Assembly (NCBI RefSeq): GCF_018320785.1 | Contig: NC_054868.1 | Coordinates: 49,428,874-49,492,873, forward strand | Origin: Cheilinus undulatus | Taxonomy: Eukaryota; Chordata; Actinopteri; Labriformes; Labridae | Length of the DNA: 64,000 bases | Direction of reading: 5' to 3' | Shown here: one piece after another, positions 1 to 64,000 of the stretch | Position numbering within the stretch: the first letter of the stretch is position 1 | Layout: every line of letters begins with the position of its first letter | Translations under genes and position numbers: made by a program | The notes under the pieces: model-generated | What the model saw: only the letters and a program-made list of their open reading frames with translations | Database searches by the model: none | What the model was told of the DNA's origin: nothing

Positions 1-465
1 ATCTGTGGAGTACCTTTTCTTTCTTCTGATAAATGAACATTTCTTTGGTCTCATTTAGAATAAAACAAAATGAATGTATAAAAGGTGTTCATAACTTTTT
101 TCTGTACTCTGATAATGACAGAACTGATATTCAAAATCAATTTAAACATTCAAGAATGGAAGTAATCTAAATTTAATCATCATTCATTACTGATAGAAAT
201 GTTTCTGACCTCAAAGCCGGTCTTTCCAGTCTTAGATGTAACATGACATTTATTTTATAGGACCAAAATAAAAAAAAAAAAAACCTTTAGGTTGATTATG
301 AAAATTGGGATGATTATTTAGTCATTATTCAGCAGCTTACAACAATTTTCACAGGATCAAGTATTCAATCTCAGTTCTGTGTTCACACAGTGATTATGAC
401 CGCTTGCAGACTTTTCAGTTGGTATAACTGTGCAGTAACTTATAGACCAATTTGTCTTTTTGCAG

Positions 466-529
466 TGATGACACGTTTTGTTGGTGGAGCCTGACTGCTG
501 GCAGAAAGTTGGCAGGTGGTACTCTGTAG
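466..529 (+). other. Possible last coding exon of a gene entering from the left
   Basis: A pyrimidine tract and TTTTTGCAG precede 466. One frame then reads DDTFCWWSLTAGRKLAGG followed by two residues and a TAG at 527-529. An AATAAA lies near 768, a sensible distance for a 3' UTR. I do not recognise the peptide, and a stretch this short can be open by chance. No upstream exon is visible in the window. Confidence 0.25.
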
Positions 530-1640
530 GCAAGTCATCAGAAAGTTTTGTGCCAATTATTTCAATGTTTTAGCAGCAAACAACAAATTGCCTTCTAATG
601 ACAAGCTAGTTCTTAGACAAAGTTTGAAGTTTCCTAAGCTAAACTCACTGATGGCTCATTGGCTCAAGGCCAAGTCCACATGTACGCGATATTTTTGAAA
701 ACAGAGGTTTTCACTTTGCGTTTTGACCTTTTGAACACAAGCTAAATGTATTACTTTATCTTCAGAAATAAACTTTTGAAACATTCCTTTGACAGTGTTT
801 ACATTTACTATCTGGACTGTTGAACTTAACTGTTAAAAAATGCTTTCTGTCAGGAGGACCTGCTCAAATAAGTGTGAGCTGCACAACTTTTAAACTTTCT
901 TTTTGTCAGTTTTAGTCATCACAGATCTATCTCTGTTAACCTTAGTCTAGTTTTTGTCATGGAAAAAGAGGCTGTTTCAGTCAACAAAATTAACACTGCT
1001 TGAAAAGTTTACAAAAAAACCCCCAGAAAGACCTTTAAGTTTACAAGGGTGCCAATGAATTTGCACTTTGTAGAAGTAACGTTACTTTTCAAAGAAGAAA
1101 AAAAAAAACATTTTTTAAGTTGGGTTATTTTGAAATCAATCAATCTTTGTTTTTAGAGTGCCAATTCATAACCAAAGTTATCTCAGACACTTTTCAAAGA
1201 GGGCAGGTCTAGTCTGTGCTCTCTGTTGTGGCCTATAATAATAAAGATATACTGCTCATGAAAGCGGTACTTTAAAAACTTCAGGGTTTTTTTATACTTA
1301 ATATTTGCATGTGTTGGGTTGAGAACTACAAACTTCAAAACCATCGTTATTCTCTGCCTATTCCTTGATAACCAAGCAGGAAGACTTATGATAACATTTA
1401 TGCATACCATGTAATCGCAATCCTGAATTGAAATATTGTCCAGTATAATTGCAAATGCACATTATTAGCAGATTGTACAGCACTAAAATGGATGGACGTC
1501 TTCATATGCTTTGTGGAGAAAGTTAGCATCCATACCAAAGAAAAACTGAAGGCATACAGATTTCTTGTGTATAAATTTTGTACTTTTCCCTGTATGTATC
1601 TTAAGGAACAGAGGGGATCCTTTCATGATTTGAAGTAAAT
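530..1640. other. AT-rich noncoding stretch, no gene seen
   Basis: No splice-supported exon or recognisable repeat was found here beyond the AATAAA near 768. It probably contains the 3' UTR of any gene entering from the left and part of the 3' UTR of the HIT-like gene on the other strand. Confidence 0.4.
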
Positions 1641-2863
1641 ATCAACCTTCAGGTATCAGCATTAAGTCTGAGTAATTTTCACATGTAGTTCCTTTAAACT
1701 TTCCTGGCTGGCTTCAGGTCCATCCTCTGATGTCACATATCCAGGATAAGTTTGGTAAAACTGAGGTGCTGTAGGTTTCATGGCATCTTGTCCTGTCCCT
1801 GATGATGGCGGTAGGAACAGTGGAATCAACTTGGCATGTGCGTAGTCAATCTCAAAACCCTCAAAAATAAGTCCTACCCCCCAGGCACCTAACCCTCCCT
1901 CTAAGAGCTTCGACACCTTCAGGGCTGCCAGCACCAGCTCTTCATAGTCTGATTCTTCAAGTCTGAATATATCCGAGGTCAACGGTTGGCGTGGGACGAG
2001 AACGGTAAAACCAGGAGAGTTTGGAAATGGAGTGAGGAAGGCAACATGACCCTCATCCTCCCAGACACGCCACTGCTGCTCCTCGCCGCGAACGATACGA
2101 GAAAACAGACCAGGGTGAGCCAGATCATCACCGAGGAAAGTCAGATTATGTGGGGCGTCAGGCTGGGGGAGTTTGGCTCTAATCTTAGTCTGGATTTCAG
2201 TCAATCTGGAGTCACTCCATCTTGGAGCAGTCTTAGAAGTACAGTACCCAGGGTCATGGGCGTTGTGCTCCTCTTCTCCTGCCAGGTGAGGGCGCCACTC
2301 TGCATCAAGACCATGTAGAGGGAGGACACAGATCTGCGGAAATTAAGATTAATATATACTTTAATCTCAGAGAAATGTCTGTTATTAACATGGCAGTCAA
2401 AGTTTTAAAATTTGCTGTCCCCGATTAAACACACAATATCTATTTGCAATATTCTTTGCACAGTGATATATTTTTTCTGAAATCAGAAATAACACAAGAT
2501 GATTTGACTCATCTGACTGGATGATTTATCAACCAACTGATATACAGATTACTTAGAAGCAAACCAGCCAATCCTCAGGTAATACAAGGTTATACATACC
2601 TGTGCAGGTCTTTCTCTATGGGGTCTGCTGACCAGAGCACACCTCCGCACTGCCAGCCTGTCACACAGCAGCTCTGCAACAGCTCTCGCCCCTAACAGCC
2701 ACGATAAGAACTCCTGCTTCTCCAGGTGGAAGATGCTGCCTCCCAGGCTGCCAGGGGTGCTGCGCTCCAGGATCACAGAGCCTGGGGTCCAGGGCCGGGG
2801 ATGGAGGTAGGCGACCAGACCCTCGGACTCCCAGATGACGTTACGGCTAAGGGTGGAAGACAT
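1600..2863 (-). CDS. Two-domain HIT-like (histidine triad superfamily) protein
   Basis: Coding exons are 2600..2863 (88 codons, ATG at 2863) and 1662..2333 (223 codons plus stop). They join in phase 0 across a GTATGT donor and a TCCGCAG acceptor, giving 311 aa. The protein has two similar halves. Half one (about residues 8-100) has WESEGLVAYLHPRPWTPGSV and ends in PAQICVLPLHGLD. Half two (about 165-262) has WEDEGHVAFLTPFPNSPGF and ends in YAHAKLIPLF. This layout matches HIT-family nucleotide hydrolases/transferases, where an H-x-H-x-H motif follows the sheet. Half one lacks the triad histidines and half two keeps only part (HAKLIP), so activity is uncertain. A 3' splice acceptor lies one base before the ATG, implying an upstream noncoding exon. 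Family membership is fairly sure; substrate and location are unknown. I do not recognise a standard gene name. Confidence 0.8.
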
Positions 2864-3589
2864 TCTGTGAGAATGGAGAGGAGGGAGATATTAGATAGAA
2901 CAGTATTTAAGTCCTTCATTTGTTCCTTTTAAATTAATAATACAGTTAATCAATTCAAATAAATCTAAAGGAACAGTTATCAAGCATCCCCACATATAAT
3001 TAGGACACAAAACCTTAAAGTTTTTTTATTTCCCATTGGTAGACATATTTTTTCTTTCCACAGACATGTTTTATGATTAACGCTTTAGACCCTAAAGATA
3101 AGATAAGATTTAAGTATTTTCCTCAAGATCCTGCTTAACTACTCATTATCACAGGACATTCTAAGATAATAATACATAAATCTAGATCCCAAAAACATAA
3201 AATGCTCAGTATTACAGATAAAAATTGTAAAAGAGAATTTATGGGCACATGTCCTCTTCTGGCTTCCTTAGTTTATGGCACAAACCAACCATCAGACTAG
3301 GCAAGAAATTAACTAAAAAAAATCCTATTACTAATTTTTAACTCATTTAGATGTTCAATAGTTGTGATTCTGGTGGAATTATAAAGAAAAACAAGTGCTA
3401 TAATTAGTGAAACTATGTGATTTTAGTCAGTTTTACACCATTATAACAGTTTAAATGGCATAAATCAGTGTTAAGTTTAACTGTGAGCCTCATCACTGCT
3501 AAATATCAGTTATTCAATATTTGTGATTTTTTTAAGGTTTCCCACTGGAATCATAAGATAAAACTGGTGATTCTCTCTGGTAGCTGGTA

Positions 3590-4372
3590 GGCCCCTTTAC
3601 GGTGTGAAGATGACCTCAGCAAAAGATACAGAGTTTCTGACCGACCACTTTCTTCCATGGTACAAAAAGAAGAACCATGCCTTCTGTAGCAAAATTATCT
3701 TCATGCATGACAATGCACCATCTCATGAATCTCATACTGTGGAAATAGCTCTGTGTCATTGGCTGCTATGGGCATAAAAGGAGAGAAACTCATGGTGTGG
3801 CCCCCATCCTCCCCTGACCTCAACCCTATTGAGAACCTTTGGAGCATCCTCAGGCTAAAGATCTATGAGGGTAGGAGGCAGTCCACATCAAAACTGCAGC
3901 TCTGGGAGGATATTCTGACATCTTGCAACGAAATTCAAGCAGAAACTCTCCAAAAACTCACAAGTTCAATGGATCCAAGAATTGTGAAGGTGATGTCAAA
4001 GAAGGGCTCCTATGTTAACATGTAACTTTGCCTGTTATAATGTTTTTGATTGAAAAAGCTTTGATTTCAGTAAATATGACCTCCTAATGCTGCAAATTCA
4101 ATAAATGACAATTTTCAGTTCTTTACAACCTGCGAAATGTTCTGACTCTTACTTGTGCATAATAATTTGGAACACTGCATTTCAAGGTTTTTTTATTTTT
4201 GAAAAAAAAACAAAAAACAAACAGTTATTATTGGGAGGTTTGTTCAATAAAATTTGAATTATGCTCTAAACGGTTGACGACTTGAAAATTATACTGTCTG
4301 CATTTGTATTGACTATTTAGGAAAATCAGAGAAAAATATCATTTGCGTAATAATTTTGAATGCAGTGTAAGT
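3590..4372 (+). mobile_element. Tc1/mariner-like transposon remnant
   Basis: The plus strand encodes the C-terminal half of a DDE transposase in broken frames. FMHDNAPSHES (second D) lies near 3700. After a frame break comes WPPSSPDLNPIENLWSIL, ending in KKGSYVNM and a stop at 4025. Past the ORF, two related motifs (ATAATTTGGAACACTGCAT near 4159 and ATAATTTTGAATGCAGTG near 4350) look like the 3' terminal region. The N-terminal half and a left end were not found, so this is a dead 5'-truncated copy. Confidence 0.8.
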
Positions 4373-5383
4373 TTTACTGAGAAGCAGCATGTTGACTCCT
4401 CTTTATGGTTTCATAACATACCTCAACAATAATTACATGTACTAAAAGAATATTTTGTATTAAAATAACTGTTTTAATGCACAAGTTAATATTCATTAGA
4501 CTCTTTGTTTGTTTATATTTTCCACTAACATTTTAATATGCACACACTATGGATTTTTTTTATTTATTTTTTTTGCGGGCAAGGATCCATAAATGGTCAC
4601 TTTGTTGATCTTGCATTTCACCATAATGGGAAAATATATATATATATTTATGTCTAGGTGACAAAAGTTCAAAAAAAAAAAAAAGTTTTTCCAGTTATTT
4701 CAATAAATGCCCTGTGAAAGTATGACTGCACAATGTGTCATTGTGCTGATGACTTTGGCTGGATAACTATTTATGGGTGTATTTCTCTAAATAGAGAAGT
4801 TATTTGTTCTGTCATACTACTTTACTAAATTTTCTCATGTGACATCGAGTCATCACAAATGTCACTGGAAGAAAAGTACATGAGTAAATCACATTTATTT
4901 CAACTTTCCTTTGAGTCAGACTAACAGAGAGCAGTCTTTAGTTTTGGTGTAACCTGTTTTTGTTTTCTTTTTTAACAGAGATTTCCTGTTAAGGGCAGCT
5001 TTGTCATTGTATGATAGTGTTACAGTTTAAAGGGAGACCGTGCTAAGTGAAGACTCTCGCCCTAAAGTTGTGGACGCAACGGATGTTTGAGAGAAGACAG
5101 AAAGTGTCCTGATAAATTCCACTGTACTTACAATTATAATTATTATTATTATGTAGAAAAAATGTACTGGGGGCATTTGTTTGGACACTTTTTGTCATCA
5201 ACATGATGTGAAAAAAACTCCCCGCACTCGACTGAAAGTCGTCACTTAACACGGTCACCCTTTAAACCGTAATACCAACTTTGAGAGTGGAGTTTGGACT
5301 AACTGTTCACAGAAAAGTCCGCAGGTTTGCTTTAGTGAAAATTAAGAACAATAATTCAGACACACTCGGCTTACGGTACCTAC
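4373..5383. other. Intron 1 / upstream region of the HIT-like gene
   Basis: AT-rich sequence with poly(A)/poly(T) runs and a short (TA)n tract near 4637. No coding signal was recognised. It lies inside the proposed first intron of the HIT-like gene. Confidence 0.4.
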
Positions 5384-5480
5384 CTTGCACAAATGAACCT
5401 CGTAATCAGCATAAAGTAACGTAGAGTTTGGGGATAAAAACGGACCTGTTTGCTGCTCCTCTCTGCTCGTTGTTTAATGT
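5384..5480 (-). other. Probable noncoding first exon of the HIT-like gene
   Basis: On the minus strand, GTGCAAG is followed by a good donor (GTAGGTAC) at 5383. The coding exon at 2863 is preceded directly by the acceptor TTCTCACAG, so a 5' exon must exist upstream and this is the best donor nearby. The outer (transcription start) limit is a guess. RNA reads joining 5384 to 2864 would confirm it. Confidence 0.4.
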
Positions 5481-5809
5481 TGAGTAATAAGCTAAAACAG
5501 CAAGAAAGGCGTGGAAAGTCGCTTTTCTTTTCCACATCCGTTAGCGCAGAAAGAAGCCAAACACAAGCATTTCAAAATTATTTCCTGCAGAAGAAACGCA
5601 TGCCACTTTCTTCCAGTCATTTGACAACAGTTTCTTCTACGTCCTCATACTCATTGATGTTTGGGAGAAACCAGTTCAACCGGGCAATAGCACCAGCTGC
5701 TGGACTGGAATACATTTCGTCTCTTGTCAAAAGCTGGACATATTATTAGCTAATTCAATTTTACGATGAATTTACAGGATGTTGTCCGGATATTTACAAT
5801 GTCAGGGTG

Positions 5810-6064
5810 ATTTTTATGTGAGATCACATCCTGAGCACTGTCGATGTGCCCTTGAGCAAGGCACTGAACCCCCAACAGCTCACGGCAGCACTTTACTAAG
5901 GAACAGCAGGGCCAACACTCAGTGTGTGTTAGATATGAATTTGAATTTGTAAAAACAACAACAGAGTGTAAAATGTCAATTTCCCCTTCAGGGGATGAAT
6001 AAAAGTACGACTTTACTTTACTTTACTTTACTTTACTTTACTTTACTTTATTTTACTTAACTTT
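5810..6064 (+). repeat. SINE-like fish repeat ending in a (CTTTA)n tract
   Basis: The phrases TGTGCCCTTGAGCAAGGCAC and TTTCCCCTTCAGGGGATGAA are typical of a widespread fish SINE/LINE-tail family. The copy ends in about ten CTTTA units (about 6008-6060), which look like a 3' microsatellite tail. Exact ends and target-site duplication are not clear. Confidence 0.6.
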
Positions 6065-7875
6065 AAGTCGGTACAACTTTATGGAAAAGTCTGTACTTGA
6101 TCATGTATCAGCATCCGACAATAAAAAAAAAAAGTAAAAAAAAAATGGAGCGAAAAAAAAAAAACAACTCCCAGATGATAGTTTGTTATGTAAAAGACTT
6201 ATTTTATAACTCTTATGAGAGACAGAAATTAATAAAGCAGAATGTTTTTAAAAGCTAAGTGTTATTAATATTCTACTTATTTTTTTAATGATTCAGGTGG
6301 GGTTCAATTAAAAATATATAATTCTCGTAAACTGAAAAAATGAAATCAAGTGACTGCTCATGACCAGGACCAGGACTCCCCTGAACGTCTACACAGGCTC
6401 ATGAAAGTCTTTTGACCTGTTGATCTCTCATGGTGTCATGTGATGTTCAGGCACGAGTTGGGATATTTTCAAATTCAGATTTTTTTTCTTTCAAGCCTCA
6501 TGAGCCTTGAGTAAGTAATATAATATGGAAAATTACAAATAACAGGGTTTTTTTTTTTTTTTTCAATTTGAAACAACGTTTTTGTTGAAGTCTAAAGAAG
6601 TTCCAGCAGGGGGCACTGCTGAGCTGCAGACAGTCAATGAGACAAACATGAGGGTAATTCTCGAAGTTAAACCTAAACACAACTTCTGCTCTGAAACCTC
6701 TTGCTTGTTTTAACATTTTGTTCACCGTAAGTTTAGTGGGTGTTTGATTTCACCAGAGTGGGGAAACCCTCTTATCTTCATATCACTGCTTGTGCTCAGA
6801 AGTTTTACTCACTTCCTGTTTCAACAGAATGTCAACACAAATGTTCTAACAGGAGCCGACGTCTGTGACCAAGTTTCCAATCTTCACCGCCCATTTTTTG
6901 GTTAATATGTAGCCCTACATGAGTCACCAAACGCACACAAACTTTCACTTTTAGTCGACATAAAACAACGTCATTGTTTAATTGATTTATCTGCTATAAA
7001 GTAGCCTGACTCTGAGCTTAACTCTAAATGGGTATAAACTAGCAACATGTAGAAGTGAATCCAGGACAAGTTCCCCTATTCTCCAGTTATTTCCTCCTCT
7101 TTAAAGCTTGTATTAGTCCATCTAAACACACAAGAACATACAGATATAAAAGAGTTATCCTGCCCAAAGAAACATTACAAATATATTAGCAAATTAAAAA
7201 ATAACAATTTATTCATGACAGCCAACCCAGTCTCTCCTGGCTATACTAAGCAAACTAGAACTTTATTCACATTCTTAGAGAAACTGACAACCATAGGCAG
7301 GGTTTTTCTCTTTTCTCAAGTTTCTTTGCTCTGCATGCGTCTCACTTGGCTGACAGTGAACAAATGTGCCGTCCCACTTTCTGGGAGTAAATCTGTCTTC
7401 TTAATCTGCAGCCCATGACCTCAGTAATGAGCTCAGCTGCTCAGAGATCCTCTGCGGAGCGTCTCAGCTGAACAACGGCCCGGTGATTCACCCACGCTGA
7501 AGGAGCAGGAGGAGGGTCAGTGGGTGAAATTTAGGACGGGAGGACAGAAACATAGATAACATTTCTCAGGTTCACTTCTTGGAGGGTAAAAATACAAATA
7601 TGGATGTTCTTTTCTGCCCAAAGTTCACCTAAAATCAAGACTAAATCTCAATGCACAAAAGTTCAGTTTGTTACATTGTTGTAGTAATGGTGTATAGTAG
7701 CTCAAATTCCCTCTCACGCCTTTATATGCCCTAGAACACACACACACACAGATCAGCCTGGAGCAAATCTGGTTAAAATCTTTCGTGGAACATGTTAGAC
7801 TAAAGACAGGGTGTTCAGGAGTAATCCAAACTAGTGGAGAGTCAACCAGACATAGCTACCCCATGTTACTTAGAT
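6065..7875. other. Intergenic, no gene recognised
   Basis: AT-rich intergenic DNA. A GC-richer patch at 7400-7550 includes an acceptor-like CTGCAG at 7406-7411 and an 89-base open frame to a TGA at 7498-7500, but its product is not recognisable. Confidence 0.4.
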
Positions 7876-8900
7876 CAGTGGTTCTCAACATTGGGGAGAC
7901 ACTGGGAAGGGGTTGCCAGGTGCCTTTAAGAAACTAAGTATATTTTCACACAAATTGAGCCCATTTTGCTTCTTTTTACTCATTTTTTTGCTACTTTATA
8001 CTAAATTTGCCCAATTCTAACATGTTTACATCACTTTTTCTTGACAATTTTGCCCCTTTCAATACATTTTTACTCCCATTTCTGCCACTTCTTAATCAAA
8101 TTTCAACACCTTTTCTGCACAGTTTTTCTGGTTTTAACACACTTTTGTCACTTTTTAACATTTCAACCACTTTTCCCACCGAATATTATGGCTGCTGACC
8201 CATTATTGTTACTTTTAACCCGCTTTCACCTCACTTTACACTTAATTTTTGCCAATTCAACCATATTTCACTATTTGTCAAGCCCATTTTTGCAAGTTTA
8301 AACCAAATTTTCCCCTCTTTTTAATCCAATTTCACCACCTTTCCCCCCATTTCTGCCACTAATAAGCCAATATTGACACTGTTAAACCTTTATACCAGCT
8401 TTTATGCCAGTTTTTGCCACCCTAACCCTTTTTTTCACTTTTTTCCCTTCTATTTGCAGTTTTTATTGATACTTGCAACTTTTAACCCATTTCTGCTTCT
8501 TTTAAAATCCCATTTCACCACCTCTTACACCATTTTTTTATAATCTTTAACCCATTTTATTACTGATTAAAAAAAGGGCTTTACATTTTTAAGATGACTA
8601 TATATTCTGGCACAAAAGCATTAAAACCCACAATTTTGCTTTGTTAACAGTGGCTATTATTCAGGTAATCCAATTAAATGTGGTTATCACAGATTAATAT
8701 ATCAATGGAGCATAATTTTGCTGACTTCATGACTCAGCCCCTGAAAGCTCTCTTTTATCGCCCCGTATGGGGGTCCTTGTCTGCACATGACTATTCTTGA
8801 CTGTGCATGGCTGTTCAACCACCTTCAGGTACAGTGGGGGTCCCCAGTCTCTGGCACCTTTATTTTGGGGTTCACGGGCTTAAAAGGTTGAGAGCCCCTG
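7876..8900. mobile_element. Nonautonomous hAT element with internal degenerate array
   Basis: The left end CAGTGGTTCTCAAC and the right end GGTTGAGAGCCCCTG form imperfect terminal inverted repeats. They are flanked by ACTTAGAT and ACTTAGAC (7 of 8 match), the 8-bp target duplication expected of hAT transposons. The 1-kb interior has no transposase. It is a long run of imperfect units such as CCATTTTTGCCACTTTTAAC. The same kind of array recurs near 62300-62620. Confidence 0.75.
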
Positions 8901-9648
8901 ACTTAGACTGTAATTTAGAAAAGGGTCAATATTATCACTGACTTCTGCAGCAGGACTTTCAGACCTATTCATAGCAGTCATGTGACATCACACATTAAAG
9001 GAAGCAGCTCTTGGATGGCAAAAAAAAGCTTCCTCCTGCTGTACACTATGAAGAAGTTGATGGTTTCAGTTGCAGCTTCTGTGTTTTAGCTATTTAAAAA
9101 TACTTTTACAATTGAAAGAAAGTAGATGCACACCTGGATGCTCAATGTATAAGAAGATAAGCCTCAGGTATACTGCTGGGGAACTTTATCCAAGAGAGAA
9201 ACACCAGAGAAGGGCAATAAATCTCTAACTTTGTCTAGAGGGTAGTAAATATGACAGCTTTTATCTAACATTAGAGAATATATTAACTTTAATATTTGAA
9301 TAACTTGTGGAAACTTTCCTATACTCACAATTCTGTGTGGCTCCAACTTATTATTGCACATTGAAGTCCCCTCGTCCACCAAAGTCCCACTTTTAATTTT
9401 GAACATTTATGCCAACCTAGGTGTTCTAACTTAGGTAACTAAGGTTAGTCAAGAAGGGACCTAACTGAGTTGGTAACTTCACTTATGGTGCAGAAATATT
9501 TAAAAGACTAAGGCATTTAGGGAAAATCTCTGCATAATTAACACATACCTACACTTTAGTAGTAAAGGATTTTTGCCCTTAAAGCTACAATAAATAGAAC
9601 TTTATTCCTGAAATGTCTGTGTTGATTAAAAATGACCACTCCTATCTT
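8901..9648. other. Intergenic, no gene recognised
   Basis: No exon, RNA gene or clear repeat boundary was seen between the hAT element and the microsatellite. Confidence 0.35.
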
Positions 9649-9673
9649 ATACATACATACATATACATACATA

Positions 9674-9747
<74 letters not shown>
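9649..9747. repeat. Compound microsatellite (TACA)n-(TA)n
   Basis: About 50 bases of TACATACA units pass into about 45 bases of uninterrupted TA. This is a typical compound dinucleotide/tetranucleotide tract and is expected to vary in length between individuals. Confidence 0.95.
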
Positions 9748-9749
<2 letters not shown>

Positions 9750-9856
9750 CTATATATAAATTCCAGGTGAGTTCTTATGTTATAAAATTTTCCTACAGCA
9801 TTCAAAACCAGAGAAGTGCACAACTTTTATCATTGTAAGGGGCTGCTGTTGGTTTT

Positions 9857-10090
9857 TACCTCCGCCAAGGAGTTTGTTAGTTAGTTTGTTAACAACATAA
9901 GTCAAAAATGTATGGACGGATTTTGATGAAACTTTCAGGAAATGTCAGAAATGGCATAAGGAAGAACTGATTAGATTTTTGGACTGATCCGGATCACGGT
10001 CCGGATCCAGGAATGTTTTCAAAGGATTCTTCACTGTTAGGAGATAGGGCTAATGGCGGAGGTCTGCGCTCTCTGAGTGCTTTTCTAGTT
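9857..10090 (+). repeat. Dispersed CCTCCGCC-ended repeat, copy 1
   Basis: Starts TACCTCCGCCAAGGAG and ends GGCGGAGGTCTGCGC...TTTTCTAGTT. A second copy in the same orientation is at 21490-21753, sharing ACTGATTAGATTTT, GGATCCAGGAAT and TGCGCTCTCTGAGTGC. The ends are short inverted repeats (CCTCCGCC/GGCGGAGG), suggesting a MITE-like element. No coding capacity is seen. Confidence 0.75.
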
Positions 10091-13038
10091 GTGACTGTGA
10101 AGTGGATGGAGCCACCATGATGGCCTTGGTTATCATTACTGTTGAAATGATGGCTGTTATGTAAAAGGCTTGTACATGATAAAGTGGGGAACTCCTGCTA
10201 GAAGCTGCTGCTCTGTTGCTGTATCTCAGTTATGTTTTGTGCTACTGGGCTAAAATTATTCGCTGCGGGTTCAATAGCCCTCTGATTAATAAAAAAAATG
10301 CACTTCATATGCTGTATTTACTAATCATATTTTCCTGATTCTCTGATGGTTGATAAAGTTGTATTTGAATGTAAATACAAAATGTTCTTCTGCTATGGAG
10401 ATTAAATACTCATACACAAGACGTCAAAAATAGTTCCGCTTGACCCTTGGACAAAAAAACTACCCGCAGCAGTATGTAAAAAGTAGCCCAATGGGCTCTG
10501 TGCATGAACTGCTTCCGCATTTGGCATTAGCCCGCTCCCACACTTCCAGTCTGGAGAAGAGAAAGGTGTATGATGGCAAATTCATTGCGGTTTACTTGCT
10601 GTTTGCATGAGTTACCTGAGCTGACTGTCAATGACGAGTTAAATTTAGCTGAAGATGTACATTGCAGCACGCAGCAACAATGTCCAGAGGTGCTTTTAAC
10701 CTGTTTTTGAAACATTATTTTAGCATGTTTGGATGCCAAGCGATGATGATAGAGTAAACACAAACAACAATCAAAACAAAAAACCCAACGAAACGGACAA
10801 ATTAAGGCAGTATAGGAGGGTTTAGATTCCGTTTTGGCTTAGCACGTATCTTTGGGTGAAAGTTGCAAAGCTGCCCTATTTCCACCGGAAATACGCCACC
10901 CCCTGCCGTGCATAGAGCCCATTCCACAGGAAAAATGCCTGGCAGCCCTGCTTTTATGTTTTACAAGCTCAGAGTGTTTTCCTAGGCAAAATTTCTTACA
11001 TGGCGTACGAAAGTCTTTCTGAGAACGCTTTCTCACAGTAAACATGCCTTGTTTAAAGAGATAGAAAACTAAAATACCGTGTGCTGCAGCTCCACGTAGC
11101 GGCCAATGGTAGTAGTCAGTCTTTTTGCCCTCCAGGCCTCCATACTAAAAGATATGAAACTTAGCCAAATAGGGCTCTTTTTCATCATGTTCATATCAAA
11201 TATTTGAACTGATGATGTCTATGTAGACACAAAACATTCAAGTGAGAAGGCAGAAGGCTTTCAGTACATTTTCACGTTGATGTTTTATGTACTAAATGTG
11301 TCCAAGTGATTGGCCATTTCACAATCAAACAATCTTAAAAGCGACTGGGTTCAGGTCTGGATTGTGGCTTCTTTCCTGCATGTCTAAACCCACTTTTTCA
11401 TCTCTATTTCTGACTCGATCTGCTGCCCTTCTCTCTAAATAAAGGCATAAAAAGACCCAAAATACACTTTAAAAAGAGGGAAATTTTCACTTTGCTTTGA
11501 GCCTAGCTTTCACTCTCTAAAGCCATGTGGTAACTAGAATACAACCTTCATGGAGAGGTCAGTGTGACCAGTTGTCACACATTAATGTATGAAGTATCAT
11601 TTTAGAATTAAAGTTAAAACTTAATATAGAATATACATTTTCCAAATTAAAAACCAAAACCCAATCTAAAAATACATGTCGAGTGCTGACAGCAGCTGAT
11701 AACTTTTCTTTATCAGTTTTATTTATTTAGTTGTACCTAGTTAGTATAGAGGCGTAAAGTTTTAAATATTTGAATAGAACGGAAGAAACTATTATGCTCA
11801 AACCAAGCCCTGGTGTTAAAGGAATGGCAGCCCAGCCATAAAACCCTGACTGAAGGAGGAAATAAATAAAATTGAGAGGGGAAAAAACTCTAAATCATTT
11901 GCATACTGCCACAGTGGTCGTTTAAGGGTTAAAAAATCAGGATGAGTGGCATTTCTGAGTCTCTGTTTGACTCTAGCTAACAAGCAGCACATGTACCATG
12001 TTAAATGTCTGTTTAAAGCCTCAGCCACATGCTAATGACAGTATCCGGCTTTACTGGGTCATGTTGACAAACGGCAGCAGCACTGATGTTCAAGTCTGCT
12101 GACGTGGATTTACTCCTGTAACTCCGTCATCACCCGTTTTCCATCAGAGACGGCACGAACACAGAATTATGTGTCCTGTCATACACCTGTCATTTCAGCA
12201 ATTGTTCCTGTAAATGTCAAACAAGTTGTTAAACTTTAAATAGTTTTATGGCCACCGTGTTCTCAGAGCAAAATACATTCAGATAAAGTCAAATAAGAGC
12301 TTTGTTCCTTATGTCATATTGCTCGCGTATTTTGTTTGTTTATTGTGTTTGAGTAGCTGAAATGTCCTGATACATGCTCGTCATGATAATAATAGAAACA
12401 GCTTCTGCATGATTGCAGGTATCATCCTCCCATTAAACAACCTGACCAGTGACAAATGTTTACTTTTAGAAAATGTGAGGAACAAAATGTCCTGAAATGG
12501 TCTGTCAATTGTCAGCAGCTCATTTATTAAAGGGGCTTCCTACATGATCAATGCTGGGGAAGTCAACTTCATAGAGAAAAGCAACATGACAATGCATTAC
12601 GGGTTTGCATTAATGTTGTTTGTTCATTATGAAAAGTACTGTAACATTAGAAACGCTCCTTCAGATATGTTTAGAGGTATTTTAACTTCTACCCTGAGGG
12701 AGGCTCATAAGTGCTTACATAATACTCGACTTCAGCTGGAAGATACTGCAGGGTTTGTAGGATCTTCATGTCTTTGTTTATTCTCTCTCTGCTTTTCTTT
12801 AACCCATAAAGACCCAAAAACACCCTCTAAAACCCAAGTACTATTTGAAAATAATCTCCATACATCTAAGGGGCGGATCGACTAAAGAATAGTGCAGCTT
12901 TTCATGTTTTTAGCCGCAAAAAAGGCAAAATAAAGATTGCATCTTATCTACAGAGCATGTGTAAAAGGGAAATCCATGCTAACGAGACACAAAATGCATG
13001 TAAATTACTCAGCCGAGCAAACAGCGCCCTGCCCCATT
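10091..13038. other. Intergenic, unassigned repeat-like sequence
   Basis: No gene was recognised. The segment near 11060-11150 (TGCTGCAGCTCCACGTAGCG) resembles a segment near 24060-24125 (TGCTGCAGCTCTACATAGTG), so part of it is a dispersed repeat. The 113-aa open frame at 12544-12885 has no recognisable domain. Confidence 0.35.
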
Positions 13039-13665
13039 GAGGCCCCATCCACACGGAGACGAATTCAGGAGTATACGCAAAAGATTTTTTTTCATATCTG
13101 CGCTTCATCCACATGGAAATGGCATTTTTGGGAGGCTGTAAACGATACTGAAACTGGGTCCCAGAGTGAACAAATCTGTAAACGCTTATCATTTCGCCTC
13201 TGTATGGACAGCCAACCGCACCTTTCTTGAAACGATTAAATCACACATAACGTAGGCCACCTACCCCGCATGCACATATCGAACCAAAACAACAATGGTG
13301 GATTACAGGGGTGTGTTCATGCTGCAGAAGCTATTGAGCTTGTTATGGCTTTTACAGCAAAATCCAATGCTCCTTTACCACCACCGCGAAATGCACACAC
13401 CAGATGTTCTTAAATCCACCGCGGAGAACAACCAGAAGGGCAACCAGGAGAAAGTTTGTGGCAGTTTCTGTAATCTTCTTCCCTCTTTTGGTGCGTGTCC
13501 GTGGCAGCGATACAGCGCCACTTACAGGCTTGGCATATATACTACAGCGTTTTCAGTGGTTCCGTGCTTACACTGACAATTCCTGAAACGATCCCGTGTT
13601 TACGGAAAACTTTTTCAAAACTAAACAGAAATATAATGTTTTCGTCTCTGTGTGGACAAGGCCTG
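13039..13665. mobile_element. MITE with long imperfect terminal inverted repeats
   Basis: The left end GGCCCCATCCACACGGAGAC mirrors the right end GTCTCTGTGTGGACAAGGCC. The inner parts (GGAGTATACGCAAAAG and CTTTTTCAAAACTAAAC) are less clearly related. The 630-bp interior has several short overlapping ORFs but no transposase motif. No convincing target duplication was found, so the superfamily is left open. Confidence 0.75.
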
Positions 13666-14225
13666 AGGCAGAAGTATTTAAAAAAGTTAGCAGAAAATTG
13701 TTTCCCTTGGGTGCAAAACAGCCTCATTACAAATAGCACCTAATCCACAAAGGCCAGCACTAACAGCAACAGGCAGTAAAAATGATGCAGTTTAACACCA
13801 AATGAAACCAGGAATTAAACTATGTACTGCTGTTTCCCTCTTCCCTTCTCGTTTCTCCTTTTTCCACCTCAGTCAGTCGTTACTGTGTATCCCAAAATAA
13901 ACTTTTTATCAACACTGCACTGTAGGACAGGTAGGGAGTCTGCTTTATCCACTTTAGAATAAAACATGTCTAAAAATAAAATATGTCATTAGCCAAATAC
14001 CTTACACTGCTGCCATGTGTGCATCTCATCTCATATCAGAAAGACATAAATTATTTTGTTTAGAAAAAAAACATTCAAACAGAAGGTGAGCTGACATATT
14101 AAAGGAGCAGTGGTGACTTGAATTGTCATTTTATATTTTACAGTCAAAGATTAAATTACTCAAAGTATCTCAACCAGATCTGTCTGCCTGTGAGTCATTA
14201 AACATCCTCATAAAATCATCACTTC

Positions 14226-14769
14226 TTAAAGGTCACATATTTAACCCTATAAGACAAGTTTATATTGGTCTCAGAGGTCCCCAGAACATGCCTGTGAAGT
14301 TTGTTGCTGAAAATAAAGTATTGAATTTTTGAATGTCTAAAAAAACCCCTCTGTTTCAGCCCTGCTCAGAATGAGCTGTTTCTGTGTCTGTGGCTTTAAA
14401 TGTTAATGAGCTGTCCGACTCCACCCCTGACTCCGCCCCTCTCAGGAAATGGATATGTCTTAATGGATGTGGCTCTCTTGATCCCTCATCTCAGCAGGCA
14501 GCTCAGACGAGGGATCAGGAGAGGAGGACGGAATTTTCTAGCACAGAGGGCCATCCAAACCTGGGGGCGGGACTAACTCCACACATGACATCATGAGGGG
14601 AAAATCTGAGGATGGCTTGTTTTACCACACATTTTCTGAAAGGTTAAGAAAGAGAGGGTGGGAGGGAATGGATTTTCTGATTCTTGGGGGGATTGTGGAC
14701 AGGTCAGGAGCACATGTTTTTGTTAGAAAAGCCTGAAGAAGTGTATTTTGCATAACATGTGACCTTTAA
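14226..14769. mobile_element. TTAA-flanked MITE, copy 1
   Basis: Begins TTAAAGGTCACATAT and ends ATGTGACCTTTAA, a perfect inverted pair with TTAA at both edges, as in piggyBac- and Kolobok-type insertions. A second copy in the opposite orientation is at 38290-38814; they share GGTCCCCAGAACATG and CAGCCCTGCTCAGAATGAGC when one is reversed. There is no transposase. Confidence 0.85.
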
Positions 14770-17084
14770 CGGTAGCAGCCAGCAGCATCTCAGCCCATCT
14801 TATATACCTGATCATCTCACATCCACTCTAAATGGATTCATGTATTATGTCTCGTGGATTCACGCTTGCATTGATCATTTATCAAGGCTTCCTTAAAATG
14901 GTATCAATTGATTAAGAATAAGAAGACAACTAAATAAAGACTAGATAAAGTTTAGAAATTCAAATGTGTCCTATATTCTCCCTTTTTTGTGTGTTTTAGT
15001 TAACTATTTGGCATCAAAAACAAAGTACAGGTATAGCTGATAACTAAGTATGTTCTGCAGCTTATTTTGAAAAACACAGGCACACACAGAAATTACTGGG
15101 CCCCTTATAGGCCCCATAAAAGGCCCTAATCAGATCTGATTTATTAATACACATATGAATCAGCAATGATGGAGCTAGCCTCCTGGCTAGAACCTTCCTC
15201 CAAGGCTCAGATGGACTTTGTCAGTCTACAGTCTTGATTTTCTGAAAACATATTTTAGTGTATACAGTATGTACAGGATGTTGCTTGATTAAGTATCTTG
15301 GGTTGGGTATTTTGTTAGGGCTAAGATTTAGTTACCATTGCTTAATTTCAGGGTTATGTTTTGCTAATCTTCAAGGGCCCCCTTATGTGAGTGGGTGCCT
15401 GACAGCTCTCCCCTTTTTCCTCCCTGATGGGTGGCCTTAGGTAACCCTACGGACAAATGATACTTAAGGCCCTGCTGACTCATGGAGAAAAATATCATCT
15501 GGAATGAATGCCTAAACAAAATTTCATGGTGAGTTGAGTAGTTGAGAAAATTTCACTTCACAGAGACGAGGACTACTGAAAAAGAAAAACAAAGAAACAC
15601 CACTGGCATTCCTACAAAGTTGGTTCTTAGGCCAGTGCTTGGTGGTTTCACAGCTACAGTCCAATCTATAGAAGTTTAATTGATAGTCTAGGGAGGAGTT
15701 TTCAGAGAAAGTCTGTGCAAAGACAAACATATCAAGTGGTTAAACATTTCAATGCCGTATAAAAATGACTTCTATGATGCACACTTTGTTTTCTAGCCAA
15801 ATGTATAAGTATGTTAGGATTAACAGGTGGAGGTTTTACACTTTTATCCCTCTGGAGTTCTCCATGAGTGAGAGTTAAAATTAGCCAGGAATAACCCTGT
15901 GAACAGTGCAGGCTGAGAATATTAGAGTGTGTCAGATGCTTGGCTATCACTGACTTACAGTAGACAAACTATGAATAGCCTTACAGCCTTACTAGGTTAC
16001 AGCTCACAGTGAGCCAAATGCCAGAAAGCCACGTAGCCTAATGTAATTTGAATTAAAGCCAAGGACTGCACTAAAGCATGTGAGCGCACACTACTCTTAT
16101 GTTTATTCTAAACTGTTTTACAGGGTTGACTGTTGAAATGACTTTTCGAAGAAGGAAAAGGTTTCAGTGGTTCTTATAGACTTACATATACTGTACTTTA
16201 CCATTGTGTATCATCCCCTGCACTAAAGCTGACAAAACAGCAAATGAACCAGGATTTCTCAGTGACTGAATCTAACAGCATCTTGCGACACATCTCCTGT
16301 GTTATCTTGTTTAGTATGAGCACAGAGAAGTGCTTTAAAAGAGCTTACTCTGATCGGGGATCATGGAGAAGGTGTATCATCTCATTCAAATACGTTCCCC
16401 TGTGGGCGTGTTTTAACAAAGTCCGGTTGATGTCTGACTCTGACGTTTACTTCGACAAGCTAGCAGCAAACGGAAAACATTAAATCCAAGTGTGACATCA
16501 TTCCCGCTCTAACATCCCACTTCCCAGGTAAATGAAAAGCAGCAGAAGTCCCTGAATACTCGTGCAACGTTTTGGAGGTTGATAGAAAATCTGTAAATCT
16601 TTATGATTTTTCATGGTTTCAGTTCCAAACCAGTACACCCCAGAAGTCGTCTGACAGATTTCTAGGAAAACTGGAGCAACGGTGTCACATACACATCGAC
16701 ACAGACACACCACAAATTACAGTTGTAAGTTGTAATAATAATTGAAGTTAAAACGTAATTAACTACCCGGCACTAGTATAGGCCCACTTAGAAAAATAGA
16801 TATGGGAGAATTTTATTTTGATTAATATAGAGCATTGGTTCTAAAATGCTGTGGTAAAGCACACAGGTGTCCCTTGAGGTGACTGTAGGTGCGCCTTGGG
16901 AATTAGGAAATTAAGACTAAATATTATGACTACAACTGTACAACAACTATGTTTTATGAAGGATATTTAGTATAAAAGTGAATATGGTGTGCCTTACAGT
17001 TTTAGTTTGATATTAGGTGAGCAAAAAGCCTTGAAAGCCTCTGATATTGACAATGCAGTGTAAAACTTTAGCATATTCTACCTT
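14770..17084. other. Intergenic, no gene recognised
   Basis: Contains scattered short ORFs without domains. A segment near 16828-16912 (GGTTCTAAAATGCTGTGG) looks like a decayed hAT end. No splice-supported gene was seen. Confidence 0.35.
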
Positions 17085-17665
17085 AAACATGAGAAATCCT
17101 GACATGCCAGATAGACTGTTTCATATATCTACTGCATGGATATTTTTCATATTCATCTGGAAAAGCTCCCATAGAAAGCATGTGAGTAGGGCAGGACTTT
17201 TTAAAAAATTCTCTGAAGGTGACTGGAAGAATGTTCTATAACATTCAAGTCAGGCCAGTCAGAGCGACAAGACAAAATGACGTACGCATGTGTTACTCTT
17301 GAGCTGACAGGCTACTGCTGCCTTAGATTGTAAATGACGGAGCTTCTGGGTGAATAAAACAGATGTCAAGGCCGGTCAGGAGACATGCAAATACATCTTC
17401 AATGCCAAGACAAGCTTTCAGCATGGCTCTTTGCTCTCGTTTTAAAAAGAAATGTGCTCCAGTTCGGATTAAACTGCTGCTTTCCTACAGCTACATCCGA
17501 GCTAACAGTTACTACGGTAGCAGTCATTGGATAACAGGCTCCACCTGTGACGTTTGCAAACCCATGCCAAAGCAGACCAGGAGAAGAGTGAAAACATCTT
17601 ATCCATCATGAAAAGCTTTCAGTATTGCTCTCTGCCCTTGTTTTAATAAAGAACAAGGGCATCTT
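17085..17665. repeat. Decayed copy related to the 20.3-kb MITE family
   Basis: Has CCTGACATGCCAGATAGACT and TCTGGAAAAGC in the same order as the intact MITE at 20332-20895. It also has an interior (GCTTTCAGCATGGCTCTTTG, AGCTACATCCGAGCTAA) shared with 61730-62110. The ends are eroded. Confidence 0.6.
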
Positions 17666-19253
17666 TGCAATCAAAAAGGTCGACAGTGTGCTGTTTACAG
17701 ACTCATTCAACAACTTTCAAGCTCAAAAACATTAATATGATCATTTTTGTGTTGTGTTTAAATAGCAGTACCACTATTCATTTCATTCTGTTCAATAGCC
17801 AACAACAGCTCCTCACATTGGCTGTAAATTTAACTGTTAGATCTTGATTTATCAAGTCTTATCTCTTTTCCTTTTTACTGACTGTTAATACTATTAGTAA
17901 TTGTTTATTTCTTTATGACTGCATCCAGATAGTAGACAATGAATTATAGTTAAGCCATTCATGAACTTTGACTGGTTTCTCTGCCCCTAACTGACTGTCA
18001 GTAAAAACCCAGCCACTCCCTTTTCACCCTGCAGTAGATCTTTCCCCCTACACCTGACTGTCTCTGCTACACCTGCTGCCCGAGTCAGGCAGGTTCTATG
18101 CCAGCACACGTGCACACTATCTTATCACACTGTCTATTTTACACATTTGCCTAGCTTATCTCTGTGCCTACATGTCAACCTGCCTGGTCTATGGGACCAG
18201 GGTTCCTCTGCTGTGTATCTGACTTTGCCTTCATATTGATTCAGGTAACCTTAGGGTGCACTTGTAAGTTTTTTCCTTTGGAAAAGTCTTGAGCGAAATC
18301 GCCTGAAGCTACTGGCAGCCATAAGAGGCAGTCAAATTCTAAAAAAAAGATTCAGTGCTTCCTCTCTTATCTGCTTTTTCACAGGAAATGTTGGGCCATT
18401 CCTTATGATAGGAAAGGAAATCATGCAGTCCAATAATTCACTACTGTGGTGCAAGTGAAGCATCTTCAGTTTTTGGTTGTCTTTAATTTGCTTTGACTTT
18501 ATAAAGTTTCCAGTTGCATTTAAGGAAAAGTTTTTGACCACATTAATGATAAATAGCTGTGCAAAAAACACACTTAGGCCCAAAAACACCTCTTTAAAGG
18601 GTCTGCTCAATGTTGACCTATGCTACCCTTTCAAAAACATGTTTGCACAAAAATAACAAACAATTTTCACACTGAGGCACAAGTGTTAAACTTCTGAGAT
18701 TCATCACAGAAGCCTCTTTGAAACTTTCTGACTACAAAGTGGTCTCTCGTGTGCTTTACTTCAGACAAACTCTGTCATAAAAATATCGGGAACTGCTGAC
18801 AAAAAACCGTCATGAAGTGACGCACCATGCTGGATCACTGAAGTGAATGAGCCTGCGTGATCTCAATTAATCCAGGCTGCAGAGGAATGTGACAAAACCA
18901 GAATAATCTTCTGCTTCGCTTGGAGCCGCCACACCCATGATCTGTTCATGTGCTTCAAAAGAAGTTTCTGTAAACCAACTCTGTGAATCACCAACTGGCT
19001 ACTCTTTAATTTATTTCAGATGATGCCCTAAATGAACCGAACAACCTTTGTGTGGTCTGCGTTGCAGAGGTTGTTGGACAGTAACCAGACTCCACGTGCT
19101 TGTAAAGCTTCCTTTAGCCCAGATTCTTCAGGTCATGTCTCATGTGAATGGGAATGATCCCTGAAGCGTGCTCTACATATTTCTAAGACACATGATAAAC
19201 CCGGGTCATCCCCACCTTTCAGCCCCTATTATTAGGATGGCTGTGTGTTAAAA
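17666..19253. other. Intergenic, no gene recognised
   Basis: AT-rich DNA with no exon or RNA gene that I can support. The minus-strand open frame at 18332-18610 has no recognisable domain. Confidence 0.35.
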
Positions 19254-19722
19254 CAGTGGTTCTCAACTGGTGGGTCGGGACCAAAAAGTGGGTTGTAGAG
19301 AAGTTTTCAGTGGGTCGCGACTAGGCATCCTGAAGTCCTTATTGGACATGTCACAATACCTTTTATTTTACCCTGTTTTACTGTGATATTGGGTAAATTT
19401 AAATGTTTGATCAATATTTTAACTACTTTATCTCCTTTTCTTGCAATAAATGGCTACTTTTCCCATGATAATGAAGTAATTTCTCAACTTCTCTGGAAAA
19501 TTGGCAAAAGTTGACGCATAATGATGGGAAAAGAGGGTATGAAATTTGTCTGTTTTGTCCCTTTTCTTTTTTATATTGGGTGTTTTGGTCCAATCATGCT
19601 CCAAACTGCAACATATCCAATTAACTAAACATGCGTTGTTGAAAAATGTTTGGAAACTTGGGTTGTGATCTGTCGTCAGACAGACTGGTGGGTCCTGAGG
19701 CCGGACCAGCTGAGAACCACTG
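19254..19722. mobile_element. hAT-type MITE
   Basis: CAGTGGTTCTCAACTGGTGG at the left mirrors CCAGCTGAGAACCACTG at the right. These ends are the same family as the element at 7876. The 470-bp interior is noncoding. The flanking 8-mers do not match well, so the target duplication has decayed or the ends are slightly off. Confidence 0.8.
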
Positions 19723-20331
19723 CATAAAACAAAAATAATAGAAGTTAAAATTGCCTTATAAATCCAGTAAAAAGGAAGTCAAATCCAAGTGGCCTGGGGC
19801 AGCTTCTTCATAAAGACAAATAAAACACAGTGATGTAAAGACAATACACTGTAAAAAATGCCATGCCCATTTCAGCTGGGGTGCGTGTTTGCTGGGTGAC
19901 AGCTGCAGCGCTGCTTCAACCTCCTTTATTAAAGCCCTGTCATTCTTCATAAGGTTTACCTCGAAACAAGTGGCTTGTTTTATTGTATAATTGAGCTTGG
20001 AAAATTTCAGAATAAAAGCATTCTGTATAAAAGAGCTGAGTTTCTCAACAGAAACTCTTAAGCTGGCTTCTACTTTGAAAAGCACAAACCAGTTGTGTAA
20101 CTGTACTGTTTATTTGCTCTGTGGGCATACATCAGAATACTATATGTTGGACAGCTGAACAAGGTCAATATGGTTCTTTACCATTTTTTCTCTCTATTTT
20201 GGCCGAGAGATACCCATGACTTGAGGCAAAAATAGTAACAATGTTTACCCTGTTAACCCCTTAAAATTCTGGGTATTGGTCAAAAATGCCTATCCAGGTC
20301 TGCCCAAATTAAAGTTAATGATGGGTTTTAA
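19723..20331. other. Intergenic, no gene recognised
   Basis: Contains a 109-codon minus-strand open frame (19756-20085) with no domain I recognise and no splice support. Confidence 0.3.
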
Positions 20332-20895
20332 CTAACCTGGCATGCCAGATGGATTTGTTTGACACAACCATCTGGAAAACCACTCATACACAGTGTTTGG
20401 GAAAGGGCAGAGCCTTTGAAAAAAAACTCAGAGTGTGACTGAAAGAACGATCTGTCTGTCACATCTTTACGGGCCAATCAGAGCAACAAAACACGTGATG
20501 TAGCCGCTATGGAGCTCTGCCCCTCCCAAGGACTAAACTCCATATAGAACTGCATAACGCGAACCATGGGAACTGTAGACATGTCAGTACACCACTTTTG
20601 TCATTTTTGAAAAGAAAGCAACTCACTGCTGTTCTTTGTTCTTTTAATGATGAAGAGTTCTGATAAAACTGGCGCTTTAGCAGCATTTACACTAATGTCT
20701 TCCGCCATAATGGCACTGGCCTCTTGTTGCTGTTTGCTTATGTCACGACTCGGCAGCACCAAAAGTACTGCCCCTCCACGCTGATTGGTTCTGTCACTTT
20801 CTAACCGGGTCGAACGGTTCAGACGGGAGCTTTGTAAGATGGATTTGCAGTGGTAAACAAGGAAATGGGTGTAACCATCTGCTATGCAAGGTTAG
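20332..20895. mobile_element. MITE with 20-bp terminal inverted repeats
   Basis: TAACCTGGCATGCCAGATGG at the left pairs with CCATCTGCTATGCAAGGTTA at the right. The interior contains CCAATCAGAGCAACAAAACA and no transposase. Decayed relatives lie at 17085-17665 and around 61700-62110. Confidence 0.8.
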
Positions 20896-21489
20896 GTTAG
20901 AACTATTTGGAGTACTAGCACAAACAAGGTGTGTTTAGAAAGGTAATGCTCTGAAGTTTCTTCCCAAGCAGTCAGATTTACTGTAGCTGTTACTGGTACT
21001 GCAAAATCTGTTTATTTCGTACAGTGAAACACAGGCCTGTAGATGACTGCAGCTGGGAGGTATTAGCTGGAAAACTCAACTGGACTAAAGCATGAAGCCA
21101 TAGCTAGTTCAGATTCAAATTTGATAACAATAGAACATAAAATGAAGATTTTATAGCTGGTTTTATGAGGAAAAGTCCAGGGGGTTTCAAATGAGACTCC
21201 AAAAAGAGCCCTTGGTTTCCATGGTAACCATAAACATGAAATAAAAGGCTGCTACTCCTGAATGTTTCAACATACAGACATCATCTTGGTCTCTATTGAA
21301 AGGAGACACTCATAAGAGTCCTGGCAATGTTCAGGACACTATCAGAAATAGAGGAATAAATAAAATCAAATGCATTTTTGACCCTTTCTGCATCACTGAT
21401 GTGCCTGAAAAAAATAATTGAAGCGACTGTTATACTGGAGAAATATAAACGTGACTTCTGCATTGGCATGCCATCGTCTACTCATATTT

Positions 21490-21753
21490 TTACCTCCGCC
21501 AAGGAGGTTATGTGATCGGCAGGGTTTGTTAGTTTGTTCGTTTGTTAGTTTTTCAGCAACATTACTCAAAAAGTTATAAACGAATTTTGATGAAATTTTC
21601 AGGAAATGTTGGTAATGGCATAAGGAAAAACTGATTAGATTTTGGGACTGAGCTGGATCACCGCCTGGATCCAGGAATTTTTTTAAGGATTCTTTACTAT
21701 TGAGAGATAGGGCCAATGGTGGAGGTCTGCGCTCTCTGAGTGCTTTTCTAGTT
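21490..21753 (+). repeat. Dispersed CCTCCGCC-ended repeat, copy 2
   Basis: Same family and orientation as 9857-10090, and slightly longer because it keeps GGTTATGTGATCGGCAGGG after the left end. Ends GGTGGAGGTCTGCGC...TTTTCTAGTT. No coding potential. Confidence 0.75.
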
Positions 21754-24700
21754 ATTGCTGAAGACATTATATCCAGTTTTTTCTACTCTAATGTTACTGG
21801 CAGTATGTCAGTCCTTATATGGCTGGAACTGGTTGCATTCACACGTCCTGCAGCCATGTCCAAAAACACATTAACCATGCTCGAGACTATCTCTTATGAT
21901 CTCTGCTGCTTGTGTTTGCACTGATGCAAAACCACCTTCAGACACTGCTGCGTGGCCCAAAATTCTCCCTTTGCACATATCATTTGATTTTAAACATTAA
22001 GCAATGATTCTACAACAGCCTAACAGCCTCATCCAAATGTTTTAGATACAAATCATAAGCTTATGGGTGCACGTAGCTGACTTTGAATCTTAGTGTGTGG
22101 TTAGCTCTCTGGCTCACAGCTGAGCCAGAGAACTTCAGGAGATGAGCATACTATAAATATTTCCTGTCACCACGTCGTATCTTCGATCTGTTCTATTTTC
22201 TGGAGGAGTGACCAGCTTTTTCATTGCATAACAATCCTGTGATATAAGTGTTTAGTGCAGTAGTTAAGCTCTTGGGTAATTTTAGGATGACAAAGCACTT
22301 TCTAGAGTTTGATTGCAAAAATGTGTGAAAACAGGTTTTGGACAAAAATCTTCTTAAAATGATGATAGTCTTAGATGGATATTAAAATATAATGAGTCTA
22401 TTATTTGGAATTACTGAACTGGTCTCACTTCAACTCCTCATAATGGACATCTTGTTGAGTTTTATCCTAACAAGCCAAAATCCTCCATGGTGTTTTGCCA
22501 TTATTTCTGCTGATCTACAACTCTGTTATGGTGTCATAAGATCATTTTTATATAACTGAAACCTACCTATGTTTGTCAAGGCCTCATAATCTAAGAATCA
22601 AGACCATTAGAAAGCAATGTATGAATACATGTTATTCATTAAAGCATTTTTTTGGGTTCAGTGTTCAAAACAATTTTTGTAACTGACATGAAAGTCATAA
22701 TAAAGCAGCCTTTATTATCTTTCTCTCTCTGCTTTCAGCTCCTCTTATCTTTGTCCTCTCAGGAGGGTAAGGCCTCACTACTGAGGAATCCTTCAGGGGA
22801 GGAGAGTGTGTGTTTTACTGCCAAGACTAAATTTACACAGCTGCTTGACAGTAGTCAGCACATTGAGCTGAGTTTGGATCGCTTTCAGGGAGACTACACT
22901 GACTTATTTTCAGCCAAACATGCCATAACTTTAATAATAACTTAACCCAAAGCAGAGCTGCTGCAATAAAATGGATTTCAGTTTCAAAATTTTAGTTGAT
23001 CAAGAGCTATTCTGTTTTGTCTGTTTTCCTTTCTCTGCTAAAAATTACATCCAATATCTTGTCTTTAGATAAAAGACATGCGACACCATCATCTTAGGCT
23101 TTGGAAACCAGTGATCAATTTCCCCTATCTGTGGACTTTTCTGGTTTTGGCCAATAAATAAATTAGTACCACAGATGCTGATAAGGATCCATAATGAAAA
23201 ACAGCGTACAGTTTAGATTAATATCTGAGTTTTCTCTACAGTAGTCAGGTGATGTAAGCTATTTTCTAACCACTGTCTCGCCTGGACTTATCATCTTAAA
23301 AAGCTTGTAAAACATCAACCCTGTGGTTCACATTAAAGTTCTTAGCATCCTTTCCTACATGACAACCTGGGCAACAGAAAAAAAGGACAACAGAAAAACT
23401 AAACTGAAATTAAAAGTCAATAATGACTAAGACGTTTGCACAAACTTGTTTTCAAGTTGGGGACCAAAAAGTTAGAAAAAAATCATTCTGTGACAGAAAG
23501 TCTTCAAATATTCATATTTTTACAAAAACATCCTTGCTCTTTTTATATTGGCTGATTATGAGACGGTATTCAAATCAGTTCCTGTCCACAGAGACACAGA
23601 AGGACACATCACAGGCTCTCTGTCTCACTTTCTCTCCATTATAAGACATTGAGGTTCAGGCCCTTTCCTTCAGTTTCTAAGTGTATAAACATGAGCCATT
23701 TGGCAAAGCATGACAGAGCACTCTGCCATGTGACATCCATTTTGGGAAACATTATGGTGGCTAATGCTTAGCTAGCAGCAGAGATGATCAAAAATGGATC
23801 TAAAAAGACATTCAATATCAAAGTTACTGATGTGGATTTAATATTTAAAGACCCTAGAAAGTCATCCAAGTTCCAGGCCAATTAGAAAAGCCCCCATTAT
23901 GGCTACAAAGGCATGGATAGCGTCATTAGAATGGTAAAACTGGGGGCTTCCAGGGGAGAAAGAGTAAGTGGCTACGATTTATGGGTCAAAAGTTGTTCAC
24001 ATTTTTATAACCTGAGTCTTTTCTTGTCATATACAAACAACATCAGGCTCAGAGGGTTAAAGAGATGGAGAATTAAAATATCTATAGTGCTGCAGCTCTA
24101 CATAGTGGTCAATGATCTCTTTGGCCTTTGGGACTGAGCCGGGCGTAATATAGTCTGTCTTATCTCCTACGTCCAGTGTAGTTATAACCAACTTCCAGGC
24201 TAAACTTTACAACGAGTACACCAAGCAGAGCCAATAGAAACACTTCTCATCAACTGGCATGATGCTGTCTGATAAAAAGTAAGCGTTTCTTATGGGGATT
24301 AAAACACCCCTTGTGTCTGCCCTGCTCCATAGTCATGAATCATGGAGTCTTGTCACTATTTGCTTTAGACAGATGAATATGACAGCCTCCTGAGGTGCAT
24401 ACTGAGGGAATTAGCACCTGCAAGGATAGCACTGACAGCTCACATCACCTCTGACTCACCTCTGAGCACATTTAGAAGACATTATTTTGCTATTTAAGCA
24501 GAGCTCGTCTGCTAAAACGAAGCTTTTCTATCAGTTTTAACTTACAGGATTATAGTCTGATCACAGATGACTCTGTCTTTCTTGTCTTTGTGCCTTCAGT
24601 GGTGTTTCCTACATCATATGACCCTCGCTGTGTGGTCTCTCTTGATAATACATCAGTTAAGTCCAACTTTTTAAACTTCCGCCTGCTCCACCCGAGGTGT

Positions 24701-26059
24701 AGAAGTGACAAACAGGCGTAACTCAATCAGAGCTAAAGTCTAGCTTGTGCACAGGTAGAACTTTAAGTCAGTTCTGACTTCTAGCTTGCCCAGGAGTATG
24801 ATCAGCTGGTGCACTCATGTGCAGGTCATGTGACTGAAAGCTATGAATAGAGATTATGGATGTGCATTAAAAAACGGTATGTCTGAAATTATAGTCACTG
24901 ATTATGATATGTATTGTTAACATAAATAGGGCTCAAGAGTGAATAAAATGGCATCAAAACAGAGTTTGATTGTCCAGAAAGTCACCTGCAGAACACCTGG
25001 CCACATCAGCAGGTATAAAAAACCCCAAAAAGCCTAGAAATCTCTTCTTACCAGGCAAATTAGGGTTAGACCCCAATAGGCAAATTTAAACAACAAGGAC
25101 TTGGGTATGACCTGTAGTTTCCTGGTTTTGTTAGCTGAAAGAAAAGCTTAAAAAATGTTTCCCCCTCATTATGATTGCTGTTATACAAATGGAGAGGGCC
25201 CTCAGATTCTCATAACCACCCCTGAACAGGACACAAAGCCTGGCTAACACACATCTATGGCACTCAAGGTCTAGCCTGCACAGACATCTGTTGCTCTACT
25301 CCTCATGTCGTATCTCCTACCAGCCCCCTCTCTCCGACACCCACCTGTAAAATGTGAGAGACAGCTGAGTGTTGTCTGGTTTCACAACTACAAGGCCCTT
25401 CTCATAAAACATTTGCACAGATGTTTCTCTTCTCTTTCCTTCTTGCCTTTCGTTTCCTGATAGAAAAGTTCCAGACAGTGACAAGGGACTTCACCTGAGA
25501 CTGCGTGTTTGCTGGGTTAAATCAGTTTAAATTGTGCAATGCTAACACGGACTCAGTCACATTTTTGTTGATTTAAACTCTCCCTTAAGACTGATCTGCT
25601 GTTATTAAATAAAATACTGAACTACTTCCTGGATTCAGCATAATTCCCTTCATAGTTTTCATCACTGTCATCTTACAACTTCAACCCTTTCGAAACTCTC
25701 AGGTATGCTTTGGTCTATGTGGGTTAATCCTGAGTTCACGCCCTCTATCTGGCCCCTTTAAACCAGCTCAATGTCATCAATGTTTAATCACAGCAAACAA
25801 AGCTTTGGAGGACAGATACAGTATGATTCAAAGACAAGACGTGTAAATACTAGTAGAGCAAAACTCAGAGTAAGACCAGGAGAGAGGTTTCCATGAATGT
25901 GGTTGCTATGACTAATTTCCCTTTTAAACATCGATTGGTTTAATTTTGAATTTAAGATGTGGTCGCTTTGTTCTCTCATAGACTATTCTGTGCACCAGCA
26001 TCAAACACTAACACCAAGTATAATATGAATAAAAGCTGAATGATATGGGGGAAAGTTCT
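21754..26059. other. Intergenic, no gene recognised
   Basis: No supported gene. An acceptor-like CTGCTTTCAG at 22729-22738 is followed by about 200 open bases to 22945, but the peptide is not recognisable. The segment near 24060-24125 is a dispersed repeat shared with 11060-11150. Confidence 0.35.
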
Positions 26060-26480
26060 TCTTTCTGCCCTTTACAGTCACCAACCACTTCATTTTGCAA
26101 ATGCAAAAATCAGCCACATTGCAGCTAGTGAGGCATTCAGGTAATGTGCTGAAGTTCAAACCAACCATCTGAATTTGGAAGAAAGGTGGTTGTTGCTGCA
26201 AGAGGAAGTAGTCTACTGGCTTTTTCATGCACAACCATCTCTGGGGGTTACAGAGAATTGTGAGAAAAGGGGAAACTATGCAGTGAGTTGCAGCTCTCTG
26301 GGTCAGAATCACTGAGGTCAGAGGAGAATGACCTGATTGATCTGAGCTGATAGAGGCAACACTGACTCAACAAAGCACTAACTACAACCGAAGTATGCAG
26401 GAGAGCATCTCTGAATGCACAACATGTCAAAACTTGAAGAAGAGGGGCTACAGCAGCAGAAAACCACACCAGGGTCAACT
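26060..26480 (+). mobile_element. Fragment of a Tc1-like element
   Basis: Carries GGTAATGTGCTGAAGTTCAA and GGGCTACAGCAGCAGAAAAC, sequences I recognise from a common fish Tc1-like element. In intact copies this part lies just upstream of the part seen at 40130-40800. Only the middle is present; no termini are visible. Confidence 0.55.
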
Positions 26481-26795
26481 CCTCAAAGTCCTTTAACTCC
26501 TCAAACAACGGGAAAGAGAGGCGACAGTTTACACAGGATCACTAAAACTGGGCTGCAGAAACGGGGAAAAGCATTTTCTAGTCTGAAGAGTCTCAGCAAC
26601 ATTCAAACGTAGAGTCAGGATTTGATGCAAAAATGGAAGCTGGCCAGATGCTCATCATCTTGAACAGGGGTCACCGACATTTTTAAATCAAATATCCCCT
26701 TCAATTTTAACAAGGAAAACTACAATTACCATCAACATTCTCTGTGAAAAATCCACTATTTTACTTTCAATGGATATAATACAATGTATCTATAT

Positions 26796-27283
26796 TAGGG
26801 TTGTCAAGATTAATCACATTAACCGCAAGTCCACAATTAGTGTACTTATTTATTTTAATTGTGATTAATCTCATGCTTTATTGGGCCGTTTACAGCACAC
26901 TTTGGTTAAACCATGCCAGAGTCTCCCTGTAGCAACAGAGATGTAAAATAAATCCACCACTGCTCCTTAATGTCTCATTTCACTTTAAAAACTCACAGCT
27001 CAGTGGTCAAATTAAGTCATCTGCACCTTCTATTTCTTCTACAATCCATAAGTTCCTTTTTCTGTGGTTCAGCTCATGTTGAAATCTTCAGTCTCCCTAA
27101 GCAGGTCTTTATTTAAACAGGAAGTCAATTACACAGTAGAAAAAAACAAAACGTCAGAAAAGCAGTTTTGGTTGCAAAGAAGTCTGATTTTAAAATGGGA
27201 TAGAGGGATGTAATTAATCGTGATTAACTGTAGAAATCCTGAGATTAATTGCAAATAAAACTGTTAATCTTTGGACAGCCCTG
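26796..27283. mobile_element. MITE with GGGTTGTCAAGATTAA-type ends
   Basis: The left end TAGGGTTGTCAAGATTAATC mirrors TTAATCTTTGGACAGCCCTG at the right. The inner part has paired GTGATTAATC/TAATCGTGATTAA motifs. A left-end fragment of the same family is at 54028-54390 (TAGGGCTGTCAAGATTGATC). Confidence 0.75.
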
Positions 27284-28429
27284 ATCTCTACATAAACTCA
27301 TAGATGAAAAATAATATGATAAAAGTAAAATTAGCTTTTGTACGGAAGCCCTAAAGGGCCATGTGTTCATATATTTTTTTTACTTTTCTCCTTATATCCG
27401 GATAGATTAACAGTGACTGAGGAGACATGTTTTTATCTTTACTTTAAAAAGATCTACAAACCATTTCCTCTAGCCGTGAGTCTCAGGTGAAGTTAAATGG
27501 ATGCTAAATTATGTTACAATCTTTTTTTATCACTTTGTTTTAGAATAGAAAAAATATGATTACAGCTCCACCCTGACATTTAAGACCATGCAAATTCAGG
27601 GGCAAATGTTTATGATGATCTTACCAACTTTGAAATGATTATGTTTTGTAAAATTTGTTTACATTAAAGATCTTAAACCTAAAATCATGCCACAATTTTG
27701 TAATTTGAATTTCCTACTATTATGTCACTTTTAATAGTGTTGATAATCTGTTATTTTACTGGGACGGTTATCTCACCTTACATTTTTTTCAGGTTTGAGA
27801 TGCAAAAATATGAAATTAGAAGAACTTCATAATTTTTTTTTTCTCAAAGGTAAATAACAGAATCTGACACAAAAAAATATGCATGCCATGTCACTGACCC
27901 TTATACAGTATGCAATTAACATCCAAATCTTTCCATTATTATTTGACTTGTGAAAAAACACTGGTGCGTGAGAAGAATGTGACTTTTTTCAACTTTGCAA
28001 GAGTGACTTTGAAGTGTGATAGAATTTGCACAACAGAATTCAGTTTGTCTACTTTCAGCTACTTCTAACATGTTTCTCATGAATTCAAAATAAATCAAGT
28101 ACTGTGTTCATCACTGAATTTGCAATGATTGCTGTAAGGGTAGCTACTACCTAGCTTGAGTTTCACCTGACTGCATGTCAAAGTGTATAAAATGCAGAGC
28201 ATTGAGTGTCTGCATTAAATTATCAGTTGTGATAAAAAAGGTAGACCTTTGTGATGAGCTTAAGGCAAAAGTCCATAATATAATAAACTCATTTGTGCTT
28301 GCTTTTATCATACAGAACATGATTGTAACAGCATTCATTTAATGTAGTCGTGATAGTATTTTTGGAGATGTGATACTTGTCTGGTCTGGGAAACAGGTCA
28401 ACATGACTTTAAAAATGTTTATCAGGGTG
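27284..28429. other. Intergenic downstream of atf4, no gene recognised
   Basis: AT-rich, with poly(T) runs. No exon or RNA gene is supported. Confidence 0.35.
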
Positions 28430-28600
28430 CTGGTTTAACTCAGCCGGAAGAGCAGCCACCCTCACAGAGTGGCTTGAGTCCTTGTGAGACTGGTTCCAAG
28501 ATCAAATCCTGATACTGGTGCAGCATGGTGCATTACTTTCCTCATTGTTTCTCCTCGTCTTTCTTGAAATTGAGCAAAAAGCTATCTAAAAAGTGCAGTC
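28430..28600 (+). repeat. Degraded tRNA-derived SINE
   Basis: TGGTTTAACTCAGCCGGAAG resembles a pol III A box region, and GATCAAATCC about 70 bases later resembles a B box. The tRNA-like fold is not kept, so this is a SINE remnant and not a tRNA gene. Confidence 0.4.
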
Positions 28601-28819
28601 AGTTAATCATTTTGCTTCAGATTTTCTTCTTGCCTTGAATTTCAAATTGTAGCACTTTTATTTGACCCTTTTTTGAGTGACACATTTTTAAAAAATGCTG
28701 CACCTCACATTGTTGAAACTTCTGGTATAAATTAGATATCAAATACATAAAATCATTAAGAGCATCAGTTAACTTGCAACATATAAAGATGTCATGAGTC
28801 ACATGTTTACAGATAGATA

Positions 28820-28825
28820 TTTATT
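28820..28825 (-). terminator. Candidate poly(A) signal of atf4
   Basis: TTTATT on the plus strand gives AATAAA on the minus strand about 710 bases past the atf4 stop codon, giving a plausible 3' UTR length. Not proven without transcript ends. Confidence 0.4.
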
Positions 28826-29531
28826 AGAAAAAGAAAAAGAGCATTTTTTACAAGCCAAACAGCTGCACTAAAAGACTGAGTGACCAGATCAACTATCAGA
28901 TTTATCCAGCATTAAATAACGAAAGCCACAATAGGCGAGCAATGGATCAGGAAAAAACTATATACACAAAAACATCCATGTTGACAGTGTAACATCAAGA
29001 ATTCTTAAATAGGCCGAGGCCCCTTTCTGGACTTGAAGCTGTTAAGAGGAAGGTCGAAATGGGGTGAGAAGGTTAAAAAGGAGAGAGAAACATCAAGTAG
29101 AAGTGGTATCTCACTTGACAAACATAGGACTATTTATTGAAGCTGAGCTGGGTGTGGTCTCCAAAGATGCTGGGAGTGTAAAGGGTTAAGATCTACAACA
29201 CTACCAGGGGTTACAGTAACTCATGATTAGCATGCCTAATCTACAAAGACAACCTGCCTGATGGTTAAAGTACTGCTAGTTTAGACAGGAAGTACATTAC
29301 TGGGACCTAGCAGGGGACTGAGAGACAAGCATGTACAGATGCTTCACCAGACTACCTCCCAGCCCCCTGCTCTACACTAATCTCCACTTTCAGAGGCTTT
29401 TCTCTTATCTAACTGTTCCCTCTTTTCTATCACTGGCCTGTTTCATGCATCCACACTCGCATGTCATTCTTTTCTCAAAACATGATGAAAAGTCATGCGA
29501 GCATTAGAGCAGAAACGTAACACCACACTGG

Positions 29532-32199
29532 TTACTGAGCCACCGAGCTGGTCTTCCCTCGCCTGTGCTTACGGACTTCCTCCATCAGATCTTTCAAGTA
29601 CTGGATCTCTCTGCTGATGGACTCTGCCTTCTCCTTTAGCTCGTGGTTCCTCTTCTCCAGGTCTTCCAGCTCGCTGCCGAGCAGCTCCTGCTCCACCCTC
29701 TTCTTCTGTCTGTAGCGGGTTGCAGCAGTCTTGTTCTGCTCCATCTTCTTCAGCTTCTTCTCAACCACTTTGGGCGCACCAGACACAGATTTGACCTTGG
29801 CGGAGGGAGTGGTGGGCGAAGTGGGTTCAGGTTTTGTGTAGGGTTTGGTCCTGGAGGAACCAGCTGATGGAGAGGGGGTTGGAGGAGGTGAAGGGAAGCG
29901 AGGAGGAGAGCCAGCACTGGACTCGATGCCAGAGTCGCTGTCACTGTCAGTCGATGGAGGGGAGATATTAACGGACTGATCAGAAAGAGACACGAGGGAG
30001 GGCTCTTGTTTGTTGGTGAGCACAACCACGATGTGGCCAGAGGAGGGCAGGGAGAGCACAATAGGGCTGCCGGTCTGAAGGCTTCCACTGGGGTCTGGAA
30101 TGATGGTGGCTGTGAGGGGTGTGTTTTTCTCTGCATCCAGGACATCCACTTCACTCCCCAGCTCCAGCGTGTAGACTGAAGTGGGAGTAGGAGAGGGAAC
30201 AGGGGAGGCAGGCTCAGACTTCATAACAACTTCTTGAGAAGGAACCGACTCTGTCGTCTTGGCCTCAGTCGCCCCAGGGAGGGGGAGCTCAAGAGGAAGA
30301 GCGGGGATGCTGGGCAGTGGCAGGCTCAGCTCCAAGCTGTTACTGGGGACTGGGATGGTTGTGTCATAGGGGTCTAGATCCAGATCCATTTGGGAGTCGA
30401 GGGAGGCTAGGAGATCCTCGGGAGAGCTGGGGGACTCATCAGATGAGCAGGAGCCAATGAGGGAATCCAGGTCAAATTCACTCAGGTCGATTTTCTCTGA
30501 CATCCAGTCCAGGCCCGCGAAAGCATCATCTGCTGACAAAGAGGATTTTTATCATTAATATTTAATCCAACATGACTCTGCAGTGACTAACTTCCTAGAA
30601 TTAACCTCTCTTCAACTTGTTTCTTAAGCATGAGCTTAGATTATGCCATCATCATCAGGCACTTGTAAGGAAGTCTACATTTTTTAATTTCCTGAAGGCT
30701 CAATGCCAAAAAGCATCCTAGTGTTTTTTTCCAGCATCAACTTAAACTGACTTCTGTCCATGTAGAAGACAAGAGTAAGACTTGCTTATACAGATTGTTT
30801 GTGAAAACTGACAATGTACCGAGTTCTTAAGATATACAGATATATTTTCAAACCAGAAATAGGATAAGACTATACTTTCAAATGTTTTAAATTGAAGTTG
30901 ATGATAAAGTATGTCAGACCTAATGCTCAGTTGACATTGTTCACAGTAAGTTTTGTTTAGTCTTAATGAGGGGTTATCAATTTATTTACATTACATAATT
31001 TACATAGCTTTGTTTTTATTTTTTTCTGCAAAAAAATAACTTTGTGTAATTTTTCATATACATTTGGCTGTTTTTAACCAACTGACTTTTTTGACATTAC
31101 CCTGAATAAACTTTTGAGACACTGTCTCACAATTCAGCTAACTACAAAGATGTCAATGTCAGTCAGCCTTACAGAGGATATCACACAAAGGGAATCACAG
31201 CATTGTGAAATGACACCCAGAAAAAAACTAGTTTGAGCCAGTTGTAACCACACACGTAAAGCCACACCTGTGATACCTAATGTTTGCCCTTTATTACCGT
31301 CCACACCTACTAATTTGTTTAGAGTCTTTAAGTTTCAGTCTCTTAGATGAGTATCTTACAAATGATCAATTACTTTCCTCATTTAAAATCTGACTCATTT
31401 AATGTCATAATGTGGAACTACCTTAAAAAAGGGCAAAATGACTTTGCACTTAACAATCAAGATATATGGGAAACCCATGTATAAAAAGCTGACATTTCCA
31501 AACCCCTCATGATACCTTAGTACAACAACAAATTACTTAGACAAACTCACACTCACCTTTGCCATCGTCTGCTCCAATATGGGCATCGAGCAGGTCGCTG
31601 GCGCCCAGCCAGGGGAGGGACAGAGAGTCCGCTCCGGCCTTGGTTCCCAGGAAAGAGGGATGGGAGGGGGTAAGAGGAGGAGAGGGAGGTGGGGAGGCAG
31701 AAGAGAGTGGTGAGAACGATAAGGTCTGGTAGGGAGACAAGGAAGAGGCGTAGGAGGAGAAAGAGAGGGGGGGCGAAGCTGGTGCCTTCCCCTCTAGAGA
31801 GGAGGAGGGAGAAAGAGTTTCTTCTTCATCTTGGTCCAGAAGGGGCCCCATGGGGTCAGCCATCAGAAACGAGGACCCTGTAGACATAGACGCTGGCTTT
31901 GAGTTTATGATCTTACAGACTTGCCAAAGATTTATATTATACCCCTGATTTATGACAAGGCATACAAAAATATCCAATGTCAGCAAAAGTTTTCAATCCT
32001 CAGCAAAACTCGGTAATCTTCGAAATGAGGATAAATACAGTTTACTATTACCACTGTGCTTAGCAAAAACTAAGGCTTTAAGCCCTTATCTGAGTGAACA
32101 GTCACTTAGAAATGCTGAAGTGGTGCTTTGGGAACATGTGTCATTGTCACATCACCAACCTAAGCACAGGGCCTCCACGTCCTCCAAGGCGAGTGTCAT
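29532..32199 (-). CDS. atf4: Activating transcription factor 4 (bZIP)
   Basis: Coding exons are 32160..32199 (13 codons + 1 base), 31557..31877 and 29532..30532. All joins are phase 1, giving 453 aa (human about 351). ATF4 is the nuclear bZIP activator of the integrated stress response, driving amino-acid and redox genes through C/EBP-ATF sites. Visible marks: MADPMGPLLDQDEE near the N terminus; DAFAGLDWMSEKIDLSEFDL (the conserved ATF4 block); DSGIESS (about residues 320-326), matching the beta-TrCP degron; a Pro/Ser-rich middle; and a C-terminal bZIP (about 379-441) with basic region NKTAATRYRQKKR and the leucine-zipper start LEDLEKRNHELKEK. The extra length is Ser/Pro-rich sequence. The start at 32199 is chosen because MTLALEDVEALCL splices in frame; the ATG at 31887 lies upstream of the exon 3 acceptor. 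Which teleost paralogue (a or b) is unresolved. Confidence 0.95.
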
Positions 32200-33357
32200 G
32201 GCTGCTGCTGGTCAGTGGTAGCCGTGAAAGGGTGAGGAGATACAAAGGCGAGTCTGATGATGTTAGCAAGTCGAGCGGTTCGATTGTGCTGTCGACGGCA
32301 GCAAAGCTGAGGGTGATTGCCGAGAGAGACCTGGAATAGAGACACCCGTTTAAGACATGTTAAGGTGAGAAAATGTGCATCATATGCAGACTGATGAGGT
32401 TAAAACATAGGGACAGTGTGGTAAAAATATTCAAGTTTGGCAGTAAAGAACTGGATTTTTCCTGCAACAGAATGCTCCCAGATATGTTATAATCTGCTTT
32501 TATTTGTAATAAAGGGGGACCACAAGACTAATGAGAATCAGCCAGATAGATGCACTATGGCACAACTGCTTTAAATGGGCAGAGCTAAGTTTTAAACCAG
32601 AAACAATCCCCCTGTTTTAGACACATAATGGAAAAAACACACATTTCCTCCCTAATTACCTTCATGTTAACAATACAGCTTTCCTGTTGGTGTATGCTCA
32701 TGTAGTTAAAGCTGTTAACACAGGGGGGAGGGGAGGCTAATTTTGGCTAATCCTTCCACTCAGTGTCAACGCTGCGTTGACGGTAAAACACTCCGCCCTC
32801 CACCGGGGCATAACATTTCCTAATTTGGTCATAGTTTGGCCGGTAACCCCGCCTATCTCAGTGAGTCACGGCCGGGATGTGGGTGGGTGACCGCCATTTT
32901 CACAACAGAGCCATCTGTGCGAGGGCTGAGTGAAAAGGACAGTGCGCGCCATTTTGGAGGCGCCACGTTGTCAGTGTTTTATACACAAAGACACCAAAAA
33001 TGCTTTAGAATAATAAAAATAATTTCAGCAGTTTTATAAAACTACATAACTTATTTTTTGAAGCCCAAGAAGGCTTCGTTATGGACAGGGTAAAACCGTA
33101 TTAACGGCTCGCTACTGTTTGAACACAGGGCAGGACGCTGCCTCACGCGCCGGTTGGTACTACTTTAACTGACAGTTTGTAATTTGACACCGCCGTTCAA
33201 TCACAATAAATTCAGGATACACTTTAAATGTGCTAGTTTCCTTATGTGTGAGAGGGCAACGCCGAATCAGGTTGATAAGACTCAACAAGTCTGGCAACAT
33301 GAATTGACATCAGGCAACCACGGAAGTATTAAGACAAATTTAAAATACTTACGCCAT
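31856..33357 (-). promoter_or_regulatory. atf4 uORF2 (65 codons, overlaps main start)
   Basis: The ATG is at 33355-33357. ATGGC joins the exon starting at 32330 (GTCTCTCTCGG), stays open through that exon, passes the main ATG in another frame, and stops at TGA 31856-31858 in the next exon. It is 65 codons long (mammalian uORF2 is about 59) and overlaps the main ORF by about 60 bases. This is the inhibitory uORF that ribosomes skip when eIF2 is phosphorylated, so translation of atf4 rises under stress. Confidence 0.8.
32160..32330 (-). other. atf4: atf4 exon carrying uORF2 body and main start codon
   Basis: 171-base exon bounded by the acceptor TATTCCAG and a weak donor (GTTGGTGA). It holds no ATG between its acceptor and the main start, so scanning ribosomes meet only uORF1 and uORF2 (both in the 5' exon) before the atf4 ATG. 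Confidence 0.75.
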
Positions 33358-33520
33358 TTTGCCAGAAATTGCCAGTGCACTTTGCCGTTGCACTGCCGGT
33401 TTTTTGCCGCTGCAAGTGAAGCCGCCGCACGCCTTTATGCTGCCATTTTGGCGCTGGAGAGCGTCCACCTGGAGTTTGAAATCCTTTCTTCTGTTGACGG
33501 AACGAAAGACAGGCGGGGAA
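33353..33520 (-). other. atf4: atf4 5' noncoding exon
   Basis: Contains uORF1 and the first five bases of uORF2, and ends at a strong GTAAGT donor at 33347-33352. The upstream limit is inferred from the TATA-like motif at 33531-33538 and is approximate. Confidence 0.6.
33435..33446 (-). promoter_or_regulatory. atf4 uORF1 (3 codons)
   Basis: In the atf4 leader the minus strand reads ATGGCAGCATAA: Met-Ala-Ala-stop, in the context CAAAATGG. Mammalian ATF4 uORF1 is also 3 codons; it lets ribosomes resume scanning and is the positive element of the delayed-reinitiation switch. Its position, upstream of an overlapping uORF2 with about 77 bases between, matches that design. Confidence 0.8.
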
Positions 33521-33527
33521 AGTCACC

Positions 33528-33542
33528 CAAGTATATAAAGGA
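33528..33542 (-). promoter_or_regulatory. TATA-like element of the atf4 promoter
   Basis: The minus strand reads CTTTATATAC about 90 bases upstream of uORF1, in a locally GC-richer region. The spacing would place the start near 33505. The assignment is inference from position only. Confidence 0.35.
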
Positions 33543-33559
33543 CCGAAGCACCGCTACCA

Positions 33560-35022
33560 AAATTCCTCCGCGGTATCACAATTCTTTCTACAGTGTATGG
33601 GTATCACTCCGCGGGGGCGTTTGTTGTCAATGTAAATAGCAGCGCGGGTGAGAGGAGTTCCCGTTTATTAAAATACATTTCCGAGCAAGAACGACAAGAG
33701 TTCCTTGTCGCTGGGCGGTAGTAGTAATTTTGTAAACCCAAACGCGCTAGATGACGTGCTTACTACACCAAATACTTATTTGTGATTGGTGGATGCAAAA
33801 TATGTAGCTAAAAAATAGATCCATATGGAGCTTTGCATACACACACGAGTGCCTCCCCGAGGCAAATGTAGGTCAAAGTCAAAATGTAAACATTGAGGAA
33901 GCATGTACTTTAAAGAACGTAAATAAAAATGATAACTACTGAGAAAAGCTCTGTACAAACACTTTTAATTGAAAAACATATTGCGTAAGATATAGCCTGT
34001 TGGAAAGATACTTTTAACAAAACTTTAATAGACACAAATTAACACCATTGGGCCACTTATTGCTTTTAAATGTCTTTTAAGTAATAGAGGTAAATACAAT
34101 TATTTGTCAAAAGCAGTTTTCCTCTTGTTTCTACCTCTTTAAACATCTTTCATCCTGGAAATCGTTTTAGAATAAATATTGTTCATAAACTAATTCTCCT
34201 TTCGCATCAATTACATCAATTCCACGTTGATGAAAGCTTTGTAAATGAAGAAATAGTCATTTCCCTTTCGTTAGTAGTGTGCCGTTAATTTTGAAGATGG
34301 TTGAACACAAGTTAGCAGCTAACCTTCATAGTAGGAAAGAGAAGTGCACGTACTTCTTACACTTTATACTGCCTCTTGCACTTTAAAAAATGCATTCCCC
34401 CAAATTTATGTTTTCTTACTGTTCTTTTTACACTAAATGTGCCGTCTGTTGAGAAGTTTTTGCAGTTAAACTCAATGAACTTGTCTACAGGTCACTAAGT
34501 CCAGAGTCTGACTGCCCCCTGGTGGTTACATACGAGTGTTTGAAGGCACACCAGTGTCATATTTCTTACATAATTTCAACAGGATATCACATTTCTACAG
34601 ATCATGACTAAAAATATATTCTCATGTAAAGTTCAACATATCTAAATGACTAAATTACTACTTTAAAGAGCCACGGTAGAGGAGGTTTCATGTGGGAGAA
34701 AACTGAGAATGTAGCACATAAACCAAGAATATATGAAGTCTAACAGTAATCTGTTTTAAGCAGTTTTTTAGGTTAGTCTGAGAGAAATATAAAACAAGGA
34801 CTAATCAAAGATGTAAGAAAAATCCTAAAATAAAGGTTAGGTGCAAGAGCACGTGATTGGTAGCAAAAGCCTGCATTGCAACAAAAACACAGAGGCTTCC
34901 TGGATAAAAAGTAAAATGCTTCAAAACTTTTTGATAGTGCATACGTTTGAGCCAACATTGTTTTGTGGCCCACTTTTGCAAGAAACTCACTTAAATCCCA
35001 GGAGAAACTGTACCCATCTGTT
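33560..35022. other. atf4 upstream region, no gene recognised
   Basis: AT-rich; no exon is supported. The short ORFs at 34773-35146 have no domains. Confidence 0.35.
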
Positions 35023-35410
35023 CAGGGTTGCCAGGCCCACACTTTTTCAGCAGCATTGGGCTACTTTTTACAAACTGCTGCAGGATTTTTTTCTTTACTG
35101 CGCTTTGAGCAGACCCATTTTTGATGTCTTGTGTATGTGTATTTAATATCCAAACCAGAATAAAATACTTTATTTACCCTCAAATACAACTAAATCGACC
35201 AAGAGAGAAGCAGGAAAAACATAGAGCAGGGCACACAACCGAAGATCCACCGTGCCACATACAGAAGCAGCACACCTGCTCTTACACAAGCAATATATGT
35301 GGTGTGGCACAGGTTTTAATGGCTTATGTTGAATTTCAGCATTGGCCTTGGTTTTGGGCTAGTTTTACTGGCCATTGGGTTAAATTTGTCACCAAGACCT
35401 GGCAATGCTG
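35023..35410. mobile_element. hAT MITE with perfect 8-bp target duplication
   Basis: The left end CAGGGTTGCCAGG is the inverted partner of CCTGGCAATGCTG at the right. Both sides carry the same 8-mer CATCTGTT (35015-35022 and 35411-35418), the mark of hAT insertion. The 388-bp element has no transposase. Confidence 0.85.
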
Positions 35411-35418
35411 CATCTGTT

Positions 35419-36091
35419 ACACTGTATAGCCTGGCTTCCTGGCCGGTACAACCAGCAAGTCCTTCATAAAGAAGCAATGCTCATTGAGATTACTGGTGGC
35501 CAATGCCACGACTACTGTTAGGTACCTCATACAGCCCATACCTCATTAATGTATGAAGTTCAGGCCTCAATATACCAAGAATAGTGACAATTAAAAGTGA
35601 AACTCTTGGCAGTAAAATAAACAACACTTCCCCTGTATTAATATCAATGTATCTGCAGTCACCACCATACTTTCAAGTTTAAAAAATTTAATGAGCAGAA
35701 AAATCACATATTTGTGTTACTTTGGCTGAAAATTTCCACCTTTAGGCTTTTTTTCATGAAGTGTACGACAAAATCTGAGCAACATCAGCTGTTTGGTTTC
35801 TAAAAGGAGGCTTTCAAAGTGAATCCACTGTGGTCATGGTATTGAAAATTCTGTCTAAGACTAACTTTGGATCAGCTGAGTAACAAATAGACAGTGCTGA
35901 GATGGATGTTTAGCATCTTGACAAACAGCTCCAATATGCTAGCATGCAGACATAACTTGCATCCCTAGTCTCCTCCTTAAAACAAAATCAGATGAGCTAT
36001 AAAATAAAGAAATCCCCCTTAGTAAAGTGTGCACCCATAAAGACATGAACTATTCTGATGAAAACTGTTTTTGAACCAGTCTGTAAACAAG
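35419..36091. other. Intergenic, no gene recognised
   Basis: No exon or recognised repeat between the hAT MITE and the rps19bp1 3' end. Confidence 0.35.
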
Positions 36092-36097
36092 TTTATT
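36092..36097 (-). terminator. Candidate poly(A) signal of rps19bp1
   Basis: TTTATT on plus, AATAAA on minus, about 265 bases past the rps19bp1 stop codon at 36359. Confidence 0.45.
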
Positions 36098-36358
36098 TCA
36101 GCTGTAAAATCCATTGTTTTAACACAAGTGTGTATTAGACTTGTGGTACTTCTACAGTCAGCCCTAAGTGGAAACCTGTTTTATGCTTTTTTGTTTGCAT
36201 ATCCACATTAGCTTCATTTTCCAACCACAGAGGCTCCTGCTTGGTCTTTTTCCATTGCTGAGACATGATAACAGGAAACCAGATGTTAGATAATTATCCA
36301 GACCAGAAATCCACTTTTATCCATGAACAGCAGTGTATATGTGTTTGAATAAGCATGG

Positions 36359-39300
36359 TTAATTCTCCTCCACAGTTCTTCCAAAATATTCCTTCTGAAA
36401 TTGCTGGAACTCCTCCTCAGTGAACAGAGACTCTGGCTCTTTGGCTTTCTTGACTTGTGGCTCGCGGCGATTTCTGGACTGTCTCCCTGTATTGTGATTG
36501 AGGATCTACAAGAGCAGAAAAAGTGAGTTAACAACATGTACAAAAAAACTTAATGCACATAAAATAGAAGAATTGGGAATTACAAAACAAGAGAGGAGTG
36601 ATTTCAAACAATCAGCATAAAAAACAAACTGTTTTTGTTGTGCGTTTTAACAAGCATTAATGTCCTGATTTCTTTCAAGACCAGTCTGATCCTTCTTTAC
36701 AAGTTGTACTCAAAACTCTACCATGAAAGTTACACTGGTATGTAGGATATGTCTGTTTTGGGGGTCTCGCAGAGATTAAGAAAAAACGGCTTCAACTGTT
36801 ATCTTGCACTATGACGTCCACCAAAGTCCACAACATTCCACAGCTTTGGTGCAGCTTTGTTGTTCTTTTAGCACCATCTGATTTCACCATTTGGAATTTG
36901 TGCTTCAGCTAGCTTTTGTATGGCAGTTCAGCTCTCAGCCTGCAGTGACTTGTAAAGTACAGACCTACAGCCTAAAAGCTATGCTTCCCATCTCCATTTG
37001 TCACCTGCCATCTTTACCTGAGGAGTCTGTGAACAAACTGATGCTACTCAAGGTTTACTTTCTTAAAAATGTACCGATGTTTTCATTAAATCCTGGGGGA
37101 AAAGCTGTTGCAAAGTAGCACCAATCCCACAAGCGTAGTCTGCATTGCTATGTATCAACAAATTATGAGAAGGAAAGCAGCTGCTTGCAATACCTAAATA
37201 ACTAGAGCTGATTTTCACTAGCATTAGGCAGTGTTAATCTTATTGACCAAAACTATGACTAAAAGTGTTAGTCAGCTACCTTCTTTCCATGAGAAACACT
37301 AGACTAACACTAGGGCTGGACAATCAATCAAAAAATTAAATCCCAATATGGCCTGCTCCAATTTTCAAATTGCAGAAGGTGCAATATTTCTTTAAACTGA
37401 AATTAGTTTTAAGATAGCAATTAAATTTTTTGTTTTTTGCAGCAGAGATATTATGCATTACAGCTCATGCAATCATCCACAGGTAATGCTTAAGACAGTC
37501 TACAAAAATCCTACTTTTTTGTGCATTTTTCTTATTAAATATGAGACTGACATAAATTGATCACTCCCGTCAATACATACATAAATTCCTATCCAATTTT
37601 CAATATGAGTCAAAATCATCACAATTACATATTTTTCAAAATTGTTCAGCTCTAGTTATATCTAATATTGTGTTGGTTAGAATATAGAATGATTTATTGG
37701 AGAACTTAAGAAATATCAAATCGCAATTGCAATACTGGGGGGGGGATTAGATTATTCTCCCAAAACATTCAGCCCTAAGTAACACTAGCTAAAAACAGCT
37801 CTTTGATGACAAAAACTCTAACGAAAAGTAAGTTTAGTTTTCCTCAAGGAGACCAAGATGAGAAAAAAAATGTAATTTGTTATTCGGTGGACTTCCAAAA
37901 TCCATGATATTTTTCCCCTGTGGGTAAATCTGTAAAAACGTGAGGTTATCTGTAGCCCTTCTGCCTCTGACCTGTAGAAAGGAGTGATCCCTGGTTCCTC
38001 AGGGTGCACAGAACAGAAATATGACTTGGCACCAGATTAAGGCAGAGAGAAAAATTTTTGAAAGATTTGACTAAAATGTAGGATTTTTGTATGAATGAAA
38101 ATTGCACTTAAAGTTTGTTTTAATTTTAGTTAGAAATTACAAAAATGTGACTAAAATTAAAAGGTATTTCAATAATAAGACTAAGACTAAAGTTAAAAAT
38201 AACCATCAAAATTAACACTGGCATCAGGTTGTGTGCATGGTGTATGTGGCTTTCGCACTTGTGGACTTGATGACACACAATTCAGCATCTTAAAGGTCAC
38301 ATATTATGTAAAATACACTTTTTCAGGCTTTTCGAGAAAAAATATGCACCCCTGCCCCCCGCCCCCCAAGAATCAGAAAAATCCAACCCCCTCTCTTTCT
38401 CCACCTTTTGAAAAAATGTGAGCTGGAACAAGGCATTCTAAGATTTTCCTCTCATGATGTCATGTGGGGAGTTAGCCTAGCCCCCAGGTTTGGTTTGCCC
38501 TCCTCTAGCTCTCCTCTCCTGAACCTCCTCCCAGCTGGCAGCCGAGAGGAGGATCAGAAGAACCACATCCATCAAGTCACATCCAATTCCTGAGAGGGGC
38601 GTAATCAGGAGTGGAGTCAGACAGCTCATTAATATTTAAAGCCACAGACACAGAAACAGCTCTTTCTGAGCAGGGCTGAAACAGAGGGATTTTTTTCACA
38701 TGCAAAAATCCAATACTGGAGTGTTTTTTCAGCAACAAATGTCACAGACATGTTTTGGGGACCTCTGAGACAAATATAAACTTGTCTTAAAGGAGTAAAA
38801 TATGTGACCTTTAAATTGTTTTGTGGTCACACAGGTAAATAGGATGCAGTCAACCCTTTGGCTGATGACATTGGTATTAGAGGTGCACCTTGTAAACCGG
38901 ATTTTATGTTATTGGTAATAAAAGAGGCTACTTTAAAAGAGATCTACTAGACTCATAGTAACAGAAATTAAACTATCTCTACTGATGGGAGTTGTCACGG
39001 GTTAGCATTCTCTACATTTCTCACCTTCAGGGTGTCAGAGTCTGTTGCTTTGTAGCCAGTCGTCATAAAATATTTGAGGTTAGCACTCATCTGGCTCGTC
39101 CTCTGCTTCTTCCTGAACTCCTCTGCAATTCAGAACAAGAGTTAGTAAGAGCAAGAAGGTACTATTTAATAATACAGGTTGCCTCAGTGAGCCCTAAATA
39201 TTTCAGTAACATCACATTCTACAATCTACACAATTCCAGAGTCATTATGTTTACACTGGTATATCATAGCAGTAATTGTGGACTTTGGCTGACATGGCAG

Positions 39301-41237
39301 CAGAATTTCAAACGTATCCAGTGACTAATCTGGTAAATATATCAATACCTGCCTCATAACAAGAAAAAAGTCCACACCACCCAATATGGGGTTAGTTCTG
39401 GTTTGTAATTACCAAAAAAATAAAGGCAAACTCCTACACATCATCTAAACTGTAGAAAATACATGAGCATTATTTTGTATATGCACAGATTACACAGTGC
39501 GTTATCTCTACCAGTTTAAAATATGACAAAAGAGCTCATGTTTTTTCAACTCTTGTACGTTTCAATATAAATAATGATATTGTCTTAAACATGTATCATC
39601 AAAAGTACTGACAACCTTATTTCAGACAGTATTGTAAATAACTGTCTACACAGATGTATGGTCCTTCTTTTAAGGATTAAATACACAACTTAAAATTGAA
39701 CTTCAGATTGATTAAATAAGGCCTTTTTATTTCTGTTTTTAATGAAGGACGTATTTGCATACAAATGTTGAGTTGTGACTGACCCACGGCGGACTTGATC
39801 CTCTTGTCTTTGACTGTAGCTTTGCTCTTCCCAGGTCCGAGTCGACCCTGCAGCCGTTTGACCTGCTTGGTGACTCCCTGCCGCTTGGTGCTCACCAGCT
39901 CCATAACTGTGGCCGAGCTGGGAGTCTGCTGTTGCTTCTTTTTCTTTGCTTTGCTGACATCTGACAACACAGGACAAAAAAGGACAGAAGGCAAGCTTAA
40001 ATTTGCGCAGGGAAATTCTTTTTTATTTTGGTCATATATTGGCTAAGGCTCTAAAATGTGTAATTTTGCACTATTTAATACTGAAATAAAAAATGTGGAC
40101 AAAAATCTTTTAAGTCTAGTTTGAAAGGGATAGTTAACGGGAAGCTGAGGCTACAAGTCACACAGGCTCACCAAAATTGTACAATAAAAAAAACTGGAAA
40201 ATGTTGCATGGTCTGATGAGTCTCAATTTCAGCTGCAACATTCAGATGGTAGGGTCAGATTTTGGCATAAACAACATGACAGCATGGATCCATCCTGCCT
40301 TGTACCAATAGCTCAGGCTGGTATTGGTGGTTTTATGGTGTGGGGGATATTTCCTTGGCATGCTTGGGCCCCTTAGTACCAATTGAGCATAATTTAAATG
40401 CCACAGAGCTACCTGAGTAGTGTTGCTGACCCTGTCTCCTTTTATGACCACAGTGTACCCATCTTCTGATGGCTACTTCCAGCAGGGTAATGCACCAAAT
40501 GATCTCAATCTGGTTTCTTGCACATGGCAATGAGTTCAATGTGATCCAATGGCCTCCACAGTCACCAGATCTCAGTTTAAGAGTGTCTTTGGCATGTGGT
40601 GAAACAGGAGGTTCACATTATGTATCTGCAGCCAACGAATCTGCAGCAAATGTGTGATACTATCAATATGGACCAAAATCTCTGAGGAATATTTACAGCA
40701 CCTTGTTGAAACTATGCCACAAAGAATTAAGGCATCTCTGAAGGCTAAATATAATAGGCAATATAAAAGATGTAATAGACTAAATTTAATGATTAATTTT
40801 TGAGGCAAAAATGAAAAACTTTTGAATCTAATTTAATTGAACTGTACTGGACAAACTAAAATTGAAAGATTTCAAGTTTTTGATTGAAATTTTAATAAAT
40901 CTCCATTTTATCGTAGTGTTGGTAGTTCAAGCCTTGTCAACGAATGTCTTGATTTACATGAAAACAGATGAATAATTATTTTATTATTTAGTTAGGCTAA
41001 AAATTGTGATTAAATATATCTTAAAGTAATCTACTAATTCGGTAAAATGCACCAAAAATTAAAATAACAGTAAAATAATTCCCATTCTCCAACAACATGG
41101 TAGTGGGTTAGATGAGGACCCTGTTAGCCAATGCTGATGTAGCTAACCCCTGTTAGCCAGTGAGTTATCGGGCCACACTAACCTTTAATGTCATCACTGA
41201 GCAGCTCCAGTCCTCTTCTAATCAACGACGCCGACAT
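36359..41237 (-). CDS. rps19bp1: Ribosomal protein S19-binding protein 1 / active regulator of SIRT1
   Basis: Four coding exons: 41183..41237, 39784..39960, 39025..39122, 36359..36505, with GT-AG sites and matching phases (1, 1, 0), giving 140 aa (human 136). The start MSASLIRRGLELL matches the family N terminus. The centre is very basic and lysine-rich (KAKKKKQQQT; KSKATVKDKRIKSAV), as expected of a nucleolar protein. The C terminus ends SLFTEEEFQQFQKEYFGR, the conserved tail. In mammals the protein binds RPS19 in the nucleolus and is reported to stimulate SIRT1 deacetylation of p53. It lies next to atf4 as in human 22q13. Intron 1 carries a Tc1-like fossil, and the last intron carries two MITEs. 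Confidence 0.95.
37311..37777. mobile_element. hAT-like MITE inside rps19bp1 intron 3
   Basis: TAGGGCTGGACAATCAATC at the left mirrors a right end finishing in TTCAGCCCTA. The flanks ACTAACAC and AGTAACAC match at 7 of 8 positions, consistent with an aged hAT target duplication. A (G)9 run lies near the right end. Confidence 0.7.
38290..38814. mobile_element. TTAA-flanked MITE, copy 2 (inverted relative to copy 1)
   Basis: Begins TTAAAGGTCACATATTATG and ends ATATGTGACCTTTAA. Interior segments match the reverse complement of 14226-14769 (CAGCTCATTAA, GAAACAGCTC, TTTTGGGGACCTCTGAGAC). Lies in rps19bp1 intron 3. Confidence 0.85.
40130..40800 (+). pseudogene. Tc1-like transposase pseudogene in rps19bp1 intron 1
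   Basis: The plus strand, across several frameshifts and stops, reads like a fish Tc1-type DDE transposase: WKMLHGLMSLNFSCN, NIQMVGSDFGINNMTAWIHP, PFMTTVYPSSDGYFQQGNAP (DDE second-block region), then ISEEYLQHLVETMPQRIKA at the C terminus. It runs antisense to its host gene. Related fragments are at 26060-26480 and 59249-59740. Confidence 0.8.
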
Positions 41238-41954
41238 AACGAGTAAATAAAGTCAAAAAGTTTGGTTAAAACGAGCTACATTCACATGAAGTTTCCTGAA
41301 AGCAACATGTGAGTTTGTCAACAACCGGTAAAGACTTCCTGTGTATCACTTAAAAGCAGCCGACTGGAAAACAGGCGAAGACGTGTCAAGTTCTGTCCAG
41401 CTAACTTGTTTCTCCGGAGCAAAACCTACTTCGTATACTTTGAGTATTACAGCTTAAAATACTGTTATAATACACAATTGTATATAATAATAGTAATATT
41501 AATAACGTGAAATGTAATAACAATAATAAGCAATATAATATGGTTTACGATTTAATTATCCACCGAATCTAACCTAAATATTGCTTGATTTTTATTGTCA
41601 TTTTTTTCCTAACGTTGTTGAACAATATGTACTTAAATATTGCAGATAGCCTATGCACTTTAAATAAATATATGCAATGAATGGTAATATGAACTTTCCA
41701 AATATAACCCAGTGTTGAGAGAATAAACTAGACCCATGTATGAGACTTTATTCATCAGAAAAAGCACAGGTTGTTCCGTAATTTCCCACATTGGTGTGGA
41801 GCGTCCCCGCCTCCAGCTCACTTCCAGCTGTTGTACAGTGGACTGGGGGCGTGTTTGTTGTTACTCTCACTTGCTCTGTCCACCACCATCAACCTTTATC
41901 ACGGGATAAGCTCGATCTTTTGAGTAAAACTTTGTATCCAGTCTACCTCTCACC
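41238..41954. promoter_or_regulatory. Shared upstream region of rps19bp1 and mpst
   Basis: The two start codons point away from each other with about 717 bases between them. The interval holds both 5' UTRs and promoters. The centre (41450-41700) is very AT-rich, while the edges nearer each gene are richer in GC. No clear TATA box is evident for either gene. Confidence 0.5.
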
Positions 41955-44900
41955 ATGGCGCTTCAAGCTAGAGCTGTCCTCACCTCTAAATGGCTCTCAG
42001 AGGCCATGAAGGCTCAGGGGAAAATGCGCATCTTGGACACCTCTTGGTATTTGCCAAAGCTGCGACGAAACGCCAAAAGCGAGTTCAAAAAGAAACATAT
42101 TCCTGGCGCGGCTTTCTTCAACATTGACCAGTGCTGTGATAAAACCTCTCCCCTGGACCACATGCTGCCATCAGAGGAGTTTTTTGCAGATTACGTTGGG
42201 AATTTAGGAATCGAAAATGACACGCACGTCGTGGTGTATGACGCCAGTGAGTTTGGTGCGTTCTCCGCGCCTCGTGTCTGGTGGATGTTCCGAGTGTTCG
42301 GGCACAGGTCCGTGTCTATGCTTAACGGGGGACTGAGAAACTGGGAGCTAGAGGGTCGACCTGTGAGTGACCAGTATGTGAAACCAGCACCAGCCGAGTT
42401 TAAAGCTTCCCTGAACCGCCCCTGGATCAAGACCTATGATGATATGCTGGATAACCTGGACACCAAGGAGTTCCAGGTGGTGGACGCCAGGCCTGCAGGC
42501 AGGTTCAAAGGACTGGACCCTGAACCCAGAGACAGTGAGTAGTCTGCAGCTGTAGCAAATGCAGTTCTCTCTTTCAAGTCAAGCTAACACACTGTAGCTA
42601 CAGTGGGAAGAGCGCAAAGCAGTCTATCAGTTTTAGAAGTTTAAGACGAAAGTATGTGTGCATAATAGGAAGTTGATGATCGACTTCACACATTTTTTTT
42701 TAATCATTCTACATTTGACTGGGCCAAAACAGGCCAAGCTTTACGTAGATGGACATGGAACTGTGATTATTCAACTGGATGAAAAATGTATCAACAGCTT
42801 ATGGTAATAGCTGCTACGAAAAGGGATGCAATATAATCAGCACAATTTAGAATCAATGGATAACAGTTTGAAAGTCAAGTGTTAGTGGATATAAACATTT
42901 CCCTGCACAACTGTAAAATCCAAATGAATGCACTTAAACTTAATGCTTAAATTTGTGTGCATATATATAATATAGGAAAGGTCGCTTTTTAGATTAGTAA
43001 GTATATTTCAGTGCAGAAATTCATCATATTATATCTTTAACTCTTCAAGCCCTAATCCATTTTTCTAACAATTTGGCCTCGCCTTGAATTATTGTCTTAA
43101 AACGCTTATAAACCATCAACCATGTAGTGCACAATCAAGCTCTAAACATCCTTTTGTTCAGGACAACCTGAGATTATGTATGCTGCAGTTTTGTCACTTG
43201 GATTTAGAAAGGTTATGGGACTATAAAGATGAAAGAAAAAACTCAACGGAAATGAAAACTCGTTATATTTCATATTACATATTGATAAAACATTTAAACG
43301 TACTCATTATTACAATAAAACAGATTTAAATAAATTGTATGGCTGCATGTTCTTCATAGACTTTTGCCGCTGTTTCTTTCGGGACCCACAGAAAACTGCT
43401 CTTCGACCCACTTTTGGGTCCCAAACCACAAGTTGAGAAACACTATATTAAAGCACATATTTTTGTTAGTACAGAAAAAAGAATTTTTGATTTTTTTATT
43501 CTAATTGAGCATCATGGTTACTGGACAACAAACACTACACATAAAACTGGGAGGTTATAAAAAGTGGAGAAACCATACAGCTGTCAGTGTCAATGCCTTT
43601 GTTTAAGAAAAATTAATAGAATTACTGTAAAGTCAAATATAAACGTGCCTGCTTGCGTGAAGGGCGGCATGATAATTTTAGTATGATTAAGGTATTAGCA
43701 TATATGAACAATTCTGCCAATATTTTAAACTAAAATTTTGGCTGTAAAAGTCTGCCCTTATTAGCTGTAAATGATGGCAGTTTGAACAAATAAGATAGTG
43801 GACTTTAAGGCTGGACTTACAGACCTACTTCAGCTGATGTATTATCTTTATTCTTCATCATACCTTATCCTGACAATGTCAGACTTTAAATTGTGTGTTT
43901 TATGGGCTAAATCTTTAGGTTGGTATCAGCTCAAACTAATTTGTAAATATCGGCATATCAGATATCAGCAGAAATATCCAATATTGTACATCCATGCTTG
44001 CATGACTCTGGTGTTCAGCGTGGTAGAGGCATGCACTGAAAAAACTGTAACCGTAATGATCCATTGCTCCACTTCAGTGTGTGTCAGCGTTTTTCAGAGT
44101 TTACCCTGAACAAACACACAGATGGGCTTGGCCTAAATCACTGAACAACACAAACACGAACGCGGAGCGGGCATACATGACATGCTTGCATAACTGAGCA
44201 TTTAACCAACAATCACTGACCCATATGCTCACACACACGTCTGCAGAGGAATCAACGGTCTAGACTGTAGATACTGTCAGACCATATAGATAAGTGGATC
44301 TTTACAGAAGGCATTGTTAGATGATAGCACTCACACAGCATACGTGACTTATCTCATGTTATTTACACTTTAGCCACACCCAACTACACACACATTGTCC
44401 TGCAGACACACTGGACATGAGAACTAATACACAAAGCCGTAAATGATGAACAATTAAAGAATCCATCCACACTTCTGTTTGCCAAAGCAGTCTTAGCAGT
44501 GAGTTTTATCAGCAAATTACAGTTCTACTAGAAATATATACTTTTTATGTATAACCCGATTCCAAGAAGTTGGAATGCTCTGTAAATGTATTTAAAAACA
44601 GCATGCCGTGATTGTCAAATCTCATAAACCCATATTTTATTCACAATAGAACATGAACAACATAGCAGATGTCCAAACTGAGACATTTTACTACTTCATG
44701 ACACATATTAGCTTGTTTTGAATTTGATGGCTGCTACACATCTCAAAAAAGTAGGGATGGGAAACAAAGGGCTGGGAAAGTAAGTGGTACTAATAAAAAA
44801 ACGGCTGGAGGACAGTTTTGCAACCATCTCAGTTAATTGGCAACAGGTCAGTGACATGAGAGGCAGAGTCTCTCAGAAGTAAAGATGTGTTGAGGTTTAT

Positions 44901-47900
44901 CAGTCAATGAAAACTATGTCTAAAAACGGTGGTACAATTTCCAAAAATGGTCCATCATCTACAGAACATAATAGATTTAAATACTCAGAGAATCAGCAGA
45001 AATCTTTGTGCCAAGGGACAAGGCCAAAGGTCAATATTGGATGTTTCTGATCTTTGGGCTCTCATGCAGCAATACATTATAACAAGCATGCATCTGTGCT
45101 GGAAATCACAGAAACATGCCTGTTCATCTCCTCTTTAGTAAACAAGACTTGGGGTCTGTGGTTTCCAAAAAGAATTTCAAATTTTGATTCATCTGACCAC
45201 TGAACAGTTTTCCATTTTTGTCTTAGTCCATTTTAAATCAGCGTTGGCCCAGAGGAGAAAGCAAAGGATCATGTTCACATATGGCTTCCTCTTACATGAT
45301 ACAGCTCTAACCTGCATTTGTGGATGACATAGTGAACTGTGATGGCAGACAGTGATTTCAGGAAGTTTACCTGAGCCTGAGCAGTGATTTCAGTACAGAA
45401 TCATGCTAGTTTTTAATGCAGTGCTGCCTGAGAGCCCAAAGATCACAAGCGTCCAATATTGGCCTTGGCCTTCTCCCTTACACACAGAGATTTTTCAGAT
45501 TCTCTGAATCTTTTGATGATATCATATTCTGTAGATGGTGGGATATTCAAAGTCTTTGCAATTTTACATTGAGGAACATTTTTCTGAAATATTTCCACTG
45601 TTTTTAGATGCAGTTTCTTTTAGATTGGTGAACCTCTGCTCATCTTCATTTCTAAGAGACTCTGCCTCTTTTAAATGCCCCTTTTATACCCAGTTACGGT
45701 ATGTTACTGACCTGTTGCCAATTAACTATTGCTCCATTCCCATTTTTTTGAGATGTGTTGCTTCCATCAAATGCAAAATGAGCTAATATGTTTCATGAAA
45801 TGTTAAAATTACTCAGTTTCAACATCTGATATGTTGTTTGTGTTCTGTTGTGATTAAATATAGATTTATGAGATGTGCAAATCATTGCATTCTGTTTAAT
45901 TTAAATTTTGCATGGTGCCCCAACTTTTTTGGAATTAGGGTTGTATACAGTGTAGTTGCCCTTCTAACTTTGTAGAGAATTAAATAAATGACCAGTTTGT
46001 GTTCAAAGTTTGCTGTTTTTTTCATTGTTTTTACTCTTGCCTCAAAGTCACAGACTTGCTTCCTTCTCCTGCTGACTGCTATCTTTATTCTTGTTTATGG
46101 CCGTGATGCTCAGCTTACTTCATCTGCTCTGCTTTATGTTGGTACAGATTTTTCTTTTTCCACTTGTAAGAAGCTGAGCTGAAAGTTTGCTGCAGCTGGA
46201 GTGATGTAAGACTTCTTGAACCCTCCGACCTCTTTACTCAGCTCTTGTCACAGCTGCAAGAAGTTTTATCATGAGTCAGCTTTCAGCTAGGAGATTTTAG
46301 AGAAAGATGCAATCTTCAGGAAAGAGTAATAATGACCAAACAAGCTCTGTATCACTGGTTTCAGTGGAAGACTAAAAATAGCAAGAGATGAAACAGACTT
46401 AACCTGTGGTCACAGAGGAGTGAAGGTTTAACAAATTTTTAATGGCTCAGATTTAGCATTTCAGCATTTAATGTGATATCCTCTGAGATCCAAGCTTTTG
46501 CTTGGAATTTGTTTTAAGTTCCTCATAGTTTCTTAGGACCAGTAGGACCTGGTAAGCATAAAACCTAAGTCTCGTCTTTGAACAGGAAGTAATTTTCACC
46601 CAAAAAATGATTCCTGCATTGCATATGCAGAGAATAGGCTTATCTTACTTTACAACCTCAAAAATCACATATTTTTTAAAATGTTTATACATTCCAAGTG
46701 TGTTGCAGCATGTTGTTGCAAGGGGGCCATTCAGTCAGTCAGAAATAGTGTCAGTCATTCAAAGATGTACAGTGTAGTCCTCGTTCTGATGATAGACCTA
46801 AAGAACTTGTTAAGGCCAGATAGGATCTAAATTTCCACTAGATTCCCTTTTAGATAGAGATTCCCAAAACATTAAAAAATCCCCTAAATTCCCTAAAATT
46901 TCTAAGGTCAAAATGCCCTCAAATATTCCCTAAACATCTAGGTAAGCTTTTCTAAAAAAAAAAAAAAAAAAAAAAAAGCCAAAAGATTTACAAGCAAGCA
47001 AATAAGCAATTTCCCCCCAAAATTCTGCTAAAATTCCCCCCAAAAAACAAATAATTTCCTCCAAAAGTTCATGGAAAATTGTGGGGAAAAAAAACAAAAA
47101 ATGCGCAAATAAATTCCTCAAATACCCATGAAAATATAGAAACAATCCAAAGCATACTAATCTTCTCAAAATAAAAGAATAAAAATCTCCAAAATAGTTA
47201 TTCCCCAAATATCTAGCTAGGCTTTTCTAAAAAAAAAAAAAAAAAAAAAAAAAGCCAAAAGATTTACAAGCAAGTAAATAAGCAAATTCCTCCCACAATT
47301 CTGCTAAAATTCACCAAAAAAATCGAATGATTTCCCCCAAAAGTTTATGGAAAATTGTGGGAAAAATTCCAAAACTGCACAAATAAATTCCTGAAATACC
47401 CATGCAAATATTGAAACAATTCAAAGCAAACTAATCCTCTCAAAATAAATGAATCAAAATCTCCAAAATACACAGGCACATTCCCAAAAAAGTTAAAGAA
47501 ATTTCCTGAAAAATTTAGTGAATTGTCCAGACATTTCTAGCACATCACTTGAAATTTTAAGGAAATTCTGGACACCTATCTCTAAAATTCTAGTGGCTGC
47601 TGAATTTAATACTGTTCTAGGAAATTAAAAATATAAAAATGTCCTCATATGTGCATAAAGGGTCTCAGGAAGTTATGTAAATGTGTACCCTGCTATACTG
47701 CCCCCACGAGGTCAATAACGTATGCTTCAAAGCACATAAAGCCGTGGTCTGAAAATAGAAAACCATATGTATATGACTTTTATGTTGGTATACTTACATT
47801 ATTCTGTTTTTTTTTTTCTCTGATTGGCAGACACAGAGCCCGGCCACATCCCCCGCTCCATCAGCGTCCCCTTCCACTCCTTCCTGTCCCCGTCGGGTCA

Positions 47901-48129
47901 CTTCCTACCAAAGGAGCAGCTCCAGGCTCTGTTTGCCCAGGCGGGCGTGGACCTCAGCCGTCCAATCTGTGTCCTGTGCGGCTCAGCTGTGACCGCGTGT
48001 CATGTGGCGCTGGCAGCCCATGAGTGCGGGCACCCGGGGGTGTCGGTGTACGACGGAGGGTGGTCTGAATGGTACACCCGCGCCGTGCCTGAACATGTTA
48101 TATCTGAAGGACGAGGGAAACACTTGTGA
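41955..48129 (+). CDS. mpst: 3-mercaptopyruvate sulfurtransferase
   Basis: Exons 41955..42534 and 47831..48129 join in phase 1 (GACA|GTGAGT; GGCAG|ACACAG), giving 292 aa (human 297). The ATG lies in a strong context (CACCATGGC). The enzyme transfers sulfur from 3-mercaptopyruvate to its active Cys, then to thioredoxin or other acceptors, yielding pyruvate and a source of H2S, in cytosol and mitochondria. Two rhodanese domains are seen: N-terminal (about 20-140; LDTSWYLPKL, HIPGAAFFNID, APRVWWMFRVFGHR) and C-terminal (about 165-290; FQVVDARPAGRFKG, EPGHIPRSISVPF, DGGWSEWY, PEHVISEGRGK). The catalytic loop is CGSAVTACH with Cys about 243. This CGS loop type marks MPST, where TST has CRKG. The usual CGSG is CGSA here. 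The single intron is 5.3 kb and repeat-rich. Confidence 0.95.
43360..43447 (+). repeat. Right-end fragment of a hAT element
   Basis: TTTTGGGTCCCAAACCACAAGTTGAGAAACACT is split here as TTTTGGGTCCCAAACC then AAGTTGAGAAACAC; it matches the right-end style of the hAT family at 19254. Only this end is present. It lies in the mpst intron. Confidence 0.5.
44550..45945. mobile_element. Tc1-like element with long terminal inverted repeats, copy A
   Basis: The left end ACCCGATTCCAAGAAGTTGG mirrors CCAACTTTTTTGGAATTAGGG at the right. The pairing extends inward (CTCATAAACCCATATTTTAT against ATATAGATTTATGAG), a long inverted repeat. TA occurs at both edges. Minus-strand interior fragments resemble a Tc1 transposase DNA-binding region (KIAKTLNIPPST), but many stops break it. 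It lies in the mpst intron. Copy B is at 50253. Confidence 0.75.
46932..47485 (+). repeat. Two-unit tandem duplication, about 275-bp period
   Basis: Each unit has GCTTTTCT, a long A run of about 23, then GCCAAAAGATTTACAAGCAA and later GAAAATTGTGG. Unit starts are about 275 bases apart (46946 and 47221 for GCTTTTCT). Intronic in mpst. The units have diverged by substitutions and small indels. Confidence 0.85.
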
Positions 48130-48599
48130 TCGGTTCAGGATGGCAGGAGGTGAATGGATTCAAGCTGGTACAAGGAAATGCTAGATTTTTTTGTGTGTCC
48201 AGTGTTTTGAAGGAAAGGTTTGACATCTTGGGAAGTTCTTTTTTTTCCTTCATGTCAAAAGTAAAATGAAGAGATGAACACCAGTCTCATGTCTGTGTCA
48301 TGAATGTTTTAACCGTGCATAAAAGACATGTTCACATGCTTTGGTAAGCTAACCTCTTGCTGAACAGTGAAATAATTATTCCTTAACGTGCAATCACAAC
48401 AATAGTATATACATCTACAAAAAGGTTGCCTAGGTCAGTCGTTTTCCGTGGTGAAGCATCAGCACCCACCAGCACTATAATGACAAAGTGCAACCCAGCT
48501 CACTTAAACTTTTCTATCACATCCAAATGTTTTTTTCTAAAAAATTAGGCATTTTGGACGTGAGATGTGATGGAGCAAAGAGATGGAAACATCCTTCAA

Positions 48600-48605
48600 A
48601 ATAAA
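48600..48605 (+). terminator. Candidate poly(A) signal of mpst
   Basis: The first AATAAA after the stop, about 470 bases downstream. A second AATAAA is at 49570-49575, so alternative 3' ends are possible. Confidence 0.4.
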
Positions 48606-50252
48606 AGCACATCGTAGACTTTTTGTCACATATTTTTTTTCCAAGGCACACAAGTCAGTCCCATTGAAAATGGTTTTATAAAACAATTTTTGTTCCTGTA
48701 ATACAGTAATTACAGTTACAGTGATTTGAGTAAATGTAATTAGTTATAAGTCAGGGTGGACTGTGACAAATGTCAGTTTCTTTTGAAAAGTCTCACACAT
48801 GGAGGTTTGCATGGCTCAAATAGCAACAGACAGCAACAAAAGTGCTCTCACCATCTCTCTCACTCACTCATATGCAGCATTGCCAGCAACCACAACTTGC
48901 ATAAATATTCCATGTCAGCAAGAGGTAGGCCTATTTCATTTATATAGTCAGGGAAAGCACATCAAAAAGACATTTCTGATGTTGTCATTGTGATTTAAAA
49001 TACACCTAGATGGTTTACAAAGGAAAAAAAATGCTACAAAGTTGGGGATTAGGTTGTGTGTGTGCAGTCCTCAGATGAAAATCAAACAAGCTAGAAATCC
49101 ATCCATTAGTGCAACTTGTTAGGCCGTGGTTAGCCCTGGTGCCCCCCGATGCACTATACAACAAATCACAATGACTTTCCCTCACTGCACACCTGGCTTT
49201 ACAGACATTCAAGCATACACACTCACACCACCGGGCAATTTAGAGTCACTAAAGATCATTTTCTTGGACTGTGGGAGGAAGCTGGAGCACAGAGAAAGAA
49301 GAAACCTTCTTGCTATGAGGCAACGGTGTTACCCACTGTACCACTGTGCACCCTGTTCTGTGGTCACTTTCCCAAGATTTTAAACTCTTTTTTAACATTT
49401 AATCAAAAGATAATCTAGGTAACATACATTCATCACAAAGTGACTTTTCTGTCAGTCAAATGAAGAGGATTTTTGTATTTTTTAACAGCTATAAAGCCTT
49501 TGTTGGATTTAAACAGTGAAACTGTATAAAAGGGTGAGTTGGAATGTCATGTTCATACTTACTCCAGGAAATAAACTAAATTTGATAATGTAGGTCTTCT
49601 TTTTGAAGCCTTTAAGGTTGAGGGCTGTGTTGAGTTAAGCTGGTAATAAAGTGCTTTGAGTTTGACTGTTGGACTTTAGACCTGTGAGCTGATACTGAAC
49701 AATGCTGATTAGCCTTTCTAACTCACAAGACAAACACACACACACTGTTTCATTGTGCTCTCCTCTTTAAAGATGTCATCCACAAAACAAATGCTCTAAC
49801 AGGTTGATGTGACTTGAATAAATGCAAAAAATAAAGAGGAAAACAGTTATATTTTATCCCTGTAAATACCTTCTTTTGTTAGTTTTGTTTCAGAGAGACC
49901 CTACATATCTAAGCCTGAGATTCTGTTCCTGCAGACAGCTGTTCAGAAGTCACTGAACTGCAGCTGAGTTCTTTTAGGTTTCCTGACCCTATGGATCAAC
50001 ATGGTGATCGTTGGCAGGATTGAGACCACAGACCACAGGCAGCCATTTGCTCCTGCTCATATACTGATAACTGCTGTAATGTGTCCATCAGTATTAGCTT
50101 ATCTCATCTATGCACATTCACTCGTCACTAAGGCAGAAGTGGGAGCAACTGAGGTTCATCCTTAAGACTCTTCATCCCACTGAGAGACAACCGACTCTGC
50201 TCTGAGCCCCACCAAGCCTGTAAACTAGCAAATTAAAAGAGAGAGAAACTGT
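48606..50252. other. Intergenic between mpst and copy B of the Tc1-like element
   Basis: Includes a dispersed fish repeat at about 49195-49355, recognised from CGGGCAATTTAGAGTCACTA, TGGACTGTGGGAGGAAGC and ACCTTCTTGCTATGAGGCAA. No gene is recognised. Confidence 0.5.
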
Positions 50253-51667
50253 GCAACCCCAATTCCAAAAAAGTTGTGGCGCCGTGTAAAATATAAATAG
50301 ATAACAGAATGATTTGTAAATCTCATAAACCCATATTTAACTTACAATAGAACATGGCAACACATCTCAGAAAAGCTGGGACAGAGCCATGTTTACCATT
50401 GTGTGGCATCCTCTCTTTTTCTAACAGTCTGGGAAGTGAAGAGACTATTTGCTAGAGTTTTGGGAGAGGAATGTTGTCCCATTCTTGCTCATCAGCCCTG
50501 TGTCTTCTTTGCTGCATCTATCCTGCCTCCTGATGCTCCAGATGTTTTTTATTAGTAAAAGTCTGGACTGCAGGCAGGCCAGTTCAACACCTGCTTCCAC
50601 TGTGAAGCCATGCTGTTGTGATGGATGCGGTGTGTGGTTTAGCATTGTCTTGATAATATAGTTAAGCCCCTCGTCCTTGTCTGGACAGGAACATATGTTA
50701 CTCTTAACCTACTTTTTAGCATTGGAAGTGTCTTTCCAGATGTGTCAGCTGCCCATCCATAGGCACTAATGCAACCCCTTACCATCAGAGATGCAGGCTT
50801 TTGGACTGTGTGCTAATAACAAGCTGAATGGTCCCTCTCCTCTTTAGCCTGCAGGACACAGCATTCGTAGTGCCCTAAAATACTTAAAAAATTTAATTTA
50901 TCTGACCACAGTACAGTTTTCCATTTCCCCTTAATCTATTTAAAATTTGCTTTTTTGTCCAGGGAAGACAGCAGCATTTCTGGATTATGTTCACATATGG
51001 CTTCCTCTTAGATGATACAGCTCTAACTTGCATTTGTGGATGGCACAGGGAACTGTTTTGGCAGACAGTGATTTCTGAAAGTGTTCCTGATCCTATTCAG
51101 TGATTTCTAGTACAGAATCATGCCTGTTGTTAATGCAGTTGTGCCTAAGGTCCCAAAGATCAAAAGCGTCCAATATTGGCCTTTAGCCATGTCCCTTGCA
51201 CACAGAGATTTCTCCAGATTCTCTGAATCTTTTGGTGATTCTGTGGACTGTAGACGGTGGAATGTTTGAAGCCTTGGCAATTTTATGCTGAGGTACATTT
51301 TTCTGATATTGCTCCACAATTTTTAGACAAAGTTTTTCAAAGATTGGTGAACCTCTGCACATCTTTATTTCTGAGACACTCTGTCATGAAACTGACCTGT
51401 TGCCAATTAACCTAATTAGTCGCCACTTACCACTCACTTCTCTAGCCCTTATCTGCAGAGTCGCAACTTTTATTGAGATGTGTTGCAGCCATCACATTCA
51501 GCATGAGCCTTTTTTTCATGACTGTTAAATGTCTCAGTTTCAACATTTTCTTTGTTGTTTATGTTCTATTATGAATAAAATATGGTTTTATGAGATCTGC
51601 AAATCACTGCATTCTGTTTTAATTTACATTTTATATGGCGCCCCAACTTTTCTGGAATTGGAGTTGT
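50253..51667 (-). mobile_element. Tc1-like element with long terminal inverted repeats, copy B
   Basis: CAACCCCAATTCCAAAAAAG at the left mirrors CTTTTCTGGAATTGGAGTTG at the right, with matching inner segments (CTCATAAACCCATATTTAAC / AATATGGTTTTATGAG). The minus strand holds a decayed Tc1 transposase: a helix-turn-helix part reading KIAKASNIPPSTVHRITKRF in shifted frames near 51190-51300, and a DDE-like part (ELACLQSRLLLIKNIWSI) near 50490-50600. Same orientation as copy A. Confidence 0.75.
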
Positions 51668-52688
51668 TAATTTTCTGTAGAACTTCTGCAAAATTAAGTA
51701 ACTTTCATAACTTTTCTGACAAGGTGAAAGAAGAAAAAAGAAGGAAATAAAAGAGTCAGCTTGAACTGAAAAGGAAGTGAAAGATGCAGAATCCATGTCT
51801 AACACTTCACTGGAACTGAAATGGGCATATTTGGAGTCAAGTTATTTCTAAAGAAAATGAGTCGACTACTTTCCTTCTGTCTTCTCTTCCTCTGTGAGGG
51901 AGTAACCGTCTCATCATGGCCTGTACTGACACACTGGTTATCTGTTACAGACATTATAGCTCTTATCTTGCTGTGAACATGAGATCTGCCACTGTGTTGA
52001 AATGGTTGTACAGAGAAAGATTATACACTGCAAGTAATGAATGCATGCAAAAACTCTGAAGTTTTGTTCATTTAGGTGTTAAATTTACATCCATATTACA
52101 AAACACAAGTCAACATGTTAGGTACAAAACGTCCACTAGAGGGCAGCAAATCACCACAACAGTTTTACTCATAGCACATGGTTTGGTTCTTGTGAAGTCA
52201 CACAGAAAGCATGACTTTTTCACCATGGCTTTTGCTAGACTTTTTTAGGAAGTGGACACAAAATTCTGTAGAAGGATTTTCAAATAGGGAAACACAAACA
52301 GGAAATCTGGACTAACTTTTAAAGAAACAAAACAGAAACTGACTCAGCCTGCTGACTCTTAAAGGCTCGGTTTGAATTTTGCATTTTCACACAGAAAGAG
52401 GGCTATGAACTCAGTCCAGCTCTTACAGAGGAGATATTATGGTAAGAGGAAAACTTTACTGTTGGCAGTGGTTCCTGAGATAACATTTGATATCAGAAAA
52501 AACTTATATCACCCATTGTCATTTTTAAAGCCTTTAAAGTATGTTTTCTTTCTTTGGTAGAGTCATACTAACTGTTTCTCTCAGTTTGCTAAGCTGCAGT
52601 TTTCTGTTTCTAGCTTCAAAAATTATTTTACGGATCAGATGACAAACAATCTCCTTATAGACCAGGTATTTAAAGGTGCATTCTTGGC

Positions 52689-52719
<31 letters not shown>

Positions 52720-54997
52720 CTTCAAATTTTGGTAGATCCATGCTAACCATTTCCACAGGTTTCCAAAGCTAGGCTAACACTCGCTGTGTCAAACACTATG
52801 TCTGTGTTCTATATATATGTGTGTAGTTGTATAGGTTACTCATATGTATATGTATGTATGTATGTGTGCATGTATATACATATATATTTTATGTCCTGCA
52901 CCATTCGATTAATTTAGCTTATATTTTGCATTTGTAGATATCTAACATGTACAGCATATTTTCTTTTTCTTTTTTTTTTTGTCACTCTCTTTTATAACTC
53001 TTCATTGGTATTGTCATTAGCTTTTTTCCCCACAAATTATTGGGGTTATATATTCATTCTGAGAATCTCTTTAGCATTGCACCTCCAGGCTGGTGTTGGT
53101 TCAGCCCTCAGATCACTTGATTCCTTTAAATGGACCTCACATGTGTCTGTCTTGTTCATGCCCTGATGCAGACCCTGTGTGGTCACAACTGGTCGGCTTT
53201 CTTTGTGATTTTATTTTTTATTAGATATGCCCTGAACCATTAAAGGCTTTTTAACCTATCCTTGACTTGAGCGAGAATGCCTGAAGATTGCCATGGTGGC
53301 ATCTCACTTTTTTCGACAATTTAAAGAGCCATTCTTCAAGAGCAGCTGGCTTTTACCTGGAGTTTACCACACAACAAGGGCACGCGGTACAGCTCTCCTT
53401 TTTGCATGTTTACAGCTTGACTGTGCACCACAGGCTTGATGTTTTACAAGCTTTTTAAGACATGAAGTCCAGGAGAGACAAAGCAGTTAAAAATAGCTTA
53501 GAGCTTGAAGGGTTGAAAAATGTTCACTTCTTCAGCCAGCTCTCATTCAAACACGCAAATCTGATAATGACATCCTACCAGTAATAACACTGTGTAGGTA
53601 CCTCATCTACCACTGCTTACAGTGGCTTCTTCTAAGGTGTAGTTTCTGTAACATTAGACCGTGATTTATGACACCCAGATAGTTTCATTCTGCTCTACAT
53701 GCACTTTTATTGTTCATACAGCTCTGGAAGTCAAATGAAGGGAAAAATGTAAAGAAAAAATTTAAAAGGCCACATGGTGTCCATAATGCTCTTCTGCAGA
53801 ACAACAAAAGTCTACAGTCGCTCTGTGGCTCTATGACTCTAGACTTTGAGTGTAATGCTACATTTAGCATGCTCAAATTTTGACAAGGTTGATGCAAGGA
53901 TGTCTGAACCAGAACAGTTTATCATCAATTTCACCATTTTTTCAGTTCCACAATGTGCAGTAATCTTATCCAAGTTATGTCTCAGGTTTTGGACAGAAAA
54001 AAACATAAATAAAAGCCTGCTTTAAAGTAGGGCTGTCAAGATTGATCGCAATTAATTACAATCCACAATTACAGCACTAATCTTTTTTATTAAAATTAAT
54101 CATATGCTTTTTTTCACTTTCACTAAACATGTTTCAGACACATCAGCGTCTCCCTGAAGCCAGAATGAGTCCACCACTGCTCCTTTAAAAAACTTAGACA
54201 GCTCAGGGGACAGGTCCAAAATCACCATAATCATGTACCATCAAATACAGTAGGATGTTGCCTCCTCCTCCATCCTACTGCTCCAAGTAGGAAGACAGAG
54301 CCAAAGAAATCTGTATAAATCAGCTGGCCAGACGCGTCACTGCAACATCACGTGACACTTCTGAGGAAGGCAGCAGTGTGCAGCCGAAACTGTCAAGGTA
54401 TGAAAACTACAGAGGTCTGTTTATAAGAATTTTCAGTGTACGGAAACATCGCTTTAAGACGCTGTCTTTGTTTTGATCCATGTGAGGCAGACAGTGATCA
54501 GCACCCCTGGGTACTCAACACTTGAGACCATCTCAACAGCTGCCCCAGATTGATGCAGAGGTGTTTTACTCTGTTTACTTTCTCCAGTTTTTCCACCTCC
54601 TTTCTGGTTCTGACCAACCTGTTGAGAACAGCTGGATTATCCCTGGATATTCTTGGGTTAATCCAGTGGTTTATCACACACTGCTGAATAGATCTAACAG
54701 ATGTTTTAACAGTGCATGTGAAGGGAACTACTCTGAGGCAGAATCTGAAACTTTCCATTTGTTTTTTTCCATTTCCTGGTGGTTTCGCACCTCTTTTTTT
54801 TGTCGTATCATGACTTTTATTTAAAGACACAGAGAAACACACAGCTGTGAACGTCTTTATTATCTATCTTTATCATTTATCTCACAGAACAAAAACAAAA
54901 CAGAAGCCACGAGTTTGTAACTCTCCACGAAAAACCCACCTCAACCTGAGTAGACCTGTTTTGAAAACCAAAACAAGGACGATCAACGCCAGGATAA
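51668..54997. other. Intergenic upstream of the cytokine receptor
   Basis: Contains a TA/TG-rich microsatellite at about 52808-52888 and a fragment of the 26796 MITE family at 54028-54390. No gene is recognised. The region just before 54998 holds the receptor 5' UTR and promoter, without an obvious TATA box. Confidence 0.4.
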
Positions 54998-57900
54998 ATG
55001 GAGAGAAATAAGAAAACCATTCTGCTAATTCTTCCTCTCCTACTGATTCATGCCTGTGTCGTCAAACAGGAGGAGCCATGTCCCAGCCAGCCTGATAAAA
55101 GTGGGTGATGTTTTGTTAATTTATGCTCTTTTATCATCTTGCACAATCAGTTTACAGTTACACAAGATCACTACAGTATCAAAGCTTTTAAAATGACCTG
55201 GCTTGTGTTATTTCTCACAGATCTGTCCTGCTATAATAACTACAATAACACCCTCACCTGTGAGTGGAACAGCATGAACGAGTCTGACCAAATGTGCACG
55301 ATATACGCCAGAAAAGGACCTGAGTAAGGATGCACACACAGTTAAATCTTGATGAATTTGTTCACTGAGTAGAAGCAAGTGGGCATTTACCGTGTGCTAA
55401 AATAACATTAAGTTTCAGACAAATGAAACGAATATGTTGGCTGCACTTACCAGATTATTTCAGTACTGAATACACTTAAGCTTTGGCTCTGTTGAATCAT
55501 TGCAGTGATATAAAGTCAGGGCTTATAGAACTTAAATATGGTAAAAGTGAGCAAAATTGAAACTATTTAATAATGTATTCATTTTATAAATGGTTGATCA
55601 AATATCCAGTCAAATCGAAAGTCTTAAGCTTTGGCTTTATTTTGAAATTCCTCCCCATACCTGTTAAACAGTAGGGATTAGTGATACCAATATATTAAGA
55701 TTTAATACAATACCGATCATTTTCATGTAATTTTACTGATACCGATATTTTTGAAGAAAGACTAAAATATTGGACTATCAGTCTTTTAAAAGAAACACAT
55801 TTCTGGGTGTGCAGATGGCCAAGTGGTTTAAGGCGCTACCCATGTGCAGCCGGGGTTCAAATCCGGCCTGTAGCTCTTTACCACGTCTCTTCCCTGTTTC
55901 CAAGTCTATCCACTGTCCTTCCTCTAACCAATAAAGGTGTAAAATGGCCTAAAACTAAATCTTTAAAAAAAAGGTACACATTTCAGGCAAATAAAATGAT
56001 GTATCCACATCATTGAGACATTTATTTGCTTCAATTAAATGTAACTTAAAAACTAATATTTAAATTGATTTCAATTTATAAAATTTAATTTAATTAAAAA
56101 GTTTGTGTAAGTAGATAAAAATAAAATAGATGAAAAATAAAAGAAAAATATCTACAAATTATTTTTTTTAAAATGCAGAAAGAGTGAATTAGAGAATTTA
56201 AGAAATACACGTCATCAAAGGTTTTCATAGAAATATTTATCTTTTTATGTTTCTAAAGTTTGAGCTACATATATTTTGTGGTATTTACGTTTTTATTTAT
56301 TTATTTTTATTTAACCTTCATTAAACCATGCTAGCCCCATTGAGATCAAAGATCGCTTTTTCAAGGAGGACCTGGCCAAGAATGGCAGCAATGCAGGTTC
56401 AAAATCAAAATCACATTTGGCCTCAGAGTCCTTTTTGTTACATTTTCTTAAAATTTTGATATTGACATGGAGGCCACATTGAGTGAGAAGGATGGCCGAG
56501 TTCATATACATGCAAATGAAGCTGCTGAGATTTGATACTTGTGTATGATTGGTCCCCAAAGTCACATGGTACGGTAGGGTAGACATGTCTGATTGGTCTA
56601 CAAAGTCATGTGACCGGAACAAGCAGTGAAGGCAACTCAGGGTCCGTTTGAAAAGTCCAAAAGATTACCTCCTAAGTCCTTTCCTATTCACTTTTCCTTA
56701 ACCCCGACAAAAATGTGACAGGGTTAAGGAAAGGTGGGAGTAAGAGGATAGGAAAGGAGAACTGGGGTGATTAAGAAATCTGACTGCACTTTCCCGGACA
56801 TGACGTGTGTTATGTGTGTAAAAACTACAATTTAACGTTGATGGACTACAAAATTCGCATCTACCAATCGGTGCGTTCTCTGTGTTGCTATGTGCTGCGA
56901 ATGAAACGCTAAAACATCAGAGATATGAGCTCATTAAGATTTTTATACCCTAAAGTCTCTTCAGGAAGAGGAACTGTGACTGTGAACGTCTAGAACAGCA
57001 GAAACTTTTCTCTTAATCTGAGCTCTCTGCTTAGTCAATACGATTAGATGAATAATATTCAAGTCCTTTTATTTCACAACGATATTAAATAGTTTCGTTT
57101 TATTCCCTACCTATCCATTTTCTTTAATTCTCTCATCTCTGTTAATTTTATTACAGAGTCTACTGGTTCTGTCTTCCTTTCAGCTCATTCTGTGAAAAGC
57201 TCTATAAACTGCGTCTTCCCTGTGTAGTTATGATGATAGATATAATATTCACAATAAAGCAACATGCCAACTTTATCGCTTTAATTAATTGTGATTTACA
57301 AACTTACCACATTTACTTTAATATTTCAAAACAGCAAAACAAATACAGTTTAAAATACTGACTGATCGGTTTACTATTTGGATAAAATGGAAATGAGAAG
57401 AAATGAAATCGTTATAAGTTAAATGACAAAGTTTTCATGTCTGTAATATTTCTCTGTTCCCTACTGCCTTCCGTTTATCAGGTGGATTTTAAGTTTGACT
57501 GAATTTTACGGTTTAAATTGGAGCTAGTAAAGTTACAGTCAAGTTATTCACTTGTTCTGATGAGCGGTCAACAGGTACGTCACTTTAAATGAAGTTTACG
57601 CAAAGCATTGTGGGTCATTTTTCATCTATGCTTTGGTAAAGGATGGTCCAGTGTTTCCTAGGCTAAAGGAGATAATAAAGGAAATAATGAAGTTCCTTTC
57701 CTTTTCAGCTGGAGAATTTGAACAGTCCTTATCATGGCCGACACTGAAATACTTCTGGGTCGTTTCACTCAGTTAGGAACCTTCCTAAGCAAAATGGACT
57801 TTTCGAACAGACCCACAGTCTGGAGGAGAGAGGCAGGGAAGCACTCAGCTAGAAGTGGAGGCAAGACTTTTTTAAAGTAGTTATTTGGTGTCAGTACTTT

Positions 57901-60900
57901 GTTATAGTAACTGATATCAAAAGAGTACTTTGTAAATATTGATACACTTTGGTATTGATACTTCCACCACTGTTAGACAGTTTTCATCCAACTGTCCAGC
58001 AAGCTGGTGCTAAACAGGCAGTTTGTAACAGCTTGACCCAAGATAGAGGATGACTCAGAAATCCCCTCCTTTCTTAAGCTGTGTGAAAATATTTTGTACA
58101 TAGACAATATCGAGCCAGGATTCCCACCCATTTGAGACCATGTTTTGCTTTGTCTTTATCTGTGTAGAACTGTAATGTTGTGGTTTATGGATATAAAAAC
58201 AACCTCCCCTTGGTTATATACCCCTGACTTTGGTAGTGTGAGTGGTGTCTGATATAGGCTCTACAGCTAAGTGAGGGAAAAGTCTGCTGTTGCTTGGCTT
58301 TTTGGTTGCATTGATTCTAGTCTTATATTAACTATTTTAAATTGCCAAACTCAAAGTGATCTAAGCAGGACAGCAGCTTTTTTTTATTTCTAAGGCAAAG
58401 ATAGATAGAAACCTTTATTGTCATTGCATAAATACAATGAAATTGCACATGCCCTCCCAGCAATAAACTACAAAGAAAATTCAAACTACACTCTCAGAAA
58501 CATATTCAACAGACCAGATAGACACACTCAATCATCATTAAAAAAAGACACCTCAATCTCTGTTAAAGAAAACATATTTTTTAAATCAATACTTGCCTCA
58601 TATCTGGTATTGCACTTGTGTATCATTAACCACATAAAAATGTTGTCTTCTGTAGTTTTTATTTCAGCTCCTCCTGTGACCTGAAGCCTGTGGACATCTC
58701 AAAACCAGGACCAAGGAAGTGCACCATGATGTTCGAAGATGAAGCAGTTGTGAGTAAAAATCTCAGTAGCTGTAGCCTGGCTTTTAACCCAAAATCAGCA
58801 ACTTGATATCCAAACAGAACCATCCTGATAAAACCCATACAGTGAACTGTATCTTGTTTTATTTAATCTTTTCTCATCTTTCCTTGATATTCTCTCAGTT
58901 TCAGAGCTTCATTGTGGTGCCCATCAATCTTATCTGTAACCCAGGGAGGGGTTTGGTCTCCAGTATTTCCCACAGACCAGCTTGTCACAGTGAGTACCTA
59001 CAAATTGTCAATCCTACTTTAAACTTACCTTCTGAGCTGTTAAGTGTGACCTCAATCAAACTGTGTGTGCGGCACTGCAGTAAAGCTGGATCCTCCACAA
59101 AGACCAAAAATCAACTCCAGCACCGTGTCCTGGTTCCCTCCTGGCAACAAGAGAAAAAGCAGAATCCGTTTGCACAGCTTCCAGCTGCAGTGGAAACACA
59201 AGGATCAGTCATGGGAGGTGTGTATGCATTGCTTCTCTATTTTCATATACACTCGCTGGCCACTTTATTAGGTACACCTTGCTAGTACCAGGTTGGACCC
59301 CTTTTTGCCTTCAGAACTGCCTTAATTCTTCCTGGAAAAGTGTCAACAAGGTTTTGGAAACATAACATCTATTGGATTGAGATGTGGTGACTGTGGAGGC
59401 CATCGGAGTATAGTAGTTGCATCGTCTTTGAAGTCTGAACCTGTCAGTCCACGGCTCACTTGTGGTGCTTCTGGATGTTGTTGATATATGACTTTATCTT
59501 TGCATGGTGGAGCCTTAACTAACATTTGAAGATGCAACAACTTATTGTTATAACTGATTGTTGTGTTCTGAGAGGACTTTGTAGATTCTTTAACAGAATT
59601 ATGCAGGTTTTTAATGCAGAAATCAAAGGTCACAGACATTTAATGATGATTTTCAGCCTGGCCACTTAAATGCAGAGACTTCTCCAGATTCTCTGAATTT
59701 TCTGAGGATGTTTTGGACTGAAGATGGTAAAGTTGTTCTGATTCTGATACCAGCATTGGTAATATGTTCGATACTGCTTAAAATGCAGGTATTGGTATCA
59801 GTGAGTACACAAGTTTATGCACCAATCCGGTACTGTTTGGTTCAACTTTATATTTTACTTAGTTTGGCAATGCTAAATGTTAGCATTAAAAAATGGAAAT
59901 CAATTCTTCTTCGCTGCCAGCAAACACTGCATGCACAAGCTACTGTGTTTAGAGCAGCGTAGAAGAACCAAAGGACCCACTGCAGCAGCAAAGAACGGTG
60001 GCTGCAGGACAGTTTTTCTCTGAATGTGATCGTTAAAATGCCTTCCAGACCACCGCTGTCGAACATGACAAGTGACACAGTTTATCAAAAGTTAAGTAAC
60101 TTTTGATCCATAAATCGCAGCCTCTTACTTGTGTTTCCTCTTGAAGCTAGCCGTTTGGGGTCACAGAGATGCTGTACAACATAAAATTCAAAACATGCAA
60201 ATATCAAGTAGATTACAAAACAAACCCGATTTTTTTAAAGGACTGCTTTCAAAATACCTTTATGCTTTCAAAAAATTAAAGTTTTTCATTTTCAGAAAAT
60301 AAAGGTACTCCTATAAAATGAAACAGTATCGCGATTGTAAACTTAAGAGACCTTTCTGCAGGCATTTTTGTAAAATTTTCAAGCACTACCTCATACAAAA
60401 ATAATTTTTAAGCATTTTATGCAATTATGCAATTGCACAGCCTGACATTGTGATTGTGATTAATTGTGCTGCACTATTCTTTATGATTGCACAGTGAGGA
60501 ATGTTTTTTGTTAACAGTTGGGCTATCTGCCTATGCGGTAGTATCGTGAATGCTGTAGTGTCAAATTCCAATGTCTGCACCTGAAAATATCTATATAAAT
60601 TAAATATCTTGTCTTTGTGGGGGGTTTTTTTCAGTTAAATATGGGTCTAAGGAGTCTAGTTTACACAATGTCCCGACCTTTTTAGAGTTGTAAATCACAT
60701 CATCGTTTAATTGTGGATCACCATTTTTCCTCCTGACCCTGTGGACTTTCAGAGTTGTGTTTGGTTTCAGGAAATTCAGTAAAGAAGAAAAGTCCTGAAT
60801 GTGACCCCCACCTTTTTTTTTATTCCCCAGGGTGCCTTTCAGCAGAAAAGTCAAAATCTGATAAGGAAGTGCAAATGGGACTGTGAAACAAAGCTGCAAG

Positions 60901-63072
60901 CTGATTGGTTGATACGAGACGAGAAGTACGAGTTCCGGGTTCGAGTGATGGGAATTGGAAAAAATCTCCATTCAGTATGGAGCGACTGGAGCGTTCCTGA
61001 ATCACTGGTGTCACCTGTTAGACGAACAAAACCAACTACAGGTAAATGTAGCAGGTATAGAAACATCTTTAAAAGAAAGTTTGTCTTTAATATTTATCAT
61101 TGGAAATGAGCTTATATAACTTCTAACTAACATCGTTTTTACCTCGTATAAGTTTCTAAGATAAAACCCAACTTTCTTTGTTACAGATTAAACATTTTTG
61201 TACCTCTTCACTGATGTACCCTGATCTGTCCTGTGTTTCCAGATCATTCTGCAGTTATCTTTGGCAGTGCTGTATGCGCAGTAGTGATCACTGCTGTCCT
61301 GGCTGTCATATATTTAAATCAAAACAAAACCATCTGGTGAGCACATGTTTAACTTACTTGTAATACAAAAAAAAAAAAAATCTAAAATCATGAGCAAATT
61401 ATTTCCCATTCAGCTTTTCTTGAACTTTCTTTTTTTTCTTTTAGGCTTTGTATTATAGTGAAATTTAAAGAGAAACATTTAAAGAGTTTAAAAACACTTT
61501 AATTATTCTTTCTGTGTTTAGATCAGTGAAGAGAAATGATAAAGTTTGGGCCATCAAAAACTGCAGGTGCTGCAGCAAAATCTAGCACAGCTAAACTGTT
61601 AACAGTTTTCAAAAACATTTAAACAACCATTAACTACTTTAAACTTAATCTGCATTTATGTGAAATGTAACAGAAATTTGTTTGGTTATTCTAGGCTTTT
61701 AAACTCTGTCATATCCATTCTGTGCCAATTAGAGAGACAAGACAAAATGAGGTAGCAGACATACGTGGCTCCAGTGCTAACTTGAGCTAGGCTAGTGCTA
61801 CCATATTGAAGGGCAAATCATGTCGGTGGCTAAAGTTCATGTCTAGTGGAAAACGTGAAAACATTGTCTCTGTTATGAGAAGCTTTCAGTGTGGGTCTTT
61901 GCTCTTGTTTCAATAAAGAAATGTGGCTGAGGAAGGGGATCAAACTGATGCTTATTTACAGCTACATCCGAGCTAATTGCTACCGTGGTGGCAGCCATTG
62001 CTTACACCAGATTACAGAACAAGTCAACCTCAACCATAACAATTGCAAACTCCTGCCGAAACAGCTCAGCAGAAGGGCAAAAACATCTTTTTCATCATGA
62101 AAATAATTTGATAAAGAAATGTGGTCCAGTTCTGGTAAAAACTGACACTATACTAAAGCTACATAATATGAGCTTACAGCTACACTGAAGGCAGCCATTG
62201 CTAAAAAGCTCACAGTACAACTTAACTCTACTGCCTCGTTCTCCTACAATGACTGATTGTTCAGAACCATTTTGGCAATCTTCTTCCCCAGAGTTTCTCA
62301 TTTATGCATCTTTTCACCACATTTTATCAAATTTTGACCCATTTAGCCACTTTTTGACTGCTCTTTACTAGTTTTTCTGGCCATTTATGCCACATTTTTG
62401 TCAGTTTTAACCCATTTTTGATACATTTTGCACCTTTTTTTCCTCTTCATATTTTTTCCTATCCAGTTTTGCCCCTTCCTTGCATTGTAGTAACTAATTT
62501 TTGCCACTTTTTTACTAATTGTGCCCGTTTTAACCCATTTTTTGCCACTATACAACCCCTTTTCACCACTTTTCTTGCCAACTTTTGCCACTTCTCACAC
62601 ATTTAGGCCAATTTCGACCCATGAATGCTATTATTTAATTATTTTTACCTTAAAGTTTTCTTATTTCTGTCTACCGTTTTTTCTGGTACCTTTACGTTCG
62701 TGCACATCATTGCTTAGCTCTGACATTACTATCTAAGTGGTCTAGTCATGCCCTTACTTCCTTCTGTATTTGTAACAATTGTCCTCTCTCTCTTTCACCT
62801 TTTGGCTCTTCTTTTCTTCCACCAGAACCATCTGAGCCCGACCTTCACCCTCCTCAATCTACTGAAGGTTGCCTCCCCTGTGGATCCTGTCGCCCCCCTA
62901 CAGGCCAATGGCAGTACTGCTGGAGAACATTAGAGTTCAAGGCTGCTACGACTCAACCAATTCTGGCCTCTCAAACCCCACTTACACCCACCTGACAGTC
63001 TGGCTGCAGACCAAATCTCTCAGGCGCCCCCTCACAGACCACTACTGCGAGGTGCTGCCTCTGCAAGGATAG
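54998..63072 (+). CDS. il2rb: Class I cytokine receptor, IL-2 receptor beta-like
   Basis: Exons: 54998..55100, 55221..55323, 58668..58749, 58899..58989, 59081..59217, 60831..61041, 61243..61336 and, less surely, 62904..63072. All phases agree, total 329 aa. The first about 22 residues (TILLILPLLLIHACVV core) are a signal peptide. The first fibronectin-type domain has LSCYNNYNNTLTCEW (Cys38, Cys48, Trp50), the class I cysteine signature; SCDLKPV then KCTMMF resembles IL2RB. The second domain ends in WSDWS (222-226), the WSXWS box. A membrane helix spans about 246-267. The protein would bind an IL-2/IL-15-type cytokine at the lymphocyte surface with the common gamma chain. The 55-residue tail lacks a visible Box1 and long tyrosine-rich region, which is odd for IL2RB. 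CSF2RB is less likely because it normally has four ectodomain modules. Confidence 0.75.
55804..55975 (+). repeat. tRNA-Leu-like SINE with 9-bp target duplication
   Basis: A box TGGCCAAGTGG (55816-55826), B box GGTTCAAATCC (55854-55864), and an A-rich end. Flanked on both sides by ACACATTTC (55795-55803 and 55976-55984), an exact duplication. Lies in intron 2 of the receptor gene. Confidence 0.9.
56295..56400 (+). repeat. Dispersed fish repeat (TTTATTTA...GAGATCAAAG family)
   Basis: ATTTATTTATTTTTATTTAA followed by CTAGCCCCATTGAGATCAAA and CAAGGAGGACCTGGCCAAGA is a phrase common in fish genomes. Only this short segment is recognisable. Intron 2 of the receptor. Confidence 0.5.
56640..57814. 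mobile_element. 1.2-kb MITE in receptor intron 2
   Basis: GGGTCCGTTTGAAAAGTCC at the left mirrors GGACTTTTCGAACAGACCC at the right. The repeats continue inward (CTAAGTCCTTTCCTA against TTAGGAACCTTCCTAAG). No transposase motif is seen. The flanking 8-mers do not match. Confidence 0.75.
59249..59740 (-). mobile_element. End fragment of the Tc1-like family
   Basis: ACTCGCTGGCCACTTTATTA with GGTACACC is a familiar terminal sequence of a fish Tc1-like element, followed by GGTTGGACCCCTTTTTGCCT and ATTGAGATGTGGTGACTGTG. The opposite end is missing. The last part resembles the interior of the 50253 element. Lies in receptor intron 5. Confidence 0.65.
61700..62110. repeat. Decayed MITE related to 17085-17665
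   Basis: Shares GAGACAAGACAAAATGA-type sequence, GAAGCTTTCAGTGTGG and AGCTACATCCGAGCTAATTG with the copy at 17.3-17.6 kb. In receptor intron 7. Confidence 0.6.
62300..62625. repeat. Degenerate (CCATTTTTGCCACTTTT)n array
   Basis: Imperfect units such as TTTTAACCCATTTTT and TTTTGCCACTTTT repeat about every 15-25 bases. This matches the interior of the hAT element at 7876-8900, but hAT ends are not seen here. In receptor intron 7. Confidence 0.65.
62904..63072 (+). other. Candidate terminal exon of the receptor
   Basis: TM exon 7 ends in phase 2 (TG), and the acceptor CCCCTACAG at 62895-62903 supplies G, giving Trp and an open frame to TAG at 63070. The tail contains CYDSTNSGLSNPTYTHL and three tyrosines. 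An AATAAA is 28 bases past the stop. Phase and poly(A) support it; no homology to a known tail is clear. Confidence 0.45.
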
Positions 63073-63099
63073 AAATACAGTTCATGCTAAAACGTACTA

Positions 63100-63105
63100 A
63101 ATAAA
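63100..63105 (+). terminator. Candidate poly(A) signal of the receptor gene
   Basis: AATAAA 28 bases after the stop codon of the candidate terminal exon. It would give a very short 3' UTR. Confidence 0.35.
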
Positions 63106-63239
63106 ATCCAATTAAAATTCTGGTTAGAGTTAGGGTTAAGGGAAGGGTTAGGATACCAAAAGTTAAAAGTGAAAAACCTGACTTAAAAAACCTGATTACA
63201 AAATGGTTCATAAAGTAGACTGCGAATAATTTGAACAAA

Positions 63240-64000
63240 TAATTTCTTTCCGAGCATGTAGCAAGTCAGTGCAAGTTTGCAAATTTCATGAAATCTCAAA
63301 CTCCACTCTCATTCCATCACAATACACCCCAATTTGGAATAACCTGGACTTTCTCATCAATAAGAAACCAGTCAGCTTTCTCTCATGGATTCAAAAAGGC
63401 ATCAGTCACTTGGGACACATTTTCACTAACAACACCATTCTGCCATTCCCTGATTTGGTCCAAAAGTTCAGCATTGGAGGAATCAATTTCTTCAATATCT
63501 ACAACTTAAATCAGCTCTTAAATCAAAAATAACATTACATGCATCAATCTAGATTTACCTCCCCCAGCTACAAATTTAATCAAATTTAACTCTACAACAA
63601 AAACACTATCCAAAATATATAAAACCATCACTTATTCAGATGCAACACCATCACTACCATCACAAAAATGGGAACAAGACCTGGTCATCACTCCCAATGC
63701 TGACTTCTGGAACCAAATTTTCAAAGACATCTTCTACATGAGTAACAATAACAACATTTGGCTAATACAATGCAAGATCATCCACAGAGTTCACTTCACA
63801 GGTCACAGGATGTTTAAAGTGGGTTTAGCATAATCTGACACTTGAACACGCTGCTCCCAAAACGCACAAGACACCTACCTTCACGCCCTCTGGCACTGCA
63901 CACCTGTACAACACTTTTGGGCTGAAATCACCACCTCACTCACCAGTTTTTTGGGCTGCCTCATCCCTCTGTCTCCTTCACTGTGCCTACTGGGAGATCT
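63240..64000 (+). mobile_element. L1-like LINE, C-terminal part of ORF2, runs off window
   Basis: The plus strand reads TPIWNNLDFLINKKPVSFLS, KGISHLGHIFTNN, then after frame breaks IHRVHFTGHRMFKVG, ALWHCTPVQHFWAEI and SPSLCLLGD. This order fits the region after the reverse transcriptase core of fish L1-type elements, including a Cys/His-containing end. Stops near 63530 and later mark it as dead. The 5' part is missing and the 3' end lies outside the window. Confidence 0.75.

Follow-up and report, generated by a model that had tools for sequence, protein, structure and literature searches.

The atf4 leader of Cheilinus undulatus carries the two-uORF layout of the ATF4 delayed-reinitiation switch

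The ATF4 mRNAs of human and mouse are said to be translated from a delayed-reinitiation leader, described, reportedly, by Vattem and Wek in 2004, and the locus examined here, on the minus strand of a 64-kb stretch of Cheilinus undulatus DNA (the window, 64,000 nt in full), raises the question of whether a fish atf4 gene is preceded by the same arrangement and how closely its details are kept. On sequence grounds the main ORF is atf4, because the bZIP domain of its exon 4 product (Pfam PF00170, bZIP_1) matches a solved ATF-4 chain: a phmmer search of exon 4 against PDB gave three matches, the best of which was 1ci6_A (E=1.1e-20). Once spliced, the coding sequence reads open throughout, for 453 or 452 amino acids according to which of two tandem acceptors is taken at exon 4. 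An exon of AROS (RPS19BP1) lies at 39677-40042 on the same strand, ~6 kb upstream of atf4, and human RPS19BP1 presumably adjoins ATF4. Searches with the exon 4 protein returned 10 pattern stretches in the viral collection and 42 stretches in the prokaryote collection with no confirmed relative in either, as expected for a fish gene, and Rfam gave no matches across the whole window.

Removal of introns 1 and 2 from the minus-strand leader re-derived the earlier coordinates base for base (Table 1). All introns are of the GT...AG type, the one after exon 3 having a GTGAGT donor and a TGTCAG or CAGCAG acceptor. Scored with a donor matrix, donor 1 ranks among the best 5.8% of the GTs in the window and donor 2 among the best 8.3%, neither being the regional best. 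This moderate strength speaks somewhat against the model, and splicing of the leader junctions as drawn is a prediction. If intron 2 were retained, the atf4 coding sequence would run straight into TTA GGT TGG TGA. A scan of 34100-33353 for CARE, UPRE and full CRE motifs found none. Two TGACG half-sites occur on the opposite strand of that interval.

Table 1. Features of the atf4 locus, in window positions, ordered along the minus strand.
Feature	Position	Strand	Basis
TATATA, candidate TATA box	33532..33537	-	pattern scan
Transcription start, ~30 nt downstream of TATATA	near 33508	-	inferred
Exon 1 (leader: uORF1 and first 5 nt of uORF2)	33353..33508	-	5' end inferred
AAAATGGC copy 1, holds uORF1 start codon	33442..33449	-	
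uORF1, ATG GCA GCA TAA = Met-Ala-Ala-stop, context GCCAAAATGG	33435..33446	-	sequence
AAAATGGC copy 2, holds uORF2 start codon, ends at exon 1 donor	33353..33360	-	
uORF2 first 5 nt ATGGC, context GGCAAAATGG; exon 1 ends there	33353..33357	-	sequence
Intron 1, GTAAGT...TTCCAG	32331..33352	-	sequence
AAAATGGC copy 3, intron 1	32948..32955	-	
AAAATGGC copy 4, intron 1	32893..32900	-	
Exon 2 (uORF2 middle and atf4 start codon)	32160..32330	-	sequence
atf4 start codon, context AGCC ATG A	32197..32199	-	sequence
Intron 2, GTTGGT...CTACAG, within uORF2/atf4 overlap	31878..32159	-	sequence
Exon 3 (uORF2 end and atf4 coding)	31557..31877	-	sequence
uORF2 stop codon TGA, 299 nt upstream of exon 3/4 junction	31856..31858	-	sequence
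Exon 4 up to stop codon (rest of atf4, bZIP)	29532..30532	-	tandem acceptor: start 30532 or 30529

Both uORFs of the preliminary description were recovered from the DNA. Its 3-codon Met-Ala-Ala-stop uORF1 was re-derived in place, and the uORF2 that it had given as 65 codons overlapping the atf4 start out of frame opens with the ATG at 33357, has 65 sense codons (MASLSAITLSFAAVDSTIEPLDLLTSSDSPLYLLTLSRLPLTSSSHDTRLGGRGGPVLRVLVSDG), reads across both junctions and covers the first 62 nt of atf4 (ATG 32199) in the -1 frame relative to atf4. Equally borne out was the statement that no other ATG intervenes: the leader, modelled from 33505, holds exactly two ATGs ahead of the coding sequence and no third, and the nearest ATG further upstream in the DNA is at 33678. 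From the uORF1 stop there are 77 nt to uORF2 and 213 nt to atf4; the uORF2 and atf4 starts lie 136 nt apart. A transcription start near 33508 would place uORF1 62 nt from the cap. The start codons of uORF1 and uORF2 both have A at -3 and G at +4, a strong context, while that of atf4 has a weaker one with G at -3 and A at +4.

The start contexts of the human uORFs are strong. We take the human leader to consist of a uORF1 that reads MAY followed by a stop, 87 nt between the uORFs and a 59-residue uORF2, with 97 nt from uORF2 to ATF4 and an overlap of 83 nt; on these presumed human spacings the fish distance from uORF2 to the coding sequence is the longer (136 nt vs 97 nt) and the fish overlap the shorter (62 vs 83 nt). 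Set against this presumed human uORF2, the first 48 nt of the fish uORF2 gave 34 of 48 ungapped matches (24 in the next best placement), and 8 of 2000 shuffled peptides scored as well as the real pair in the peptide alignment. The human leader being a presumed one, the similarity is a lead towards, and not proof of, a uORF2 N-terminus conserved between fish and human. Published accounts give human uORF1 3 codons and uORF2 59 codons (PMC6321046), or 4 and 60 codons with the stop, and place uORF2 in the -1 frame (PMC11058473). As described there, the human and mouse leaders share with that of the fish a uORF1 of three sense codons, an overlapping uORF2 in the -1 frame and a medium context at the ATF4 start, the fish uORF2 having 65 codons vs 59 in human.

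Other details of the mammalian leader differ. PMC11058473 calls a start-stop uORF before uORF1 "highly conserved" in vertebrates in its main text and attributes it to most mammals in its methods, with mouse and possum described as being without it. Such a start-stop uORF ahead of uORF1 is absent from 34100-33353 here. We do not count it among the defining features, given that the original model, mouse, is without it as well. In human, dependence on DENR has been tied to a GCG codon of the uORF before the overlapping one, the counterpart of uORF1 here, with GCC less dependent (PMC7494916); both uORF1 Ala codons are GCA in this fish, in contrast to GCG in human, and GCA is not named in the main text of that paper.

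The closest functional comparison comes from zebrafish, in which the uORF regions of atf4a and atf4b were placed before EGFP and the reporters were reported to rise in tars mutants in a gcn2-dependent and perk-independent manner (PMC8547220). Mutation of the uORF1 ATG led to loss of expression and mutation of the uORF2 ATG to high expression irrespective of stress, so that these start-codon mutants fit the delayed-reinitiation model in vivo (PMC8547220). By description, the zebrafish leaders are like the present one in having two uORFs, of which uORF1 is positive-acting and uORF2 inhibitory in zebrafish (PMC8547220). Paired ATF4 uORFs, a short permissive uORF1 and a long uORF2 as in this fish, are reported across metazoa with the exception of nematodes, and the uORF2 of insects is described as having a second in-frame ATG (PMC4176352), which the present uORF2 lacks.

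Taken together with the frames, spacings and start contexts read from the DNA, these comparisons make it highly probable that the 5' leader of this fish gene carries the standard ATF4 delayed-reinitiation switch. Ribosomes would translate the 3-residue uORF1 from its strong context, after which many 40S subunits would go on scanning. With abundant eIF2 ternary complex, they would reinitiate 77 nt further on at uORF2, also in strong context, and run past the atf4 start out of frame; phosphorylation of eIF2 would slow recharging and let more subunits bypass uORF2 and start at atf4, 213 nt past the uORF1 stop. Translational induction of atf4 by stress is the natural prediction for this species, because the same uORF pair works via Gcn2-dependent reinitiation in zebrafish, and the switch has been shown in mammals as well. 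The preliminary description had held the two-uORF switch to be "fully preserved", and for the core switch, its layout, frame and contexts we agree. The word "fully" is too strong, given that the start-stop uORF is absent, GCA stands for GCG, the spacings are altered and a stem-loop in the overlap does not go beyond its control (below). The longer distance from uORF2 to atf4 and the splitting of uORF2 could shift the tuning of the switch. Pure delayed reinitiation is likely to be an incomplete account of it, because uORF2 is reported to be substantially translated even under stress and further layers of control to act (PMC11058473). The mechanism itself is already known, and this leader is one more example of it, without a new mechanism.

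Repression could alternatively be exerted mainly by ribosomes queuing at a stem-loop in the overlap, a mode of action proposed for human SL3, combined with decay that follows from termination at uORF2. SL3 has been reported to be highly conserved among vertebrates (PMC11058473), and the fold over the 62-nt overlap reaches -23 kcal/mol, a stability equalled or exceeded by 11 of 200 shuffles (28 of 200 for a 97-nt piece). This suggestive result does not withstand a coding-preserving control: of 1000 recodings that left the ATF4 protein unchanged and the uORF2 frame open, 13.5% gave folds as good or better for 62 nt and 22.6% for 97 nt, and an SL3-like stem-loop is therefore not claimed. Three other pieces of the leader fold no more stably than their shuffles, of which 112, 151 and 157 in 200 did as well. 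Because the uORF2 stop precedes the exon 3/4 junction by 299 nt, transcripts on which uORF2 is translated may plausibly be degraded. As the main source of repression, queuing with decay seems to us unlikely.

A further alternative is that the dominant transcripts begin within intron 1 or retain it, so that uORF2 is not formed; retention would leave uORF2 reading Met-Ala-stop. The DNA is CpG-rich to about 32800, with observed/expected ratios of 0.83-1.14 in the four segments that span 33001-33900 and 0.86 in 32801-33100 vs 0.33 for the whole window, and two AAAATGGC motifs lie in intron 1, all of which would suit a start inside the intron. An alternatively spliced human ATF4 mRNA is reported to be translated from an IRES (PMC6321046). 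Against such transcripts stand the TATA-like element upstream of exon 1 and the 17 ATGs of intron 1, at least 16 of which would precede atf4 as extra starts if the intron were retained, so that leaders containing it would be poorly translated. Dominance of these transcripts therefore appears highly improbable. The CpG pattern is in itself consistent with promoter-like DNA that extends into intron 1.

To estimate how often the geometry arises by chance, the 284-nt leader was dinucleotide-shuffled 50,000 times, and the layout was defined as exactly two ATGs, the first opening a uORF of no more than 6 codons including the stop and the second opening one that overlaps out of frame. The full layout appeared in 0.95% of the shuffles, or in 2.4% when extra ATGs were permitted, and any out-of-frame overlapping uORF in 58%. 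ATGs are not depleted in the leader, since the shuffles carry a mean of 2.4, and an overlap at least as long as the observed one was present in 54% of 20,000 synonymous recodings. By itself, then, the geometry is uncommon and not extreme, so the case for the switch rests on its location at atf4 together with the matching frame, lengths and contexts. That the layout is a product of chance and the gene is controlled otherwise is scarcely credible: although ~1 to 2.4% of shuffled leaders qualify and the overlap length is unremarkable, the pair sits at the atf4 start, has the same frame as the tested orthologs and similar lengths, and begins uORF2 with a region that resembles the presumed human one.

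A further feature of the leader concerns the bases around the two uORF start codons, both of which lie in copies of the same 8-mer, AAAATGGC; the human uORF starts are presumably CCATGGC and not AAAATGGC. The 8-mer is not enriched across the window, where both strands hold 6 copies against 4.5 expected and 30 of 100 shuffles held as many; its clustering alone is unusual, in that four of the six copies share the atf4 strand and are packed into 557 bp of exon 1 and intron 1. When six sites were placed at random, a cluster like this arose in a fraction of 7.5e-6 of 400,000 draws, and among the 8733 8-mers present 4 to 6 times only AAAATGGC and its reverse complement cluster likewise. No shuffle of 33508-32331 reached four copies (0 of 20,000). 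The test on intron 1, in which 13 of 20,000 shuffles reached two copies, is the fairer one, because AAAATGGC was chosen post hoc from both uORF starts. A YY1-type pattern relaxed to allow as many as two mismatches showed no enrichment across the window (17 found vs 17.4 expected), and TISU-type flanks around AAAATGGC match in part, with 1 to 2 mismatches.

TISU, a YY1-binding element, is described as an invariable ATG in a YY1-type core, in one orientation and downstream of the transcription start; an AUG of this kind that does not open the main ORF lies out of frame or is followed by a stop (PMC2518114). An abstract puts the position of TISU at up to +30 from the transcription start. At both uORF starts AAAATGGC resembles the TISU core AAGAUGG (PMC2518114), and starts that are out of frame or followed by a stop are common to the two. 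The fish motif differs in having A instead of G at -1 and an incomplete 3' flank, and its distance from the cap, ~62 nt with the start placed near 33508, exceeds the 12-nt median of genes with TISU as their start (PMC2518114). Among the literature matches listed, titles and abstract openings gave no link of YY1 or TISU to ATF4 uORF starts. It is thus a possible, though doubtful, reading that both uORF start codons are putative YY1 (TISU-like) sites in a four-motif, same-strand cluster, in which promoter activity and the translational switch would depend on shared bases, with copy 2 also overlapping the exon 1 donor that creates uORF2. Were YY1 to bind the AAAATGGC cluster, one set of bases would couple how this master stress regulator is transcribed to how it is translated. 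As for the delayed-reinitiation leader, the evidence favours an annotation of the gene as a stress-switched atf4, of use both to gene models and to integrated-stress-response reporters.

Four of the six window copies of AAAATGGC lie on one strand in the interval that holds the starts of both upstream open reading frames (uORFs) of atf4, and the motif resembles, though incompletely, the YY1-binding TISU element, a published motif that contains an ATG. The end of exon 1 splits the second codon of uORF2 (33357-33347, -); as read from the sequence, retention of intron 1 would reduce this uORF to Met-Ala-stop.

Features in the atf4 leader and open frames with domain matches
Feature	Position	Strand	Details
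AAAATGGC copies	33449-32893	-	at both uORF starts and in intron 1
AROS/RPS19BP1-matching exon	39677-40042	-	Pfam PF15684, E=2.4e-13
Rhodanese-domain open frame	41955-42542	+	PF00581, E=2.3e-14
Open frame, weak HIT-domain match	1662-2342	-	PF01230, 20.5 bits, slightly below 21.5 cut-off
Open frame, weak F-box-like match	36286-36549	-	PF12937, E=0.0058, 16.8 bits, cut-off 24.3 unmet

The AROS/RPS19BP1 exon shares its strand with atf4 and lies upstream of that gene. The rhodanese-domain frame resembles an exon of a thiosulfate or mercaptopyruvate sulfurtransferase. The nine other open frames searched together with the F-box-like frame gave no domain match.

Immediately 5' of exon 4 of atf4 is a tandem CAGCAG acceptor (30535-30530, -). 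The two acceptor choices are predicted to yield KADDAF versus KDDAF, allowing alternative atf4 proteins of 453 and 452 aa.
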